From the NCBI RefSeq assembly GCF_000504085.1, contig NC_022792.1, positions 124,001 to 188,000 of the forward strand: a stretch of DNA of 64,000 bases. Direction: 5' to 3'. The notes beneath the pieces are model-generated. The model did not search any database, was not told the origin of the DNA, and saw only the letters and a list, made by a program, of their open reading frames with translations. Source of the DNA: Pseudothermotoga elfii DSM 9442 = NBRC 107921 (GTDB lineage: Bacteria > Thermotogota > Thermotogae > Thermotogales > DSM-5069). Position 1 is the first letter of the stretch; each line of letters opens with the position of its first letter. Of the stretch, positions 1 to 64,000 are shown piece by piece. The position numbers and the translations under genes were made by a program.

Positions 1-1
1 T

Positions 2-1393
2 TACCTGTATGAGGTATCCAAGGAATATTACTTTATTTATGGAACAACTCCGAAATTTAGTTCAAGCGATGTCAAATTTGAAGAAAATTCAAAAGGCTTT
101 ACCTTAACCGTCAAAATGAAAATCCCAGGTATCGTGAGAAAAGATGGAAATGTACTAATTCTTTCTCGCAAGAATTTTTCTGACGAAAAGTTGTTACCAA
201 AGTACTTTGAAGAACAGATTGATGGAAAAATTTTCGAATCGGCATTTCTTCAATCTGAGAAAAATTACCTCGTTACAAAAAGACTAACCACAATAATACT
301 ACCTGAAAATTCAAAAATCGAAGATTTAAAACCTATTTATGCGAAAAAATTTGATGAAAAATGGTTTGTCGATATGGGTGGCGGGACAACTTACAAAGCT
401 CACATAGAGAAGATAGAAAAAGGAGTCATAATAGAGGAAGAAATAAGAACTAGTGCATCTACTCCAAAAAATTTACTTGATGAGAAAAACAACATAGAAA
501 CTCTCAACAACTTGAGAGATTACACGGCATTTCAATTGCTTTTCACCAATGAAAAGATGGAAGAAAAACTCTCTCAACCAGTCGATCATAAAATTAAAAA
601 CGATTTCTCCGGTTCATGGTCCTTCTCAGTCTCCTCAGGTGAATTACTTTCTTATACTTTCACTTACGGAGTTATAAACGTCACTCCGAAAATCACTGTT
701 ACTCTTTCATTTTCTGCATCTTTATTGTGGGAACATCAATGGGTGAGAACTGGCTGGTTTAGCTGGAGTTACAAGTTCAAAAGATTTGAAAGCACGATTA
801 CTTTTTCACCCTCACTGACACCATCAATCACTGTTCAATCGGGTGGATCGGTATCTAAGGAATGGTCCAAGAATTTGTTCTCAAAGGGCAAAACAGTTAC
901 TTTCTACGTCTCGTGCGTACCGGTAATACTCTACATGCAAGCAAAGCTCGATGCTGAAGCAGAGGCATCAATAAGTGCATCTATAGGTTTCACCGCAGCA
1001 GCAACTTTTGGCTTGAATACTTCTCTTTCTATGAAATACCAGAATGGTTGGAGTGCACCTCTCTCTTACAACATTCATTATTCTGGTGTCAGTTTTACAG
1101 CGAGTGCGAAAGCCAATGCGAGTGCAGAAGGAAGGCTACCTTTCACCTTAGCAGCATATGTTTATTATGTGGCTGGTCCTTACGTAAAATTGACGCCATG
1201 GATAAAAGGAGAGACGAATGCATCAGTTGGAAACGCAAATCAAGTTAGTTACAGTATAACTGGTGGTATAAAAGCTGAAGGCGGCGTAGCAATGGCAGGA
1301 TGGTTGAAAAACCTTTGTGGTAACATTCCTTCTTTCAGTTATCAATTCTTTGACTGGAATCGAACACTTGCAAGTGGTACAAAAACATTTTAA
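2..1393 (+). CDS. Beta-rich protein of unknown function, 5' end outside window
   Basis: The reading frame is open to the left edge of the window, so the gene starts upstream; the ATG at 116 is internal, because about 38 codons of good coding sequence precede it in frame. I do not recognise a family. Some 460 residues are visible. The last 270 or so are dominated by alternating Ser/Thr/Val/Ala/aromatic patterns typical of long beta-strands, with small-residue repeats around nt 940-1120 and aromatic residues near nt 740-780. That composition fits an exported, surface-exposed or membrane-associated beta-sheet protein, but the signal peptide region cannot be seen. It is followed by a hairpin and converges on the ABC transporter genes. 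No function is assigned. Confidence 0.75.
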   Translation, partial: YLYEVSKEYYFIYGTTPKFSSSDVKFEENSKGFTLTVKMKIPGIVRKDGNVLILSRKNFSDEKLLPKYFEEQIDGKIFESAFLQSEKNYLVTKRLTTIILPENSKIEDLKPIYAKKFDEKWFVDMGGGTTYKAHIEKIEKGVIIEEEIRTSASTPKNLLDEKNNIETLNNLRDYTAFQLLFTNEKMEEKLSQPVDHKIKNDFSGSWSFSVSSGELLSYTFTYGVINVTPKITVTLSFSASLLWEHQWVRTGWFSWSYKFKRFESTITFSPSLTPSITVQSGGSVSKEWSKNLFSKGKTVTFYVSCVPVILYMQAKLDAEAEASISASIGFTAAATFGLNTSLSMKYQNGWSAPLSYNIHYSGVSFTASAKANASAEGRLPFTLAAYVYYVAGPYVKLTPWIKGETNASVGNANQVSYSITGGIKAEGGVAMAGWLKNLCGNIPSFSYQFFDWNRTLASGTKTF

Positions 1394-1424
1394 TCAATCG
1401 TGAGGCATTTTGCCTCACCGTTGA
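1394..1424. terminator. Hairpin between convergent genes
   Basis: GTGAGGC and GCCTCAC (1400-1406 and 1412-1418) form a perfect 7-bp stem with a 5-nt loop, and TCAA/TTGA on the flanks can extend it. It lies between the stop of the plus-strand gene (1393) and the stop of the minus-strand permease gene (1440), where a bidirectional terminator is expected. There is no long T tract, so termination is inferred from position and stem only. Confidence 0.45.
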
Positions 1425-1439
1425 TATCATCAATAAAAT

Positions 1440-2285
1440 TCAATCTTTTCTTGCAGCAAAAAGCTGAGCTCCAACGAGGAAGTACTTCGTGAGTGTAAAA
1501 AAGAGAATCAACATGGGTATGCTTGCTATTACTGCAGCAGCCATCATAGCACCTTCATTTGTGTATTTTTCAGCAGCAAACTGAGTTATGAAAAGTGGTA
1601 TTGTCTTCTTTTCCGGGCTTTGAACAATCAACAAGGGCCATAACAAATTATCCCACTGTGACCTGAAAGTCAGTATTGCGAGCGTGGCAATCGCAGGTAA
1701 ACTATTCGGCAATACGATTCTCCAGTAGATGCCAAATTCACTTGCACCATCTATTCTTGCAGCATCAAGAAGTTCATCAGGAAATGTGAGCAAATACTGG
1801 CGCATCATGAAAACACCAAAGGCATTCATCAAAAGTGGTACTATAAGTCCAGCATAGCTATCCTGCATCCTCATTTCTGTGACAATCAGATAAAGAGGGA
1901 TCATTATGGCCTCAAATGGTATCATCATTGTACTCAAAATCACAAAAAAGATTATCGTTCTTCCCCTAAACCTGTATTTTGCAAGCCCGAAACCAGTAAG
2001 TGAACAAAGAAAAACTGTTCCCACTGTTGTGAGAGAAGAAACCAAAAATGAATTCCATATACTTCTCAGATACAAATATTTTCCATCGTTGCCTCTTATA
2101 GCCTGCCAGTAATTTTGCCACTGAAATTCTTTGCTGAACCATGGATATGGTACCTGCATTATATCTCTCGAGGGCATGAACGACGCAGTAAACATAAAAA
2201 CCAGCGGAATCAATATGAAGATTGCAAAACCTATTAAAAAAATCCATATAAAAATATCGATTATGGCCGATGCTATTCTGCTCAT
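1440..2285 (-). CDS. Sugar ABC transporter permease, MalG type
   Basis: The 281-residue integral membrane protein is the second permease of a carbohydrate ABC importer (CUT1 type). An N-terminal membrane segment is followed by the usual permease core. The EAA loop that docks the ATPase is visible around residues 185-210, with an AARIDGAS core and LPNSLPAI just after. It is the last gene of a minus-strand operon, 11 nt downstream of the MalF-type permease. No ATP-binding subunit is encoded nearby; CUT1 importers often share one encoded elsewhere. The substrate cannot be deduced from the sequence. Confidence 0.9.
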   Translation of the reverse strand: MSRIASAIIDIFIWIFLIGFAIFILIPLVFMFTASFMPSRDIMQVPYPWFSKEFQWQNYWQAIRGNDGKYLYLRSIWNSFLVSSLTTVGTVFLCSLTGFGLAKYRFRGRTIIFFVILSTMMIPFEAIMIPLYLIVTEMRMQDSYAGLIVPLLMNAFGVFMMRQYLLTFPDELLDAARIDGASEFGIYWRIVLPNSLPAIATLAILTFRSQWDNLLWPLLIVQSPEKKTIPLFITQFAAEKYTNEGAMMAAAVIASIPMLILFFTLTKYFLVGAQLFAARKD

Positions 2286-2296
2286 ATAACCACACC

Positions 2297-3190
2297 TCAG
2301 TAAGAAACATCTTCTGATTTTGAAATCTTAAATTGCAGGTAAGTAAAAAACATAATTATGAGAAATAAAATCACACTCATTGCACTTGCCCTTCCTATTC
2401 TGTGATCTCTTATAGCCGTGTTATAAATGTTAAGTGTGATAACATCAATAGGCTTGATTGGCGCTCCGCCCTGAACAAACAAATACTGTGTGCTGAATGT
2501 CCTCAAACACTGAATCAACGACATCACAGATACAAGCAACGTTGTAGGTTTCAAAAGCGGAAAAGTGATATAGAAAAAATCCTGCCATTTACTTGCTCCA
2601 TCAATCGTAGCAGCCTCATGAATTGATTTTGGGATACTTGCCATCCCCGCAACAAATATCACGGTGAAATAGCCTACATATTTCCAAAAATAAACAATAA
2701 TTGTAGCCAGCCTGAGCATGTTTTCGTTCGCAAGCCATCGATAATCCACGCCATCAGTAGAAAAAACAAAGTTTAAAAATTGATTCGATAACCCCCTTGG
2801 ATCGAATATCAAAAGCCATATCGTAGCAGCAACCACAGAAGATAATACTGCCGGTGAATAATAAGCCATTTGCAAAAATTTCTGAAATCTCTTTCTTGTC
2901 ATTATTAACGCCGCAAGAAATAAGCTGAAAGTAAGCATGGGCACAAATGTTCCAAAAGCAAATATAGCCGTTGCTTTCACAGAGTTCCAAAAAGATTCCG
3001 ATGTAAACAAATACAAATAATTTCCAAGGCCGACAAATTTCGGGGGCTTTAACGATAACAATTCTTTCCTGAAAAAACTCATCCAGAATGCGTTAATCAT
3101 TGGATAAAAATTAAAGATTGCAAAAAAAATTATTGCCGGGACAGTGAAAATGAAACCCCAAGTAGCCTTTTTTCGTTCCAAAACTCTCAC
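2297..3190 (-). CDS. Sugar ABC transporter permease, MalF type
   Basis: The 297-residue protein has six predicted membrane segments and an EAA loop around residues 190-215 (EAATIDGAS, then FPLLKPT), which makes it the MalF-like half of a CUT1 importer. It lies between the binding-protein gene upstream and the MalG-like permease downstream. A stable hairpin separates it from the binding-protein gene, which probably allows the abundant binding protein to be made in excess. The predicted start follows a GAGGTGAG ribosome binding site. Confidence 0.9.
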   Translation of the reverse strand: MRVLERKKATWGFIFTVPAIIFFAIFNFYPMINAFWMSFFRKELLSLKPPKFVGLGNYLYLFTSESFWNSVKATAIFAFGTFVPMLTFSLFLAALIMTRKRFQKFLQMAYYSPAVLSSVVAATIWLLIFDPRGLSNQFLNFVFSTDGVDYRWLANENMLRLATIIVYFWKYVGYFTVIFVAGMASIPKSIHEAATIDGASKWQDFFYITFPLLKPTTLLVSVMSLIQCLRTFSTQYLFVQGGAPIKPIDVITLNIYNTAIRDHRIGRASAMSVILFLIIMFFTYLQFKISKSEDVSY

Positions 3191-3199
3191 CTCAGTGAA

Positions 3200-3222
3200 A
3201 AGGTGGGCAGTGAGCCCACCTT
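3200..3222 (-). terminator. Intra-operon hairpin after binding-protein gene
   Basis: On the minus strand AAGGTGGGC, loop TCACT, GCCCACCTT forms a perfect 9-bp stem followed only by TTTTC. It sits in the 35-nt gap between the binding protein and the first permease gene. The short T run suggests a partial terminator or a 3'-end-stabilising hairpin rather than a full stop. Confidence 0.5.
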
Positions 3223-3225
3223 AAA

Positions 3226-4491
3226 TCAATCTTCTTTTAAAAGTTCATTTGCTTTTCGCTTGAGAGTTTTAAGAGCATCTTCGGCAGTTGTATTTGTAAG
3301 CATGACAGATTCAACAGCTTCTCTGATAAGCTGTTCAAATTGTGGTCCTTTCGGATGAAGTGGAACTATATGGGATTTTTCCATATCTTCAAGGAAAACC
3401 TTCGCATAGGGGTAATTTTTAAACACATCTGATTCAATCAAATCTCTCCTTGGTTGAATTAATCCGACATTAAGTAAATAATCTTGTGGATGGCTCAGCA
3501 TGAAATTTACAAATTTCCAGGCCCACTCCTGTTTTTCTCTGGAACTTTCCGCATTAACCATGTAATAATGACCATAATAGTTGCATCTCACTTCTCTAAC
3601 AGCGTTTTCGAAAACAGGGAACGGAACTACCATCCATTCATTCGAGTTATAAAACTCGGGGTTTTCAGCCCTGATTCTATCAATTTGATATAAACCTGAT
3701 AGACACATGGCAACGGTATTGTTATCTTTGTTGAATTCCTTTCTGGCAGGTGTGTAAGTAGGAGAACCCAGATTCTTTCCATTTGGTCCCCATTGTTTCA
3801 TAAAATTCAAAGCCCTCAACCACGCTTCATCATTGATAATCGCTTCTTTTCCATCGTCACTGAACAGAAAACCGCCGAGTTGCTCAACCATTGGCAGAAA
3901 GAAAGTCAAGTAATAAGGATAACGAAAATCGAAACCTCTTCTTTTGATTATTTGCCCTTCTTTAATGACAATTTTTTCACTAACCTGAACCATTTCCTCC
4001 CAGGTCTTTGGATAATCTTTTTCAGGATCTAAACCAACTTCTTTGAAATATTTTTTGTTGATAAACACACACCAATTTGTCAACTCGAGTGGTAGACCAT
4101 AAATCTTATTTTCATAGGTGACAGCATCGAAGGTTCCCTCAATGTACATATTCTTGAGTTCATCGTAATTTTCAAGGCCTATTGCTTTCAAATTAATTGG
4201 TGCAACTCTGCCATTGACAATGTAAGGAAAGGCATCCTGGATCTCCATATTGAATATATCAGGCCCTTTTCGAGCTGCGAAAGCTGTTAGAACAACTTCC
4301 CGGATCTTTGCTGATGGATAAGTCACACGTGTAATTTTCACATCTGGATACATTTGTTCAAATTGTTGAATATACTTTTCCTCAAGAGGAGTTCTGTTGG
4401 GATCTTCATGCGTCCAGAAAACTATTTCAATCTTTGCTGCAAACGAGAGAATAAAAACCGTACTCAAAACAAAAATTAAGAACTTTCTCAC
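3226..4491 (-). CDS. Extracellular sugar-binding protein of ABC importer
   Basis: The 421-residue family-1 extracellular solute-binding protein is the first gene of the transporter operon. An N-terminal signal peptide (hydrophobic residues 4-18, ending in an AAKIE-like cleavage region) leads into a mature domain that opens with the typical VFWTHEDPN and TPLEEKYIQQFE pattern. It would capture a sugar or oligosaccharide outside the membrane and deliver it to the two permeases. The start is GTG, preceded by a GGGGTGGTG ribosome binding site. The substrate is unknown. The divergent neighbour is a dipeptidase, which does not help define it. Confidence 0.9.
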   Translation of the reverse strand: MRKFLIFVLSTVFILSFAAKIEIVFWTHEDPNRTPLEEKYIQQFEQMYPDVKITRVTYPSAKIREVVLTAFAARKGPDIFNMEIQDAFPYIVNGRVAPINLKAIGLENYDELKNMYIEGTFDAVTYENKIYGLPLELTNWCVFINKKYFKEVGLDPEKDYPKTWEEMVQVSEKIVIKEGQIIKRRGFDFRYPYYLTFFLPMVEQLGGFLFSDDGKEAIINDEAWLRALNFMKQWGPNGKNLGSPTYTPARKEFNKDNNTVAMCLSGLYQIDRIRAENPEFYNSNEWMVVPFPVFENAVREVRCNYYGHYYMVNAESSREKQEWAWKFVNFMLSHPQDYLLNVGLIQPRRDLIESDVFKNYPYAKVFLEDMEKSHIVPLHPKGPQFEQLIREAVESVMLTNTTAEDALKTLKRKANELLKED

Positions 4492-4513
4492 TTTACACCA
4501 CCCCTAATCAGAA

Positions 4514-4519
4514 ATTATA
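4514..4519 (-). promoter_or_regulatory. Candidate -10 element for the ABC transporter operon
   Basis: A perfect TATAAT on the minus strand lies about 22 nt upstream of the GTG start of the binding-protein gene, just upstream of its ribosome binding site. No good -35 hexamer is seen at the normal distance, so the call rests on the -10 alone. Confidence 0.35.
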
Positions 4520-4603
4520 CAACTTTCAACAATTCAAATTGGTAACATATGAAGATTCAAATAGTGCATAATATTACTAACAACATCAAAGAAGGTGAGA
4601 CAG

Positions 4604-5560
4604 GTGAAAGTATTCGATGGCCATTCAGATATCTGGTACGATGCCTTTTTGAAAAATCATCACAAAGAAAATATCCTGTTGTCATATCATATTCCAAGAT
4701 TGAAAGCAGGAAATATATGCGGAGTAAATGCCGCAGTATGGACAAACCCAAAAAGTGAAAATCCAATGGAGAAATTTATGCAAATGATTGCTATCAGATC
4801 AAAATATATGAGAGAAACAGAGAACAACGAATTGATTTTTGCAGAAAACGGGTTGCAAATCAACAAAGCTATAAAAAGTGAAAAAATTTTTGTTATCTCA
4901 AGTATAGAAGGGCTTATTGGTATTGGAAACAATATAGATTTCATAGCGACACTGTACGATCTGGGGTTCAGGGTAATCAGCCTCACATGGAATGAAGCAA
5001 ATACACTTGCAGCAGGTTGTGGCTGTAATGATGACTCGAAAGGCTTAAGCGATCTTGGCAGACAAGCAGTCAAAATCATTGAAAATATAAAAATTGTTCT
5101 TGATGTATCTCATTTGAGTGAAAAAAGTTTCTGGGATGTTGTAAAAATCGCTCAGAAACCTTTTATTGCGACTCATTCGAACGCATATTCTCTGTGCCCT
5201 GTTCCACGAAATTTAAAAGACGATCAAATCAACGCAATAGCAGAATCAGGTGGTTTGATAGGTATCAGCGCACTTCCACAAATTGTGGATCGTGAAAATC
5301 CAAGCTTAGAAAAAGTAATCAAACATATAATCTATGTTACCAATTTGATCGGTGTTGACCACATCTGCCTTGGTTTTGATTTCTTTGATTACCTTACAAC
5401 AGACAATATTATTCAAAATCAAAAACAAACAACAGGGCTGGAAGACGTTACAAAAGTACCAACCCTGATCGAATGCCTTAAAAAGAGTGGTTTTGATGAA
5501 AAAGACATAGAAAAAATAGCTTTGCTCAATTTTCTCAATTTTTTACAAAAAATGATCTGA
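4604..5560 (+). CDS. Membrane dipeptidase-like protein, peptidase family M19
   Basis: The 318-residue protein matches the renal dipeptidase family, binuclear zinc enzymes that hydrolyse dipeptides. The first metal ligands are in the N-terminal DGHSD motif. The bridging Glu is in the SSIEGLIG segment near residue 105, and further histidines are in DVSH and ATHSNAYS, the latter followed by the family's NLKDDQ-type helix. The frame is open from a GTG at 4595, but the GTG at 4604 is a better start because AAGGTGAG then lies at normal spacing and the protein begins right before the DGHSD motif. It converges with the next gene, only 2 nt between the stops. Some family members prefer D-amino-acid dipeptides; specificity cannot be read here. 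Confidence 0.88.
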   Translation: MKVFDGHSDIWYDAFLKNHHKENILLSYHIPRLKAGNICGVNAAVWTNPKSENPMEKFMQMIAIRSKYMRETENNELIFAENGLQINKAIKSEKIFVISSIEGLIGIGNNIDFIATLYDLGFRVISLTWNEANTLAAGCGCNDDSKGLSDLGRQAVKIIENIKIVLDVSHLSEKSFWDVVKIAQKPFIATHSNAYSLCPVPRNLKDDQINAIAESGGLIGISALPQIVDRENPSLEKVIKHIIYVTNLIGVDHICLGFDFFDYLTTDNIIQNQKQTTGLEDVTKVPTLIECLKKSGFDEKDIEKIALLNFLNFLQKMI

Positions 5561-5562
5561 AT

Positions 5563-6333
5563 TCAACCACCGGCAACCATGGCGATGAATCTATCCGGCA
5601 AAAGTTTTTTACCAATAAAGGTGATAAATTTATTTTTCATACCAGGGGTGTATACAACTGAGCCTTTCTCAAAAGCTTTAAGCGTACCAGCGACAACTTC
5701 ATCTGGTTGCATGCGAGAACCAAATTTTTGCAAACTTTGATTCTTAAAAGCTCTTTCAAAAAATCTTGTCTCTGTTGGTCCTGGGGAAACACACAAGACA
5801 TGAACATTGTACTTTCTTAATTCAGCCCACAATCCAAGTGAGAAATTATATACATAAGCCTTTGTTGCAGCATAAGCACTGAAATAAGGTAATGGTATGT
5901 GCCCGGCAACTGAAGCAATATTTATAATTCCACCAAATTTTCTTGCAATCATTTCCTTAGAAAAAATATGGCTAAGGCTGGTCAGAGCCTTGATATTAAC
6001 CTCAATCATCTTTTCAATTTCGCTTAGTTCAAGTTTAGTAAACTCTCCATAAAGGCCAAAACCAGCGTTATTAATCAGAAGATCAACCTGATATTTTGAA
6101 AGATCCACAACCAGAGATTTAACATTCTCTTGCTGTGAAAGGTCAGCCGTATAGCTGATGATTTCTACATTCGAAGATTTTTTCACAGTTTCGACAGTTT
6201 GTATCAATCTTTCTTCATTTCTCCCAATTGCAATTATATTGAGCCCTTTTTTTGAAAGCTGAACAGCGAATTCTTTACCAATTCCTGATGAAGCACCTGT
6301 GATCAAAGCCCATTTGAAATCTGTTAAACTCAT
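5563..6333 (-). CDS. Short-chain dehydrogenase/reductase
   Basis: The 256-residue classical SDR has the NAD(P)-binding TGASSGIG motif near the N-terminus, NNAG in the middle, a catalytic Ser (ASVAG) and the YxxxK pair in AYAATKA. The C-terminal part resembles DltE/YqjQ-like reductases, which act on lipids or small carbonyl compounds, but the substrate is not known. The frame extends upstream to 6363, overlapping pyrBI. The ATG at 6333 is chosen because AGGAGTGGTG lies 8 nt before it. It is 17 nt downstream of pyrBI and probably cotranscribed with it; a metabolic link to pyrimidine synthesis is not evident. Confidence 0.88.
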   Translation of the reverse strand: MSLTDFKWALITGASSGIGKEFAVQLSKKGLNIIAIGRNEERLIQTVETVKKSSNVEIISYTADLSQQENVKSLVVDLSKYQVDLLINNAGFGLYGEFTKLELSEIEKMIEVNIKALTSLSHIFSKEMIARKFGGIINIASVAGHIPLPYFSAYAATKAYVYNFSLGLWAELRKYNVHVLCVSPGPTETRFFERAFKNQSLQKFGSRMQPDEVVAGTLKAFEKGSVVYTPGMKNKFITFIGKKLLPDRFIAMVAGG

Positions 6334-6350
6334 AATCACCACTCCTGTTA

Positions 6351-7925
6351 TCAAATTACCCATATTTCACTGTATTCATGTGGTGTTTCACAGTACTCAC
6401 AGACTAACCTGTCATCAATTCTTATAAATGAAGCACCAACATTTTCGCCATTCTTCGGATGAGTTATACAGTTTTCATTTTTACATCTAATTTCATCAAA
6501 ATTGTATATCTTAGGAGGTAATTTTATTCTATATTTTTCCTTTACAGAAGCGCCTTTTATGATATTAACAGTTGTATTCGGTGCAATTGCGGCAAGTTTT
6601 TTGATCTCTTTTTTGCTCAGATATCTGTCTGGTAAACTTATGTAACCTTTATAACTTCCATCGGCAGATTTAAAAATACCATCGGCACTATCACAATCAT
6701 GAAGCTTTAGAATTTTCCTGATCTTCACTATTGTATTGAAAATTTCCTCGGTGCTCTTTCCTTTTGATATATGGTCTATAACAGTTCCATTTTCGATGGG
6801 TTTGATTCCACGTTTTCCTTCTTTTGCAACACCTTTTGTCCCATGAACTATTTGGGTAGGTATTATGAATTCATACTCATCTTCTTCTTTCTGGAATGTT
6901 ATTGACTGGTCGCGTTCCATTTCGACAGCCCCACCAAGCAGCGACAACAAAACAACTCTCACCCAGAAACCATTCCTTGCTTGAATTTCCCAACCATTGA
7001 GAGGTAGCTCATCCAGAAAGGTGGGGATTTCTGGATCAATCTTGGGCCTGGGCAAAGGATGGTAGAATTTTGTCCCCTCTTTCACTTTGTCGAGCATATC
7101 TTTTCTGAAAGTTACAGCTTTTCTCAAGATATGCTCTTTTTCAAGAATATCCTCTCCCATTCTCTCAAGCTGTAATCTTGTAAAATACCATATTTTTGCG
7201 ACATCTTTATTTGAGAGATACTCGTCTATCGATGAAAATTTTCTCACCTCAAAACCGTTTGATTTCATTTTTTCGATATAATGCTGTGGCATTTGAATCT
7301 GCTGCGGAGCAATCAGATCGACCTCAACATTTTTGAAAATCTTCAAACCATCCACTTTTGAATGAACTGTTCTGCCGTGCAATAAATCTCCTATTAGAGC
7401 AATCCTGATATGCGAATTATCAAAGTTATTTTGTTCAAGAAAAGTGAATTCATCTAACAGTTCCTGCGTTGGATGTTCATGTTTCCCATCACCACCATTT
7501 ATGAAAGCAGGTCTCTCTATACCATGCCTTTGTGCAAACTCACCCACTTTTCTTTCCAGAAGTCGTGGAACACCTTCAAGCCTTGTTCTGACAACAAAAA
7601 TCGAATAAATTCCATAACCTGTTAGCATATTGAATGTATCGACATAGCTCTCATTCTTGTTGAAGGATGAATGCTCAGCATCGAAGATGTTAACTCTTGC
7701 GTTTTTATGAAATTTCGCTGCATTTATAAATGACTCTTTTGTTCTCGTACTCGGTTCGACAAAAACGATGTAAATATTCACATCTCCTTTGATCTGAAAT
7801 TCACTCATATCCTCCCTATTAAGCCATTTCTGTTTCAGTTCTTTTGTTTTCTGATAGAGAAATAACTGCTCATCGATAGTAAAATCCCTGATCAACGCGA
7901 GAGTTCTTCCACGAAAACTCCTCAT
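6351..7925 (-). CDS. pyrBI: Aspartate carbamoyltransferase, catalytic-regulatory fusion
   Basis: The 524-residue protein joins the catalytic and regulatory chains of aspartate transcarbamoylase, which makes N-carbamoyl-L-aspartate in pyrimidine synthesis. The catalytic half (about 1-345) has STRTKESF for carbamoyl phosphate, HPTQEL, and HPLPR near residue 300. The regulatory half (about 350-524) shows GTVIDHI, the nucleotide-binding region, APNTTVNII, and four zinc cysteines C481, C486, C509 and C512 with the same spacing as E. coli PyrI. A PyrB-PyrI fusion is known in Thermotoga. The start has a GGGAGGTG ribosome binding site that lies inside an upstream leader ORF; the leader stop and this ATG are one nucleotide apart. 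An attenuator-like terminator directly precedes the gene. Confidence 0.96.
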   Translation of the reverse strand: MRSFRGRTLALIRDFTIDEQLFLYQKTKELKQKWLNREDMSEFQIKGDVNIYIVFVEPSTRTKESFINAAKFHKNARVNIFDAEHSSFNKNESYVDTFNMLTGYGIYSIFVVRTRLEGVPRLLERKVGEFAQRHGIERPAFINGGDGKHEHPTQELLDEFTFLEQNNFDNSHIRIALIGDLLHGRTVHSKVDGLKIFKNVEVDLIAPQQIQMPQHYIEKMKSNGFEVRKFSSIDEYLSNKDVAKIWYFTRLQLERMGEDILEKEHILRKAVTFRKDMLDKVKEGTKFYHPLPRPKIDPEIPTFLDELPLNGWEIQARNGFWVRVVLLSLLGGAVEMERDQSITFQKEEDEYEFIIPTQIVHGTKGVAKEGKRGIKPIENGTVIDHISKGKSTEEIFNTIVKIRKILKLHDCDSADGIFKSADGSYKGYISLPDRYLSKKEIKKLAAIAPNTTVNIIKGASVKEKYRIKLPPKIYNFDEIRCKNENCITHPKNGENVGASFIRIDDRLVCEYCETPHEYSEIWVI

Positions 7926-7926
7926 T

Positions 7927-8043
7927 TTAACACCTCCCTGAAAAATAAAAAAGGTCAGCTATTGCTGACCTTCTATAAATATTCAGATTTAAAAAACAAA
8001 AATATTCTTGCTGTGGCAAACATACCAATACTAACGAAAACAT
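7927..8043 (-). CDS. Putative leader peptide of pyrBI
   Basis: A short ORF runs from ATG 8043 (38 residues; an alternative ATG at 8049 gives 40) through the terminator hairpin and stops with TAA one nucleotide before the pyrBI ATG. GCGGGG lies 6 nt before the 8043 start. The peptide is rich in Phe, Leu and Tyr because its middle is encoded by a U-rich mRNA stretch (about 7988-8007). The E. coli pyrBI leader peptide (44 residues) has the same arrangement: it is translated across the attenuator and ends near pyrB. Its role here would be ribosome-coupled control of termination; the sequence of the peptide itself may not matter. This is inference from layout, not homology. Confidence 0.5.
   Translation of the reverse strand: MFSLVLVCLPQQEYFCFLNLNIYRRSAIADLFYFSGRC
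7941..7972 (-). terminator. Rho-independent attenuator before pyrBI
   Basis: On the minus strand AAGGTCAGC, loop AATA, GCTGACCTT makes a perfect 9-bp stem (7951-7959 with 7964-7972), followed directly by TTTTATTTTT. It lies between the promoter and pyrBI and ends about 16 nt before the pyrBI ATG, so any transcript of pyrBI must read through it. No gene upstream on this strand needs a terminator, which marks it as an attenuator. Confidence 0.75.
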
Positions 8044-8080
8044 ATTCATCCCCGCTTTTATTAACCGATTATCTTCATTT

Positions 8081-8109
8081 ATGTTATCACAACATGTGAA
8101 ATCGTCCAA
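8081..8109 (-). promoter_or_regulatory. Candidate promoter of pyrBI
   Basis: On the minus strand TTGGAC (8109-8104), a 17-nt spacer, then TAACAT (8086-8081) preceded by TGA, which gives an extended -10 (TGnTAACAT). Transcription would start near 8074, giving a leader of about 150 nt and a 5' UTR of about 30 nt before the leader peptide. A second TTGACA at 8144-8139 lacks a good -10. Confidence 0.5.
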
Positions 8110-8118
8110 GTATTTGCC

Positions 8119-8127
8119 TGATACAAT
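8119..8127 (+). promoter_or_regulatory. Candidate extended -10 promoter of ABC-F gene
   Basis: TGATACAAT is an extended -10 element (TG, one base, TACAAT) about 45 nt before the ABC-F start. No convincing -35 hexamer is present. It is divergent from the pyrBI promoter in the same short spacer. Confidence 0.4.
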
Positions 8128-8171
8128 CCATGTTAAAATGTCAATGAAGCAAATCGTAAGAAGGTGTCTCA

Positions 8172-9926
8172 ATGTCGCATGTAGCAACCCTCAGTAATGT
8201 AAGTATCAGTTTTCCGGAGAAAACTTTATTTACAGAGTTCACAGTCAATATATCAAAGAAAGATCGCATAGGACTGATGGGAAAAAACGGCAGTGGGAAA
8301 AGTACCCTTTTAAAAGCAATAGCGGGTATTTTTTTAGATTATACTGGACAGATAAGCGTTTCCGGCAAGATTCTCTATATGGATCAACTTAGATCATTCA
8401 ATGCTCGAACACCTTTTGAATATTACGCATCAACAGCCGATACACCCAGGAAATTAAGAGATGTGAGAAGTATCTTGAAAGGTTTCGGTTTTGAAGAAAA
8501 AGACTGGCACAGAGATATCTCGACTTTCAGCGGTGGCGAAAAGACCAAACTTCAGCTCGGAAAACTGTTCTTAGAGGAACCAAATTTTCTATTACTCGAT
8601 GAGCCAACAAATTTTCTCGATGTACAGGCAATAGAGTTCCTCAAAAATTTGTTGAGAAAATTCCCGGGAGGTTATATAGTTGTTGCACACGACAGAAATT
8701 TTTTAAGAAATGTTTGCGAAAAATTCTGGGAAATTAACAATGGCCAGATCTGGATCTTCGATATGGATTTTGATAGATATAGAAAGGAACGAGAAACAAT
8801 ACTTAAAACTCAGGAGCGGCGAATTGAAAATATTCAAAAAGAAATCGACAGACTAAAACACATCATAGATCAGTACAGAAGATGGAACAGAGAAAAATTT
8901 TTCAAGCAGGCTAAAAGCAGGGAGAAACTTCTGAATAAAATGTATGAAGAACTTGAAAATATGCCAAATCTCTATTTGCAGGAAGAGGAAAAAAACATAA
9001 AAATACCGATCCCGGATAACACCGGTCACGTAGTGCTTGAAGTTATTGATGTTTCCTGGAATTCCCTTTTGAAAAAAATCAATTTTACTGTTTATCAAAA
9101 AGATAAAATAGCCATAATTGGTCCAAACGGATCTGGAAAAACAACGCTGTTGAAGATAATTACTGGCCATTTACGCCATAATGGTACTATAAAAATCGGT
9201 CACAATGTAAAAATGGTCTTCGTTGACCAGTTCATATCACAGCTTGATCCTGAGAACACTGTTTTCGACGAGATCTTTGAAGAAATGCCAGATCATCCGG
9301 ATTATGTCATCAGATCATATGCTGGAAGATTCGGCTTCAAGGGAGAAAATGTATTTAAACAGATTTCTCAATTGAGTGGTGGGGAAAGGCAAATTCTTGC
9401 TATCGCAAAGATTCTTTTGAGAAAACCAAATCTTTTAATTCTTGATGAACCAACAAATCATATGGATTTGCAAACAGTTGAGGCCCTCGAAAAAGCTCTT
9501 AAAGAATACGAGGGAAGCGTGCTGCTGGTATCACATGATCTTGAGCTTGTGAGTAATGTCTGCAATCGCTTTTTTTCCATAATTAACGGTGAAATCGTTG
9601 AAGTAGATAGTCCTGTTATCCTCTTTGAGAAAAAACCAACAATTTTCAAAACAAAAAATCGCCCATTTGAAGAAAAAAAGAAATTGAGAAACCAGCTAAA
9701 AAACCTGCAGGAAATACTGGAGAACCTTTCAAAGAAGGAAGAAGATCTCTGCGGAAACATAGAGCAAATAGACAATAAACTTTCTCTGACAAACGACTAC
9801 AATGAGATAACATCCCTGATAAAAGAAAAGGAAAAACTTGAACAAGATTTGTTGACAGTTATGGAAGAAATGCAAAAAACTCGGGAAAAAATAGAAAATC
9901 TTCAAGCCCACCTCAGTGAATTTTAA
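8172..9926 (+). CDS. ABC-F family ATPase with two nucleotide-binding domains
   Basis: The 584-residue soluble protein has two ABC ATPase domains and no membrane segment. Domain 1 has Walker A GKNGSGKST, signature FSGGEKTKL and Walker B LLLDEPTNFLD. Domain 2 has GPNGSGKTT, LSGGERQIL and LILDEPTNHMD. The charged helical linker between them (about 205-285) is the arm that reaches into the ribosome in ABC-F proteins, and the last 80 residues are a predicted coiled coil as in Uup. ABC-F proteins act on translating ribosomes, some relieving stalling or antibiotic block; which subtype this is cannot be decided by eye. ATG start with AGAAGGTG upstream. Confidence 0.9.
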   Translation: MSHVATLSNVSISFPEKTLFTEFTVNISKKDRIGLMGKNGSGKSTLLKAIAGIFLDYTGQISVSGKILYMDQLRSFNARTPFEYYASTADTPRKLRDVRSILKGFGFEEKDWHRDISTFSGGEKTKLQLGKLFLEEPNFLLLDEPTNFLDVQAIEFLKNLLRKFPGGYIVVAHDRNFLRNVCEKFWEINNGQIWIFDMDFDRYRKERETILKTQERRIENIQKEIDRLKHIIDQYRRWNREKFFKQAKSREKLLNKMYEELENMPNLYLQEEEKNIKIPIPDNTGHVVLEVIDVSWNSLLKKINFTVYQKDKIAIIGPNGSGKTTLLKIITGHLRHNGTIKIGHNVKMVFVDQFISQLDPENTVFDEIFEEMPDHPDYVIRSYAGRFGFKGENVFKQISQLSGGERQILAIAKILLRKPNLLILDEPTNHMDLQTVEALEKALKEYEGSVLLVSHDLELVSNVCNRFFSIINGEIVEVDSPVILFEKKPTIFKTKNRPFEEKKKLRNQLKNLQEILENLSKKEEDLCGNIEQIDNKLSLTNDYNEITSLIKEKEKLEQDLLTVMEEMQKTREKIENLQAHLSEF

Positions 9927-10058
9927 CGAGAGCTTATATTAAACAACAGGTTTTTAATATTCTAAACAGCGAATAGTAAAACTGTTAGCATTGCTATCTG
10001 TTTAATCTATCTTATTGTTTTCTTTTCTTTTTATTTACATCGATACCTTTCATAAATA

Positions 10059-10087
10059 TTGACTCAGATGTAACAGAGTGATAGAAT
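10059..10087 (+). promoter_or_regulatory. Sigma-A-type promoter of chemoreceptor gene
   Basis: TTGACT (10059-10064), 17-nt spacer, TAGAAT (10082-10087) closely match the housekeeping consensus. It lies in a 253-nt AT-rich intergenic region (9927-10179) in which I see nothing else, about 90 nt upstream of the chemoreceptor start, leaving a long AT-rich 5' UTR. Confidence 0.6.
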
Positions 10088-10179
10088 GATTTTGATTATG
10101 ATAAATGTAAAAAAAATTATATATAAAATCTTATTTAGTTAAAAAATTGTATTTTCATAAAAAGAAGGAGGAAGCTCTT

Positions 10180-12180
10180 ATGAAAACTATTAGAGGAAAA
10201 ATGTTGGCACTAATTTTATTGCCAGTAGTTGTTCTAACAATTGTTATAGCTGCAGTTGCATATCTTCAAATTAAATCATCAATCGTGACCTCGGTTGAAC
10301 AATCATCTTTCGAGATTGCAAAAAAATCATCGCTGGTGGTAAATGAATGGATAAATGGACTTGTGAAGGAATTGCAAGCTTTTGCCGAAAGAAATGTAGT
10401 AGTAAATGCCTTGAAAACAGGTGATTGGAAGGATTTAATGGCAGATCTGAATTTAAAGCTCAAAAGTAGACCAGAAATAGAGATGTTTCTTATAGCTTAC
10501 CCTGACGGTAATGCTCCTACAACGCTGGGTAGTACGGCACAAATTTCAGATAGAGATTATTTTATACAGGTAATGAAACAGGGAAAGAATTTTGCAGTGA
10601 GTAATGCGCTTGTTTCAAGAGCAACAGGTAAAAATGTCTTTGTCATAGCAGCAGCAGTTAAAGATGAAAACAACAAAACAATAGGTCTATTCGGTGCAAC
10701 AGTACTACTTGATACGATAAGCAACATTGCATCCAGTATAAAAATAGGCGAAGCTGGTTATGGCTGGGTGGTAGATTCTACCGGCTTAGTTCTCGCCCAT
10801 CCTAATAAAGAAGCTGTAATGAAGCTCAATATTACACAAGCTTCAAAAGAAGGCTATAAAGGCGTTGAAGAAATAGCAAAGCAAATGCTTGCTGGCAAAA
10901 ACGGAATTGCCAAATTCACCCGTCCAGATGGTTCAGTTGATTATGCTTTTTATTCTCCAATTGAAATTGCTTCCGGGTGGGCTTTTGCCGTAAGTGTACC
11001 TGAAAATCAGGTACTCTCTGAAGTAAATAGACTGCTGACCATAGTCATAGCAATTTTTGCGATACTTATAGCAATCGTAGCCGTTTTGATAATCTTTGTA
11101 AGCACATCGATATCTAAACCAATAAAGAAACTTGCAGAAAATTCAGTAAAATTTGGCAAAGGCGATTTAACAATCAAATTTGAGGCGAAAGGGAGAGACG
11201 AAGTAGCCCAAATGGCTCAGGCACTTGAGCAAATGGCAGAATCATTAAAAGAATCAATGAAAGCGATACAGGAAGGATCAAACCAGATACATTCATCTGC
11301 AGAAAACCTTGCAGCAACGGCTCAAGAAGTGAGTGCAACAAGCGAAGAGCTCTCTTCACAGATGGAAGAAATAAACAGAAGTGCACAGAATGCTTCTGCA
11401 TCGATACAGGAAGTAACAAGTGGTGTACAGGAAGTAGCAGCCAGTGCGCAGAACGTATCAAGATCTGCACAGAACCTGACAGAAAGAGCAGCTCAAGTGG
11501 ACAGCGCAGCGAAAGAAGGGGAAAAAGCGGTACAGGCGATAGTAGAAATAATAAACCAAACCAAGGAAAAAGCAAACGTAACAGAAAGCTCGGTGATGGA
11601 ATTATCAAACAAAGCAAAGAACATAGGAGAAATAGTGGAGACAATAAATTCAATAGCAGAACAAACCAATCTGTTAGCATTGAACGCAGCAATAGAAGCC
11701 GCCAGAGCAGGGGAAGCAGGGAAAGGCTTTGCGGTGGTAGCAGATGAAATAAGAAAACTTGCAGAAGAAAGCAAAAGCGCAACAGACAAAATTGGTCAAA
11801 TGCTAACACAAATACAGCAAGGCGCACAGCAAGCAAGCACAGTAACGAGCGAAACAGTAAAAGTAGTAGACAAGGCAAGTGAACAATCTGAGGTGGTTAG
11901 AGAAAGGTTAATGAATATATTAAGAGAAGTAGAAGGTATAAGCACAATGATAGAAAGCCTTGCAGCAAGTGCACAGGAGCAGAGTGCAGCAGCGGAAGAA
12001 ATGAGTGGAGCTATGGATACAGCGACAAGATCGATAACAAACATAGCTCATCAAATAGAAGAAATGACGCAAGCAGTAAAACAACAAGCTGAGGTCAGCC
12101 AGAATGTGAGCAGCTTGAGCGAAGAACTCAGTTCAATTGCAGAAAGTCTGGTAGAACAGGTGAAAAAATTCAAAATGTAA
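10180..12180 (+). CDS. Methyl-accepting chemotaxis protein with Cache sensor
   Basis: The 666-residue chemoreceptor has a first membrane segment at about residues 8-30, then an extracellular sensing domain of Cache type (about 35-270), a second membrane segment (about 283-308), a HAMP linker ([12 protein letters not shown] onwards) and a long signalling coiled coil. The tip sequence [20 protein letters not shown], which contacts CheA and CheW, is intact. No CheR-binding pentapeptide ends the protein. The frame is open from 10147, but the ATG at 10180 is chosen because AGAAGGAGG lies 7 nt upstream and the protein then starts with a basic N-terminus before the membrane segment. It is a single-gene unit with its own promoter and terminator. 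The ligand is unknown. Confidence 0.95.
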
Positions 12181-12184
12181 TGAT

Positions 12185-12209
12185 AACCCCAGCACAGCTG
12201 GGGTTTTTT
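12185..12209 (+). terminator. Rho-independent terminator of chemoreceptor gene
   Basis: AACCCCAGC, loop ACA, GCTGGGGTT gives a 9-bp GC-rich stem followed by a run of T, directly after the stop codon at 12180. Confidence 0.85.
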
Positions 12210-12235
12210 CATTTATACTTTTTAAGGGGATATAA

Positions 12236-14377
12236 ATGGAATATTTTCAATACACTAATCCAGACTCCAAAACGATATTAAAAACAAAAAGGGGATATCC
12301 GAGGCCCGGAGCAACCTGCGATGATGCAGGAACCAATTTTGCGCTTTTTTCAAGAAATGGAAGGAAAGTTATACTTGAACTTTACCAGAATTATTATGAT
12401 GAGACACCTTCTCATAGATTTGTGCTTGATCCGAATCAAAACCGAACAGGAGATATATGGCATATATATGTTTATAACGTAGGCCACGGGCAATATTACG
12501 GCTGGAGAGTAGACGGTGAATATGATCCTTTAAGTGGTAAAAGATTTAACGTTAATAAACTTCTGACAGATCCTTACGCAAAAGCAATTTCCGGATCTTA
12601 TGAATGGGATGAAGATAGCGTCTATGGCTATGATAGGAACTCTTCTTTAAAAGACCTTTCCTTTTCAACAATAGATTCTGCTCAAAGTCCTACAAAATCC
12701 ATAGTAATTGATGATTCAAAATACAATTGGAACAACGATAGAAGACCAAAGATTCCGTGGAAAGATACCATTATCTATGAAATGCATGTAAGATTTTTCA
12801 CCATAAGCCCCACTTCAAAAGTGAAACATCCGGGTACATTTCTGGGAATAGTTGAAAAACTCGACCACCTTAAAGAATTAGGAGTCACAACGATAGAGCT
12901 AATGCCAATATTTGAATTTTGTGCTAATGCAAACACAAATATTAACCCGTTAAACGGAAAAAAATTGAAAGATATGTGGGGATACAACCCTCTTGGTTTT
13001 TTTGCAGTAACCGGAAATTATTCGGCAGGTATGAAACTTGGGGAACAGGTCTTTTTCTTCAAAGATTTTATCAAAGAACTTCACAATCATGGTTTTGAAG
13101 TAATACTTGATGTTGTGTACAATCACACAGGCGAAGGAAATGAGCTTGGTCCAACTCTCTCTTTTCGTGGAATAGATAATGAAATTTATTACATGCTAAA
13201 TCCATCTAACAAACGCCTCTATCTGAATTATTCTGGCTGTGGGAACACGCTAAACTGTAATCATCCAGTCGTCAAAGAGATGATTATAGATAGTTTGCGT
13301 TATTGGGCGACAGAAATGCACGTAGATGGCTTTCGATTTGACCTGGCATCGATCTTAGGAAGAACACCTGATGGCCGGTGGATTGGAGACCTGTCCCTGC
13401 TCAAAGATATCTCTGAAGACGCGATATTACATGATCTCAAACTAATAGCAGAAGGTTGGGATGCAGCCGGAGGTTATTTTCTGGGTCAGTTTCCACCAGG
13501 ATGGGCTGAATGGAACGGTAAATATAGGGATACTGTTCGTAAATTTGTTCGAGGAGATGAAGGAACAATTCAAGATCTTGTCATGAGAATATCTGGAAGC
13601 CAGGACCTTTATGGTTCAAAATCGCCCCATGCAAGCATAAATTTCATAACATGCCACGATGGTTTTACAATGAGAGATCTGGTAAGTTATCGTCACAAGC
13701 ACAACGAGGCTAACGGTGAAAATAACCGGGATGGTACAGATGAAAATTTCAGTTGCAACAATGGAGCTGAAGGTGAAACAAATAATCCGCAGATAAACAG
13801 AATAAGGAAACAACAGGTAAAAAATTTCATAGCCATTTTGATGGTATCTCACGGCACTCCCATGATTCTCATGGGAGATGAACTTTATCGAACTCAGAGA
13901 GGAAACAACAATGCATACTGCCACGATGACGAGACAACATGGTTGGATTGGACCTTAAAGGAAAAACATTACGATATCTTCCGTTTTTTCAAAAAAATGA
14001 TCCAATTCAGGAAAATTCACCCATCTTTGAGAAGGCCTCATTTTTTCAGTGGCGCTCCAACCAGTAGAGGCATTCCTGATCTCACATGGCACGGAATAAG
14101 ACCTTATGAGCCAGATTTTTCGTATTACTCCCATTCAATTGCGTTTATGATAAACGGGGAGACTTATCTCGACGGATCGGATGATGATATTTATGTAATA
14201 CTCAACCAGTGGCGCGAACCTCTAAGATTTATTCTGCCTTTTATCCACGGAAAAACATGGTACCTCGTAGTTGACACTTCTAAAGAATCACCTGAAGATT
14301 TTCTCGACAAACCAGAGCAGGTGGGATACATATACACAGCCTCTCCAAAAAGCACTGTTATTTTCATTGGCAAATAA
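12236..14377 (+). CDS. glgX: Glycogen debranching enzyme, GlgX/TreX type
   Basis: The 713-residue GH13 alpha-amylase-family protein fits isoamylase-type debranching enzymes, which cut alpha-1,6 branches in glycogen or maltodextrin. An N-terminal beta-sandwich (about 15-150) precedes the barrel. The catalytic nucleophile Asp is in DGFRFDLAS (near residue 370), the acid/base Glu in LIAEGWD (near 405), and the third Asp in ITCHDGFTMRDL. The HDDETTWLDW segment near residue 565 is typical of GlgX/TreX. There is no signal peptide, so it acts in the cytoplasm. The ATG follows AAGGGGAT. It is followed closely by the radical SAM gene. Confidence 0.93.
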   Translation: MEYFQYTNPDSKTILKTKRGYPRPGATCDDAGTNFALFSRNGRKVILELYQNYYDETPSHRFVLDPNQNRTGDIWHIYVYNVGHGQYYGWRVDGEYDPLSGKRFNVNKLLTDPYAKAISGSYEWDEDSVYGYDRNSSLKDLSFSTIDSAQSPTKSIVIDDSKYNWNNDRRPKIPWKDTIIYEMHVRFFTISPTSKVKHPGTFLGIVEKLDHLKELGVTTIELMPIFEFCANANTNINPLNGKKLKDMWGYNPLGFFAVTGNYSAGMKLGEQVFFFKDFIKELHNHGFEVILDVVYNHTGEGNELGPTLSFRGIDNEIYYMLNPSNKRLYLNYSGCGNTLNCNHPVVKEMIIDSLRYWATEMHVDGFRFDLASILGRTPDGRWIGDLSLLKDISEDAILHDLKLIAEGWDAAGGYFLGQFPPGWAEWNGKYRDTVRKFVRGDEGTIQDLVMRISGSQDLYGSKSPHASINFITCHDGFTMRDLVSYRHKHNEANGENNRDGTDENFSCNNGAEGETNNPQINRIRKQQVKNFIAILMVSHGTPMILMGDELYRTQRGNNNAYCHDDETTWLDWTLKEKHYDIFRFFKKMIQFRKIHPSLRRPHFFSGAPTSRGIPDLTWHGIRPYEPDFSYYSHSIAFMINGETYLDGSDDDIYVILNQWREPLRFILPFIHGKTWYLVVDTSKESPEDFLDKPEQVGYIYTASPKSTVIFIGK

Positions 14378-14412
14378 TATTTACTCCAATAATTTTCGTG
14401 AAGGGTGATACA

Positions 14413-16092
14413 ATGTTCTTGCCAACAACCAGTGAAGAAATCAAAAAACTCGGTTGGAAACAATTAGACATAATACTTATTACCGGGGATGCTTACGTAG
14501 ATCATCCATCTTTTGGAGTCGCCTTAATAGGACATTATCTTTTTTCAAAGGGATACAAAGTTGGTATCATAGCCCAACCTGATTGGAACAGCGACAAAGA
14601 TATCAAACGCCTTGGTAGACCAAAGCTTTTTTTTGGCATCACCGCCGGTAACGTTGATTCAATGGTTGCAAATTACACTGCTTCGATGAAAAAAAGAAAA
14701 ATAGATGATTACACCCCCGGTGGTACATCAGGCAAAAGACCAGATCGAGCCACAATAGTTTACTCAAATCTGGCCAAAAGATTTTTTCCGAATGTTCCAG
14801 TGATTCTCGGTGGACTTGAAGCCAGCTTAAGGCGTTTTGCCCATTACGACTGGTGGGTTAACAGGGTGAGAAAATCGGTTTTGATCGACTCAAAAGCAGA
14901 CCTACTTGTCTATGGCATGGCGGAAAAAACCATCCTCAGAATATCTCAAATTCTTGAAAAATATGCTGATTTAGACAGATGCAAACAATTGCCCGGTGTT
15001 GTCTGGTGGACATCAAGAAAGCCAGAAAGCGGAATCGAACTTCCAAGTTTTGAAGAAATTTCTGAAGATAAAATCAAATATGCGGAAGCTGTGAAATTAC
15101 AACTTTCAAGCACAGATCATCTAAAAAATGTTGTTCTCTATCAAAAACAGGACAACCGCTATATTGTGCAAAATCCCCCAGAGAAACCTCTTGACCAAAC
15201 AGAATTAGATAATCTTTATCTGATGGACTTTGAAAGAAAGACTCATCCATATTATGAATCTATGGGACATGTGCCAGCAATAGAAACTGTTCAATTTTCT
15301 ATAACATCTGTCAGGGGTTGTTTTGGTCGGTGTTCATTTTGCGCACTGAGTTGTCATCAGACAGCACATGTTGTATCCAGAAGCGATGAATCAATAATCG
15401 AAGAAGCCCGTAAAATCACAAGACACCCTGATTTTAAAGGTATTATCACAGATGTCGGTGGACCAACAGCTAACATGTACGGTACTTCGTGCAATGTAAG
15501 AGATTCAAAAGGCACATGCAGAAAATTCTGCCTGCATCCAGAAATATGTTCCAGTACTCAAATGAATCATGCAAAATACATAGATCTGCTGGAAAAATTA
15601 CGTCAGATCAAAGGTGTAAGACATGTTTTTGTTTCCTCGGGCATTCGGCACGATCTGGCATTGAGCGATCCGGAAGGAGAATATTTCATAAAAGAACTCG
15701 TGAATTATACTCCCGGGCAACTGAAACTCGCACCAGAGCATGCACACCCGTATGTTCTGAAACTGATGAGAAAACCTCCCGTGGAACTATTTCTGGAATT
15801 TAAAAGAAAATTTGAAAAACATGCCAGACATCAGGGGAAAAATCGTTATGTGATAGGGTATTTTATAGTGGCACATCCTGGAGAAACGCTTCGTGAAAAC
15901 AACTATCTGAAAAATTTCATCAATGAAAAACTTGGATACCATCCTCAGCAAATTCAAATTTTCACACCTTCGCCTGGAACTATAAGCACGGCTATGTACT
16001 ATTCGGGAATCGACCCTTTTACCCACGAACGCATTCATGTTGAGAAATCACTGAAAGTAAGAAATCAGATGAAGAAAAACTTGTTCAAATAA
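14413..16092 (+). CDS. Radical SAM protein, YgiQ (UPF0313) family
   Basis: The 559-residue protein has the YgiQ N-terminal region (DIILITGDAYVDHPSFG), a B12-domain-like Rossmann segment and the radical SAM cluster motif CFGRCSFC in the middle, so it should bind a 4Fe-4S cluster and S-adenosylmethionine. Substrate and reaction are not established for the family to my knowledge. The frame opens at a GTG (14398); the ATG at 14413 is preferred because AAGGGTGAT lies just before it. The gene starts 35 nt after glgX and converges with the alkaline phosphatase gene. Confidence 0.9.
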   Translation: MFLPTTSEEIKKLGWKQLDIILITGDAYVDHPSFGVALIGHYLFSKGYKVGIIAQPDWNSDKDIKRLGRPKLFFGITAGNVDSMVANYTASMKKRKIDDYTPGGTSGKRPDRATIVYSNLAKRFFPNVPVILGGLEASLRRFAHYDWWVNRVRKSVLIDSKADLLVYGMAEKTILRISQILEKYADLDRCKQLPGVVWWTSRKPESGIELPSFEEISEDKIKYAEAVKLQLSSTDHLKNVVLYQKQDNRYIVQNPPEKPLDQTELDNLYLMDFERKTHPYYESMGHVPAIETVQFSITSVRGCFGRCSFCALSCHQTAHVVSRSDESIIEEARKITRHPDFKGIITDVGGPTANMYGTSCNVRDSKGTCRKFCLHPEICSSTQMNHAKYIDLLEKLRQIKGVRHVFVSSGIRHDLALSDPEGEYFIKELVNYTPGQLKLAPEHAHPYVLKLMRKPPVELFLEFKRKFEKHARHQGKNRYVIGYFIVAHPGETLRENNYLKNFINEKLGYHPQQIQIFTPSPGTISTAMYYSGIDPFTHERIHVEKSLKVRNQMKKNLFK

Positions 16093-16115
16093 AGAGGCGG
16101 ATTGTCCCGCCCCTT
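16092..16115. terminator. Hairpin between convergent ygiQ-like and phosphatase genes
   Basis: GGCGG, loop ATTGTC, CCGCC, extended on both sides as AAG/CTT with one mismatch, fills the 21-nt gap between two convergent stop codons. On the minus strand it is followed by TCTTTATTT. A bidirectional terminator is likely. Confidence 0.5.
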
Positions 16116-17436
16116 AGTTGTTCACAGTAACCGGTTCTTTATATATTGGATAAGTCAAAGGATATCCCATTAATCTTGCGATGATTCTTGGGATTTCAGT
16201 ATTATCGAACCATCCCGTGAAGTTTTCAGCTCCTGGTCCAAATGAAAAAACTGGTACTGGCATACCAGTATGGTCAAAGGTAGTCCATCCTACAAGAGAT
16301 TTTCCACTCAAAAATCTTCCAAATTCTTTAACAAATTCAGATGAATTCAAACTATTCTTTTTGCTAAGTAAGAACCTGTATTCTTCATCAGAGATATCTA
16401 TACCGTAATAGTTCCTGGCTGCATTGATAAACTCCTCTTTTTTGTCGATTGAAAATCTGCTTAAAAAAGTTTCTGTGTTCATCTTGTACTGCCTGAGTTT
16501 ATTGATCTCGATCATTTGATTTCCAGATGATATCGAAAGCCCGCCAGTTTCGTGATCAGCAGTAATTACAACCAATGTGTCAGGATTTTTTTCTGCAAAT
16601 TCAAGAGCTACTTTTACCGCCTTGTCAAATTCCACAGTCTCTTTCCAAACTCCATACACGTCATTGTCATGTGCCTCCCAGTCAATCTGTGAACCTTCTA
16701 CCATAAGGAAAAATGGTTCACCATCCCGGGAAAGCAACTGCAATGCCTTATTGACCATTTCGTATAACATGGGTTGCTCTTCTGGTCTGTTTGATGCCGG
16801 AGACAGGTGGCTCGGAGCAAAAAGTCCTATAACTTTCCCTTCATCAACAGTTTCGAGTTCTGACTTTTTGCTCACATAAACATACCCCTGTCCCTTCATT
16901 AATGCAATTAAATCTTTATCATCAGTTCTTTTGCTTCCTTTTACGGATTCTGGAAAGAAGTGTCTGTAACCTCCGCCAAAAATAACATCAAAATCACTAT
17001 CTGCAAGTTGTTCTGCCAGTTCATTCTCCATATCTCTGTCCTCAACATGCCCGTAAAAGGAGGCTGGTGTTGCATGGGTGATTCTGCAGGTAACTACTAA
17101 TCCTATTTTCACTCCATATTTTTTGAGAACTTCTGCTAAGGTTGGAACATTTTCGCCACTGGGTAAAAGCCCTATCATTCTATTGTTTGTCTTGAAACCT
17201 GTTGCTAAGGCAGTCCCGGCTGCCGCTGAATCAGTCACCCAAGAATTTGCCGAGTAAGTTGTGATCAACCCGATGCAGGGTGTTTTCGTCATAGCCAATG
17301 GTTGGCCTTCGAGCAATTGGGTTAAATAAACGTGATTGATACCCATACCGTCGCCAATCAAAAGAATAACGTTTTTCACATAAGCAAAACTCATAACCGT
17401 TACCAGAACCATGATCAAAACGGTCAGTTTCCGCAT
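16114..17436 (-). CDS. Alkaline phosphatase, exported
   Basis: The 440-residue protein begins with a signal peptide (hydrophobic residues 4-17, ending SFAYV), so it is exported. The metal and catalytic motifs of alkaline phosphatase follow: LLIGDGMG, the phospho-accepting Ser in VTDSAAAGTA, the metal-binding DWEAHDND, the histidine in TADHETGG, and FDHTG near the C-terminus. It would release phosphate from monoesters outside the membrane. It lacks the long insertions of some homologues. GGAGGTGAAA precedes the ATG. It forms a single-gene unit. Confidence 0.94.
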   Translation of the reverse strand: MRKLTVLIMVLVTVMSFAYVKNVILLIGDGMGINHVYLTQLLEGQPLAMTKTPCIGLITTYSANSWVTDSAAAGTALATGFKTNNRMIGLLPSGENVPTLAEVLKKYGVKIGLVVTCRITHATPASFYGHVEDRDMENELAEQLADSDFDVIFGGGYRHFFPESVKGSKRTDDKDLIALMKGQGYVYVSKKSELETVDEGKVIGLFAPSHLSPASNRPEEQPMLYEMVNKALQLLSRDGEPFFLMVEGSQIDWEAHDNDVYGVWKETVEFDKAVKVALEFAEKNPDTLVVITADHETGGLSISSGNQMIEINKLRQYKMNTETFLSRFSIDKKEEFINAARNYYGIDISDEEYRFLLSKKNSLNSSEFVKEFGRFLSGKSLVGWTTFDHTGMPVPVFSFGPGAENFTGWFDNTEIPRIIARLMGYPLTYPIYKEPVTVNN

Positions 17437-17536
17437 GTTTTCACCTCCAAAACGTAGTTTTCCATCTTATTTATGCACAGAAATATTAATGAAATACGGA
17501 AGGCATTTGTAGTATTTTCAATATCTTTTATAAATT

Positions 17537-17962
17537 TTATCTGCGTAAATAACCATAAATACGTATATTGTGATATTTTCCGTTGTAAAATTTTCCATTT
17601 TTTATAACGCCTTCAAGCTCAAAGCCGGTACTTTCGAGAAGTTTTATAGAGGGTTTGTTGTATTCATATACTTCAGCTGTCAGTCGATTTAAATTGAGCT
17701 CGTTGAATGCAAAATCCATGGCCATCAAAAGCATCTTTTTTCCCAAGCCAATCCCTCTTGCTTCAGATATCACATAATAAGTAATGTAGGCGTTTCTATT
17801 TATCCAGCGCACATCAAAAGAAACAAAACCGACAGGTCTGTCTTCCTGAAAAAAATTCATAACGATCTTTCTCGGTATATTAATCAACCTCGTTTCGGAA
17901 AAATACATGAGATCTCTCGTTTCTATCAAAACTTCTTCTTTATCCCCTATATAGAAATCCAT
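17537..17962 (-). CDS. GNAT acetyltransferase, RimJ/RimL-like
   Basis: The 141-residue GNAT-fold enzyme has the acetyl-CoA-binding ARGIGLGKKML segment (an R/QxxGxG/A motif) in the middle, then NKPSIKLLESTGFELEG, the usual C-terminal motif of N-acetyltransferases that modify ribosomal proteins, antibiotics or polyamines. Specificity is unknown. The frame is open from a TTG at 17977, but GGAGGTG lies inside that extension and 6 nt before the ATG at 17962, so the ATG is used. Its upstream region is shared with the divergent DUF2225 gene. Confidence 0.88.
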   Translation of the reverse strand: MDFYIGDKEEVLIETRDLMYFSETRLINIPRKIVMNFFQEDRPVGFVSFDVRWINRNAYITYYVISEARGIGLGKKMLLMAMDFAFNELNLNRLTAEVYEYNKPSIKLLESTGFELEGVIKNGKFYNGKYHNIRIYGYLRR

Positions 17963-18046
17963 CCATAACACCTCCAAAATTATTTAACCATCATGAATAT
18001 TAATCGTCCTGGAAAAAAGATTCAAAAAGAGATTTTACCTAACAGT

Positions 18047-18055
18047 GGTATAATT
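18047..18055 (+). promoter_or_regulatory. Extended -10 promoter of the 18-23 kb gene group
   Basis: TGGTATAAT is a perfect extended -10 element. The predicted start near 18062 is about 22 nt before the TTG start of the next gene, with GGAGGTG in between. No clear -35 is seen, as is common with extended -10 promoters. Confidence 0.55.
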
Positions 18056-18083
18056 CTCCCAGTCCATCTTTGGAGGTGTTGTT

Positions 18084-18746
18084 TTGCAGATTTTCTGGCA
18101 AAAAAACTGTACCTGTCCTGTTTGTGGAAAACAATTTCAAGCTGTTCGCCTATTCAGTGAAGCAATCAAAGTAAAAGAACGCGACACTGATTTAAAACCA
18201 GCTTACGAAGGCATCAATGCATTGTTGTTTCAGCCAATAACCTGCACACATTGTTATTACACAGCATTTGAAGATGATTTTGAAAAACCTGTAACTGAAA
18301 AAAACCGCATTCAAGAACTCTGTGATCGAATTAAAAACAGCCTCTCGATAGATCTCTCTGAAAACAGATCACTAAAAGATGGTGCAATGATCTTTGCAAT
18401 AGCTGCAGCGGTTTACACTTTAACAGAAAAACGTCTCAAAGCAGCCGAAGCTTATCTAAAACTATCCTGGATTCACAGAGATATGCATTCGAAAGATGAA
18501 GATAATGCGTTAGAGCAGGCAATGAAATGCTTCCTAGAGAGTTACAAAAACGATGAACTGGCACCCGAAAAGGAAATTATGGTAATCTTTTATCTCGGAG
18601 AAATCAACTTGAGGCTGGGAAACAAAAAAGAGGCTGTCCGATGGTTTTCGAGCCTAATTCAAAAATTTGGAAACACAAATTCGATATATGTAAAATTAGC
18701 CCGTAAAGAATGGCAGCAGGCTGCTGCAGGGAAGCGAGGACTATGA
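18084..18746 (+). CDS. DUF2225 family protein with N-terminal zinc motif
   Basis: The 220-residue protein matches the DUF2225 family: an N-terminal zinc-ribbon-like unit with CTCPVCGKQF and a second cysteine pair in CTHCYYTAFEDDF, followed by a helical TPR-like region (about 95-210). The function is not known. It starts with TTG, chosen because GGAGGTG lies 5 nt upstream. Its stop overlaps the ATG of the next gene (ATGA), so it is translationally coupled to the lipoprotein gene and a shared cell-envelope role is possible. Confidence 0.8.
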   Translation: MQIFWQKNCTCPVCGKQFQAVRLFSEAIKVKERDTDLKPAYEGINALLFQPITCTHCYYTAFEDDFEKPVTEKNRIQELCDRIKNSLSIDLSENRSLKDGAMIFAIAAAVYTLTEKRLKAAEAYLKLSWIHRDMHSKDEDNALEQAMKCFLESYKNDELAPEKEIMVIFYLGEINLRLGNKKEAVRWFSSLIQKFGNTNSIYVKLARKEWQQAAAGKRGL

Positions 18747-20464
18747 AAAAACTTTTATTGCTACTACCATTGGTAATCATCGTGATTTCCTGCACTCCTT
18801 ACGATCAGGACCTTCTTGAGCAAATCAACAGAAGGCTGGATGAACTTGAGTATCGCATAGCTCAAATTGAAAAAAGTACCTACAACAACCAGAAAAATAT
18901 TGAAAAATTGCAGCAGGAAGTAAGTAAAATAAACAATGAAGTATCATCAACCAAAAAATTGCTTGACGAGCAAAAAAATCTGCCAGCTGTTTCACCAGAT
19001 GAAATAAACGAGATCATGGCCCGGTTGACATCTCTTGAAATGAGATATAACCAGCTCTCTGTGGCATTGAATGTCTCAGATATAAGAGAACTTATATACA
19101 AACTTGGTGACATCGAAGCTGCTCAGAAGCAGCAGCAAATAAATTATGAAAAATTTGTTCAGCAAACAGAGCAACTTTTGAATCAGGTCAATGCTGAACA
19201 AATTGCTGCGAAACTGAGTGGCCTTGAGAATTCTGTTCATTCTATTTCAAACCAGATCGCTGAAGTTATGGAATTGTCATCCAGAATAAAATCTATAGAA
19301 ACAACTATAGAAAATCTGGCGATCGAAAATCCACAAATACAACAAAATATAGATCTTTTCGGCCTTGAAACGCAGATCAATCAGCTGAAAACAGAGATCA
19401 AAAATACAGAAAGTGCTTTGAAAAAAGAATTAGAAGAAAAATTATCAAAACTACAAATAAAATCCGGTGAAATTATGCCTTCCGATCTTCAGCAGTACAT
19501 AGCCAATACAACCGCCCTTACAAGACAGTTAGCTACTGAGATAGAAACACTCAGAGGTATTGTGAGGGAATACGACAGAGACAGGTTTCTCAGGTTAGAT
19601 CAGGGATACGTAACATATGTAGTGAAATCAGGTGATACCCTCTCCAGTATCGCACAGGCCTATGGTTTAAAACTTGATAAAATAAAGCAGCTGGCAGAGT
19701 TAAACGGTATAGAAGATGCAAATCGTTTGTTAGTCGGGCAGAGGATTCAAATACCTGTTGAAGACACAAATTCACTTTTTAAATATCCCTTAGATAGCCC
19801 ACTTAATCCGCAAGATATAGCAGGCGCTTTTTCCGAGCCCACCGGCTCTGGGGCAAGAACAGGTATTGATATCAGGATAAATACTCCAAGAAAAGTGCGA
19901 TCCATGCTACCAGGAAGAGTAGTGAATATTTTGCAGGACAACAATGGATATCACATCAGAATCGATCACGGAAACGGCATACTTGCTGTTTACGGCAATT
20001 TGAAAGCAATCGAAGTTGTTCAAGGTCAATGGATTTCAGGGGGAAACAATGTTGGTACTGTGGAAAACATTTTTCATTTCGAAATATGGATAGATGGAGA
20101 ACCAAGAGATCCTCTGAGAATTCTTTTGAAATATGCAGGAAAATTTGAAGCGACCTATTACTCTGAATGGGAGGATGGAAAGTTGCCAGAACATCCCACC
20201 TTTCGGATAACAGCAGCCGGTACTGTACCAAAAGAATGGTGGACAATAGCGGCAGATCCATCTGTTATTCCACTTGGAAGTGTGGTATACATACCGCAAT
20301 TTTGTGGTGGGCCAAATTATGGTTTCTTTAAAGTTGAGGATACCGGCGCTGCTATTAAAGGAAATAAAATAGATATATACACCAGCAATATAAAGCAAGC
20401 GCTTGTAAATATGCGATCCTACGTTGATGTCTACGTTGTTCCAATTCAGATGAACTGGAGGTAG
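18743..20464 (+). CDS. Lipoprotein with coiled coil, LysM, degenerate M23 and 3D domains
   Basis: The 573-residue envelope protein starts with a lipoprotein signal peptide and a lipobox at VISC (Cys17 lipidated). A long coiled coil follows (about 20-285), then a LysM peptidoglycan-binding domain (about 290-337), an M23/LytM-like domain (about 350-458) and a C-terminal 3D domain (about 485-565) with IAADPSVIPLGS, VEDTGAAIKG and NKIDIY. The M23 domain has lost zinc ligands: the HxxxD motif reads RTGID and the HxH motif IFHFE, so it is probably a non-enzymatic activator or binder. The 3D domain keeps its aspartates and may cut peptidoglycan glycan strands like MltA-type enzymes. The ATG overlaps the DUF2225 stop; an 11-codon upstream extension of the frame is ignored. 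Confidence 0.85.
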   Translation: MKKLLLLLPLVIIVISCTPYDQDLLEQINRRLDELEYRIAQIEKSTYNNQKNIEKLQQEVSKINNEVSSTKKLLDEQKNLPAVSPDEINEIMARLTSLEMRYNQLSVALNVSDIRELIYKLGDIEAAQKQQQINYEKFVQQTEQLLNQVNAEQIAAKLSGLENSVHSISNQIAEVMELSSRIKSIETTIENLAIENPQIQQNIDLFGLETQINQLKTEIKNTESALKKELEEKLSKLQIKSGEIMPSDLQQYIANTTALTRQLATEIETLRGIVREYDRDRFLRLDQGYVTYVVKSGDTLSSIAQAYGLKLDKIKQLAELNGIEDANRLLVGQRIQIPVEDTNSLFKYPLDSPLNPQDIAGAFSEPTGSGARTGIDIRINTPRKVRSMLPGRVVNILQDNNGYHIRIDHGNGILAVYGNLKAIEVVQGQWISGGNNVGTVENIFHFEIWIDGEPRDPLRILLKYAGKFEATYYSEWEDGKLPEHPTFRITAAGTVPKEWWTIAADPSVIPLGSVVYIPQFCGGPNYGFFKVEDTGAAIKGNKIDIYTSNIKQALVNMRSYVDVYVVPIQMNWR

Positions 20465-20470
20465 ATAAAA

Positions 20471-20875
20471 TTGGGTATAACTATCAAAAGTGAGTATGCT
20501 TTCAAAATATTGCTACAAATCGCAAATTGCCAGGCTAATGAACCTGTTTCGCTTTCCCTTATTTTAACAGATGTTAATGTACCGAAAGAATTTGCAGAAA
20601 AGATAATGGTAAGTCTGAAAGAAGCCGGAATTATAGAATCAACACGGGGCAGGAAAGGTGGATATCGCCTGACAAAAAGTGCTGATCAGATCACAGCTCT
20701 GGAAATTGTTAGAGCTGTTGACGATCCTGATAAATTGATTAAATGCACCATGGATGAAAACTGTTGTAGCGATCCAACAAGCTGCACCATAAGACTCAAG
20801 ATATGGGACAACCTCAAGAAAAGTGTCGAAGATACTCTGAGCTCTATCAAGCTCAGCGATCTATTTGAAGCCTGA
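20471..20875 (+). CDS. Rrf2 family transcription regulator with cysteine cluster
   Basis: The 134-residue regulator has the Rrf2 winged-helix N-terminus (EYAFKILLQIA, then VPKEFAEKIMVSLKEAGIIESTRGR). Cysteines C92, C98, C99 and C105 lie almost exactly where IscR carries its Fe-S ligands (92, 98, 104), so it may bind an Fe-S cluster and sense iron-sulfur status, oxygen or redox. Target genes are unknown; no isc/suf gene is in the window. The start is TTG, with GGAGGTAG upstream that overlaps the end of the lipoprotein gene. It is likely cotranscribed with its neighbours. Confidence 0.88.
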   Translation: MGITIKSEYAFKILLQIANCQANEPVSLSLILTDVNVPKEFAEKIMVSLKEAGIIESTRGRKGGYRLTKSADQITALEIVRAVDDPDKLIKCTMDENCCSDPTSCTIRLKIWDNLKKSVEDTLSSIKLSDLFEA

Positions 20876-20890
20876 ATTGGGAGTAAAGCT

Positions 20891-21847
20891 ATGAGAAACA
20901 TAGTTCAAAACATCGCAGACGATTTTTTCAAAATACTCAGATTTGACAAAAATGACTGGTATTCTTACTGGAAAGAATATCGGGCAAAGTATAGTCCATT
21001 GATCGAAAATTACGAAACATCAATGGGACTCACAGAAGATGATATTAGACAACTTTTACAAAGCATGAGCAGACCGTTGCTTGACAAATTAATGCAGTAT
21101 TGGCAAAGCGTCTCACGAGATCAGAAACTGTTTTCCTCAAAATTAGTATCAAAAAAACACAAAATTCTGGAGCTCCACAGAGAGGACTTTACTATCTTTT
21201 TAACAGGTTTGCTTGGTTTAAAAGACTGGACTGTTGTCAATGGAAATAAAGAAAAGGTAATACTTATAGATATACTATCTCTGTGGAAAAAAAACATTGT
21301 TGATCAAATAGCTGAGGTAGCATTTCAATCCGTGAAATCCTTCAGAAGGGGTGAAACGATGGGTAGTTATACTTCAAAAAAACAGCTGTTTGAAGAATTG
21401 GCTAACCAGATAGAAGAAATAATTTCCCAAAATAATATTCATGAATCAATGGAAGAGATATGTAATCTCCTTTATGAAAACATTTCTTATTACAACTGGG
21501 TAGGTTTTTACCTAACAGATTTTGATGAAAAAAATACACTTGTGCTTGGGCCTTTCGTGGGCGAACCAACAGAACACGTGAAAATACCCTTCGGAAAAGG
21601 TATATGCGGCCAGGCTGCAGAAAAAAAGACAACCTTCATAGTGCAGGATGTGTCAAAAGAAACAAATTATCTTTCTTGCAGCCCCAAAGTGAAATCCGAA
21701 ATTGTTGTTCCAATAATAATTGACGGCATAATATATGGAGAACTGGATATAGACAGCCACATATCGAATGCATTCGACAAAGACGACGAACTTTTCTTGA
21801 AAAATATATGTGATAAGATATCTCAAAAAATAAGGAGCGAGGAGTGA
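20891..21847 (+). CDS. GAF-domain protein with unknown helical N-terminal domain
   Basis: The 318-residue protein has two parts. Residues 1 to about 155 are helical and charged with no family I recognise. Residues about 165-315 are a GAF domain closest in pattern to free-methionine-(R)-sulfoxide reductase (YtsP/YebR): VGFYL, LGPFVGEP, IPFGKGICGQAA and SCSPKVKSEIVVPI. Two of the three cysteines of that enzyme are present (GICG and LSCS); the first (in E. coli IAC) is replaced, so enzymatic activity is uncertain and it may be a sensor. It lies between the Rrf2 regulator and the amino acid decarboxylase in a compact plus-strand group. Confidence 0.75.
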   Translation: MRNIVQNIADDFFKILRFDKNDWYSYWKEYRAKYSPLIENYETSMGLTEDDIRQLLQSMSRPLLDKLMQYWQSVSRDQKLFSSKLVSKKHKILELHREDFTIFLTGLLGLKDWTVVNGNKEKVILIDILSLWKKNIVDQIAEVAFQSVKSFRRGETMGSYTSKKQLFEELANQIEEIISQNNIHESMEEICNLLYENISYYNWVGFYLTDFDEKNTLVLGPFVGEPTEHVKIPFGKGICGQAAEKKTTFIVQDVSKETNYLSCSPKVKSEIVVPIIIDGIIYGELDIDSHISNAFDKDDELFLKNICDKISQKIRSEE

Positions 21848-21853
21848 AAAGAA

Positions 21854-22984
21854 ATGGAAGTAACAGATATTGTTAAAAAAGCTGCAAGGACTTTTGAAAC
21901 ACCCTTTCTGATAATTGACCTCGACATAATTGAAGAAAACTACAGAAAACTTGCGGCGGCTATACCAGATTGTAAAATATTCTATGCAATTAAAGCAAAC
22001 AGTCATCCAAGAATACTCGAAAGATTAAGAGATCTTGGGAGTAATTTTGATGTAGCATCAATAGGAGAGATCAAAAAACTTATGAACCTCGGTGTCACGG
22101 CAGACAGGATGATATTTGCCAATCCGATAAAACGTGAGAAAGATATCGCAGAAGCTTATGACCTTGGAGTATATCTTTTTGCTGCTGACTCGACAATGGA
22201 ACTCGATAAAATCGCTGAGAACGCACCGGGTTCACAAGTAGTTATCAGGGTGGCTGTTGAAAACACACACAGCGACTGGCCTTTATCGAGAAAATTTGGA
22301 GTGGATCTATTAGTCGCTGTAGATCTCATTGCATATGCTCAGAAATTGAGGCTGACGCCGGTTGGTGTGAGTTTTCACGTTGGTTCTCAAAATTACGATC
22401 CACACAGCTGGTCTAATGCTATTGAAAGAGTTGCAAAGATATTCTACTGGGCAGAAAGAAATTTTGGCATTCATTTGAGAGTACTCGACATAGGTGGTGG
22501 AATACCAATCAAGCATGTCAAACCAATCCCAACTGTTGAAGAGATAGGAGAAATTGTACTTCAATCAATAAGCGAACATTTGTATGGAGTGAGAAATCTC
22601 CAGATATTTGCTGAACCAGGAAGGTCAATGGTTGGAAACTCTGGAATTCTGGTCAGCAAAGTCCTGTTAAGATGCCAGAGAGGTAGCGAAGAATGGGTTT
22701 ATATAGACGCGGGAGTATTTCATGGGCTGATGGAGACTATTGAAAACTTCAGATACGAAATAGAAGTTGATGGAAAAGAATCAGAACAAAAAATTCCGTT
22801 CGTCCTTGCTGGTCCAACATGTGATAGTGTGGATAAAATCTATGACGACGCATTGCTTTCATACAACATAACACTTGACGACATTGTTTATTTCATTAAT
22901 GCCGGTGCTTATACTGTTGAATATGGGACAAATTTCAATGGGATTCCTTCACCTAAGGTTTATTTCTTACAGGACCTTCTGTAA
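21854..22984 (+). CDS. Ornithine/lysine-type PLP decarboxylase, fold III
   Basis: The 376-residue enzyme belongs to the alanine-racemase-fold group IV decarboxylases (ODC, LysA, NspC). The PLP lysine is in FYAIKAN (near residue 50), the phosphate-binding glycines in DIGGGIP, and the active-site FAEPGRSMV segment follows. GPTCDSVD near the C-terminus has the catalytic Cys typical of ornithine and lysine decarboxylases rather than diaminopimelate decarboxylase. It probably makes putrescine or cadaverine, precursors of the long polyamines of thermophiles. GAGGAG precedes the ATG. The stop lies directly against the stop of the convergent yjbQ gene. Confidence 0.85.
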   Translation: MEVTDIVKKAARTFETPFLIIDLDIIEENYRKLAAAIPDCKIFYAIKANSHPRILERLRDLGSNFDVASIGEIKKLMNLGVTADRMIFANPIKREKDIAEAYDLGVYLFAADSTMELDKIAENAPGSQVVIRVAVENTHSDWPLSRKFGVDLLVAVDLIAYAQKLRLTPVGVSFHVGSQNYDPHSWSNAIERVAKIFYWAERNFGIHLRVLDIGGGIPIKHVKPIPTVEEIGEIVLQSISEHLYGVRNLQIFAEPGRSMVGNSGILVSKVLLRCQRGSEEWVYIDAGVFHGLMETIENFRYEIEVDGKESEQKIPFVLAGPTCDSVDKIYDDALLSYNITLDDIVYFINAGAYTVEYGTNFNGIPSPKVYFLQDLL

Positions 22985-23380
22985 CTATTTTCCTATTACT
23001 TGAACAATCACTGACCTTACCCTGGGGCCATCGAATTCACACAGAAAAACCTTCTGCCAGGTTCCCAGGGTCAATCTTCCTTCGCTGATTGGTATGGCGA
23101 CAGAAGAACCAATTATAGCTGATTTAATATGAGCATCTGCATTACCTTCAAGATGAGAATAGTTTTCATTAGATGGAACTAATCTTGAAAGCTTGCTGAG
23201 AATATCAGACCTCACAGAAAGGTCTGCTCCTTCATTTATTGTGATTCCAGCAGTGGTATGGGGAACAAACGCGACACATAAACCTTCCTTAGTATTTGAT
23301 TCGTCTACTATTCTCTGAACTTCATGCGTTATATCTAAAAATTGTTCTCGCTGGGTTGATTTAACCGTGAAACTCTTCAT
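22985..23380 (-). CDS. YjbQ/UPF0047 family protein
   Basis: The 131-residue protein fits UPF0047 over its full length: FVPHTTAGITINEGAD, then NADAHIKSAIIGSS and GTWQKVFLCEFDGPR, including the conserved histidines of the putative active site. E. coli YjbQ has weak thiamin phosphate synthase activity, but the physiological role is unsettled. It is the last gene of a minus-strand minD-minE-yjbQ group, with a GAGGTGA ribosome binding site. Confidence 0.88.
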   Translation of the reverse strand: MKSFTVKSTQREQFLDITHEVQRIVDESNTKEGLCVAFVPHTTAGITINEGADLSVRSDILSKLSRLVPSNENYSHLEGNADAHIKSAIIGSSVAIPISEGRLTLGTWQKVFLCEFDGPRVRSVIVQVIGK

Positions 23381-23392
23381 GATGTCACCTCA

Positions 23393-23665
23393 CTATTCAA
23401 AGAGAACATTTGTTATGATAACTATGTACCCGTTGTGCTCTTCGAACTCCACTTTCACTCTTTCACGATCAACTTTGAATGTATCGCTAACCCAATCGAC
23501 AATTCTCTCCTTAATTTTTTCGGAATTTTCTTCAAATTCCTGCTTTGGAATAACCTCCGTAACAGCAACTGGCCGCCTTCTTTCAAGTATTGTCTCAAGC
23601 CTTTTGTAAGCAGTTTCTCTACTTTTCTCTCGTTTTTTCTTTTTGAAGAGTCCGAAGAACCACAC
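23393..23665 (-). CDS. minE: Cell division topological specificity factor MinE
   Basis: The 90-residue protein has the MinE layout: N-terminal membrane-binding FFGLFKKKK, a helix that contacts MinD (AYKRLETILERRRP), and a beta-rich C-terminal dimerisation region ending in NVLFE. MinE stimulates MinD ATPase and restricts division inhibition to the poles. GTG start with GGGGATGATG upstream, 6 nt after minD. No minC is adjacent. Confidence 0.88.
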   Translation of the reverse strand: MWFFGLFKKKKREKSRETAYKRLETILERRRPVAVTEVIPKQEFEENSEKIKERIVDWVSDTFKVDRERVKVEFEEHNGYIVIITNVLFE

Positions 23666-23671
23666 GGATCA

Positions 23672-24487
23672 TCATCCCCTTTTCCTGTTAAAAAGGTTCC
23701 TGAAAAATGTCATAAATCCCTTCTCTGACATTTGAGAAATGTCGTTATCTACAGGGACGCTTTCACCTTTCAAACGCCTTGCTATATTTTCGAAAACCTT
23801 CGAAACAGTCATGTCTCCATTCAAAACAACCGGTAGCCCCTTGTTTGTGGCTATTATGACTTCCTCGGAATCAGGAACAACTCCCAGAATCTCCAGAGCG
23901 AGCGTTGATTCAACATCCTGTTGAGTAAGCATTTCACCTGCTTTCACCATTTTGATCTTGAATCTGTTAAGTATGACCTTCATAGATTTATCACTAAAAC
24001 CGAAATTTTCTAAAAGCCCCACAACCCTGTCTGCATCAGAAATAGCTGGTAACTCTGGAGTTGTTACAATCAGGGCGATTTCCGCAGGAGCAACAGCATT
24101 TCTGAACCCTCTCTCTATACCTGCTGGGGAATCAATAAGTATGTAATCAAAAACCGGATACAAAGTTTTGGCAATTGCCTTCATATCTTCAGGAGAAACC
24201 ATTTCTTTGGTTGCCACCTGGGAAGCTGCGAGAAGATACAAATTCCTCATCTGTTTATGCCGAACCAGTGCCTCCTGAGCATTGATTTTTCCGTTGACTA
24301 CATCAACAAGCGTATAAACCACTCTATTTTCGAGCCCAAGGACAACATCAAGATTTTTCAAACCTATATCTGCATCTATCAAGCAAACCTTTTCACCGAG
24401 TTTTGCAAGTGTGCAACCAAGGTTCGCCGTTATGGTAGTTTTACCAACACCACCTTTTCCCGAAGTGACAACAATCACCTTTGCCAC
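23672..24487 (-). CDS. minD: Septum site-determining ATPase MinD
   Basis: The 271-residue deviant-Walker ATPase has VTSGKGGVGKTT at the N-terminus, IDADIGLKNLD, and DSPAGIE. The C-terminal amphipathic helix FFRNLFNRKRG is the membrane-targeting sequence. MinD recruits MinC to the membrane and is displaced by MinE. The frame extends to a TTG at 24511, but the GTG at 24487 is preferred: GGAGAGGTGGTGG lies just upstream, and the protein then begins with the usual AKVIVVTSGKGG. The gene is directly beside the DnaA-box-like repeat region, and its promoter is within 45 nt of the first repeats. Confidence 0.92.
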   Translation of the reverse strand: MAKVIVVTSGKGGVGKTTITANLGCTLAKLGEKVCLIDADIGLKNLDVVLGLENRVVYTLVDVVNGKINAQEALVRHKQMRNLYLLAASQVATKEMVSPEDMKAIAKTLYPVFDYILIDSPAGIERGFRNAVAPAEIALIVTTPELPAISDADRVVGLLENFGFSDKSMKVILNRFKIKMVKAGEMLTQQDVESTLALEILGVVPDSEEVIIATNKGLPVVLNGDMTVSKVFENIARRLKGESVPVDNDISQMSEKGFMTFFRNLFNRKRG

Positions 24488-24533
24488 TCGTTCCACCACC
24501 TCTCCGGACAAGCCAAAACATCAGTTTCATTAG

Positions 24534-24542
24534 ATTTTACCA
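24534..24542 (-). promoter_or_regulatory. Extended -10 promoter of minD
   Basis: On the minus strand TGGTAAAAT is an extended -10 element, with a poor -35 (TTAGAT) 17 nt upstream. Start of transcription near 24527 would give a 40-nt leader containing the minD ribosome binding site. Confidence 0.4.
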
Positions 24543-24585
24543 CATAAAGCTCGAGTATCTAACAAAAATAACTACCCATATATTG

Positions 24586-24674
24586 GGTGGTAGATAACTC
24601 AATACAAAATGTAGTATAAGTGGTAGATAACTTCCAAATTGCTCATTAATCCTATAAAAATAGATGGTAGATAA
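24586..24674 (-). repeat. Left group of DnaA-box-like 12-mers (3 copies)
   Basis: Read on the minus strand: TTATCTACCACC (24597-24586), TTATCTACCACT (24630-24619) and TTATCTACCATC (24674-24663). Starts are 33 and 44 nt apart. A more degenerate copy, ATAACTACCCAT, lies on the plus strand at 24568-24579. Confidence 0.85.
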
Positions 24675-24772
24675 CCTGAAAATGCTATTAAATAGAAAAA
24701 AACAGGCAGATGTCAAATTTATACCATTTCAGTCCGGAAAGCTTTTTATCAGCTGTTGATCATACTTATGAG

Positions 24773-24862
24773 TTTTCTACCACCATAAAAACGGCTCTTA
24801 GAGAGCCTTTCAGAAGTTATCTACCATTTATCTACCATTTATCTACCACTTTATCTACCACC
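24773..24862 (+). repeat. Right group of DnaA-box-like 12-mers (5 copies)
   Basis: TTTTCTACCACC (24773), TTATCTACCATT (24817), TTATCTACCATT (24828), TTATCTACCACT (24839) and TTATCTACCACC (24851). The last four are in tandem with periods of 11, 11 and 12 nt, about one helical turn, so bound proteins would stack on one face of the DNA. The group points toward the AT-rich segment. Confidence 0.88.
24787..24807 (-). terminator. Terminator-like hairpin inside the repeat region
   Basis: On the minus strand GGCTCT, loop CTA, AGAGCC is followed by GTTTTT. It lies between the first and second repeats of the right-hand group. It could stop leftward transcripts entering the region or mark an untranslated RNA; no coding gene ends here. 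Confidence 0.4.
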
Positions 24863-24915
24863 CCCCCAAGCAGATCTTTTTCACAATTTATGGGAATTAC
24901 GCAACTTATGTTACA

Positions 24916-24927
24916 AAACTTACCACC
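24916..24927 (+). repeat. Near-match to Thermotoga DnaA box
   Basis: AAACTTACCACC, one mismatch from the remembered T. maritima consensus AAACCTACCACC, directly next to the AT-rich tract. It shares the TACCACC core with the eight upstream 12-mers. Confidence 0.5.
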
Positions 24928-24995
24928 TATATACTATATATACTACTAAGATAAGGTATGATAGTTTAGTAAAGAAGAATTGGGGGTGTTGAAAA

Positions 24996-25739
24996 ATGAA
25001 AACAGTGGTAGCGACCATAGTAACTCTGCTGCTATCTATAACGGTCTTTCCAGCCGCAATCAACGTAGAAAGCAGATTAATCGAATACAGGTCTCACAGA
25101 ATGGAGAAAGAAATGTGGCAACTCATCCAGGAACTGGAAGAAATGCCACAAGATGGAAAAACACTTGCCATACTCTGCGAAGCGCTGACGGAGTATGCAA
25201 ACTGGGCTAAAATCTCTCAAGAAGAAAGAGAAAAAATATATGAAAGGGCAGTAGAGGTCGGTAAAAAATCGGTCGAATTGCTTCCAGAAAGTTCATACGC
25301 AAACTATGTTACAGGAGCAGCAATAGGGCGCTTAGCCCAGTACAAGGGAATCATACAGAGTTTGTTTATGCTTGGTGATTTTGATAAATATATTTTAAAA
25401 GCAATCGAACTTGATCCGAATAACTACACAGCTCTTGTAGCTATGGGTATGCGCTACAGGGATACACCCTGGCCATTTAGAGATTTCAGAAAATCTGAAC
25501 AGTACTTTCTTAAGGCGATTGAAGTTGAACCTGCATATGTCAATTCTTATTACGAACTCGCTGTGCTGTATGAACAATGGTCTGAAATAGCAAGAAAATC
25601 GGAGGATAGGGAAAAATACTTTCAAAAGGCAAAACAACTTTATGAGAAAATAATCCTTATGGAACCTCATCCACAATGGATAGCCCAGGGAGAAGAGACA
25701 AAACAAATTGCGTCAAACTGGTTAAAAGAACACGATTGA
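24996..25739 (+). CDS. Exported TPR protein, TatT-like
   Basis: The 247-residue protein has a signal peptide (hydrophobic residues 4-20, ending PAAINV) and is then all-helical with TPR-like repeats: GKKSVELLPESSYANYV, KAIELDPNNYTALVAMG and KAIEVEPAYVNSYYELA. The pattern resembles TatT, a periplasmic TPR protein linked to TRAP transporters in Treponema. No TRAP transporter genes are present, so its partner is unknown. GGGGGTG lies 7 nt before the ATG. It opens the long plus-strand gene run that continues to 40.8 kb. Confidence 0.75.
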   Translation: MKTVVATIVTLLLSITVFPAAINVESRLIEYRSHRMEKEMWQLIQELEEMPQDGKTLAILCEALTEYANWAKISQEEREKIYERAVEVGKKSVELLPESSYANYVTGAAIGRLAQYKGIIQSLFMLGDFDKYILKAIELDPNNYTALVAMGMRYRDTPWPFRDFRKSEQYFLKAIEVEPAYVNSYYELAVLYEQWSEIARKSEDREKYFQKAKQLYEKIILMEPHPQWIAQGEETKQIASNWLKEHD

Positions 25740-25761
25740 CAAAAACAAGGGAGGTAAGGTT

Positions 25762-26364
25762 ATGTTTGTAAAGTACTGGATGAATCAGGATTTCCCATCT
25801 ATCAGAATTAATTCTACGGTCCAAGAAGCCTTATCGGTGATGAGAAAGTACAAAGTGGATTACTGTGTTACAACAGATGAAGCTGGAAAATTTCAAGGTT
25901 TTGTTTATAAGAGCAACCTGGCTGATTCGGAACTTGACAGCAGTGTATTTGATCATGTTGTTTTTCCTGATTTCTATGCTTATGAAGACAGTTATATCGA
26001 AGAAGCAGCACTGACTTTTAGAGAGTCGCATGAAGCGTGCCTTGCAGTTGTTGATCAGGAGTTAAATGTTAAGGGAATAATTACCTTGTCGGAGATATTA
26101 GAAGCTTTTGTCGCCATAACCGCAATGGATGAACCTGGAACGAGAGTTCTTATGAAACTCGAGGATAAGCCGGGACAGCTTAAAGAGATATTCGACGTGC
26201 TCGCTCAAAACAAAATGAATGTTCTGTCTGTAAATACAATTAAAGAAGATGGTTTCAGAAGAGTTTCGATAAAAGTCGATACGTGCGAGCCTGAGGAGCT
26301 GGCAAAGACATTGAAGATTTTTGGAATCGAATATGACAGAATAACAAGGGAGGAAGGATTCTGA
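25762..26364 (+). CDS. CBS-pair and ACT domain protein
   Basis: The 200-residue protein carries two CBS repeats (about 1-120) and a C-terminal ACT domain (about 126-195, VLMKLEDKPGQLKEIFDVL). CBS pairs bind adenosine nucleotides and ACT domains usually bind amino acids, so this is likely a small regulatory sensor; such proteins are sometimes called AcuB-like. Its effector and target are unknown. Its stop codon overlaps the presumed non-standard start of uppP. Confidence 0.85.
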   Translation: MFVKYWMNQDFPSIRINSTVQEALSVMRKYKVDYCVTTDEAGKFQGFVYKSNLADSELDSSVFDHVVFPDFYAYEDSYIEEAALTFRESHEACLAVVDQELNVKGIITLSEILEAFVAITAMDEPGTRVLMKLEDKPGQLKEIFDVLAQNKMNVLSVNTIKEDGFRRVSIKVDTCEPEELAKTLKIFGIEYDRITREEGF

Positions 26365-27077
26365 AAGATTTCTTTCTTGCTATTATCCAAGGGCTGACAG
26401 AATTTCTACCTGTATCAAGCTCGGGTCATATTGTTTTATTTGCCAATCTGTTGAAAACAGATATCAATATAGCTTTCGCAGCGATGCTTCATCTTGGAAC
26501 ACTTGCAGCAGTGTTTATCTTTGCTATTTATTCAATAATAAGAGCCTTGAAAAATATAAAAATAATTTTCAATTTATTCATATCAACATTACCAGCAGCT
26601 TTAATTGGCATAACCTTCGAGAATAAAATCGAGCAAACTTTTAGTAATATTGAGCTACTTCCAATATTTTTTTGCACGACGAGCCTACTTTTGATGCTGA
26701 GTTCTTCAAAAAATGGCGAGAAAACTTTGGAACAGATGTCTTTTATCGACGCTCTTTTCATAGGTTTATTTCAGGCTCTGGCTATTTTACCAGGTATATC
26801 CAGAAGCGGTTCAACTATAGCAGGTGCTCTGCTGCTTGGTTTCAAAAGAGAAGATTCCCTCTCTTATTCTTTTTTATTAGCTTTACCTGTTACGGCAGGC
26901 GCAGGACTGATGAAAATCTCAGAGATGAGGATGAGCCAAATTCACCTGGCTCTTACAGCTTTTGTTGTTGGCATAATTGCTCTTTTTATTCTCAAGAAAA
27001 GTGTTTTGACAGGCAAACTGAAATTGTTTTCTTATTATTGTCTTTTAGCAGGATTTCTGTCTTTTTTAGTGAGGTGA
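26361..27077 (+). CDS. uppP: Undecaprenyl-diphosphatase with non-standard start
   Basis: The 238-residue multi-spanning membrane protein dephosphorylates undecaprenyl diphosphate to recycle the peptidoglycan lipid carrier. Both signature regions are present: QGLTEFLPVSSSGH at residues about 10-23 and PGISRSGSTIAG in the C-terminal half. The first in-frame ATG/GTG/TTG is the TTG at 26451, which would delete the first signature and destroy the enzyme. Between the upstream in-frame stop (26334) and the conserved sequence only ATT (26358) and CTG (26361) can serve. GGGAGG lies 7 nt before the CTG, so CTG is proposed, with ATT as alternative. The start overlaps the stop of the CBS-ACT gene, suggesting translational coupling. 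Confidence 0.85.
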   Translation: MKDFFLAIIQGLTEFLPVSSSGHIVLFANLLKTDINIAFAAMLHLGTLAAVFIFAIYSIIRALKNIKIIFNLFISTLPAALIGITFENKIEQTFSNIELLPIFFCTTSLLLMLSSSKNGEKTLEQMSFIDALFIGLFQALAILPGISRSGSTIAGALLLGFKREDSLSYSFLLALPVTAGAGLMKISEMRMSQIHLALTAFVVGIIALFILKKSVLTGKLKLFSYYCLLAGFLSFLVR

Positions 27078-27083
27078 GTACTG

Positions 27084-27701
27084 GTGAGAGTTGATATTCT
27101 TGTGGTAGGGGGCACCTTGCGAAGTGCTCCGTATGTCATGGCACCATATTCAACCGTGTGTTTACTTTATGATGAAAATAAAAAAATGCTTATTGACCCA
27201 GGAAGCTTTGTAACGTGGCAATCACTCGAGCAGAGTTTAAAAGCGAGGAATATTTTACCAGAGGACATAACAGATATAATTTTGACTCATGTTCATATGG
27301 ACCATATCTTTAATTCTATATTTTTTAGAAATGCTATGGTTCATGTTCATCAAAAATACAGAGCACGTGATTATTCTTCTTTTGGTCCCATCACCGGACA
27401 GCTTTACAGTATGGTGGTTTCCGGCTGGAATCATGTGAATATGCTCTCGGGAGGGGAAAAGCTTTTTGGATTTGTTGAAATTTTCTATTCACCATTCCAT
27501 TCGTCTGATCATGTGTCGTTAGTAATAGAGAGCGAAAATATGGGTAAAATATTTATGCCTGGTGACATATGCTATACAAAGGTTGATTATTATGAAATTG
27601 CAAAAGGGTATAGAAATGATGAAGCAGCTCATTTTGTAAGACAGGCATCAAAAAACTGCGATTGGATTGTTTTTACTCATGATGAACCTTTAAAGCTGTG
27701 A
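27084..27701 (+). CDS. Metallo-beta-lactamase-fold hydrolase
   Basis: The 205-residue protein has the metal-binding LTHVHMDHIF motif (HxHxDH), an FHSSDHVSLV histidine and a PGDICY Asp. A fused effector domain is absent. Family members hydrolyse thioesters, lactones, phosphodiesters or nucleic acids; the substrate is not evident. A GTG start follows GAGGTGAGTAC. It lies between uppP and the AhpD-like gene in the long operon. Confidence 0.85.
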   Translation: MRVDILVVGGTLRSAPYVMAPYSTVCLLYDENKKMLIDPGSFVTWQSLEQSLKARNILPEDITDIILTHVHMDHIFNSIFFRNAMVHVHQKYRARDYSSFGPITGQLYSMVVSGWNHVNMLSGGEKLFGFVEIFYSPFHSSDHVSLVIESENMGKIFMPGDICYTKVDYYEIAKGYRNDEAAHFVRQASKNCDWIVFTHDEPLKL

Positions 27702-27712
27702 GGTGATAGGTT

Positions 27713-28075
27713 ATGTTAAAAGATTTCATCTCCTATAGGCAAAAGCTCAATGATTTGATAAATAAAAAAGGAAATCTTCATACGAAAAGATTCATGAATC
27801 TTGATTCACAGGTTTACGAACAGGGAGCACTTGACACCAAGACAAAGGAAATGTTAGGGCTTGTTGCCTCGATGGTTCTCAGATGCAATGATTGTATTAC
27901 ATATCATATGATCAGGCTTTTTCAACTTGGAACAACAGATGAGGAATATTTTGAATTATTTAATGTTGCTCTGATAGTTGGAGGTTCTATAGTTATACCA
28001 CATCTCAGAAAAGCTGTTGAGATTCTTGAAGAGCTCAGGGAGTATGAAAAAGATGGCAAAACTATTTCTCTTTGA
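27713..28075 (+). CDS. Carboxymuconolactone decarboxylase/AhpD-like protein
   Basis: The 120-residue helical protein has the AhpD-type CxxC redox motif (LRCNDCITYHM), in which the two cysteines and the nearby histidine support peroxidase-associated or general thiol redox activity. It is unlikely to be a true carboxymuconolactone decarboxylase. Its 3' end overlaps the polA start by 23 nt. Confidence 0.85.
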   Translation: MLKDFISYRQKLNDLINKKGNLHTKRFMNLDSQVYEQGALDTKTKEMLGLVASMVLRCNDCITYHMIRLFQLGTTDEEYFELFNVALIVGGSIVIPHLRKAVEILEELREYEKDGKTISL

Positions 28076-30731
28076 TGGTACAGGACTCGCCTACAGGGCT
28101 TATTATGCCCTTGATCAATCATTATCTACTACTTCTGGCATTCCTACAAATGCTACTTATGGCGTATTGAGAATGCTTATAAGATTTCTGAAAGATTACG
28201 TTAAAATTGGTGATTATACTGCTTTTGCAATGGACACAAAGACACGCACTTACAGGCATGAGTTACTGGAGGAGTACAAAGCACATCGTCCCCAAACACC
28301 AGATGCGATGATACAGCAACTTCCATATATCAAAAGGGGTGTGCAGGCCCTTGGCATAAAAGTTTTAGAATATGAAGGATGTGAGGCAGATGACGTTATA
28401 GCCACACTTGCCCGAATGGGAGAAAAAGAATTTGAAGACATTTTTATTATATCTGGTGACAAAGACATGTTCCAGTTAGTAAACGATAAGATCAAAGTTT
28501 GGCGCCCATCGAAAGGCATAACTGACCTTGAATTTTACGATAAGAAAAAAATAATAGAAAAGTACCGGGTAGAACCATCCAAAATAGTAGACCTTCTCGC
28601 GCTGATGGGGGATAGTGTTGATAATGTCCCGGGTGTTAAAGGAATTGGCATGAAAACCGCTGCTGAGCTCATTGAAAAATTTGGGAATCTTGATGAAATA
28701 TATGGGAAAATTGACGAAAACAGCAGAATAGGTAAATTGCTTTCTCGGGGCAAAGATGACGCGTTCAAAAGCAAGCAACTTGTAACACTTATGACCGATC
28801 TTGATTTGAGACTTACATGGGATGATTTGAAATACGCCGGCTATAAAGAAAAGGAGTTAGTTGAATTTCTTAGAGAGATGGAATTTTCAAGTATTATGAA
28901 AGAACTTGGTCTTTATACTCAGCAGGATCAGAAGACTCCTTATATAGCTGTAAAGGATAATAATTCTCTCAATGAACTTTTTGAGAAGATAAAGAAAAGC
29001 CAGTATTTTGTTTTGGATCTTGAGACAGATTCTCTTTCTCCAATAGATGCCGAGATAATAGGCTTTTCGATTTCATTACCCAGCAAAGAAAGCTATTATG
29101 TACCCTTGGCTCACAAAAACGGACCAAATGTTGATAAGAAGTCGGCGCTCAACAATTTAAAAAGTATATTAGAGGACCAAAGTGCAAAAATAATAGGTCA
29201 GAATCTCAAATACGATTACAGTGTTCTTAAAATGCATGGTATTGAACCTGTTAGACCATCTTTTGATACAATGATAGCTGCGTATCTGCTTAATCCAGAT
29301 GAAAAAAGATTCAATTTGGATGAGCTTGCAATGAAATTTTTGAATTACAAAATGATCAGTTTCGAGGAGTTATTTAAGGATACTTCCCCATTGTTTGGTG
29401 CGGTGACATTTGCAGATGTTTCAGTAGAAGATGCAACTAAGTACTCGGCAGAGGATGCTGATATAACACGCAGGCTGTACGAGATTTTGAATATAAAACT
29501 ACACGAGGCAGATTTGCTTGAAGTGCTTGAAAAGATAGAAATGCCTTTGATACCTGTTCTTGTTCACATGGAGCTTGAAGGTGTCTACATGAATATTGAT
29601 TATTTGAAAGATCTTTCTTCGAAGTATGCTGCCAGGATGAATGAACTTTCACAGCAGATATACAATCATGCTGGAGAGGCTTTTAATTTGAATTCCCCTA
29701 AGCAGGTTGCTCACATACTATTCGATAAATTAAAAATACAGCCAACGAAAAAGACATCGACTGGCGAACCCTCGACTCGTGCTGATGTTTTGGAGGAGCT
29801 TTCGGAAGAACATCCTATAGTTCGATTAATTCTCGAGTACAGAAAATATCAGAAGATTAAATCTACGTACCTGGATGTTTTACCAAAACTTGTGCATCCA
29901 GAAACAGGAAGAATCCATTCTTCATTTCATCAAACTGGTACGGCAACCGGAAGGTTAAGTAGCAGTGATCCAAATCTGCAAAATTTGCCAAGTAAGCAAG
30001 AAGAGAGCAGGGAGATAAGGAAAGCTGTGGTACCTCAGAGAGATAGTTGGAAGATTTTGAGTGCTGATTATTCTCAAATAGAACTCAGGGTTCTTGCACA
30101 TTTGAGCAATGATCAGAATTTGATTGAAGCATTCAAAAAAGATGAAGATATACATAACTTTACTTCATCCCGAATCTTCCAGGTACCTGAAAACCAGGTG
30201 ACTCCACAGATGCGTTCAATTGGAAAGATGGTTAATTTTTCTGTTATATATGGTGTATCGCCTTATGGACTTTCACAAAGAACAGGTTTGAGCTACGATC
30301 AAGCTCAAAAATTCATAGGGGAGTATTTTTCGTTGTACCCGTCTGTTAAGGAATATTTTGCCAAGATTGTCTCGTATGCAAAAACCCATGGCTATGTCAG
30401 AACAATGTTTGGCAGAAGAAGAGAGGTACCTCAATTAAGGTCAAAAAATGCTTCTGTAAGACAAGAGGGAGAAAGAATAGCTATTAATACTCCTATTCAG
30501 GGGACGGCAGCAGATATAATGAAACTCGCCATGATAAATCTGTATGATAAAATAAAACAAATGAGATTGCAATCTAAGATGATACTTCAAGTTCATGATG
30601 AGCTTGTTTTTGAGGTGCCTGATGAAGAAGTTGAGATTGTTAAGAATCTGGTTAGAGATTCCATGGAAAACGTTGTCAGGTTATCTGTGCCTTTAAAGGT
30701 GGATTTGAAAATCTCAGATAGCTGGGAATAA
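28053..30731 (+). CDS. polA: DNA polymerase I
   Basis: The 892-residue family A polymerase has all three domains. The 5'-nuclease domain covers about 1-290. The 3'-5' exonuclease (about 320-490) keeps the metal ligands in LDLETDS, GQNLKYDYS and YSAEDAD, so proofreading is expected. The polymerase domain carries motif A (SADYSQIELR), motif B (KMVNFSVIYG) and motif C (QVHDELVFEV). The protein starts MAKLFLFDGTGLAYRAYYAL, like T. maritima PolA as I remember it; the ATG at 28053 is therefore used although the frame opens at 28017. The ribosome binding site AGGGAG lies 10 nt upstream, within the AhpD-like gene. Confidence 0.97.
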   Translation: MAKLFLFDGTGLAYRAYYALDQSLSTTSGIPTNATYGVLRMLIRFLKDYVKIGDYTAFAMDTKTRTYRHELLEEYKAHRPQTPDAMIQQLPYIKRGVQALGIKVLEYEGCEADDVIATLARMGEKEFEDIFIISGDKDMFQLVNDKIKVWRPSKGITDLEFYDKKKIIEKYRVEPSKIVDLLALMGDSVDNVPGVKGIGMKTAAELIEKFGNLDEIYGKIDENSRIGKLLSRGKDDAFKSKQLVTLMTDLDLRLTWDDLKYAGYKEKELVEFLREMEFSSIMKELGLYTQQDQKTPYIAVKDNNSLNELFEKIKKSQYFVLDLETDSLSPIDAEIIGFSISLPSKESYYVPLAHKNGPNVDKKSALNNLKSILEDQSAKIIGQNLKYDYSVLKMHGIEPVRPSFDTMIAAYLLNPDEKRFNLDELAMKFLNYKMISFEELFKDTSPLFGAVTFADVSVEDATKYSAEDADITRRLYEILNIKLHEADLLEVLEKIEMPLIPVLVHMELEGVYMNIDYLKDLSSKYAARMNELSQQIYNHAGEAFNLNSPKQVAHILFDKLKIQPTKKTSTGEPSTRADVLEELSEEHPIVRLILEYRKYQKIKSTYLDVLPKLVHPETGRIHSSFHQTGTATGRLSSSDPNLQNLPSKQEESREIRKAVVPQRDSWKILSADYSQIELRVLAHLSNDQNLIEAFKKDEDIHNFTSSRIFQVPENQVTPQMRSIGKMVNFSVIYGVSPYGLSQRTGLSYDQAQKFIGEYFSLYPSVKEYFAKIVSYAKTHGYVRTMFGRRREVPQLRSKNASVRQEGERIAINTPIQGTAADIMKLAMINLYDKIKQMRLQSKMILQVHDELVFEVPDEEVEIVKNLVRDSMENVVRLSVPLKVDLKISDSWE

Positions 30732-30746
30732 AAAGGAGGTTTTAGC

Positions 30747-31226
30747 TTGGACGCAAGAGTTATAAATGCACTTATTGCAGCAATTGTTAATACTCTGGAA
30801 GTGCTGATTGGTGAAAAACCGACGGTGGGTAAACCAGGCGTACTGAAAGAAATAAAACCTAAATTCGATTTGATAACACTCATAGGCTTTGTTGGTGGAG
30901 TTGAAGGAAATTTGATATATTCTTTTAACCCGGACACAGCTTTGAAGATTGTTTCAAAAATGATGAACATGCCGTACGAAAACCTGGACGAGCTTGCAAT
31001 GAGTGCTATTGGAGAGCTTGGAAACATGATTGCTGGAGCTTTGGCTATGAACTTAGAAAAAATTGGTTGCAAAATAGTTATTAGTCCGCCCACTGTTGTC
31101 ACAGGACGTGAATTAAAGATATCCGTTGAAGGACTAACACTTCAATTGCCCGTCAGTGTCGCGTCTGACGACGATGTAGAGACAATCCTTTCTGTGAAGG
31201 GATCCGTCAAGTGCGGAAAGACTTGA
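30747..31226 (+). CDS. cheX: Chemotaxis CheY-P phosphatase CheX
   Basis: The 159-residue protein closely follows T. maritima CheX as I recall it: DARVINALI at the start, LIGFVGGVEGNLIYSF, and the phosphatase ExxN motif in AIGELGNMIAG. CheX dephosphorylates CheY-P and ends the chemotactic signal. It starts with TTG after AAAGGAGGT, 15 nt downstream of polA. Its 3' end overlaps the next gene by 16 nt. Confidence 0.93.
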   Translation: MDARVINALIAAIVNTLEVLIGEKPTVGKPGVLKEIKPKFDLITLIGFVGGVEGNLIYSFNPDTALKIVSKMMNMPYENLDELAMSAIGELGNMIAGALAMNLEKIGCKIVISPPTVVTGRELKISVEGLTLQLPVSVASDDDVETILSVKGSVKCGKT

Positions 31227-31471
31227 ACAAGTACAGTGTGGTTTTAAATTTTGGCGTGACAGTTATTTCCAACATCATCGTTGGAACATTGATAGGCTAT
31301 TACATTGACAAATGGACTTTTAAGAATGGTGTTTTCTTAATAGTTTTTGTTTTACTTGGAATAGCATCGGGTTTGTATAATGGTTTCAAATATTTGTTGA
31401 AGGAAGCCGATAAATATGACAAGCACGATAAAGAAGATGATAACAAACGTGATGATTCTGGGATCCGTTGA
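31211..31471 (+). CDS. AtpZ/AtpI-like Fo-associated membrane protein
   Basis: The 86-residue protein has two membrane segments (about 12-31 and 40-60) separated by IDKWTF, and a charged C-terminal tail, as in AtpZ/AtpI-like proteins at the head of ATP synthase operons, which are linked to Fo assembly or Mg2+ supply. GTG start inside the end of cheX; the 3' end overlaps atpI by 56 nt, indicating coupled translation. Confidence 0.75.
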   Translation: MRKDLNKYSVVLNFGVTVISNIIVGTLIGYYIDKWTFKNGVFLIVFVLLGIASGLYNGFKYLLKEADKYDKHDKEDDNKRDDSGIR

Positions 31472-31745
31472 GATTGTCGTTTTTTTCATGTTATTTGGAT
31501 ACAGAGGTGCCATGGGAGTACTTGCTGGCACAATCGGTGCCTGTGTCAATATAGTTTCTCTGTGGTACGATGTTAAAAAATGTGTTAAGAAAAGAAGGAA
31601 GATGTCCTTAACAGGATATTTGTCGCGGTATACTTTTAGTGGTGCTGTTATGGTTTTTGGGTCAATTTTTTCTTTACCAGCTCTTTTTGGAGCTTTTTTT
31701 GGTTTGATGAACGAAAAAATTGCTGCTTTTTTGTCCTGGAGGTGA
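31416..31745 (+). CDS. atpI: ATP synthase subunit I-like protein
   Basis: The 109-residue membrane protein has about three to four hydrophobic segments and sits directly before atpB, as ATP synthase protein I does. AtpI helps assemble the c-ring. Identification is mainly from position and topology, since these proteins are poorly conserved. Confidence 0.7.
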   Translation: MTSTIKKMITNVMILGSVEIVVFFMLFGYRGAMGVLAGTIGACVNIVSLWYDVKKCVKKRRKMSLTGYLSRYTFSGAVMVFGSIFSLPALFGAFFGLMNEKIAAFLSWR

Positions 31746-31749
31746 CTGA

Positions 31750-32607
31750 GTGAAGATCAGTTTAGATAAAAGGGCGAAGGTTTTACTGGCAATTTTTCTC
31801 GTAGTCTACATAGTCGTAGGAGTTTTGAATGCAATTTACCTTTCTAAACAAAACATGGGGGAAGCATTTAAAAATGTTGCCAATCGCTGGGTTGTGGATC
31901 TTCCATTCGGGAAAGGCATTTTTTCAAGAATCAACCCTTTGACAATATTTATGACATGGGGCATCATGGCTGCCATAATCCTGATTGCCTTGAGGCTCAG
32001 AAAACCACAGGTTGTTCCGGATAGAAAGCAGTCGCTCGTGGAATCACTTTTGGAGTTTGTGTATAACATGGTTGAGGATGCTGTTCCAGATCAACGTTTT
32101 GTGAGGCCAACTTTTTATATAGCCTGTACATTATTTATATTCATAGTTTTTTCCAATATACTTGGTGGTGCCATCCCTGGCATATCTATAGAGGCAAACG
32201 CTCAAGGAACTGTCGAAAAAATTCACCTTTTTTCCGACACGTGGTTTTCTCCAACTGCGGATATAAACACTAATGCTTTTTTAGCTGTTTTTGTATTTAT
32301 CATCAGTCAAGTATTTGCGATAAAATCCAAGGGAATTAAATCGTGGGCAAAGTCATGGTTTGAGCCAATTCCTTTTATGTTTCCAATGAACGTTATAGGA
32401 GAACTATCAAAACCAATATCACACTCTCTGAGGCTCTTTGGAAATATCGCTGGGGGAGCTTTGCTTACATATCTTTTAGCTTACATGGCAAAATATCTGT
32501 TTTTGCCCGTTATTCTGTGGGGATTTTTTGGACTGTTTGTAGGTGTTATACAGGCTCTTGTTTTTACAGTGCTTGCGATTGCTTATATATCATCTGCCTT
32601 ATCCTAA
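31750..32607 (+). CDS. atpB: ATP synthase subunit a
   Basis: The 285-residue Fo stator subunit has five to six membrane helices. The conserved helix near the C-terminus contains the essential arginine in ISHSLRLFGNIAGG, which faces the c-ring, and the last helix has the usual Q in GVIQALVF. It provides the ion half-channels. GTG start after GGAGGTGACT, 4 nt from atpI. Confidence 0.95.
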   Translation: MKISLDKRAKVLLAIFLVVYIVVGVLNAIYLSKQNMGEAFKNVANRWVVDLPFGKGIFSRINPLTIFMTWGIMAAIILIALRLRKPQVVPDRKQSLVESLLEFVYNMVEDAVPDQRFVRPTFYIACTLFIFIVFSNILGGAIPGISIEANAQGTVEKIHLFSDTWFSPTADINTNAFLAVFVFIISQVFAIKSKGIKSWAKSWFEPIPFMFPMNVIGELSKPISHSLRLFGNIAGGALLTYLLAYMAKYLFLPVILWGFFGLFVGVIQALVFTVLAIAYISSALS

Positions 32608-32883
<276 letters not shown>

Positions 32884-32895
32884 GGAGGACTTGAA

Positions 32896-33384
32896 ATGGG
32901 ATTTGTTGAGCTCAACCTCACGGGTATTATTCAATTACTGAATTTTCTAATTTTACTGTTTGTTCTTTACAAATTTCTGTACAAGCCTTTTCTGCAAATA
33001 GCCGATAAAAGACGGGAAAAAATACAATCTGATCTTGCCAGTGCAGAAAAAGAGCTCAAAGAAGCTCAAGAGATGAAAAAGCAGGCTCATGATGCTCTTG
33101 AAAGCGCAAGAAAATCTGCAGATGGAATCATTTCAGAAGCAAGGCAGAAAAGCGAAGAGATCATAAACCAAGCTAAGGTCAAAGCCCGTGAGGAAGCCGA
33201 GAAAGTTTTGAATTCAGCTCGAAATGAAATTGAACGTGAGAAAAAACAAGCTTTACAGGAAATTGAAAAGAGAGCCGGAGAGATAGCAGTAACATTAGCA
33301 CTTAAGATCCTGCAAGGAGTACTTGACGAAAAGGCAAAAAGGGAATATTTGATTAATATTCTCAATAAGGAGAAAGAAAAATGA
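32896..33384 (+). CDS. atpF: ATP synthase subunit b
   Basis: The 162-residue stator stalk subunit has one N-terminal membrane segment (about 8-27), then a long charged helix (about 40-150) rich in Ala, Glu and Lys that reaches up to F1. Only one b gene is present, so a homodimer is expected. It overlaps atpH by 4 nt. Confidence 0.93.
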   Translation: MGFVELNLTGIIQLLNFLILLFVLYKFLYKPFLQIADKRREKIQSDLASAEKELKEAQEMKKQAHDALESARKSADGIISEARQKSEEIINQAKVKAREEAEKVLNSARNEIEREKKQALQEIEKRAGEIAVTLALKILQGVLDEKAKREYLINILNKEKEK

Positions 33385-33929
33385 GATATTCGCAGATTGC
33401 AGCCAAGTACGCCAGAGCTCTGTTAAATGTTGCAGTTGAATTGGAAAAAACAGAAGAATACGGGGATATACTTGCTGTAGTTGTTCAACTTTATCAGAAA
33501 GCAAAGCAATTTTTTGATGATCCAACAATTGGCGCAGCAGAACATGTTGATAGAATTACCAAGTTTATTAATCAAATAGGGGCTCATTTTGACAAGCCTT
33601 TCTGGAATTTTTTGAAAATAGTTTTTGAGAAAAGAAGGCAATCAGTGTTACCTGCCATTTTGCAATACTATAAGAACATGAAAATTGAATCTGAAATGAA
33701 AGTACCTGTCTTCCTTACAACTGCTTATGAGCTTTCTGAAGAAGAACTTAAAGTTATCACTGACTTTGTCAGGAAGTATACAAAAAGAAATCCTGTTTTT
33801 GAAACCAGAATTGATGAATCCCTGATAGCTGGTGTAGTTATAGAATGTGAAGGAAAAACCTTTGATGCTTCTGTGGCTGGAAGGATTAGAAATGTAACCC
33901 GCCATGTTCTTCAAAGAGAGGTGATGTAG
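33381..33929 (+). CDS. atpH: ATP synthase subunit delta
   Basis: The 182-residue subunit joins the b stalk to the top of F1. The N-terminal YAQ-like pattern (AAKYARALLNVAVE) and the C-terminal segment with IDESLIAGVVIECEGKTFDASV are characteristic. Its ATG overlaps the atpF stop. Confidence 0.93.
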   Translation: MRYSQIAAKYARALLNVAVELEKTEEYGDILAVVVQLYQKAKQFFDDPTIGAAEHVDRITKFINQIGAHFDKPFWNFLKIVFEKRRQSVLPAILQYYKNMKIESEMKVPVFLTTAYELSEEELKVITDFVRKYTKRNPVFETRIDESLIAGVVIECEGKTFDASVAGRIRNVTRHVLQREVM

Positions 33930-35440
33930 TTGAGAATTAGCCCTGGAGAAATAACAAAGGTGCTCGAGGATAGAATAAAGGAGTTTAAAGAAGAGATAGA
34001 CCTTCAGGAAACAGGAAGAGTTGTCCAGATTGGAGATGGAATAGCAAGGGTTTACGGATTAAATAGTGTTATGGCTGATGAACTTGTTGAATTCGTTGAG
34101 ACCGGCGTGAAGGGACTTGCTTTTAATCTTGAGGAGGATAATGTTGGTGTTATTTTATTAGGACCTTATTCTCAAATAAAAGAAGGTCATATTGTTAAAA
34201 GGCTTAAAAAGATTATTGAGGTACCAGTTGGCGAGGAACTCTTAGGTAGAGTTGTGAATCCCCTTGGAGAGCCACTTGATGGTCTTGGCCCAGTAGAGGC
34301 TAAACATACGCGCAAGATCGAAATCAAGGCGCCCGGTGTTATATATAGACGTCCTGTGAACACCCCTCTGCAAACTGGGATTAAGGCTATAGATGCCATG
34401 ATCCCAATAGGTCGTGGACAGCGAGAGTTGATAATTGGTGATAGGCAAACAGGAAAAACAGCTATTGCCATAGATACCATCATAAATCAAAAAGGAAAAG
34501 GGGTCTATTGCATATATGTAGCGATAGGACAGAAGACAGCCGCAGTTGCCAGAATAGTTGATAAGCTCAGAGAATTTGGTGCTATGGAATATACTACAGT
34601 AGTTGTTGCATCTGCTTCAGATCCTGCACCAATTCAATACATTGCTCCTTATGCTGGCTGTGCTATGGGAGAATATTTTATGTACAATTCAAAAGATGCT
34701 CTTGTAGTTTACGATGATTTATCAAAGCATGCAGCGGCTTATAGACAGCTATCTTTGCTTCTCAGAAGACCACCGGGAAGAGAAGCTTACCCGGGAGATA
34801 TATTTTATCTGCATTCAAGACTTCTTGAAAGAGCTGCAAGGCTCGATGACAAAATGGGTGGAGGCTCTTTAACAGCGCTTCCAATAGTAGAAACTCAGGC
34901 AAACGATGTTTCTGCCTATATTCCCACCAATGTTATATCTATAACGGATGGTCAAATATACCTCGAACCCGGACTTTTCTATTCTGGATTCAGACCGGCT
35001 ATAAATGTTGGATTGTCTGTGTCAAGGGTGGGAGGTTCAGCCCAAATAAGAGCTATGAAACAAGTTGCCGGAATGTTGAGAATAGATCTTGCGCAATTTA
35101 GAGAGCTTGAAACATTTGCGCAGTTTGCATCTGAATTGGATCCTGCTACGAGAGCCCAGATTGTCCGCGGGCAACATTTGCAGGAGTTACTCAAACAGGA
35201 CCAGTACAGCCCACTACCAGTTGAAGAACAAGTTGTGGTTCTTTATGCGGGCGTTAGAGGATATTTAGATGAGCTTCCGGTTGAATCTGTGAGAAAATTT
35301 GAAAAGGAATTTCTTGATTATATGAGAACGTCTAAATCTTCCCTGCTCAAATTGATATCGGAAAAGAAAGAATTAACTCAAGAAGTGGAAGATGAGTTGA
35401 AAAAATCTATTCAGGAGTTTCTGGAAGGATGGCATGAATA

Positions 35441-35441
<1 letters not shown>
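33930..35441 (+). CDS. atpA: ATP synthase subunit alpha
   Basis: The 503-residue non-catalytic nucleotide-binding subunit of F1 has Walker A GDRQTGKT, the [16 protein letters not shown] region containing the arginine-finger neighbourhood, and the conserved [14 protein letters not shown]. It starts with TTG directly after the atpH stop, with AGAGAGGTGAT upstream, and overlaps atpG by one base. Confidence 0.97.
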
Positions 35442-38041
<2,600 letters not shown>

Positions 38042-38044
38042 AAT

Positions 38045-38209
38045 ATGCCATATTTTCTTGCGATAGGTGGCATAGGATTGCTGGTGGTTTCTATTTTGAT
38101 TTTTCGAAAAACTTTTTCTGAGATCTCAAAAGAAATGCTGCTTGTTGTTTTGCTCTGCGTTGTTCTTGCGATCATATCAATTATGGCAGCACTTTTGAAG
38201 GGGGGATGA
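38045..38209 (+). CDS. Small membrane protein after atpC
   Basis: The 54-codon ORF starts 3 nt after the atpC stop. It encodes two hydrophobic segments (about residues 3-19 and 31-49) separated by a short basic/acidic stretch (FRKTFSEISKE). There is no good ribosome binding site, but translation could be coupled to atpC. It ends in GGGGGGATGA, which serves as the ribosome binding site of the next gene. Family unknown. Confidence 0.6.
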   Translation: MPYFLAIGGIGLLVVSILIFRKTFSEISKEMLLVVLLCVVLAIISIMAALLKGG

Positions 38210-38211
38210 TT

Positions 38212-38871
38212 GTGGAAAAATTTGTATTGCCATTTTTTAATAGGAAAACTTTGCCGTCATCTGATTTTTATTCTTATTCTATGCTGATTTTTTTCATTTC
38301 CAATATTTTGGGATTGATTGCTTCAATAATAGTTGTTTCTGCTGATTATCTTTTAGCCCTTTCTGCCAATCGTTTTCTCGGATTAACGCAGGGAATGTCG
38401 ATTTTCTCTGGTTTATCACTGCTTTTTGTTGTGATCAGGTGGAGTTTTGTAATAAAAGAACTTCGCAGAGAACTTATCGAGAAGATACCTGAATATGCAA
38501 GTATTGCGATTAGATCAGATGAAACTCTGATAAATCTTGGAACGGCTGTTACGACTGCTGGGTTGGTCATAAGTCTGTTTGTACCTTTTGGGTTTCTGGT
38601 AACTCTGGTTGGGTTAAGCCTGGCATATCATTTTTTCTTTAACTCAATGAAGGAGTACGAAAACGATGAACTGATATTTTTCTCAAAAATGCCAAAGATA
38701 GCTGAGTTCTCCAAGACGAAAATTTTTAACTTTGAAGTAGATGCTAATGTGATTATTTATTCTTTGATAACACTTTTTGGATATCTTACCTTCCATCAAG
38801 AGCAGTACATATCTTCCGTTGAGAGCTATGTAAAATCAAGGAAGCAATTACTTGAGGAGGTGAGCGTGTGA
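38212..38871 (+). CDS. Membrane protein of unknown function
   Basis: The 219-residue protein has about four to five hydrophobic segments (two near residues 25-75, two near 110-140 and one near 180-195), with a charged loop containing KELRRELIEKIPEYA. I do not recognise a family. An ATG at 38206 in the same frame is possible, but GGGGGG gives correct spacing only to the GTG at 38212. Overlaps hpf by 4 nt. Its position between ATP synthase and HPF suggests a conserved Thermotogae neighbourhood, not a function. Confidence 0.7.
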   Translation: MEKFVLPFFNRKTLPSSDFYSYSMLIFFISNILGLIASIIVVSADYLLALSANRFLGLTQGMSIFSGLSLLFVVIRWSFVIKELRRELIEKIPEYASIAIRSDETLINLGTAVTTAGLVISLFVPFGFLVTLVGLSLAYHFFFNSMKEYENDELIFFSKMPKIAEFSKTKIFNFEVDANVIIYSLITLFGYLTFHQEQYISSVESYVKSRKQLLEEVSV

Positions 38872-39401
38872 ATTACATTTTTTCAACCAAAGGTTTTGAC
38901 TCTTCACCAGCGATAGAAGAGTATTTGGAGAAGAGATTTCAAAAAGTAGATCGTGTTTTAAAAGAAAATGATATCGTTTCCGCCGAAATAAGAGCAGAGA
39001 AGGATGCAATTAATTATGTTTTGAAGGCAAACATAAACTTCAAAGGCAATATCATTGTGGTCCAGGAAAAAGATCCGGACCTTTACACTGCTATTGATAG
39101 ATTATCTGATGCGCTTGAAAAAAGGGTTAAAAAGATCAAATCAACTGTTCGTGAAAGGCACAGAATGCCTGTCGAAAAGATTCCCAGCATCAGTGATACA
39201 TATGAATTCGAGGAAGAGGGATCAGAAGTTTATGAAGCAAAAAGAGTACCTTTATCTGTTATGCCACTCGAGGAGGCCATTCTTCAATTTAAAACTATGG
39301 AAAGGCAGTTTTTTGTGTTTAGAAATTCAGAAACAAACGAGATAAATTTGTTGTATATACGAAAGGATGGAAAAATAGGATTGTTTGAATTTGTAGACTG
39401 A
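38868..39401 (+). CDS. hpf: Ribosome hibernation-promoting factor, long form
   Basis: The 177-residue protein has an N-terminal ribosome-binding domain (1-100, ending in the basic KKIKSTVRERHR) and a C-terminal domain (about 120-177) with KRVPLSVMPLEEAILQFKTM and NEINLLYIRKDGKIGLFE, the long-HPF signature that drives 100S dimer formation. It shuts down ribosomes under starvation. Start GTG after GGAGGTGA. Confidence 0.93.
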   Translation: MNYIFSTKGFDSSPAIEEYLEKRFQKVDRVLKENDIVSAEIRAEKDAINYVLKANINFKGNIIVVQEKDPDLYTAIDRLSDALEKRVKKIKSTVRERHRMPVEKIPSISDTYEFEEEGSEVYEAKRVPLSVMPLEEAILQFKTMERQFFVFRNSETNEINLLYIRKDGKIGLFEFVD

Positions 39402-39416
39402 GATGTGGTGAAAAAC

Positions 39417-40829
39417 ATGGCTAATCAACTTGTGATAAATATTCAGGAGGAAAAGGTTAATGTCGCCATACTCTCTGATGGTGTTCTCCAGGAGATCTTT
39501 AGTGAAGAGGATGAGTCGCTTTCTGGAAACATATATGTCGGTCGAATTGAAAAAATTATTCCAGGTTTAAATGCGGCTTTCGTAAATATAGGCGGAAATC
39601 GCAATGGTTTTTTAAAGCTGACAGATATTACAAAGCAGTATATATCCGAAGTGACCAAGAGTCCCGTGAAAGAGGGTATAAAGATTTTGGTGCAGGTGAA
39701 ACATGACGCAATAGGCACTAAAGGTCCTCAATTGACAGGAAAAATATCCTTAGCCGGAAGATTCTTGGTATATTTTCCCCTCTCAAAAGTGAGAGGGGTT
39801 TCTAAAAAAGTTCAGGAACCAAAAGAGCGTGTGAGACTTCAGGAACTTTCAAGGTCACTCGCAAAGAATGATGGTGTTGTGATAAGAACTGCCGCGGAAT
39901 TCGTACCAGAAGAATATGTTGCAGAAGAGTTTAATCAACTCAAATCAGAATGGCGGAAAGTCCTTCAAAGCTTTAAAAGGGCGAGAAAAATAAAGCTCCT
40001 CAGACGTGAGCCGACAACTGTTGATTATATTCTCCGCGAGAGATTAAACAAAGATATAGATGAGGTGCATGTGAATACTCGAGAAATTTACGAAAAGGTA
40101 AAAGAAGTCAGCAAAAGACTTGCTAAAAAACCGATGATCTATTTTTTTGAGGGAGATTTATTTGATAAGCTTTGCATATACAGTCAAATTGGGCAACTTC
40201 AGGAAAGGATAATCCATTTACCCAGTGGAGGATACATAGCTCTTGACACAACTGAAGCAATGACAGTTTTTGATGTGAATTCAGCGAGCTTTGTCAGTGA
40301 AAAAAATCATGCAGATCTTGCTTACAAAACAAATGTTGAGGCGGCTTACGAAATAGCGCGCCAGCTGCGCCTGAGAAATATAGGTGGTATAGTTATAGTC
40401 GATTTTATCGATATGCCATCGAAAACTTATTATGATAGATTGACTAAGGAACTACAACAGGCTATAAGAAATGATTCTGCACATATCGAGTTAATTGGAT
40501 TTACAAAACTTGGGCTTCTTGAAATGACCAGAAAAAGGAGATCGCCTTCGATAGATCAGTTGCTCTTTTCCGGTTGTCCAATTTGCAAAGGTACAGGCAG
40601 GGTTGTCTCACCGCATATAGTAGTAAGAAGAGTTATAAACGAACTCTCTAAGATAGAGAATATATCAGAATATTCTTCAGTAAAGGTGATTCTTCATCAA
40701 AGACTATCTGGCTACACTGAAAAAATAAAGAAATCCTTATCTTCAACTATTGTTGAGAAAATTCGCTTCAGTTTTGAAGGCAGCAATCCTGGAGATTTCA
40801 GCGTTGTTTTCACGAAAAAGACATCTTAA
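39417..40829 (+). CDS. rng: Ribonuclease E/G family endoribonuclease
   Basis: The 470-residue protein has an S1 domain near the N-terminus (about 35-120), the RNase H-like and 5'-sensor regions, and the DNase I-like catalytic region with metal aspartates in VFDVNSASF and IVDFIDM. The Zn-link cysteines are in CPICKGTG. Without a long C-terminal degradosome tail, it is closer to RNase G. It would cut rRNA precursors and mRNA. ATG 39417 is favoured over upstream GTG codons. An unusually perfect hairpin lies inside the coding region (39777-39798). The stop codon overlaps that of the convergent fliD. Confidence 0.93.
   Translation: MANQLVINIQEEKVNVAILSDGVLQEIFSEEDESLSGNIYVGRIEKIIPGLNAAFVNIGGNRNGFLKLTDITKQYISEVTKSPVKEGIKILVQVKHDAIGTKGPQLTGKISLAGRFLVYFPLSKVRGVSKKVQEPKERVRLQELSRSLAKNDGVVIRTAAEFVPEEYVAEEFNQLKSEWRKVLQSFKRARKIKLLRREPTTVDYILRERLNKDIDEVHVNTREIYEKVKEVSKRLAKKPMIYFFEGDLFDKLCIYSQIGQLQERIIHLPSGGYIALDTTEAMTVFDVNSASFVSEKNHADLAYKTNVEAAYEIARQLRLRNIGGIVIVDFIDMPSKTYYDRLTKELQQAIRNDSAHIELIGFTKLGLLEMTRKRRSPSIDQLLFSGCPICKGTGRVVSPHIVVRRVINELSKIENISEYSSVKVILHQRLSGYTEKIKKSLSSTIVEKIRFSFEGSNPGDFSVVFTKKTS
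39777..39798 (+). other. Strong hairpin within rng coding sequence
   Basis: CCCCTCTCA, loop AAAG, TGAGAGGGG forms a perfect 9-bp GC-rich stem in the mRNA, followed by TTTCT. It encodes an ordinary stretch of the S1-to-catalytic linker. It may act as a partial terminator, pause or processing site; nothing proves it. Confidence 0.6.
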
Positions 40830-42634
40830 CTGCTTGAGCTACTCGAAGATATCTGTGAAAGATATGAACTTTGAGCTTGCATTTGAGCTATAATTTGTTC
40901 CATGGTCGCGAATTTGCTCCACAGGTCCTCTTCCTTTTTCTGGATTCTCTCAATCCAGTCTGCAAGTTGTTGAGCCAGTACGCGTTTTTCTCTGTTTATA
41001 CTTCCGTTCAGACCAGCAACCTGGTCAATTTGCCCTCCGTATTTTGTCAATTCCTTGACATATTGCTGAATTTGCTGAGCAAAGCCTTCGGTATTTTCTT
41101 CATTCTGACCGAAAAATTCCCAGATTGCTTCTGGATTCTCTTCTATTTTCGATCTTAGCTTATCTTCATCTATTTCCAATTTTCCCACGACCATATTCTC
41201 ATAACCGTATGAACCGGTACTGATTCCAATTTCCCACAGATACTTGATTTCTCCAGGCATACTCGTGGTAATGTAGTTTCTTAATTTATTAAAAACAGTG
41301 CGCAAGAAAGAGTCATTATTCAAAATTCCTTGCATTTTTTCCTCTTCTGTCATTTCTTCTTCATCTTTGTCTGTAACTTCGGTTTCATTCAGCTTTTCAT
41401 ACAAATAGCTCATTATATCATTCCATTGATTGACAAATTCCTTTATTTGCTCCACTGTAGCATCAACATTGTTTTCAACAGTGATTGTTTGAGTGGATTC
41501 TGATGTGTTCTGAACATCAATAGTTAGGCCGTTGTATTTAAAGCTATTGGAAGACGAATATAGGTCTGTCCAGTTGACATTGTCAGTACTTATCTGAACA
41601 TGTGCGGAACTACCGACATTGAAAGTGGATGTATCCAAACGCAGCAATTGGGAAAGTCCACTACCTCCGTCATCTATAGATATAGTGTTTGCGCCAGTTG
41701 AATCTGAGGTCAAAATTAATTTGTCACTATTTTCATCGTATCTTGCAGTAACTCCAGCATCGCTGTTATTTATAGCGCTTATGAGTTCAGAAAGAGTTGT
41801 AGTGGTTGTGAAAGATATGCTCACGTCATTTATTGAAATTTGACCGTCATTCAATGACAAACCACGATAAGATGCTATATCACCCAGTTTTTTGTTAGCC
41901 GAAATGGCACCTATATGTGCTGTACTCTGCATTGAATAAGTTGACCCGTTCAACTCTACAGGGGCATCAACAAGATTGAAAACTTGCATAAATGTTCCCT
42001 GGGTCTGCCTGATTGCGAAAGCTTCATCGCTTGTTATATTTAATTTTCCATCGGAGAAAATCACATTTCCTGATCCAAAAATTGTTTCAAACTTAGCTAT
42101 GATGTCATCTATTGTATCAGTCGTGCTTATTGATAAATCATAAGTGCTTGATCCTTTCTGCACCTTAAGCGTAGAATCAGCCGGGGTGTATCTGTACATA
42201 AGGCTCGAAAAAGTTGCAGAAGAACTTATATTATCGGGACCTATAGTCCCACCGCCAGTGAGAGAGCTTCGTGTGGCTAAGGAAAGAACCTTGACATAAT
42301 AAGTTCCATTAGCAGTACTGGCATTTGCTGAGGCTGAAAGAATTGTAGAACTGGTTTCCACATTTTTTGATAAAAGATTCGATTGAAGTTTAAAATTGCT
42401 TAGAAAATTCATAAACTGCTCGAGTTTATCATCGAGTTGCTGGTATGCTTTTTGTTTCAAATCAAGCTGCTTATATTTGGTATTTAATCGCTCAGCTGCT
42501 TCAATATCGGTTGCAAGCAATGCATCAATAATAGAGGAAGTATCCAGACCTGAAAATAATCCTCCAAACTGAATTCTACTTGACGAACTTTGATAATTAT
42601 AATTTATAGTGCTTGCTATTGATGACAGATCCAA
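40826..42634 (-). CDS. fliD: Flagellar filament cap protein FliD
   Basis: The 602-residue FliD (HAP2) caps the flagellar filament and helps flagellin fold. The N-terminal region has the characteristic IQFGGLFSGLDTSSIIDALL, with a helical stretch that follows. The middle carries beta-rich domains. The C-terminal helical region (LAQQLADWIERIQKKEEDLWSKFATMEQIIAQMQ) matches the FliD C-terminal domain and ends in a serine run. TTG start 5 nt after flaG, with which it forms an operon. Confidence 0.93.
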   Translation of the reverse strand: MDLSSIASTINYNYQSSSSRIQFGGLFSGLDTSSIIDALLATDIEAAERLNTKYKQLDLKQKAYQQLDDKLEQFMNFLSNFKLQSNLLSKNVETSSTILSASANASTANGTYYVKVLSLATRSSLTGGGTIGPDNISSSATFSSLMYRYTPADSTLKVQKGSSTYDLSISTTDTIDDIIAKFETIFGSGNVIFSDGKLNITSDEAFAIRQTQGTFMQVFNLVDAPVELNGSTYSMQSTAHIGAISANKKLGDIASYRGLSLNDGQISINDVSISFTTTTTLSELISAINNSDAGVTARYDENSDKLILTSDSTGANTISIDDGGSGLSQLLRLDTSTFNVGSSAHVQISTDNVNWTDLYSSSNSFKYNGLTIDVQNTSESTQTITVENNVDATVEQIKEFVNQWNDIMSYLYEKLNETEVTDKDEEEMTEEEKMQGILNNDSFLRTVFNKLRNYITTSMPGEIKYLWEIGISTGSYGYENMVVGKLEIDEDKLRSKIEENPEAIWEFFGQNEENTEGFAQQIQQYVKELTKYGGQIDQVAGLNGSINREKRVLAQQLADWIERIQKKEEDLWSKFATMEQIIAQMQAQSSYLSQISSSSSSS

Positions 42635-42639
42635 TTACA

Positions 42640-42972
42640 TCACGCCCTTTCATCAAAAAGAATTCCTATTAATTCTTGAAGATTTTTTGCTATTTTCACA
42701 GCTACTTCTGGTGGAATTTGCCTGATTATCTCACCGGTTTCAGTATTTTTGATCTTGATTATTATCATATTCAAATCTCTATCTGTTGTAAACTGTGCTT
42801 CTGCTTTTAGAAAGCTTCTTATTTTCTCGAGAGATTTCTCTATGCCGTCAAGGACAGTTTCTATATTTGTTTTATCGTAATTTTCCCTATTTTTGATATG
42901 AATTTCAGCTTGGGCAGTTTTTTGCTGTGGGACATTATGAGTGTTAACATCGTTTACAGGATTAATTCTCAT
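42640..42972 (-). CDS. flaG: FlaG family flagellar protein
   Basis: The 110-residue protein has a disordered polar N-terminus and the FlaG core: FTTDRDLNMIIIKIKNTETGEIIRQIPPEVAVKIAKNL. FlaG is often found next to fliD and affects filament length. The frame opens at 42996, but the ATG at 42972 has GGGGGTGG at the right distance. Confidence 0.88.
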   Translation of the reverse strand: MRINPVNDVNTHNVPQQKTAQAEIHIKNRENYDKTNIETVLDGIEKSLEKIRSFLKAEAQFTTDRDLNMIIIKIKNTETGEIIRQIPPEVAVKIAKNLQELIGILFDERA

Positions 42973-43005
42973 TGCGCCACCCCCAAATATTTTCATCTAT
43001 ATTAT

Positions 43006-43032
43006 TAATCGTCCCAATAAATAAATCCTTTA
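43006..43032 (-). promoter_or_regulatory. Candidate sigma-28 (FliA) promoter of flaG-fliD
   Basis: On the minus strand TAAA, 15 nt, GACGATTA. The flagellar sigma-28 consensus is TAAA-N15-GCCGATAA, so the -35 and spacing match and the -10 agrees at six of eight positions. Transcription would start near 42999, about 27 nt before the flaG ATG. Confidence 0.5.
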
Positions 43033-43044
43033 AGATATCTTGAG

Positions 43045-43085
43045 AAAATCTCACATTTTCTAATTATAGAACTTTTTGAGATTTT
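43045..43085. repeat. Inverted repeat in fliD/propeller intergenic region
   Basis: AAAATCTCA (43045-43053) and TGAGATTTT (43077-43085) are perfect 9-bp inverted arms 23 nt apart. A minus-strand TATAAT lies between them. It could be an operator for a second flaG promoter. Confidence 0.5.
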
Positions 43086-43132
43086 ATCATAAATATATAA
43101 AAATGATTTTGGGATAAATGGATAAGCAGATC

Positions 43133-43141
43133 TGGTATAAA
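43133..43141 (+). promoter_or_regulatory. Extended -10 just before the propeller gene
   Basis: TGGTATAAA with AT-rich surroundings lies only 9 nt before the ATG at 43151, so the transcript would begin within a few nucleotides of the start codon. No ribosome binding site is present upstream of the ATG, consistent with a leaderless mRNA. Confidence 0.4.
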
Positions 43142-43150
43142 ATATAAATT

Positions 43151-44428
43151 ATGAGACGATTTATCATAGCTTTTTTACTCTTTTGCTTTTTTGTATGTGG
43201 TTTATCAGGTGTTCAACTCAAAATTGAGTTTAAATCTTCAGCAGATACCAAAATTCTCGTTGAAGATGTGTCAAAGGTAATTTCTTCTCTTTTGCCGGAA
43301 AAGACATATTTGGAAATAACGCTTGATGGGTCGAATCTTCTGGCAACAGGAGATTCAACGCAAATTGACACAGTTTACGAACTAACTTTTATCGCAACTT
43401 ATGATGCTACTCAAAATAAATACAATGCTTCCTGGTATGATCAAACACAACTTGCTTATTCGTGCTCTTACTCACCTAAGGATCAGCGACCATATTCAGA
43501 TTTTGTTAGAGAGTGTGCACATTATCCTCTTGAAAAAGTTTCTCTCTGGCTTCTTAAAAACGATCAATTTGAAAAATACCTTCGTATTACATATCACCCA
43601 TCCGTTGATGAATATGGTAGCTTCAGCCCGGATGGAAAATATTTTGCGTTTATAACAGACAGGCTATCGGGTAATCGAAACATAGCCTTGCTTGATTTGC
43701 AAGCAGGCAAGATTACGGTCCTGCCTGTAGCTGGAAGCAGCGAATATTTTCCAAGATTTTCACCTGATGGAAAACGTTTACTGTTTCAAGGGTCTCTCCA
43801 TGGATTCTGGAACATATATGTTATGCCATTAGAAAATTATTCAAAAAATATTGTGTTGATTTCAGCTGGAAACAATCCTGCTTATAATCCCTGCTGGTAT
43901 GATGATGGGACAGTTCTCTATGTTCAGGATAGCGAATATGGGAACCGGCTTTTGCTGAGCACAATTGCCAAAAAAAGAAAACAGATAGAAATACCTTATC
44001 CCTTTGAAATGGTTTTTTCTCCGACAGTTTATAAAGATACCATTTATTTTGTAGGGTTGAAAGAATCTGATTTTGGGATATATGCGTTAACCTCGGATGG
44101 AACTGTTACTGTTGTGGAAAACACAGTTTTTAATGAACACGATCCTGCAATATCTCCAGATGGTAGATATCTTGCTTATTCATGCAACATAACCGGTTAC
44201 TATACAATATGGGTAAAAGATCTGTTTACTCAAGAAAAATGGTGCATTACGCAGGATATACCGCACGACGCTTTTTATCCAGTTTTTTCACCGGATGGTA
44301 AGGTTGTTGCGTTCAGCGTTTATGAAGGAAATTTTGAACCGGATATATGGTTTGTTAGATTCAGGCCAGTTTCGTCAACCCTTCAAGCTGAATCTGTTCC
44401 TCGCTCGTCAAGAGCTCCTTGCCATTGA
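43151..44428 (+). CDS. Exported TolB-like beta-propeller protein
   Basis: The 425-residue protein has a signal peptide (hydrophobic residues 4-19) and repeated PD40/WD40-like TolB motifs: SFSPDGKYFAFITDR, RFSPDGKRLLFQG, ISPDGRYLAYS, FSPDGKVVAFSV, which would form a beta-propeller outside the cytoplasm. The N-terminal 120 residues resemble the TolB N-domain only loosely. No tol/pal genes are nearby. It may be leaderless. The last 22 codons lie on the opposite strand to the 3' end of cheW. Confidence 0.85.
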   Translation: MRRFIIAFLLFCFFVCGLSGVQLKIEFKSSADTKILVEDVSKVISSLLPEKTYLEITLDGSNLLATGDSTQIDTVYELTFIATYDATQNKYNASWYDQTQLAYSCSYSPKDQRPYSDFVRECAHYPLEKVSLWLLKNDQFEKYLRITYHPSVDEYGSFSPDGKYFAFITDRLSGNRNIALLDLQAGKITVLPVAGSSEYFPRFSPDGKRLLFQGSLHGFWNIYVMPLENYSKNIVLISAGNNPAYNPCWYDDGTVLYVQDSEYGNRLLLSTIAKKRKQIEIPYPFEMVFSPTVYKDTIYFVGLKESDFGIYALTSDGTVTVVENTVFNEHDPAISPDGRYLAYSCNITGYYTIWVKDLFTQEKWCITQDIPHDAFYPVFSPDGKVVAFSVYEGNFEPDIWFVRFRPVSSTLQAESVPRSSRAPCH

Positions 44429-44819
44429 GTATGATCAACAGGTCTTCTTCAAATTTTGCTATACCCAAGACAATATTTGTTTTTGTTTTACCAAGATCTG
44501 CAGGGGGTTGTTCAATCTGTTTATCTGTTATGGTAAGTACTTCGTGCACCTGATCAACAAGTAAACCAATCTTCCTGTCGTCCAGATTGATGACTACGAT
44601 TTTTGAAGATGGAGCTCTGTCTGTAATTTTCATCTTGAATTTCTTCTTCAAATTTATGATTGGGATCACATTGCCACGGAGATTCATAATCCCCTCCACA
44701 TAATCAGCAGATTCAGGAATTTTTACGATCTTCCCCATTTCGACAATGCTATCAACGCTCATTATATCCAAGGCAAATTTTTCTTCTCCAAGTAAAAAAC
44801 TGACTACCTTAAGTTCCAT
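44361..44819 (-). CDS. cheW: Chemotaxis coupling protein CheW
   Basis: The 152-residue single-domain CheW begins with ELKVVSFLLGEEKFALDI and contains YVEGIMNLRGNVIPIINLKKKF and KIGLLVDQVHEVLTI, the hallmarks of the SH3-like fold that links receptors to CheA. GGAGGGACA precedes the ATG. It follows the biotin carrier gene and may share its transcript. Its 3' end overlaps the convergent propeller gene by 68 nt. Confidence 0.95.
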   Translation of the reverse strand: MELKVVSFLLGEEKFALDIMSVDSIVEMGKIVKIPESADYVEGIMNLRGNVIPIINLKKKFKMKITDRAPSSKIVVINLDDRKIGLLVDQVHEVLTITDKQIEQPPADLGKTKTNIVLGIAKFEEDLLIILNGKELLTSEEQIQLEGLTKLA

Positions 44820-44832
44820 ATTTGTCCCTCCT

Positions 44833-45246
44833 TTAATCTATCTGCAAAAGGATCTGCCCAGTTTCCACATTGTCCCCTTCTTTGACGAGTACTTTTGTTA
44901 CCGTACCATCGTGATCAGATAAAATATCGTTTTCCATTTTCATGGCTTCAAGGACTATAAGCTTTTGCCCTCTGGTCACCTTTTGCCCTTCACTTACATG
45001 AACTTTAAGTATCAGTCCAGACATTGGTGATTTAATCTCGACACCACTGACTGTTGCAGATGGCTGAGCAGGCTGAGGTTCTATCCGTTCAGGTTTACTA
45101 TGTTCAATTACGGTTTTTTCAGCGGATTTTTCTACTGGAATTGTCGATTGTCGAATAATTGGTTGCTGCACGCCTGATAAGCCTATCTCCTCAACTTCAA
45201 CTATATACTCTTTACCGTTAACTACCACCCTGAACTTGCGCGCCAT
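44833..45246 (-). CDS. Biotin carboxyl carrier protein
   Basis: The 137-residue protein has a biotin attachment domain at the C-terminus with the biotinylated lysine in EAMKMEND and the surrounding MSGLILKVHVSEGQKV and EGDNVETGQILLQID. A Pro/Ala/Glu-rich linker (about 40-65) separates it from an N-terminal segment (KFRVVVNGKEYIVEVEE) typical of decarboxylase gamma subunits. It carries CO2 between enzyme parts. The ATG at 45246 is used because AAAGGAGCGAG lies upstream; it overlaps the OadG-like gene by 25 nt. Confidence 0.9.
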   Translation of the reverse strand: MARKFRVVVNGKEYIVEVEEIGLSGVQQPIIRQSTIPVEKSAEKTVIEHSKPERIEPQPAQPSATVSGVEIKSPMSGLILKVHVSEGQKVTRGQKLIVLEAMKMENDILSDHDGTVTKVLVKEGDNVETGQILLQID

Positions 45247-45557
45247 CTTCTCGCTCCTTTCCAACCATATCTTCTCCATTGCACAGTTCTGTCATCGAAT
45301 GAATAATTTTTTGACAGATGAATTGATTTGATCTTGACAGGTTCTCCAAAAATTTCATTTATCACTGCCGATATGATTGCAATGTGTGTATCATCGTGTT
45401 TTTCAACTGTTTTCTTCTCATCAGCTGTTTCTGATTTTTTTTGTTTTGTTTTTGAGTCTCTCGATAAAAATTCCATCAGACGAAAGATGGTATAAAGCAC
45501 AACAAATATAGAGAAAACTGCCGTTATACCGACTAAAACATAAGTAGCGAGAGACAT
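45222..45557 (-). CDS. OadG-like small membrane subunit of Na+ decarboxylase
   Basis: The 111-residue protein has one N-terminal membrane segment (about 5-26), then a charged, Lys/Glu-rich linker and a C-terminal segment with IAIISAVINEIF, the layout of oxaloacetate decarboxylase gamma/methylmalonyl-CoA decarboxylase delta subunits, which anchor the complex. Its presence argues that the complex is membrane-bound and possibly a Na+ pump. ATG with GAGGTGATC upstream. Confidence 0.8.
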   Translation of the reverse strand: MSLATYVLVGITAVFSIFVVLYTIFRLMEFLSRDSKTKQKKSETADEKKTVEKHDDTHIAIISAVINEIFGEPVKIKSIHLSKNYSFDDRTVQWRRYGWKGARRWRASSGW

Positions 45558-45566
45558 CTGATCACC

Positions 45567-47108
45567 TCACAAGGGGATATTACCATGCTTCTTCTTTGGC
45601 AAGGAACGGACTTTCGTTTGACATATATCTATCACTTTAATAAGCCAATCTCTGGTCTGCCGTGGATCAATAACGGCATCAATATATCCTCTTGAAGCAG
45701 CAACGTACGGATTTGCAAATGTCTCTTTATACATTTGAACGAGTTCTTTTCTTTTTTCTTCAGGGTTTGGTGCACTTTCTATATCTTTTCTGAATATAAT
45801 ATTTGCAGCACCCTCTGGGCCCATTACAGCTATTTCAGCTGTTGGCCAGGCTGCAACAAAATCCGCTTCAAGATGCTTACTTCCCATAGCAATGTAAGCC
45901 CCTCCATAAGCTTTTCTGAGTATTACAGTTATTTTTGGCACAGTTGCTTCACTGTAAGCATAAAGCAATTTTGCCCCATGCCTTATTATTCCTCCATGCT
46001 CCTGCTGGACACCAGGTAAATATCCTGGTGTGTCAACAAATGTAACGATTGGTATATTGAAAGCGTCGAGAAATCTTATGAATCTTGCGGCTTTGTCTGA
46101 TGAATCTATATCTAAAGCACCCGCCAGGACTGATGGCTGGTTTGCAATTAATCCTACACTTTTTCCAAAGATTCTTGCAAAGCCAACCACGATATTTTTG
46201 GCGTAGTGTTTGTGAACTTCAAAAAAACTCCCCTGATCTACTACAAGGTTTATGACGTTGCGCACGTCGTAGCCTTTATTTGATTCTACAGGTACAGTAG
46301 AGAGTATCTCTTCACTTATGGTAGTTTCATAATTTCCAGGTATGCACTCTGGTTCTTCAAGGTTATTTTGAGGTATATACGAAAGAAGCTTTCTGACGAT
46401 ATTTACAGCATCCTGTTCATCGGAGGCAAGGAAGTGGGCATTCCCGCTTTTAGCATTGTGAACATATCCACCACCAAGATCTTCCTGACTTATTTCTTCT
46501 CCAGTTACAGCTTTTATAACATTCGGACCTGTTATAAACATCCTTGATGTTTTGTCAATCATCACTACGAAATCAGTTATTGCTGGCGAATAAACCGCTC
46601 CACCTGCACAAGGTCCGGCTATCAGTGTTATCTGTGGTATCAATCCAGATGCAATTGTATTTCTGTAAAATATTCCACCGTAACCGTACAATGAATCGAC
46701 GCCTTCCTGAATTCTTGCACCACCTGAGTCATTGATACCTATCAGCGGTATTCCAAGTTCCATTGCAAGATCCATAATCTTCATAATTTTCTTTGCATGC
46801 ATCTCTCCCAAGGAGCCACCCATTACCGTGAAATCCTGTGAAAATATAGCTACAGATCTACCATCGATTCTTCCTATACCCGTTACAACTCCATCAGCCG
46901 GAAGGTCTTCTTTATCCATGCCAAGCAATGTTGACCTGTGCCTGACAAATTTGTCAATTTCAACAAATGAACCGGCATCGAGCAACAAACTAATTCTCTC
47001 GCGAGCGGTGAGCTTCCCCTGGGCATGCTGTTTCGCTATCCTGTCATCTCCCCCGCCTTTTTCAATGTGTTGGTCGAGTTGATGAAGTTTATTTATGAAT
47101 TCTTCCAT
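45567..47108 (-). CDS. Acyl-CoA carboxyltransferase subunit (MmdA/PccB type)
   Basis: The 513-residue carboxyltransferase fits methylmalonyl-CoA decarboxylase alpha and propionyl-CoA carboxylase beta: GKLTARERI, GGSLGEMHAKKI, GGARIQEGV, the AGPCAGGAVYSPA oxyanion region and FVDTPGYLPGVQQEHGG. It moves a carboxyl group between (methyl)malonyl-CoA and carrier biotin. The gene context (epimerase, OadG-like, biotin carrier) points to propionate/methylmalonyl-CoA metabolism. No biotin carboxylase and no Na+-pumping beta subunit are in the window. ATG 47108 has GAGGAGG 7 nt upstream. Confidence 0.92.
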   Translation of the reverse strand: MEEFINKLHQLDQHIEKGGGDDRIAKQHAQGKLTARERISLLLDAGSFVEIDKFVRHRSTLLGMDKEDLPADGVVTGIGRIDGRSVAIFSQDFTVMGGSLGEMHAKKIMKIMDLAMELGIPLIGINDSGGARIQEGVDSLYGYGGIFYRNTIASGLIPQITLIAGPCAGGAVYSPAITDFVVMIDKTSRMFITGPNVIKAVTGEEISQEDLGGGYVHNAKSGNAHFLASDEQDAVNIVRKLLSYIPQNNLEEPECIPGNYETTISEEILSTVPVESNKGYDVRNVINLVVDQGSFFEVHKHYAKNIVVGFARIFGKSVGLIANQPSVLAGALDIDSSDKAARFIRFLDAFNIPIVTFVDTPGYLPGVQQEHGGIIRHGAKLLYAYSEATVPKITVILRKAYGGAYIAMGSKHLEADFVAAWPTAEIAVMGPEGAANIIFRKDIESAPNPEEKRKELVQMYKETFANPYVAASRGYIDAVIDPRQTRDWLIKVIDICQTKVRSLPKKKHGNIPL

Positions 47109-47120
47109 TTTCACGCCTCC

Positions 47121-47528
47121 TCAGTGATTACCTTCAACAAGCTCTATAAGAACTCCACCTGTAGTTTTTGGGTGGAGGAACAAAACTTTCGTACCTTCCG
47201 CACCAGCTTTAGGTTTGTCAGATAATGGTTGTAGCCCATTGCTTTTTGCAAGTTCAGCAGCCTGATCTATTCCCAGAACATTGAAAGCAATGTGATGAAT
47301 TCCCTCTCCTTTACTGTCAAGAAATTTGCTGATCTCAGAATTTTCATTCATCGGCTCCAGTAGTTCTATTTTACTTTCTCCAACTTGTATCATGTAAACT
47401 CTTATACCTCTTTCAGCAATTTCTTCCACATGAATATTTTGAAGGTTGAAAAAATCTCTATAAACTGATAGTCTTTTGGAAGCATCTCTCACAGCGATAC
47501 CAACATGATCTATTTTCTTCGTGATCAA
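47121..47528 (-). CDS. mce: Methylmalonyl-CoA epimerase
   Basis: The 135-residue glyoxalase-fold protein has DHVGIAVRD with the first metal histidine, EGIHHIAFNV with another, and GGVLIELVE with a Glu ligand, as in methylmalonyl-CoA epimerase. It interconverts the (R) and (S) forms, linking the mutase with the carboxyltransferase. TTG start with GAGGAGGG upstream, 12 nt before the carboxyltransferase gene. Confidence 0.92.
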   Translation of the reverse strand: MITKKIDHVGIAVRDASKRLSVYRDFFNLQNIHVEEIAERGIRVYMIQVGESKIELLEPMNENSEISKFLDSKGEGIHHIAFNVLGIDQAAELAKSNGLQPLSDKPKAGAEGTKVLFLHPKTTGGVLIELVEGNH

Positions 47529-47546
47529 AATTAGTCCCTCCTCGTG

Positions 47547-47568
47547 AAAAATAGGGGCTTAAAGCCCC
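47547..47568 (-). terminator. Terminator between FmdB-like gene and mce
   Basis: On the minus strand GGGGCT, loop TTA, AGCCCC is followed by TATTTTT. It lies directly after the FmdB-like stop codon and before the mce ribosome binding site. Confidence 0.65.
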
Positions 47569-47571
47569 GTT

Positions 47572-47811
47572 TTAAGCCACTTTTTCCTCGGATTTTTTCT
47601 TTGATTCAGAACTCGATTCAGATGATTGGACTCCGTTTTTTCTGCTATCTGTACTGTAAAAACCACTTCCCTTGAAAATTATACCTACCCTCGAAATAGC
47701 ACGTTTCATTTGTTTTCCACATTCGCAAAAAATCTCCGGGTCTTCGTTAATTGAGTGAAATACCGTTTTTTGAGAATTGCAGTTTTCACATACATATCTG
47801 TAAAACGGCAT
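47572..47811 (-). CDS. FmdB-type zinc ribbon protein
   Basis: The 79-residue protein has the FmdB putative regulatory zinc ribbon: Tyr-rich PFYRYVCENC at the start and a second cysteine pair in FCECGKQM, then FKGSGFYSTD and a Ser/Glu/Lys-rich tail. The family name comes from a regulator of formamidase; real function is unknown. Confidence 0.85.
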   Translation of the reverse strand: MPFYRYVCENCNSQKTVFHSINEDPEIFCECGKQMKRAISRVGIIFKGSGFYSTDSRKNGVQSSESSSESKKKSEEKVA

Positions 47812-47891
47812 CTTATCACCTCCTGTGCCACTTCTATGCCTTTACAGTTGTATATCTTAGCCTCTGGACGTTGCAAAAGTGTTAAAATTGA

Positions 47892-49049
47892 TCAAAATGC
47901 CTTTTTTATTATCTGAAGAAGATCGTTTTCCTGTAATTTCTTTGGAGTTTTCACCACAACACCTTTCATTGCCCTGTAAGCTACTTTTGCTATATTTTCG
48001 AGCTCTTTTTCTTTGAAACCAAGAGATGAAAGTTTCTGATTCAGGCTGAAAAGCTCTTGGAATTCGAAGAGCATATCTATGAAAATTCTGGCAGCAGTTG
48101 TCGTATTGTATTCATCAATATTGAAAACTTCATGAGCGAGTATGGCAAGCCTTTCGCGAATTTCGTCAAAGATATACTCAAGTAAATAAGGGCCCGTTAT
48201 ACATAGTCCTAAACCATGAGGAAGTTCTGGATGAAAGCCACTTAACCCATGCTCTATTGCATGATTTGCGATTACACCTGTAAGCGTTTCGGTGATTCCC
48301 GCTTCGGTGCTTGCCCATGCAAGATTTGTTCTTGCATAGATATCTGCACCATTTCTATAAGCAATGGGCAGGTTTGCCACAATTCTTTTCATTGAATCAA
48401 TGGCCAGGATATCTGAATAAGGATTGGCGTCAATATTTAGAAATGCTTCAAGGGAATGATAAAAGGCGTCCAGGGAAGTGTACGCTGTCTGATTTTTCGG
48501 AAGTGTTATCATAATTTCGGGATCCACAATGGAGATTTTTGGAAATATAACGCTATAGCCAATACCTACTTTTTCGTTGGTTTCTGGATTTGTGATAACT
48601 GCGAATGGGTCAGCCTCAGTTCCTGTTCCATGAGTTGTTGGTATTGCAATTACAGGTAATGCTTTGTCCGGCTTTTTGCCACCACCTACTTCGACATAAT
48701 CCCAAAATTTTCCACCCATCGCAGCTGTTAATGCAATAGCTTTTGCTGAATCAATAGCACTTCCGCCACCCAGGCCTATTACAAACTTGACATTTTCTTT
48801 TTTTGCAATCTCAGCAGCTTCGTCAACATCATTACTTACTGGATTTGGCTGGATTTTGTCGTAAATAACAGACTCAACATCTGTTTTTTTCAATAAGGAT
48901 ACAATTCTATCAAGTAAACCGCTTTGCTTCGTGCTTTTTTTTCCTGTAACTATCATTGCCTTATTTCCGAGATTTTTGATTGAGTCTGGGAGATGCTCGA
49001 CAGATCCCTGACCAAAAATGATCTTTGTTGGCAAAAAAATATTAAACAT
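47892..49049 (-). CDS. Iron-containing alcohol dehydrogenase
   Basis: The 385-residue group III alcohol dehydrogenase has the NAD(P)-binding GGGSAIDSAKA, HGTGTEADPFA, and the metal-binding histidines in NHAIEHGLSG and PHGLGLCI. It likely interconverts an alcohol and an aldehyde in fermentation. The frame opens at 49133, overlapping the next gene, but the ATG at 49049 has GGAGGGG 5 nt upstream and gives a normal N-terminus. Confidence 0.92.
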   Translation of the reverse strand: MFNIFLPTKIIFGQGSVEHLPDSIKNLGNKAMIVTGKKSTKQSGLLDRIVSLLKKTDVESVIYDKIQPNPVSNDVDEAAEIAKKENVKFVIGLGGGSAIDSAKAIALTAAMGGKFWDYVEVGGGKKPDKALPVIAIPTTHGTGTEADPFAVITNPETNEKVGIGYSVIFPKISIVDPEIMITLPKNQTAYTSLDAFYHSLEAFLNIDANPYSDILAIDSMKRIVANLPIAYRNGADIYARTNLAWASTEAGITETLTGVIANHAIEHGLSGFHPELPHGLGLCITGPYLLEYIFDEIRERLAILAHEVFNIDEYNTTTAARIFIDMLFEFQELFSLNQKLSSLGFKEKELENIAKVAYRAMKGVVVKTPKKLQENDLLQIIKKAF

Positions 49050-49060
49050 ATTATCCCCTC

Positions 49061-49507
49061 CTATATTAAGATTACACCTTTTTCTATATATGCCTTTGCA
49101 AGGCAAAGCATCTGTCCCCAACCAAACGCACATCCGAAAGCTATATCAAGTTCGTTGACGTTGCTAACAAAAACCCTGTCCTCAATTTTCACCCATGTTC
49201 CCCTCGCTGCATCTGATTGAAAAGTCATCTTTACCCTTGATCTATAACCATCGTCATATTCATACCACCAGAATTCCATAATTTTATGAGGAATGATTGA
49301 TATAACGATTCCCTTATCTTCGACAATCTGCCCTTGCGTCAGTCTCTTCCAGCGAAAATATATTTGTCCTCCTTCATAAAGATCAATTTTCATACCATCG
49401 GTAAACCATGGATCCCATCCGCAATGATTTACAAAAGTCGTCCAGGTTTTTTCGATGGGGGCATTAAAATACTCTATAAACTCCATTTCTGGTATTCGAA
49501 GCAACAA
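49061..49507 (-). CDS. SRPBCC (AHSA1-like) domain protein
   Basis: The 148-residue protein fits the START/SRPBCC fold: EFIEYFNAPIEKTWTTFVNHCGWDPWFTDG at the N-terminus, a beta-sheet middle and a long C-terminal helix. Such proteins bind hydrophobic ligands or Hsp90; the ligand here is unknown. TTG start after AAGGAGGTATA. 11 nt separate it from the alcohol dehydrogenase gene, so they are likely cotranscribed. Confidence 0.8.
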   Translation of the reverse strand: MLLRIPEMEFIEYFNAPIEKTWTTFVNHCGWDPWFTDGMKIDLYEGGQIYFRWKRLTQGQIVEDKGIVISIIPHKIMEFWWYEYDDGYRSRVKMTFQSDAARGTWVKIEDRVFVSNVNELDIAFGCAFGWGQMLCLAKAYIEKGVILI

Positions 49508-49653
49508 TATACCTCCTTAGATTTTATTATACCAACTGAGCAGGTATGATACGAAAAATGGAGAAAGCAGAAGAAAAAATGAGTGATAAAAAGATTTTCT
49601 TTTGTATATATGGAAAATAGCACTTCAACAGTGAAAATTCTTTTTATCCACGT

Positions 49654-49682
49654 TTGATTGTTTTTGGTAAAAGTTATAACAT
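49654..49682 (+). promoter_or_regulatory. Candidate promoter of ribose-type operon
   Basis: TTGATT, 17-nt spacer, TAACAT (49677-49682), about 35 nt before the binding-protein ATG. A second AT-rich element (ATTATAAAT) overlaps just downstream. No regulator gene of this operon is in the window. Confidence 0.45.
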
Positions 49683-49717
49683 TATAAATAGTCCCATACC
49701 CCAGGGGAGGTGTGTTT

Positions 49718-50683
49718 ATGAGAAAGTTCTTGTTAGTTCTGGCAATGGTTTTTACTTTATCTGCATTAGTTTTTGGAGCATACGAAATAGCTTTTGTTGT
49801 CAAGGCGACAGACTCTGATTTCTGGCAATATACCATTGTAGGAGCAAAGAATGCCGAACATGATCTACAGGGTCTGGTGAAAGTAACAGTTTACGGCCCG
49901 CCATCTGAAGCAGATATTGACAAACAAGTAGCTATCCTTGAAGATGTCATAAGAACAAAACCAGATGCAATAGTTATATCGTCGACAAGTTCTCATGCGA
50001 CAGCCCCAGCTTTAAACAAAGCCTACCAGCAAGGCATAAAGATCATTCTGATTGACAACTTTGTTTACGATACCGGTTATCATTCCTTTTTAGCAACAAA
50101 CAACAAAGTTGGCGGGGGTCTGGCAGCCGAGAAAGTAGTCGAACTTCTAAAGAAATCGGGAAGGCCTCTTAAAGGCAAGGTAGGTCTTATAAGTTCGATG
50201 GCGGGAGTTCAGGTGCTGATCGATCGAGATGACGGATTTACAGCAAGATTGAAAGAATTAGCGCCGGATTTAGAGATATTACCGACAAGGTATGTTGACA
50301 ACGATATCGCCAAAGCGGCAGCTGCAGCAGAAGACCTTATAACAGCTTATGGAGATCAGCTGGTTGCGATTTTTGCTGACAACAATCACACAGGGGATGG
50401 AGTTGCCAGGGTGATTGAGGAACAAAATCTTCAAGACAAGGTGATTGCGGTTGCGTACGATTCTGATCCACAGGAAGTGGAAGCTCTGAGAAACGGTAGT
50501 TTGAAAGCTCTCATAGTTCAGGATCCTCATGGAATGGGTTACAAAGGAGTCATGTTTGCATTCATGGCAATTAATGGAGAAACGCTTCCAAGTTACTTTG
50601 ATACGGGTGTTTATGTTGTTACGAAAGAAAATATGGACAACCTACAATGGGTACTTGATCCCTACAAAAGAAAGAAATACTGA
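49718..50683 (+). CDS. rbsB: Periplasmic sugar-binding protein, RbsB type
   Basis: The 321-residue type I periplasmic binding protein has a signal peptide (hydrophobic residues 4-19, AYEIAF after it) and the ribose/xylose-binding pattern: VVKATDSDFWQYTIVGAKNAE, DAIVISST and IAVAYDSDPQEVEAL. It delivers a sugar to RbsC/RbsA. ATG with GGAGGTGTG upstream. A GC-rich hairpin follows the gene, which probably sets its higher expression. Ribose is the default substrate, not proven. Confidence 0.9.
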   Translation: MRKFLLVLAMVFTLSALVFGAYEIAFVVKATDSDFWQYTIVGAKNAEHDLQGLVKVTVYGPPSEADIDKQVAILEDVIRTKPDAIVISSTSSHATAPALNKAYQQGIKIILIDNFVYDTGYHSFLATNNKVGGGLAAEKVVELLKKSGRPLKGKVGLISSMAGVQVLIDRDDGFTARLKELAPDLEILPTRYVDNDIAKAAAAAEDLITAYGDQLVAIFADNNHTGDGVARVIEEQNLQDKVIAVAYDSDPQEVEALRNGSLKALIVQDPHGMGYKGVMFAFMAINGETLPSYFDTGVYVVTKENMDNLQWVLDPYKRKKY

Positions 50684-50704
50684 TTGTTTTTCTTGAAACG
50701 ACTG

Positions 50705-50724
50705 CGAGGGGGATCTCCCCCTCG
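50705..50724 (+). terminator. GC-rich hairpin after rbsB
   Basis: CGAGGGGG, loop ATCT, CCCCCTCG is a perfect 8-bp stem (9 with the closing A-T) between rbsB and the DeoC-like gene. There is no T run, so it is more likely an mRNA-stabilising or partial attenuation element than a full terminator. Confidence 0.55.
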
Positions 50725-50750
50725 TAACTTTACAGAAAGAGGGGATTTTT

Positions 50751-51443
50751 ATAAAGTTTTCCGAGAGGGATTTTGCAAAACTTTTTGATAGTACTTTACT
50801 CAAACCCGAGACATCCTGGGATGAAATACTAAACTTCGTCGATGAATCAATAAAATATGATGTTCGCGCTATAGCGATTCCATGGTATGCATTGACCTAC
50901 GCTATAAAAAAAGTATCAACTACAGATATAGGTATTGTTGTTGGAATAGACTTTCCTTTTGGGTACAGCTCCATAGAACGAAAGCTCGATGAAATCAAAT
51001 TTTACCTTTCGTTCAGTGAAAAAATAACTGATTTTGATGTGGTTGTGAATATCTCAGCTGTCAGGTCCAATAATTGGGAATATGTCCAGGAAGAACTGAG
51101 AATTCTCTCTCAGGAAATCAAAAAACACGACAAGATCTGCAAAATCATAATAGAAACAAGCAGATTATCAGATAATGAGATAGTCAGGCTATGTCAGCTA
51201 ATTTCAAATGAATCGAGCATAGATTACGTAAAAACAGGGACGGGGTTTGGGCCTGCCCCCACGACATATAAAGATGTCCAGTTAATGAAAAAATATCTTG
51301 GAGGAAAAAAGATAAAAGTTTCTGGAGGCATCAAGACTCTCGATCAAGTAAAGCGTTTTCTCGATATGGGAGTTAGTCTTTTTGGAAGTAGTGCGGCTAT
51401 TGAAATTATAGATGAATTTGTTGAAAGGCATAGGAGGAAGTGA
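50751..51443 (+). CDS. DeoC-like aldolase with non-standard start
   Basis: The 230-residue class I aldolase resembles deoxyribose-phosphate aldolase: N-terminal FAKLFDSTLLKPETSWDEI (matching the DHTLLKP region), DFDVVVNIS with the catalytic Asp region, the Schiff-base lysine in VKTGTGFG and KVSGGIKT. The reaction likely splits a sugar phosphate to a glyceraldehyde 3-phosphate-type product. No ATG/GTG/TTG precedes the conserved N-terminus; the TTG at 50892 would remove 47 conserved residues. AGAGGGG lies 6 nt before an in-frame ATA (50751), so ATA (or ATT 50745) is proposed as start. Confidence 0.78.
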   Translation: MKFSERDFAKLFDSTLLKPETSWDEILNFVDESIKYDVRAIAIPWYALTYAIKKVSTTDIGIVVGIDFPFGYSSIERKLDEIKFYLSFSEKITDFDVVVNISAVRSNNWEYVQEELRILSQEIKKHDKICKIIIETSRLSDNEIVRLCQLISNESSIDYVKTGTGFGPAPTTYKDVQLMKKYLGGKKIKVSGGIKTLDQVKRFLDMGVSLFGSSAAIEIIDEFVERHRRK

Positions 51444-51446
51444 TCG

Positions 51447-52958
51447 ATGCGCGAACTTTTAAGAGTTGATAATGTGAGCAAGTCTTTTCCGGGTGTAAAA
51501 GCCCTGGACGGTATCACTTTTTCTCTGAATAGTGGAGAAGTGCGAGGACTTGTTGGAGAAAATGGTGCTGGAAAATCAACATTGATAAAAATAATAACAG
51601 GAGCCTACAGTAAGGATTCTGGTAAGTTATATTTTCTTGGCAAAGAGATAAAAAGGAATGATCCTGTTCTGTCCAGAAAGCTGGGTATCTATGCAGTGTA
51701 TCAGGATGTTATGATAGCTCCAGACATCAGTGTGGCTGAGAATTTTTTCCTCGGATCCCAACCAGGTTTTTTCGGCTTTGTAAATTGGAGAAAAATGAGA
51801 AGTGAATCAAGAAAATTTTTGAATGAAATAGATTTAGCGGTGGATGTTGATATAAGTACAAGATCTCTGAGTCTTGCTAATAAAGAAATGATAGCTATTG
51901 CAAAAGTTATGCTTTTCAATCCAAAGCTGGTTATATTTGATGAACCAACAGCGGTGTTGACTGATAATGAAAAAAGACTTTTGTTTGATCTGATTAGAAA
52001 ACTGAAGAAGAAAAATATAGGGGTTATATACATATCTCATAATCTGGAAGAAGTTTTTGAAATCTGTGACACAGTGACTGTGCTTAAGGATGGAAAAGTA
52101 GTGGGCACATATAAAACAGAGGAGATAGGTAATGTAAACAGCCTTATACCACTCATGGTGGGACGGAAAATAGAAGAGATGTACTACAAAGAAAAGGTGG
52201 AGATAGGAGAAGAAATCTTGAAAGTTGAAGGGCTAACTGGCAAAAAATTCAAAGGGGTGTCTTTTAGTCTTCATTCAGGTGAAATTCTTGGTCTTTACGG
52301 ATTAGCGGGGGCTGGTAGAACAGAGATAGCAAGGGCAATCTTTGGTGCGGATAAAATTGATGCTGGCTCGGTATTTGTGAAAGGGAAAAAAGTAGCAATA
52401 AATAACGCTAAAGACGCGATAAAACTTGGTATAGGTTATCTACCAGAAGATAGAAGAAATCAAGGAGTGTTTCCACCACAGAGTGTTGAGTTCAATGTAA
52501 ATATTGTTAATTACCAGGACATTTTATCGAAATTTTTTGTATTTGTAAATCAGAAAAAAGCAAAAAGAATTTCGAAAGAACTTATAAACAAACTTTCAAT
52601 AAAAGCTTCAAGCATCACCCAATCTGTTTATCAATTAAGTGGTGGCAATCAGCAGAAGGTCATTCTGGCAAGATGGCTTAGTCGTTTTGCACAGGTACTG
52701 ATACTTGATGAGCCAACGAATGGTATAGATGTTGGTGCAAAAGCAGAGATTTACAGGCTCATAGGAGAAATCGTTAATCAAGGGAAAAGTGTTATTTTTA
52801 TATCTTCGTATTTACCTGAGCTTATTGGAATATGTGATCGGATAATAGTTATTTCGAATGGTGCGGTAGCTGGGGTGTTAGAACGAAGCAATTTTTCTGA
52901 AGAACGCCTTTTAACTCTGGCTATGAGTAATGTGAGAAAAAAGGAGGGTGCTTCGTGA
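51447..52958 (+). CDS. rbsA: Sugar ABC transporter ATPase, RbsA type
   Basis: The 503-residue protein has two ABC domains. The first has Walker A GENGAGKST, and the second the degenerate GLAGAGRTE typical of RbsA/XylG; signature sequences LSLANKEMIAIAK and LSGGNQQKVILARWL are present. It powers import through RbsC. ATG after AGGAGGAAGTGATC. Confidence 0.95.
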   Translation: MRELLRVDNVSKSFPGVKALDGITFSLNSGEVRGLVGENGAGKSTLIKIITGAYSKDSGKLYFLGKEIKRNDPVLSRKLGIYAVYQDVMIAPDISVAENFFLGSQPGFFGFVNWRKMRSESRKFLNEIDLAVDVDISTRSLSLANKEMIAIAKVMLFNPKLVIFDEPTAVLTDNEKRLLFDLIRKLKKKNIGVIYISHNLEEVFEICDTVTVLKDGKVVGTYKTEEIGNVNSLIPLMVGRKIEEMYYKEKVEIGEEILKVEGLTGKKFKGVSFSLHSGEILGLYGLAGAGRTEIARAIFGADKIDAGSVFVKGKKVAINNAKDAIKLGIGYLPEDRRNQGVFPPQSVEFNVNIVNYQDILSKFFVFVNQKKAKRISKELINKLSIKASSITQSVYQLSGGNQQKVILARWLSRFAQVLILDEPTNGIDVGAKAEIYRLIGEIVNQGKSVIFISSYLPELIGICDRIIVISNGAVAGVLERSNFSEERLLTLAMSNVRKKEGAS

Positions 52959-53926
52959 AACAAAAATCGAAAATGGTCATTCGGGGAACAAGTTTTGCTG
53001 AGAGAAACCTTATAATTATATTTCTGGTTTTGGCAGTTTTCTTAGCATTTGCTACCAAAGGCACTTTTTTGTCTTTTGGAAATATAACTAACTTACTTCG
53101 ACAAACTTCTATAAATGGTGTTGTAGCCCTCGCAATGCTTTTTGTCATAATTACAGGTGGAATAGATTTATCTGTAGGCTCGGTTGTGGGACTTTCTGGA
53201 ATGATTTTCGCCATGCTGACCTCTTCCAGGCTACAATTTCAATTTTCCACTTTTCAGGCAGTTGTTATAGCCCTACTGGTCTCAATTTTTGTAGGTGTCG
53301 GGGATGGTTTTGCTGTTCATGATTTGAAAGTTCCTCCATTTATAGCCACTCTTGGAATGATGACTTTTGTTAGGGGTCTTGTTATGTATATTTCATCTGG
53401 TCGAATGATAACAGGTATACCCTACAGTTTTGTTAATTTCTCTTCTGAAAACATCCTCGACATTCCAAAACTTGTCTGGCTCTGGGTTGTTATGGCTGTG
53501 ATTGTCACGATCGTTTTGAAATACACAAAATTTGGAAGAAACCTCTACGCTCTTGGAAGCAACAAAGAAGCCGCAAGATTGTCTGGTATAAGCCTTAGAT
53601 TAAACTACTACGGTGCATACGCAGTATCAGGCCTTCTGAGTGGCATAGCAGGAATTATGCTGGCTTCAAGGTTGGCAGCAGGAGTTCCAACTGCTGGCCA
53701 GGGCTATGAGCTGGACGCGATTGCATCAGTTGTGATAGGAGGGGCGAGTTTGAGTGGAGGTACCGGCACAGCGCTTGGAACTGTTATAGGGGCTTTACTG
53801 ATTCAAACTTTGAGGAACGGAGGAAATCTTCTTGGTATAGATCCTTTTGTTATGCAAATGGCAATAGGATTGATCATAATCGCAGCTGTTTTCTTTGATC
53901 AGTACGTCAAGGCCAGAAGGGGGTGA
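52955..53926 (+). CDS. rbsC: Sugar ABC transporter permease, RbsC type
   Basis: The 323-residue permease has about eight to ten membrane segments and the family signature ITGGIDLSVGSVVGL, plus GSNKEAARLSGI, the loop contacting RbsA. Start GTG overlaps the rbsA stop by 4 nt. It forms the membrane channel of the ribose-type importer. Confidence 0.93.
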   Translation: MKQKSKMVIRGTSFAERNLIIIFLVLAVFLAFATKGTFLSFGNITNLLRQTSINGVVALAMLFVIITGGIDLSVGSVVGLSGMIFAMLTSSRLQFQFSTFQAVVIALLVSIFVGVGDGFAVHDLKVPPFIATLGMMTFVRGLVMYISSGRMITGIPYSFVNFSSENILDIPKLVWLWVVMAVIVTIVLKYTKFGRNLYALGSNKEAARLSGISLRLNYYGAYAVSGLLSGIAGIMLASRLAAGVPTAGQGYELDAIASVVIGGASLSGGTGTALGTVIGALLIQTLRNGGNLLGIDPFVMQMAIGLIIIAAVFFDQYVKARRG

Positions 53927-53930
53927 GGAT

Positions 53931-54575
53931 GTGAAGATATACATAGATGGATGCGATAAACAATCAATAGATCTGGCAGAAAAGTTTGAAATAGGTATCA
54001 CCACCAACCCCACGATAATTTTCAGCGAATGTGCGAAGAGAAGTTTATTTGAGTTGATTGGTTTCTTTTCGCAGATAAAAGTACCTGAAATTTTTTTACA
54101 TGTAGAGAAATCTTATGAGGATATTGTTGAGTGTCTGGATACAAAAAAATTTGTGATCAAATTGCCGTGGGTGGAAGAAAATTACGAACTGAGTGTTTTG
54201 TTGAAGAAAAAAGGATTCAGAGTGTGTGCAACAGCTGTTTATGAATTATCTCAATTGATAACGGCGTTAACTCTAAATGTTGATTTCGTGGCATTTTATT
54301 ACGACAGAGCAAGTAAAAAAGGAATAGACCCAGAAAAAAGGATCTGCGAGTTTATGGAAATAATCTCAAAAAACCATTCAGATACCAGAGTAATCGTGGC
54401 GAGTTTGAAAAATGCGAATCAGATTTTATCGGCTGTAAAAACCGGAGTAAGCCATATAACTATACCTGTAGATCTTTTCAAAGAATTTGTGAAAGTTCCA
54501 GAATATGTTTTGGTTGATGTTAGAAAGTTTTCAGAAGACCTCAAGAAGATTTCTATCTCAGAAAGGAAGAAGTGA
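53931..54575 (+). CDS. Transaldolase family protein, small type
   Basis: The 214-residue protein fits the short transaldolase/fructose-6-phosphate aldolase group: KIYIDGCDKQSIDLAEKF, GITTNPTII, a lysine in KFVIKLPW where the Schiff-base lysine occurs, and CATAVYELSQL followed by the FYYDRA segment in place of the usual P-[FY]-GR. The protein is more divergent than TalC, so the reaction is uncertain. The frame opens inside rbsC, but GTG 53931 with GGTGAGGAT is the likely start. It lies 4 nt after rbsC. Confidence 0.75.
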   Translation: MKIYIDGCDKQSIDLAEKFEIGITTNPTIIFSECAKRSLFELIGFFSQIKVPEIFLHVEKSYEDIVECLDTKKFVIKLPWVEENYELSVLLKKKGFRVCATAVYELSQLITALTLNVDFVAFYYDRASKKGIDPEKRICEFMEIISKNHSDTRVIVASLKNANQILSAVKTGVSHITIPVDLFKEFVKVPEYVLVDVRKFSEDLKKISISERKK

Positions 54576-55516
54576 ACGTGAATCGCGTGAGTGTTTTGGG
54601 AAGTTTTGTTGTAGATCTGGCAGTTTTTTCGTCTCATATTCCAAATCCTGGAGAAACTGTTTTTTCAGAATCTTTTAAAATGGGACCAGGTGGGAAAGGT
54701 TTTAATCAAGCTGTTGCTGCAAAACGATCTGGAGCAGATGTTCTGTTCATTACCAAAATAGGCCAGGATTTGTTTTCCATTTTAGCTGAGCAGGCTTTTG
54801 AAAAATACGATCTTTGTAAGAAATATTTATTAAAATCAAAAACTTATGGAACAGGTGTTGCACTGATAATTGTAAATGAAACCAACGGAAACAATGCAAT
54901 ATCAGTTGTACCGAATGCCTGTGTTGATATAACGTTGGAAGATGTGGAAAAAAATTCTGAAATATTTGAAAAATGTGATGTTTTCGTAGCTCAATTTGAA
55001 TCTAATTTGCAGGCAACTTACAGAGCTATTGAACTTGCTAAAAGATCTGGAGCTGTTACTGTGCTTAATCCGGCGCCTGTTCGAGAATTTGACTATGAGA
55101 TACTGAAATATGTGGATATATTAATTCCGAATGAAATAGAAGCGTGTTTGCTTGCTGAAAGTTTCTCAAATTGTAATAAAGTATCGAAAATTGCTGCAAA
55201 GCTCGAAAAATTTGTTGATACTGTTATTATAACTCTTGGCGAAAAAGGCGTATTCTGTTCAAAAATCTCTCATGAGATTATTCCAGCCATTAGAGTTAAT
55301 ACTGTTGACACTACAGGGGCAGGAGATGCTTTTGTAGGTATTTTTGCATCGTATCTTTCGAGAAACTATTCTCTGAGAGAATGTGTGAATTTCGCCATTA
55401 CTGGCGCTGCTCTATCTACAACAAGATATGGAACATCTCCTTCCATGCCCTCGCAAAAAGAGATTGAACTGATGTACAGATCAGTTTTCTCTAATGAGGA
55501 GGGACAAGACCTATGA
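54572..55516 (+). CDS. rbsK: PfkB family sugar kinase, ribokinase-like
   Basis: The 314-residue PfkB kinase has the N-terminal GSFVVDLAVF, the sugar-binding GGKGFNQAVAAKRSG, and the C-terminal DTTGAGDAFVG anion hole with the catalytic Asp. The motif order and the NQAVA segment are those of ribokinase; it would phosphorylate ribose (or deoxyribose) after import. GTG start overlaps the previous stop (GTGA); a second GTG at 54578 is possible. Confidence 0.87.
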   Translation: MNVNRVSVLGSFVVDLAVFSSHIPNPGETVFSESFKMGPGGKGFNQAVAAKRSGADVLFITKIGQDLFSILAEQAFEKYDLCKKYLLKSKTYGTGVALIIVNETNGNNAISVVPNACVDITLEDVEKNSEIFEKCDVFVAQFESNLQATYRAIELAKRSGAVTVLNPAPVREFDYEILKYVDILIPNEIEACLLAESFSNCNKVSKIAAKLEKFVDTVIITLGEKGVFCSKISHEIIPAIRVNTVDTTGAGDAFVGIFASYLSRNYSLRECVNFAITGAALSTTRYGTSPSMPSQKEIELMYRSVFSNEEGQDL

Positions 55517-57036
55517 GTTACATAATTTCATATGATTTGGGGACTACAGGAAACAAAGCAACTCTTTTCAAAAACGATGGTAAGCTTTTAGCAAGTGTTT
55601 TTCATCCGTATGAAACGAATTATTTCAATATTAACTGGGTAGAGCAAGATCCAAATGATTGGTATGAATCTGTTAAGATTTCAACTCAAAAATTGTTCAA
55701 ACTTTCAAAAATAAATTCAGATGACGTGAAAGTTATTAGTTTTAGCGGGCAGATGATGGGAATTGTCCCAATTGACAGAAATGGAAATCCGTTGAGACCT
55801 GCAATAATCTGGGCAGACCAGAGGAGCATTACACAGGCCGACCGTCTGAAAAAGCTGGGAGACGAGAAGGTTTATTCGATAACCGGGTCAAGGATAACTC
55901 CAACTTATGCGGGCCCAAAGATTTCATGGATAAAAGATAACGAACCTGATGTTTACAGTAACGCCTTTAAGTTTTTGTTTGCCAAAGATTTCATCATTTA
56001 CAAACTGACAGGTATTGCTGGCACTGATTTTTCAGATGCATCCCTATCATTAATTTTTGATATAAGGAAGAAACAGTGGTCAGCTGAACTTGCAGAAATT
56101 TTGAATATTGACATAGGAAAACTCCCCGAAGTCTCAGCCTCTACATCTATTGTTGGAACAGTAATACCATCTGTCGCGTCAGAACTCGGATTGTCTGAAA
56201 AAACACTGGTTGTAAGAGGGGCTGGTGATGGTTCTGCAGCAACAATTGGGGCTGGTGTTTTCGATTCATGCGAAGCATATGTCTATCTGGGATCATCAAG
56301 CTGGATAAGTACCTGTACATCAGAACCGTTTTTTGATTCTAAAGCGAGAACTTTTAATTTCTGTTACCCTATTCCGGATTTTTATTGCCCAACAGGAACA
56401 ATGCAGTCAGGAGGGGGATCATATCAGTGGGCGAAAAACGCACTGTGTCAATTTGAGGAAAAGCTGGCGAAGGAATTAAATCTGAATGTATACAGCATAA
56501 TGGATGATTTAGTTGATTCTACAAATCCCGGTGCAAAAGGACTGATTTTTTTGCCATATCTTGTGGGAGAAAGAAGTCCACACTGGAATGTCAATGCAAA
56601 AGGTGCCTTTATTGGTCTTTCAGTAACGCACAATAAAAATGATATGTTGAGAGCAGTTCTCGAGGGAGTTAGTTTTAATTTAAAAATGATACTCGATGTA
56701 TTTGAAAAATCTGGTGGATATAACTTCAAAAAGATTCGTTTAATAGGAGGCGGTGCTAAGGGTAGAAACTGGAGGCAAATAATAGCTGATGTTTTTCAAA
56801 AGCCCATTGCTGTGGCAAAGTTTCCAGAAGAAGCAACTTCCATCGGGGCAGCTATTATCGGAGGAATTGGTACAAAGATTATTACGATAAATGATGCCAA
56901 GAATTTTGTAAAAGACCTTTGCTTAGTTGAACCGAGATCCATGTACTTCAAAAGATATGAGAAGATGTATGAAGTTTTCCAAAAATCGTACTACTCGTTA
57001 TTAGAAAGTTTCGACCTACTTGCAAAAATAGATTGA
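55513..57036 (+). CDS. FGGY family sugar kinase, xylulokinase-like
   Basis: The 507-residue FGGY kinase begins with SYDLGTTGNKATLF (phosphate-binding loop) and has IWADQRS, GAGDGSAATIGAG and RLIGGGAKGRNWRQIIAD near the C-terminus, closest to XylB-type xylulokinases. It is a second sugar kinase next to the PfkB kinase, so the operon likely phosphorylates more than one ketose or aldose. Specificity is unknown. ATG overlaps the rbsK stop. Confidence 0.87.
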   Translation: MSYIISYDLGTTGNKATLFKNDGKLLASVFHPYETNYFNINWVEQDPNDWYESVKISTQKLFKLSKINSDDVKVISFSGQMMGIVPIDRNGNPLRPAIIWADQRSITQADRLKKLGDEKVYSITGSRITPTYAGPKISWIKDNEPDVYSNAFKFLFAKDFIIYKLTGIAGTDFSDASLSLIFDIRKKQWSAELAEILNIDIGKLPEVSASTSIVGTVIPSVASELGLSEKTLVVRGAGDGSAATIGAGVFDSCEAYVYLGSSSWISTCTSEPFFDSKARTFNFCYPIPDFYCPTGTMQSGGGSYQWAKNALCQFEEKLAKELNLNVYSIMDDLVDSTNPGAKGLIFLPYLVGERSPHWNVNAKGAFIGLSVTHNKNDMLRAVLEGVSFNLKMILDVFEKSGGYNFKKIRLIGGGAKGRNWRQIIADVFQKPIAVAKFPEEATSIGAAIIGGIGTKIITINDAKNFVKDLCLVEPRSMYFKRYEKMYEVFQKSYYSLLESFDLLAKID

Positions 57037-57055
57037 TTTTTCAGGAGGGATTGAT

Positions 57056-57478
57056 GTGAAGAAAAATGGAATCTTAAACCGGGAATTATCCTATCTTATA
57101 GCTTCAATGGGGCACGGTGATATTTTATCTATTGTTGATTCGGGTTTTCCCATTAGTGAAGATGTGTTTTGCGTCGATCTCAGTTTAATAGCTGGAAAAC
57201 CGAAGATTGTAGAAATAATCATACCACTGCTCGAAGAGCTTGAGATAGAGAAAGTTTTGATTGCTGAAGAGATAAAAATGATCTCTCCAAAGTATCATCA
57301 GAAACTCTTGAGTATCTTTCCAAAAAATGTTCAAATTGAGTACATACCACATGAGAAGTTTAAGGATAGAGTGAGAGAGTCTAAGGGAGTTGTAAGAACA
57401 GGAGAACAAACTTCTTATTCCAGCGTAATTTTGGTTGGTGGAGTTACATATCATGGGGAAAAGGAGGAGGGTTTATGA
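57056..57478 (+). CDS. rbsD: D-ribose pyranase RbsD
   Basis: The 140-residue protein has the RbsD opening MKKNGILNRELSYLIASMGHGD, with the catalytic histidine in MGHGD, and the C-terminal VRTGEQTSYSSVIL. It converts the pyranose to the furanose form of ribose for the kinase. GTG start after CAGGAGGGATT. Its presence supports ribose or a close analogue as the substrate. Overlaps the next gene by 4 nt. Confidence 0.92.
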   Translation: MKKNGILNRELSYLIASMGHGDILSIVDSGFPISEDVFCVDLSLIAGKPKIVEIIIPLLEELEIEKVLIAEEIKMISPKYHQKLLSIFPKNVQIEYIPHEKFKDRVRESKGVVRTGEQTSYSSVILVGGVTYHGEKEEGL

Positions 57479-58554
57479 AATATAGATCGACCAGTAGATT
57501 TCCTGAACAGATTTCAGTAATAGGCCTTGGTTGCTGGGAACTCTCTGGATCAAATGTATGGCAAGGTTCGAATGACGAAGATTCCATCAAAGTTGTCCAC
57601 AAGGCCCTGAAAGCAGGTATTAATTTTTTTGATGTAGCCCCTGTTTATGGGTTTGGACATGCTGAAGAGATTCTCGGTAGGGCAATTGAAGGATTCCCCA
57701 GGGACAAGATATTGATTGCCACGAAATGTGGTTTGGTTTGGGATGAGCATAAGCGAATAAAGAGATGCCTTAAACCAGAAAGTGTTTTTCAAGAAATAGA
57801 TCAAAGTTTGAAAAGATTGAAAACGGATTATGTTGATCTCTATCAGCTTCACTGGCCCGATCCCAATACACCTATTGAGGAAACCTTAGATGCTTTAACC
57901 AAGTTGCAAAAAGAAGGCAAAATCAGGTACATAGGATTATCGAATTTTTCCAGGGATATAGCAAGCAAAGTGTTACCTTATATAAGTAGTATGCAAGGAT
58001 TATATAATATGTTTGAAAGAAATGCCACGAGTTATCACAGTATTCCTCTTGAATACAGATCAGAAAAGGAAATATTACCATTTTGTGAGAGAAATGGCCT
58101 TGCTTTCTTCCCTTACAGTCCTTTAATGCAGGGAATATTGACTGGAAAGTTTTTAGAGAATGAGGTTTTTGAATCTCCTGTTCCGGAACAACAAGGGCAT
58201 CTCATATTTTTGGTCACAATACTTTATCCTGGAAAAGTAAATGAAGAATTCTTTATGACAAAAGGGCATTATCATACTGTTGAAAATACTGCAGAGGTTT
58301 ACCTGGGAATAAAAGGAAAAGGGTTGATCCTTTGCCAGACAAAATCAGGAGATTTTGAAGTGGCTGAAATTTCTGAAAACAGGGTTGTTTATATACCCCC
58401 ATTCTGGGCTCACCGGGCTGTCAATATTTTTGATGAACCACTAATTTTCTTTGGTATTTACCCGGCACATGCAGGTCATGATTATGAGACAATAGCTCAA
58501 TCAGGGTTTGTAAAACGGGTTTTTTCAAAAAATGGTAGAGTGGTTATAGAGTGA
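57475..58554 (+). CDS. Fusion: truncated aldo/keto reductase + cupin phosphoglucose isomerase
   Basis: The 359-residue protein is a chimera. Residues 1 to about 230 are an aldo/keto reductase with catalytic D53, Y58, K84 and H126 (LYQLHWPDP), but they stop at YSPLMQGILTGKF, where family members of about 320 residues continue with the NADP-binding C-terminal part. Residues from about 240 match archaeal-type cupin phosphoglucose isomerase: YPGKVNEEFFMTKGHYH with metal ligands H265, H267 and E274, and YIPPFWAHR with H313. The first 60 or so residues of such isomerases are missing. The frame is continuous. Both parts belong to sugar metabolism; the isomerase half may be active, the reductase half probably not. 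Confidence 0.85.
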   Translation: MKYRSTSRFPEQISVIGLGCWELSGSNVWQGSNDEDSIKVVHKALKAGINFFDVAPVYGFGHAEEILGRAIEGFPRDKILIATKCGLVWDEHKRIKRCLKPESVFQEIDQSLKRLKTDYVDLYQLHWPDPNTPIEETLDALTKLQKEGKIRYIGLSNFSRDIASKVLPYISSMQGLYNMFERNATSYHSIPLEYRSEKEILPFCERNGLAFFPYSPLMQGILTGKFLENEVFESPVPEQQGHLIFLVTILYPGKVNEEFFMTKGHYHTVENTAEVYLGIKGKGLILCQTKSGDFEVAEISENRVVYIPPFWAHRAVNIFDEPLIFFGIYPAHAGHDYETIAQSGFVKRVFSKNGRVVIE

Positions 58555-58558
58555 TTTT

Positions 58559-59527
58559 TCATCTGATGAAATAATCTATATTGTTTAAAAAAATATTGAA
58601 TATCTCTGGATCGAAATGGTTAGCACAACTTTTCATTATATCTATCGCTTCTGAAGGTGAGTATGCTGAGCGGTAATATCTGTCTGTAGTTAAGGCGTCA
58701 AAAACGTCTGCTATAGCAACTATTCTTGCAGAAAGTGGAATCTCTTCTCCTTTGAGTTTACATGGATATCCACTACCATCAAATTTTTCATGATGATATT
58801 TTGCCACGAAAAATGATGTATATACAAGCTGATTTTTGGGTTCGTAGCGAAGAATTTTCTCAAACAGAGAAGCTCCGTGTAAAGTGTGCATTTTGATTAT
58901 GTCAAATTCTTCGTTTGTTAGCTTACCTGGTTTGCGAATCACGGCATCTGGGATGAACAATTTTCCTATATCGTGAAAAAACGAAGCAATCGATAGAAAT
59001 TCGAGTTCTTTATCGGTAATTAAACCTCTTTCCAGGCAGAGCTTTGCAAGCACTGTTGTATACGTTTTTACATTGATCAAGTGATCAAACAGCATCTTGT
59101 CTTTTAGTTTAATTGTTTGTATAAGAAATTCTATGAAGGCCATAGGAGAAAGTTTTTCCAGATCACACATTGAAACTGGTAGAGAGAGGTCAAAGCGGGA
59201 AAAATTCTCAACAACTTTATCTGCACCACAGCTCATGAATTCTTTTTCAGCAGAATTTGGCGCAATGATTGTTACTATAGGATACACACAGGCAATCTCT
59301 TTGCGAAGACTGGATACAAAGTCTTTGATTACTTCTGCGGGAAAACTTTTTGCATCAAGAACGATATTTGCATAACTGTGCAAATTTCTGTTGATAAGTC
59401 TCCATGCAACCTCAAAATCCATTGTGATTTCGAATGGTGTCTGGTCTGATATTTGAAAAGAAACGTATTTCTCTGGATTACTGCTCAATAAAAGTGTTTT
59501 ATATTTCATTTGCTGTTTTTTCCCCAT
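58559..59527 (-). CDS. HD-GYP domain protein
   Basis: The 322-residue protein has a C-terminal HD-GYP domain (about 130-320): FFHDIGKLFIPD with the HD pair, IIKMHTLHGASLF, YHHEKFDGSGYPCKLKG (GYP motif) and IVAIADVFDALTTDRYYR. It probably degrades cyclic di-GMP. The N-terminal 125 residues look like a receiver-type alpha/beta domain, but it does not follow the receiver consensus and may not be phosphorylated. The ATG has no clear ribosome binding site. Confidence 0.9.
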   Translation of the reverse strand: MGKKQQMKYKTLLLSSNPEKYVSFQISDQTPFEITMDFEVAWRLINRNLHSYANIVLDAKSFPAEVIKDFVSSLRKEIACVYPIVTIIAPNSAEKEFMSCGADKVVENFSRFDLSLPVSMCDLEKLSPMAFIEFLIQTIKLKDKMLFDHLINVKTYTTVLAKLCLERGLITDKELEFLSIASFFHDIGKLFIPDAVIRKPGKLTNEEFDIIKMHTLHGASLFEKILRYEPKNQLVYTSFFVAKYHHEKFDGSGYPCKLKGEEIPLSARIVAIADVFDALTTDRYYRSAYSPSEAIDIMKSCANHFDPEIFNIFLNNIDYFIR

Positions 59528-59709
59528 TAATCTAACTTAAAAATATACAGTATAAGATTTTTCAAACATATTATGCATGTTTTTATCTAAAACTGACGTA
59601 ACCTTAATATTAAGAAAATCGTATCTAAAGCTTATAAATTTATGACTTTCATAGTACTCTTCGTAAAATTGTATTTAAGATTATTATTTTTTACTTCACA
59701 AAGAAAGTC

Positions 59710-59745
59710 AAAAAGAAAAAGCCAATATTCCGGTTGATCGGGATA
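59710..59745 (-). terminator. Possible terminator after topA
   Basis: On the minus strand TATCCCG, loop ATCAAC, CGGAATA (one G-T pair), then TTGGC and TTTTTCTTTTT. The T run is displaced from the stem by 5 nt, so strength is doubtful. The rest of the spacer 59528-59779 shows nothing I can name. Confidence 0.35.
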
Positions 59746-59779
59746 ATCACATTAATTCAATACAAAGTGCATTTTTATT

Positions 59780-61948
59780 CTACTTTTTTGTTTTTAGTTG
59801 AAAAGTTTTCTTGCAGTTTTGACAGTAAAGAACTTCTTTTGATCTGTATTTTTTGTAATATAGTCTCTGAGAACACTCTGGGCATGTTTCATTCGATGGT
59901 TCCAGCCAGCTTATGAAATCACAATTATCACTGGTACATTTGAAGAAGATTCTTTTGTTCTTGCTAATCTTCTTTTCAACAACTGCTGAGCATTTAGGGC
60001 ATTTTCCTCTTGCAAAGCCTGTATATGTCTTTCCGCAATTCTGGCATTTAATATAATTGCCATATCTGCCACTCATTTGTTCAAGCTTTCCTCCACATAC
60101 CGGGCACACTGTTTCGATAGATTCCTTTTCCTGATGGGTAAAATACATTGTGTTTTCATAAAACACAGCAGGCGTTTCGAGAGCCAATGACGTTGTTTTT
60201 GAGCAATTCTCGCACAGAAGGTACAGACCATATCTCCCGACTTTAAGTTTGTACTTGCTTTTGCAGTCACATTCCAAATTTGTGTTCATGTCTATTGAAA
60301 GCCATTTTTGTTGAGCTTCATCGAGATATTTCGAAAAGTCGTTGTAGAAATCTCTTAAGAGTTCTTTGTAATCTTTCTGACCCTGTTCAATTTTGTCGAG
60401 GGCCTCTTCCATTTTTGCTGTGAATTGAAGGTCTACTATTTCAGGGAATTTTTTTTCCAGATAGTGGTTAACTACAAAACCCATTACTGTTGGGATGAGC
60501 TGGTTTGATGATTTAATGACATATTTTCTTTCAAGGAGCGTTGATATTATTGTGGCGTATGTACTGGGCCGACCGATTCCTCTGATTTCCAGAGCACGTA
60601 CCATAGATGCTTCTGTATATCGAGCGGGGGGTTTCGTCTCATCTTCTTCTATTTGCCATTTACTTATACGGATTTCCCCCGAAGGAATAGTTATCTCTTG
60701 CTCTTTGTCTTTTTTCAGAATTATCTCAAAGCCATCGAATATTCTGCGCTCGATTTTTGATTCAAAAGTATATCTATCTGATTGAAACTGGATTGTTGTT
60801 TCTTCATAAATAGCGTCTGCCATCTGTGAGGCCATGAACCTCTCCCAGATTAATTTGTAGAGCCTGTATTGATCTTTGCCAAGATCACCTTCCACTTGAT
60901 CTGGCGTCAGGTCAATATTGACAGGTCTGATTGCTTCGTGAGCATCCTGAACATTTTGTTTTGCTTTTTCTGTTCTCACTTTCTTCCCTAAATAATTTTT
61001 GCCAAATTTATCTGTGATAAACTCTATTGCTTTTTGTTTTGCTATTTCAGAAACCCTTGTTGAATCTGTTCTCATATAGGTTATAAATGCCCTGTGGCCT
61101 TTTGGCGTATCTATACCTTCGTAGAGTTGCTGGGCGATCTGCATAGTTTTTTTCACTGAAAAACCGAGTTTATTGGCTGCTTCTTGCTGCAAGGTACTTG
61201 TAATGAATGGTGAAGGGGCTTTTTTCTGTATTTTTCTGGTTTTGACCTGAATGACTTTTAAAACCTTAACATTTTTTTCTATTTCTTTTGCCAGCTTTTC
61301 GTCTATCTGTTGCATGTCAATTTTTTTTCCATCTATATGTGTCAGGTAAAACTTCAGAGATCCGATATAACCCTGCACTTTCCAGAACTTCTTTGGCTGA
61401 AATTTATGTCTCTGGATTTCTCTTTCACATACTATTTTTAGAGCTGCTGATTGTACCCTCCCAGCACTTGAACTTGTCTTAAGCATTTTCCACAACAGCG
61501 GGCTTATTTTATAACCTACTATTCTGTCAAGAATACGTCTTGCCAGTTGTGCATGTACTTTGTTCATATCTATATTTCGTGGCTCTTTGACAGCATTTTT
61601 TATAGCCTGAGGAGTTATTTCGTTGAAAATGATTCTATTTTTCTCGTTAGCAACACCAAGGATGTCTGCCAGATGCCACGCTATGGCCTCTCCTTCTCTA
61701 TCCATATCAGAACCCAGCAAAACTTGTTTGTTTTTCGCTTTTTTCTTCAACTCCTGAACAATTTTTTCTTTTCCATATATTATCTTGAATGTTGGTTCGA
61801 AATCTTTTTCGATATTCACACCAAACTCTTTTTCTGGTAAGTCGCGCACATGACCTTTTGAGGAAAGTACGTCATACTCTCCTTTCAATATTTCTTTTAT
61901 TGTCTTTGCTTTTGCAGGTGATTCAACAATTATTATTTTATTAGCCAT
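59780..61948 (-). CDS. topA: DNA topoisomerase I
   Basis: The 722-residue type IA topoisomerase relaxes negative supercoils. The Toprim domain has E10 and the DxDxE triad D81-D83-E85 (GSDMDREGEA); the active tyrosine is Y291 in TYMRTDSTR. The C-terminus has several zinc-ribbon units with CPVCGGKL, CPKCSAVV and CPECSQRL pairs, first visible near residue 560. ATG with GGAGGAAAAA upstream, 18 nt after the phosphohexomutase gene. Confidence 0.96.
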   Translation of the reverse strand: MANKIIIVESPAKAKTIKEILKGEYDVLSSKGHVRDLPEKEFGVNIEKDFEPTFKIIYGKEKIVQELKKKAKNKQVLLGSDMDREGEAIAWHLADILGVANEKNRIIFNEITPQAIKNAVKEPRNIDMNKVHAQLARRILDRIVGYKISPLLWKMLKTSSSAGRVQSAALKIVCEREIQRHKFQPKKFWKVQGYIGSLKFYLTHIDGKKIDMQQIDEKLAKEIEKNVKVLKVIQVKTRKIQKKAPSPFITSTLQQEAANKLGFSVKKTMQIAQQLYEGIDTPKGHRAFITYMRTDSTRVSEIAKQKAIEFITDKFGKNYLGKKVRTEKAKQNVQDAHEAIRPVNIDLTPDQVEGDLGKDQYRLYKLIWERFMASQMADAIYEETTIQFQSDRYTFESKIERRIFDGFEIILKKDKEQEITIPSGEIRISKWQIEEDETKPPARYTEASMVRALEIRGIGRPSTYATIISTLLERKYVIKSSNQLIPTVMGFVVNHYLEKKFPEIVDLQFTAKMEEALDKIEQGQKDYKELLRDFYNDFSKYLDEAQQKWLSIDMNTNLECDCKSKYKLKVGRYGLYLLCENCSKTTSLALETPAVFYENTMYFTHQEKESIETVCPVCGGKLEQMSGRYGNYIKCQNCGKTYTGFARGKCPKCSAVVEKKISKNKRIFFKCTSDNCDFISWLEPSNETCPECSQRLYYKKYRSKEVLYCQNCKKTFQLKTKK

Positions 61949-61966
61949 TTTTTCCTCCTTTCAGAA

Positions 61967-63385
61967 TTACTCGGCATATCTGCTGATTTTTCTGACTGCA
62001 CTCAACATCGTTTGTAGTGTTTGCAAATCTCTTGATTCTAAATAGATACGAACTATCGGTTCTGTTCCAGAAGGTCTTACGAGCAGCCAGCTACCATCTT
62101 TGTCAAAAAAATATCTCATTCCATCGACAGAATCTTCGTCAACTATCTTCAGATTGACCAGGTAATCTTCAATATTCTTAAATTTATCCAGAAACTGCTT
62201 TTTTTCCTCATCACTCTGGAAATCTATATCTATTCTTGTATTGTTAAATTTTCCATATTCTTTTTCAAATTGTTTTCTTATTTCAGAAAGACTCTTTTTT
62301 TCATAGGCAATCATTTCAAGAACCAGTAAACATGCGAGTATACCATCTTTCTCGGGAACATGATTCGCTATGGATAAACCACCACTTTCTTCTCCGGCTA
62401 TTACTGCATTCTCGGACATAAGTACAGTTGCGAGAAATTTGAATCCAACAGGTGTTTCGAGAACTTTTTGTTTGAATGTATGAGCCACAGCGTCAACGGC
62501 ATGAGAAGTGGCTATTGTTCTTGCCACTGGACCAATTTTACCTTTATTCTTGTATAAATGATAGGCAAGAAGCGCGATAATCTCATTGGGTTTCACGAAT
62601 TCGCCATTATTGTCAAGTATGCCGAATCTATCTGCGTCGCCATCGGTAGATATCAAAACATCCCAGTTGAGATTTTTTATCCTGCTGGAAAATTCTGACA
62701 ACCTTGTTTCATCCGGCTCAGGTCTTCCACCACCGAAATATGGATTTCTGTAATTATGGACAACATCCAAATCTGAACAAATCGTCTGACACAAGTCATC
62801 TAAGTATCCGATGGAAGATCCGTACAATAGATCTGCAATAACTCTCAAACCAGCAGATTTAATACGTTCGATATCGATTAATTCTGATAGCGCTTTAAAA
62901 TAATCCGGTTTTGGGTCGATAATCTCAAAAAGATCTTTTGAGCTTGCTTCACGAAGATTCATTAGAGGTATTTTCCGTTCATCTATTTTCTCAATGAGTT
63001 TTTCTATCTCACTTGTTACTTCTGTTGGAGCAGGAGAACCATCTGATGGATTGAATTTTATTCCACAATACTCCGGTGGATTATGCGATGCAGTGATGTT
63101 TATCCCGCCATCAAGCTTATAATGTCTTATGGCGTAAGAAACAACTGGTGTTGGAGTTGGATTTTCGGGCATCAAAACCTTTATACCATTTGCCGCAAGA
63201 ACTTCAGCAACAAGCTGTGCATAGTTTTCGGTCATAAAACGGGTGTCACGTGCCACGATCACTTTCCTGCCGCCATTTTTCTTCAAATATTCAGCAATAG
63301 CTTGTGTTACAATTTTCACGTTGGAAAATGTAAACTGATCACCCATAATAGCTCTCCAGCCAGAGGTACCAAATTTAATCTTCAT
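61967..63385 (-). CDS. Phosphoglucomutase/phosphomannomutase
   Basis: The 472-residue alpha-D-phosphohexomutase has FGTSGWRAIMGD, the phospho-serine loop TASHNPPEYCG, metal-binding DGDADRFG, GEESGG for sugar binding and RPSGTEP for phosphate. It interconverts hexose 1- and 6-phosphates. The frame opens far upstream at 63583 inside the neighbouring gene; the ATG at 63385 with GGGAGGGC upstream starts right at the conserved N-terminus. Substrate choice between glucose and mannose (or glucosamine) is not decided. Confidence 0.92.
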   Translation of the reverse strand: MKIKFGTSGWRAIMGDQFTFSNVKIVTQAIAEYLKKNGGRKVIVARDTRFMTENYAQLVAEVLAANGIKVLMPENPTPTPVVSYAIRHYKLDGGINITASHNPPEYCGIKFNPSDGSPAPTEVTSEIEKLIEKIDERKIPLMNLREASSKDLFEIIDPKPDYFKALSELIDIERIKSAGLRVIADLLYGSSIGYLDDLCQTICSDLDVVHNYRNPYFGGGRPEPDETRLSEFSSRIKNLNWDVLISTDGDADRFGILDNNGEFVKPNEIIALLAYHLYKNKGKIGPVARTIATSHAVDAVAHTFKQKVLETPVGFKFLATVLMSENAVIAGEESGGLSIANHVPEKDGILACLLVLEMIAYEKKSLSEIRKQFEKEYGKFNNTRIDIDFQSDEEKKQFLDKFKNIEDYLVNLKIVDEDSVDGMRYFFDKDGSWLLVRPSGTEPIVRIYLESRDLQTLQTMLSAVRKISRYAE

Positions 63386-64000
63386 TTTCTTGCCCTCCCA
63401 GCCAAAGGCGTCTTTGAAGGTGCCTATCATAATCTGTCCAGATTTTCTCGTTCCCATTTTTCTTACCCTTTTCCTGCAAATATCTGAATCTTGCAAGCTT
63501 TGCATCCATATTTTCGAGGGAATGAATAACAAAAGCCTCAGCTGTTTTTGGAACCACAGGCGACCCCCATTCAATTTCACCATGATGAGAAAGAATTATA
63601 TGTTCAAGGTGAAGTAATTTACTTCCGGTTAGACCAATTTTATAAGCGACTTCTCTGATTGCCTCGACTCCAAGTACTATGTGTCCTTTCAACTCGCCTT
63701 CAGTTGTGACTTCAAAGCCTTTCTGAGTTACTCTGTATTCTCTGACTTTTCCAATATCGTGAATCATCGCGCCAGCGAGCAGAAGATCTTTGTTTAGCAT
63801 AGAATCATACACTTGCCAGATTTTCTTGCACGAGCTCACAACATCTACAGTGTGTTCAAGCAATCCTCCGATGTATGCATGATGTACACTCACCCCTGCT
63901 GGGCATTGAACAAACAATTTGACAAACTCTGTATCCTCAATGAAAATCTTTTCCAGCAACTTTTTCAAATCAGAATCCGAGATTTCTTTGACAAAGACTA
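63375..64000 (-). CDS. HD-domain exoribonuclease, YhaM-like, 5' end outside window
   Basis: The frame is open to the right edge of the window, so the N-terminal part is missing; the TTG at 63968 is internal. The visible 208 residues have the HD domain of YhaM/CBF1-type 3'-5' exoribonucleases: SVHHAYIGGLLEHT, AGAMIHDIGKVREY and LSHHGEIEWGSP. Full-length relatives have an OB-fold RNA-binding domain before it, which would lie beyond 64000. It overlaps the phosphohexomutase start by 11 nt. Confidence 0.85.
   Translation of the reverse strand, partial: VFVKEISDSDLKKLLEKIFIEDTEFVKLFVQCPAGVSVHHAYIGGLLEHTVDVVSSCKKIWQVYDSMLNKDLLLAGAMIHDIGKVREYRVTQKGFEVTTEGELKGHIVLGVEAIREVAYKIGLTGSKLLHLEHIILSHHGEIEWGSPVVPKTAEAFVIHSLENMDAKLARFRYLQEKGKKNGNEKIWTDYDRHLQRRLWLGGQENED

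Follow-up and report, generated by a model that had tools for sequence, protein, structure and literature searches.

In Escherichia coli, the pyrBI leader (pyrL) comprises a promoter, a leader open reading frame (ORF), a U-rich stretch and a terminator located within the ORF, followed by pyrB; the leader peptide has about 40 residues, and coupling between ribosome and RNA polymerase is the expected switch. The leader stop codon lies about 20 nt upstream of pyrB. In the rph-pyrE attenuator of the same species, an ORF extends up to or into the terminator in front of the pyr gene. PyrR attenuators and translational repressors (Rfam RF00515) form another class of pyrimidine control by RNA.

The pyrBI gene of Pseudothermotoga elfii, in the 64,000-nucleotide stretch of DNA analysed here (the window), is preceded by the same order of parts as E. 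coli pyrBI, with a leader peptide of similar length. We hold it to be fairly probable that this leader is an attenuator in which translation of the short leader ORF decides whether the terminator hairpin forms, with a UTP-responsive coupling as in E. coli pyrBI.

Layout of the pyrBI leader

The leader is read on the minus strand and displays the following features.

8104..8109, minus strand: promoter-like -35 element TTGGAC, by resemblance to the consensus only, with a 17-nt spacer to TAACAT
8081..8086, minus strand: promoter-like -10 element TAACAT, with a TG one base upstream (extended -10 type)
8050..8055, minus strand: probable ribosome-binding site of the leader ORF, GCGGGG, from its duplex with the 16S 3' end
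7927..8049, minus strand: leader ORF with predicted product MNMFSLVLVCLPQQEYFCFLNLNIYRRSAIADLFYFSGRC followed by a stop, an open frame through the terminator with positional counterparts in L002, L003 and L004
7991..8004, minus strand: U-rich stretch TATTTTTGTTTTTT (11 U in 12), where RNA polymerase may slow in a UTP-sensitive way by presumed pausing
7949..7974, minus strand: attenuator (intrinsic terminator) hairpin AGAAGGTCAGC-AATA-GCTGACCTTTT, from its fold and conservation
7941..7952, minus strand: U-rich terminator tail TTTTTTATTTTT, read from the sequence
7931..7938, minus strand: pyrBI Shine-Dalgarno (SD) GGGAGGTG, within the 3' end of the leader ORF
6351..7925, minus strand: pyrBI, fused aspartate carbamoyltransferase catalytic and regulatory chains, 524 aa (NF009916)
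8172..9926, plus strand: ABC-F family ATPase, divergent neighbour (NF000355, 382 bits)

Re-reading the window bore out the order of parts given in the preliminary description, namely a promoter-like site, a leader ORF, a U-rich stretch, a terminator in the ORF and pyrBI. The promoter was not picked by a generic consensus scan and stays promoter-like; a similar TGA-TATCAT is present in the pyrBI leader of a family mate (L004). Two starts are possible for the leader ORF, ATG 8049 (40 codons) and ATG 8043 (38 codons). The latter is better spaced from GCGGGG, and the 20 nt preceding it can pair with the 16S 3' end at -9.2 kcal/mol at best. The ORF stops at TAA 7929-7927, one base ahead of the pyrBI ATG (7925), and the full-length fused pyrBI product scores 1004 bits against the NF009916 profile (cut-off 800).

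The hairpin, with its core GGTCAGC-AATA-GCTGACC at 7970-7953, has a predicted fold of about -16 kcal/mol, which none of 200 shuffles equalled (z -4.85). Since chance alone would give the terminator scan a hit of this kind every 2 kb, the scan is weak evidence by itself and the weight is carried by conservation. The terminator sits between the promoter-like site and pyrBI, as in attenuators of the E. coli pyrBI type. As the upstream ABC-F gene is divergent, no upstream gene can own this terminator, which would act on pyrBI alone. We also observed the motif NTGAATA at 7986-7981 (minus strand); it recurs 5' of the attenuator hairpins in most pyr leaders, mostly in one frame and at a variable distance from the hairpin.

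Proposed mechanism

We infer that transcription starts about 110-150 bases 5' of pyrBI, in which case the leader ORF would be transcribed. With ample UTP, the polymerase would pass fast through the U-rich stretch and outpace the first ribosome; behind it, with the ribosome lagging, the hairpin (7974-7949) would fold and transcription would terminate in the U-tail. With scarce UTP, the polymerase would slow in the U-rich stretch and the ribosome would catch up, its footprint over the hairpin arms allowing read-through into pyrBI. In every leader that we tabulated, a ribosome positioned on the stop codon of the leader would mask the first hairpin, if it is assumed to cover 12 nt ahead of that stop. 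Ribosomes near a terminator suppress termination in E. coli (PMC4824070; PMC5021804). Because the ribosome would end at TAA 7929, within the pyrBI ribosome-binding region, translation of pyrBI is probably coupled to that of the leader. The pyrC-K-D-F-E operon and the pyr operons of relatives may be under the same design, with PyrR kept for uraA.

Does the ribosome act through an alternative RNA fold? In leader-peptide attenuation of the trp/his type, stalling at specific codons switches between an antiterminator and a terminator. A leader peptide and a terminator are both present in our leaders, but the upstream pairings available to the terminator 5' arm are only short or G-U-rich and none is conserved. 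As there is no consistent pairing of this kind, a switch through an antiterminator is unlikely, and the simplest view is that the ribosome occludes the hairpin directly. Furthermore, the leaders share no codon run, their peptides are not conserved, and the ORF passes through the terminator itself. Attenuation of the trp/his type is thus exceedingly improbable here.

Conservation in related genomes

The preliminary description had staked its reading on close relatives keeping the ORF and the hairpin. This expectation held: the pyrBI leaders found in the family, four in all (that of the window, L002 and L003 from genus mates, and L004 from the same family), have a terminator and an ORF running into it. 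The core GGTCAGC-N4-GCTGACC and its U-tail are kept in L002, L003 and L004 at the same place as in the window, and the leader sequence is divergent among the four. The leader ORFs of L002, L003 and L004 (MRIPKKIVQISPLGSKIKKLFLSACDCKGRLFFSKLNIYKKVSKS, MEILCRATKILRLDCKTEQLFQSACRCQERIFFHNEYLMKVSGS and MTTFYLCNKKFILLTIKVQKVSKS; 45, 44 and 24 codons, respectively) stop at a TGA within the hairpin 3' arm; the window hairpin is read in a different frame, yet is open as far as pyrBI. Neither L002 nor L003 has a good SD, and their ORFs start almost at the predicted transcript end. A leader ORF that would place the ribosome on the terminator hairpin is kept in these relatives. In L005, a MAG from another family, a 19-codon ORF stops a few bases 5' of the hairpin. 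As a separate observation, a genus mate (G003, 94% complete) has a pyrC-K-D-F operon with an attenuator, and pyrBI was not detected in it.

The wider Thermotogota present other arrangements. In the genomes that we take to be Thermotoga-type, a dhfr-like gene ends in the terminator loop, the terminator lying some 20 nt ahead of the ribosome-binding site of pyrBI, and in those that we take to be Thermosipho-type the upstream gene ends at the hairpin foot before pyrBI. Terminators lie 0-10 nt after a stop codon in 8 of 28 cases in G021; since terminators near stops are common there, the pyrBI loci of these two types are leads only. No terminator was found in the pyrBI leaders (L006-L014) of the Fervidobacterium-type set, two genomes of which bear the name Fervidobacterium. 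Several of these leaders present a small, apparently covarying hairpin (AGTCGG/CCGACT or AGCCGG/CCGGCT, loop GYMAGA) before a conserved AACGTGGGGGGAG.

A second pyrimidine operon with the same design

The pyrC-K-D-F-E operon of the window genome (leader L102) also has a leader ORF, MFFFNLKKMNIFDLYKGIVVFIERGFKPLLFCKKCEVSDIESL, with a strong SD, running through a hairpin, GGGGCTTTAAGCCCC-TTTTATTTT. Orthologues of this pyr operon in eight or more relatives share the ORF-through-terminator design: L103, L104 and L106 are arranged as L102, and the leader ORF of L105 stops inside the hairpin. In L107, L108, L109, L111 and L039, an unfused pyrB comes first in the operon and a single ORF spans two tandem terminators.

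L107:6250-6309: two tandem terminators in one leader ORF before pyrB (orthologous leaders in L108, L109, L111 and L039)

In L107, L108, L109 and L111, the leader ORF and the start of pyrB overlap in ATGA or GTGA. Indels among these four leaders are multiples of three or are compensated, and L109 displays compensating one-base changes around the first hairpin. In L040, a 32-codon ORF stops 1 nt 5' of the hairpin. The carbamoyl-phosphate synthase leaders presented no terminator in the Pseudothermotoga loci examined.

Rarity of the design

We counted leader terminators over 1.30 Mb (60% of the window genome, 1139 ORFs). A terminator lies just upstream of 26 of these ORFs; for eight of the 26, no gene on the same strand ends within 100 nt upstream. 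Within the 1.30 Mb, pyrBI and pyrC alone have both a terminator in the 5' leader and an SD-preceded ORF of at least 35 codons through the hairpin; as the pyrC region was deliberately included, the count is not blind for pyrC. A dapA-like gene has a 31-codon ORF, the start of which lies just 37 nt before the hairpin.

Could the leader ORF be a chance open frame, with the hairpin causing constitutive partial termination or affecting mRNA stability? The chance of a leader ORF, estimated from shuffles, is 0.006-0.25 per leader, so that a single case may be fortuitous with a probability of up to 0.25, and the 26 ORFs above attest to terminators close to genes elsewhere. These per-leader statistics are modest. 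The combined P-value is 7e-5 when 12 leaders are treated as independent, and 0.003-0.02 with one leader per clade (0.02 under the strictest treatment of relatedness). Against a chance frame, however, the design recurs in at least 12 leaders at two loci, with an SD before most, and there are stops that overlap the start of the structural gene and indels that are compensated. We consider this explanation very improbable.

Nature of the signal

The preliminary description had placed the expected pausing at the U-rich stretch. U-richness there is extreme in both leaders of the window genome, but ordinary in most relatives. The pre-hairpin parts of the pyrBI and pyrC leader ORFs are 49% U, which places the total U of both leaders in the top 0.5% (about 0.4%) of coding windows; a 12-mer with 11 U, like that of pyrBI, was seen in 0.04% of coding windows and in none of the sampled 5'-flank windows. 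The ten further leaders tested have an unexceptional U content (combined P-value 0.20), and in the hypogea-type genus (L107, L108, L109 and L111) the first hairpin is not preceded by a U tract. A discrete U-tract pause is therefore not a conserved part of the design. The weak TTGC/GCAA hairpin pointed out before the U tract is present, but we found nothing to back a role as pause signal. On the whole, the ribosome-coupled attenuator first proposed gained from the comparison of relatives and from the second pyr operon, whereas UTP sensing through U-tract pausing keeps its earlier standing: UTP-dependent slowing is plausible in the window leader, and we infer that UTP is the signal.

The signal may alternatively be the general translation-transcription balance (growth rate, charging or leader initiation), a well-translated leader cancelling the hairpin without any UTP-dependent pausing. 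This would fit with a conserved part that consists of the ORF through the terminator and not of the U-richness, and with leader peptides that have no single-amino-acid run in common. However, the design occurs at two pyr operons and when the same criteria are applied, at no other gene in the scanned 60% of the genome, a restriction that points to a pyrimidine signal, and the U-richness of both window-genome leaders is exceptional. We regard a coupled attenuator with such a general signal as rather unlikely.

PyrR and other RNA switches

PyrR is encoded in all genomes of the family (in the window genome at G000:C1:470070-470588, 228.7 bits). UMP-bound PyrR might then bind the leader RNA and block leader translation or favour the terminator. 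However, a search with RF00515 found nothing in the genomes of the family, and nothing up to E=10 in the pyrBI leader. Nor did a direct PyrR-loop pattern match any of the pyr leaders, and pairings with the terminator 5' arm are, as described above, short or G-U-rich and not conserved. The pyr leaders are thus devoid of a recognisable PyrR site. PyrR could act on them via an unrecognised site, but control of these operons by PyrR appears improbable to us.

The same pattern does match before uraA in six Pseudothermotoga genomes, and nowhere but uraA in the 1.30 Mb of the window genome.

uraA leader PyrR loops: L129 and L139 (G000, near G000:C1:663400); also L123, L124, L126, L127 and L128

A textbook PyrR loop, CCTTTAATTTGCTCCTGTGAGGGCAGAAAGG, overlaps the SD of this uracil permease gene; the RF00515 search did not report it. 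Such an overlap suggests, as far as sequence can tell, that PyrR represses the translation of uraA. With a PyrR loop at uraA and terminators in leader ORFs at two synthesis operons, it is uptake that appears to be under PyrR.

An Rfam search of the leaders at gathering level returned nothing, and one search gave only tRNA. Matches of the pyrBI leader to L20-leader, GlmZ and Phe-leader were far below cut-offs and reflect the terminator hairpin; they were discarded. An AGTCC...GGGGCT pairing in the hypogea-type leaders was also rejected as a PyrR loop, as it is devoid of the CCNGNGAGG loop of other Thermotogota PyrR loops.

Significance

On balance, we lean slightly towards a pyrimidine regulon outside Proteobacteria that senses by coupling between ribosome and RNA polymerase. 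It would comprise several de novo pyr operons with terminators lying inside translated leader ORFs, among them tandem terminators in a single ORF translationally coupled to pyrB, and PyrR would serve for uracil uptake only. In the literature searched (subscription papers lay outside its coverage), we found no earlier report of coupled pyr attenuators in Pseudothermotoga.

If true, this would imply tight transcription-translation coupling in thermophilic Thermotogota. It would bear on whether tight coupling extends outside the model Proteobacteria; Bacillus subtilis was reported to differ from E. coli in this respect (PMC7819879). Attenuators that need a close-following ribosome would offer a direct test of coupling in a deep-branching thermophile, a single genome of which supplies two natural reporters. 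The pathway would also be split within itself, with PyrR loops for uptake and coupled terminators for synthesis.

Comparison with known systems

Relative to RF00515 systems, the Pseudothermotoga genomes share the control of pyrimidine genes by RNA, an encoded PyrR and a loop before uraA, but differ in that the pyrBI and pyrC leaders studied here yielded no PyrR loop. In the Thermotoga-type genomes, PyrR was not found above the cut-off. The Thermotoga-type pyrBI loci and L040 resemble E. coli rph-pyrE more than E. coli pyrBI, and the Thermosipho-type loci also have a likeness to rph-pyrE; unlike rph-pyrE, the ORF of the window is a dedicated short leader and not an upstream enzyme gene.

E. coli pyrBI shares the order of parts, but several features set the window leader apart: its stop abuts pyrBI, PyrBI is fused, the U-rich stretch is not conserved among relatives, the pyrC operon has the design too, and one genus has tandem terminators. 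The two leaders have no detectable sequence relation, and the Thermotogota leaders are short and cannot be aligned even between the genera examined. Since nothing enterobacterial can be aligned with them, convergence is as likely as common descent. Should the likeness to E. coli have arisen by convergence, control through UTP-sensitive coupling would be a solution that evolves readily.
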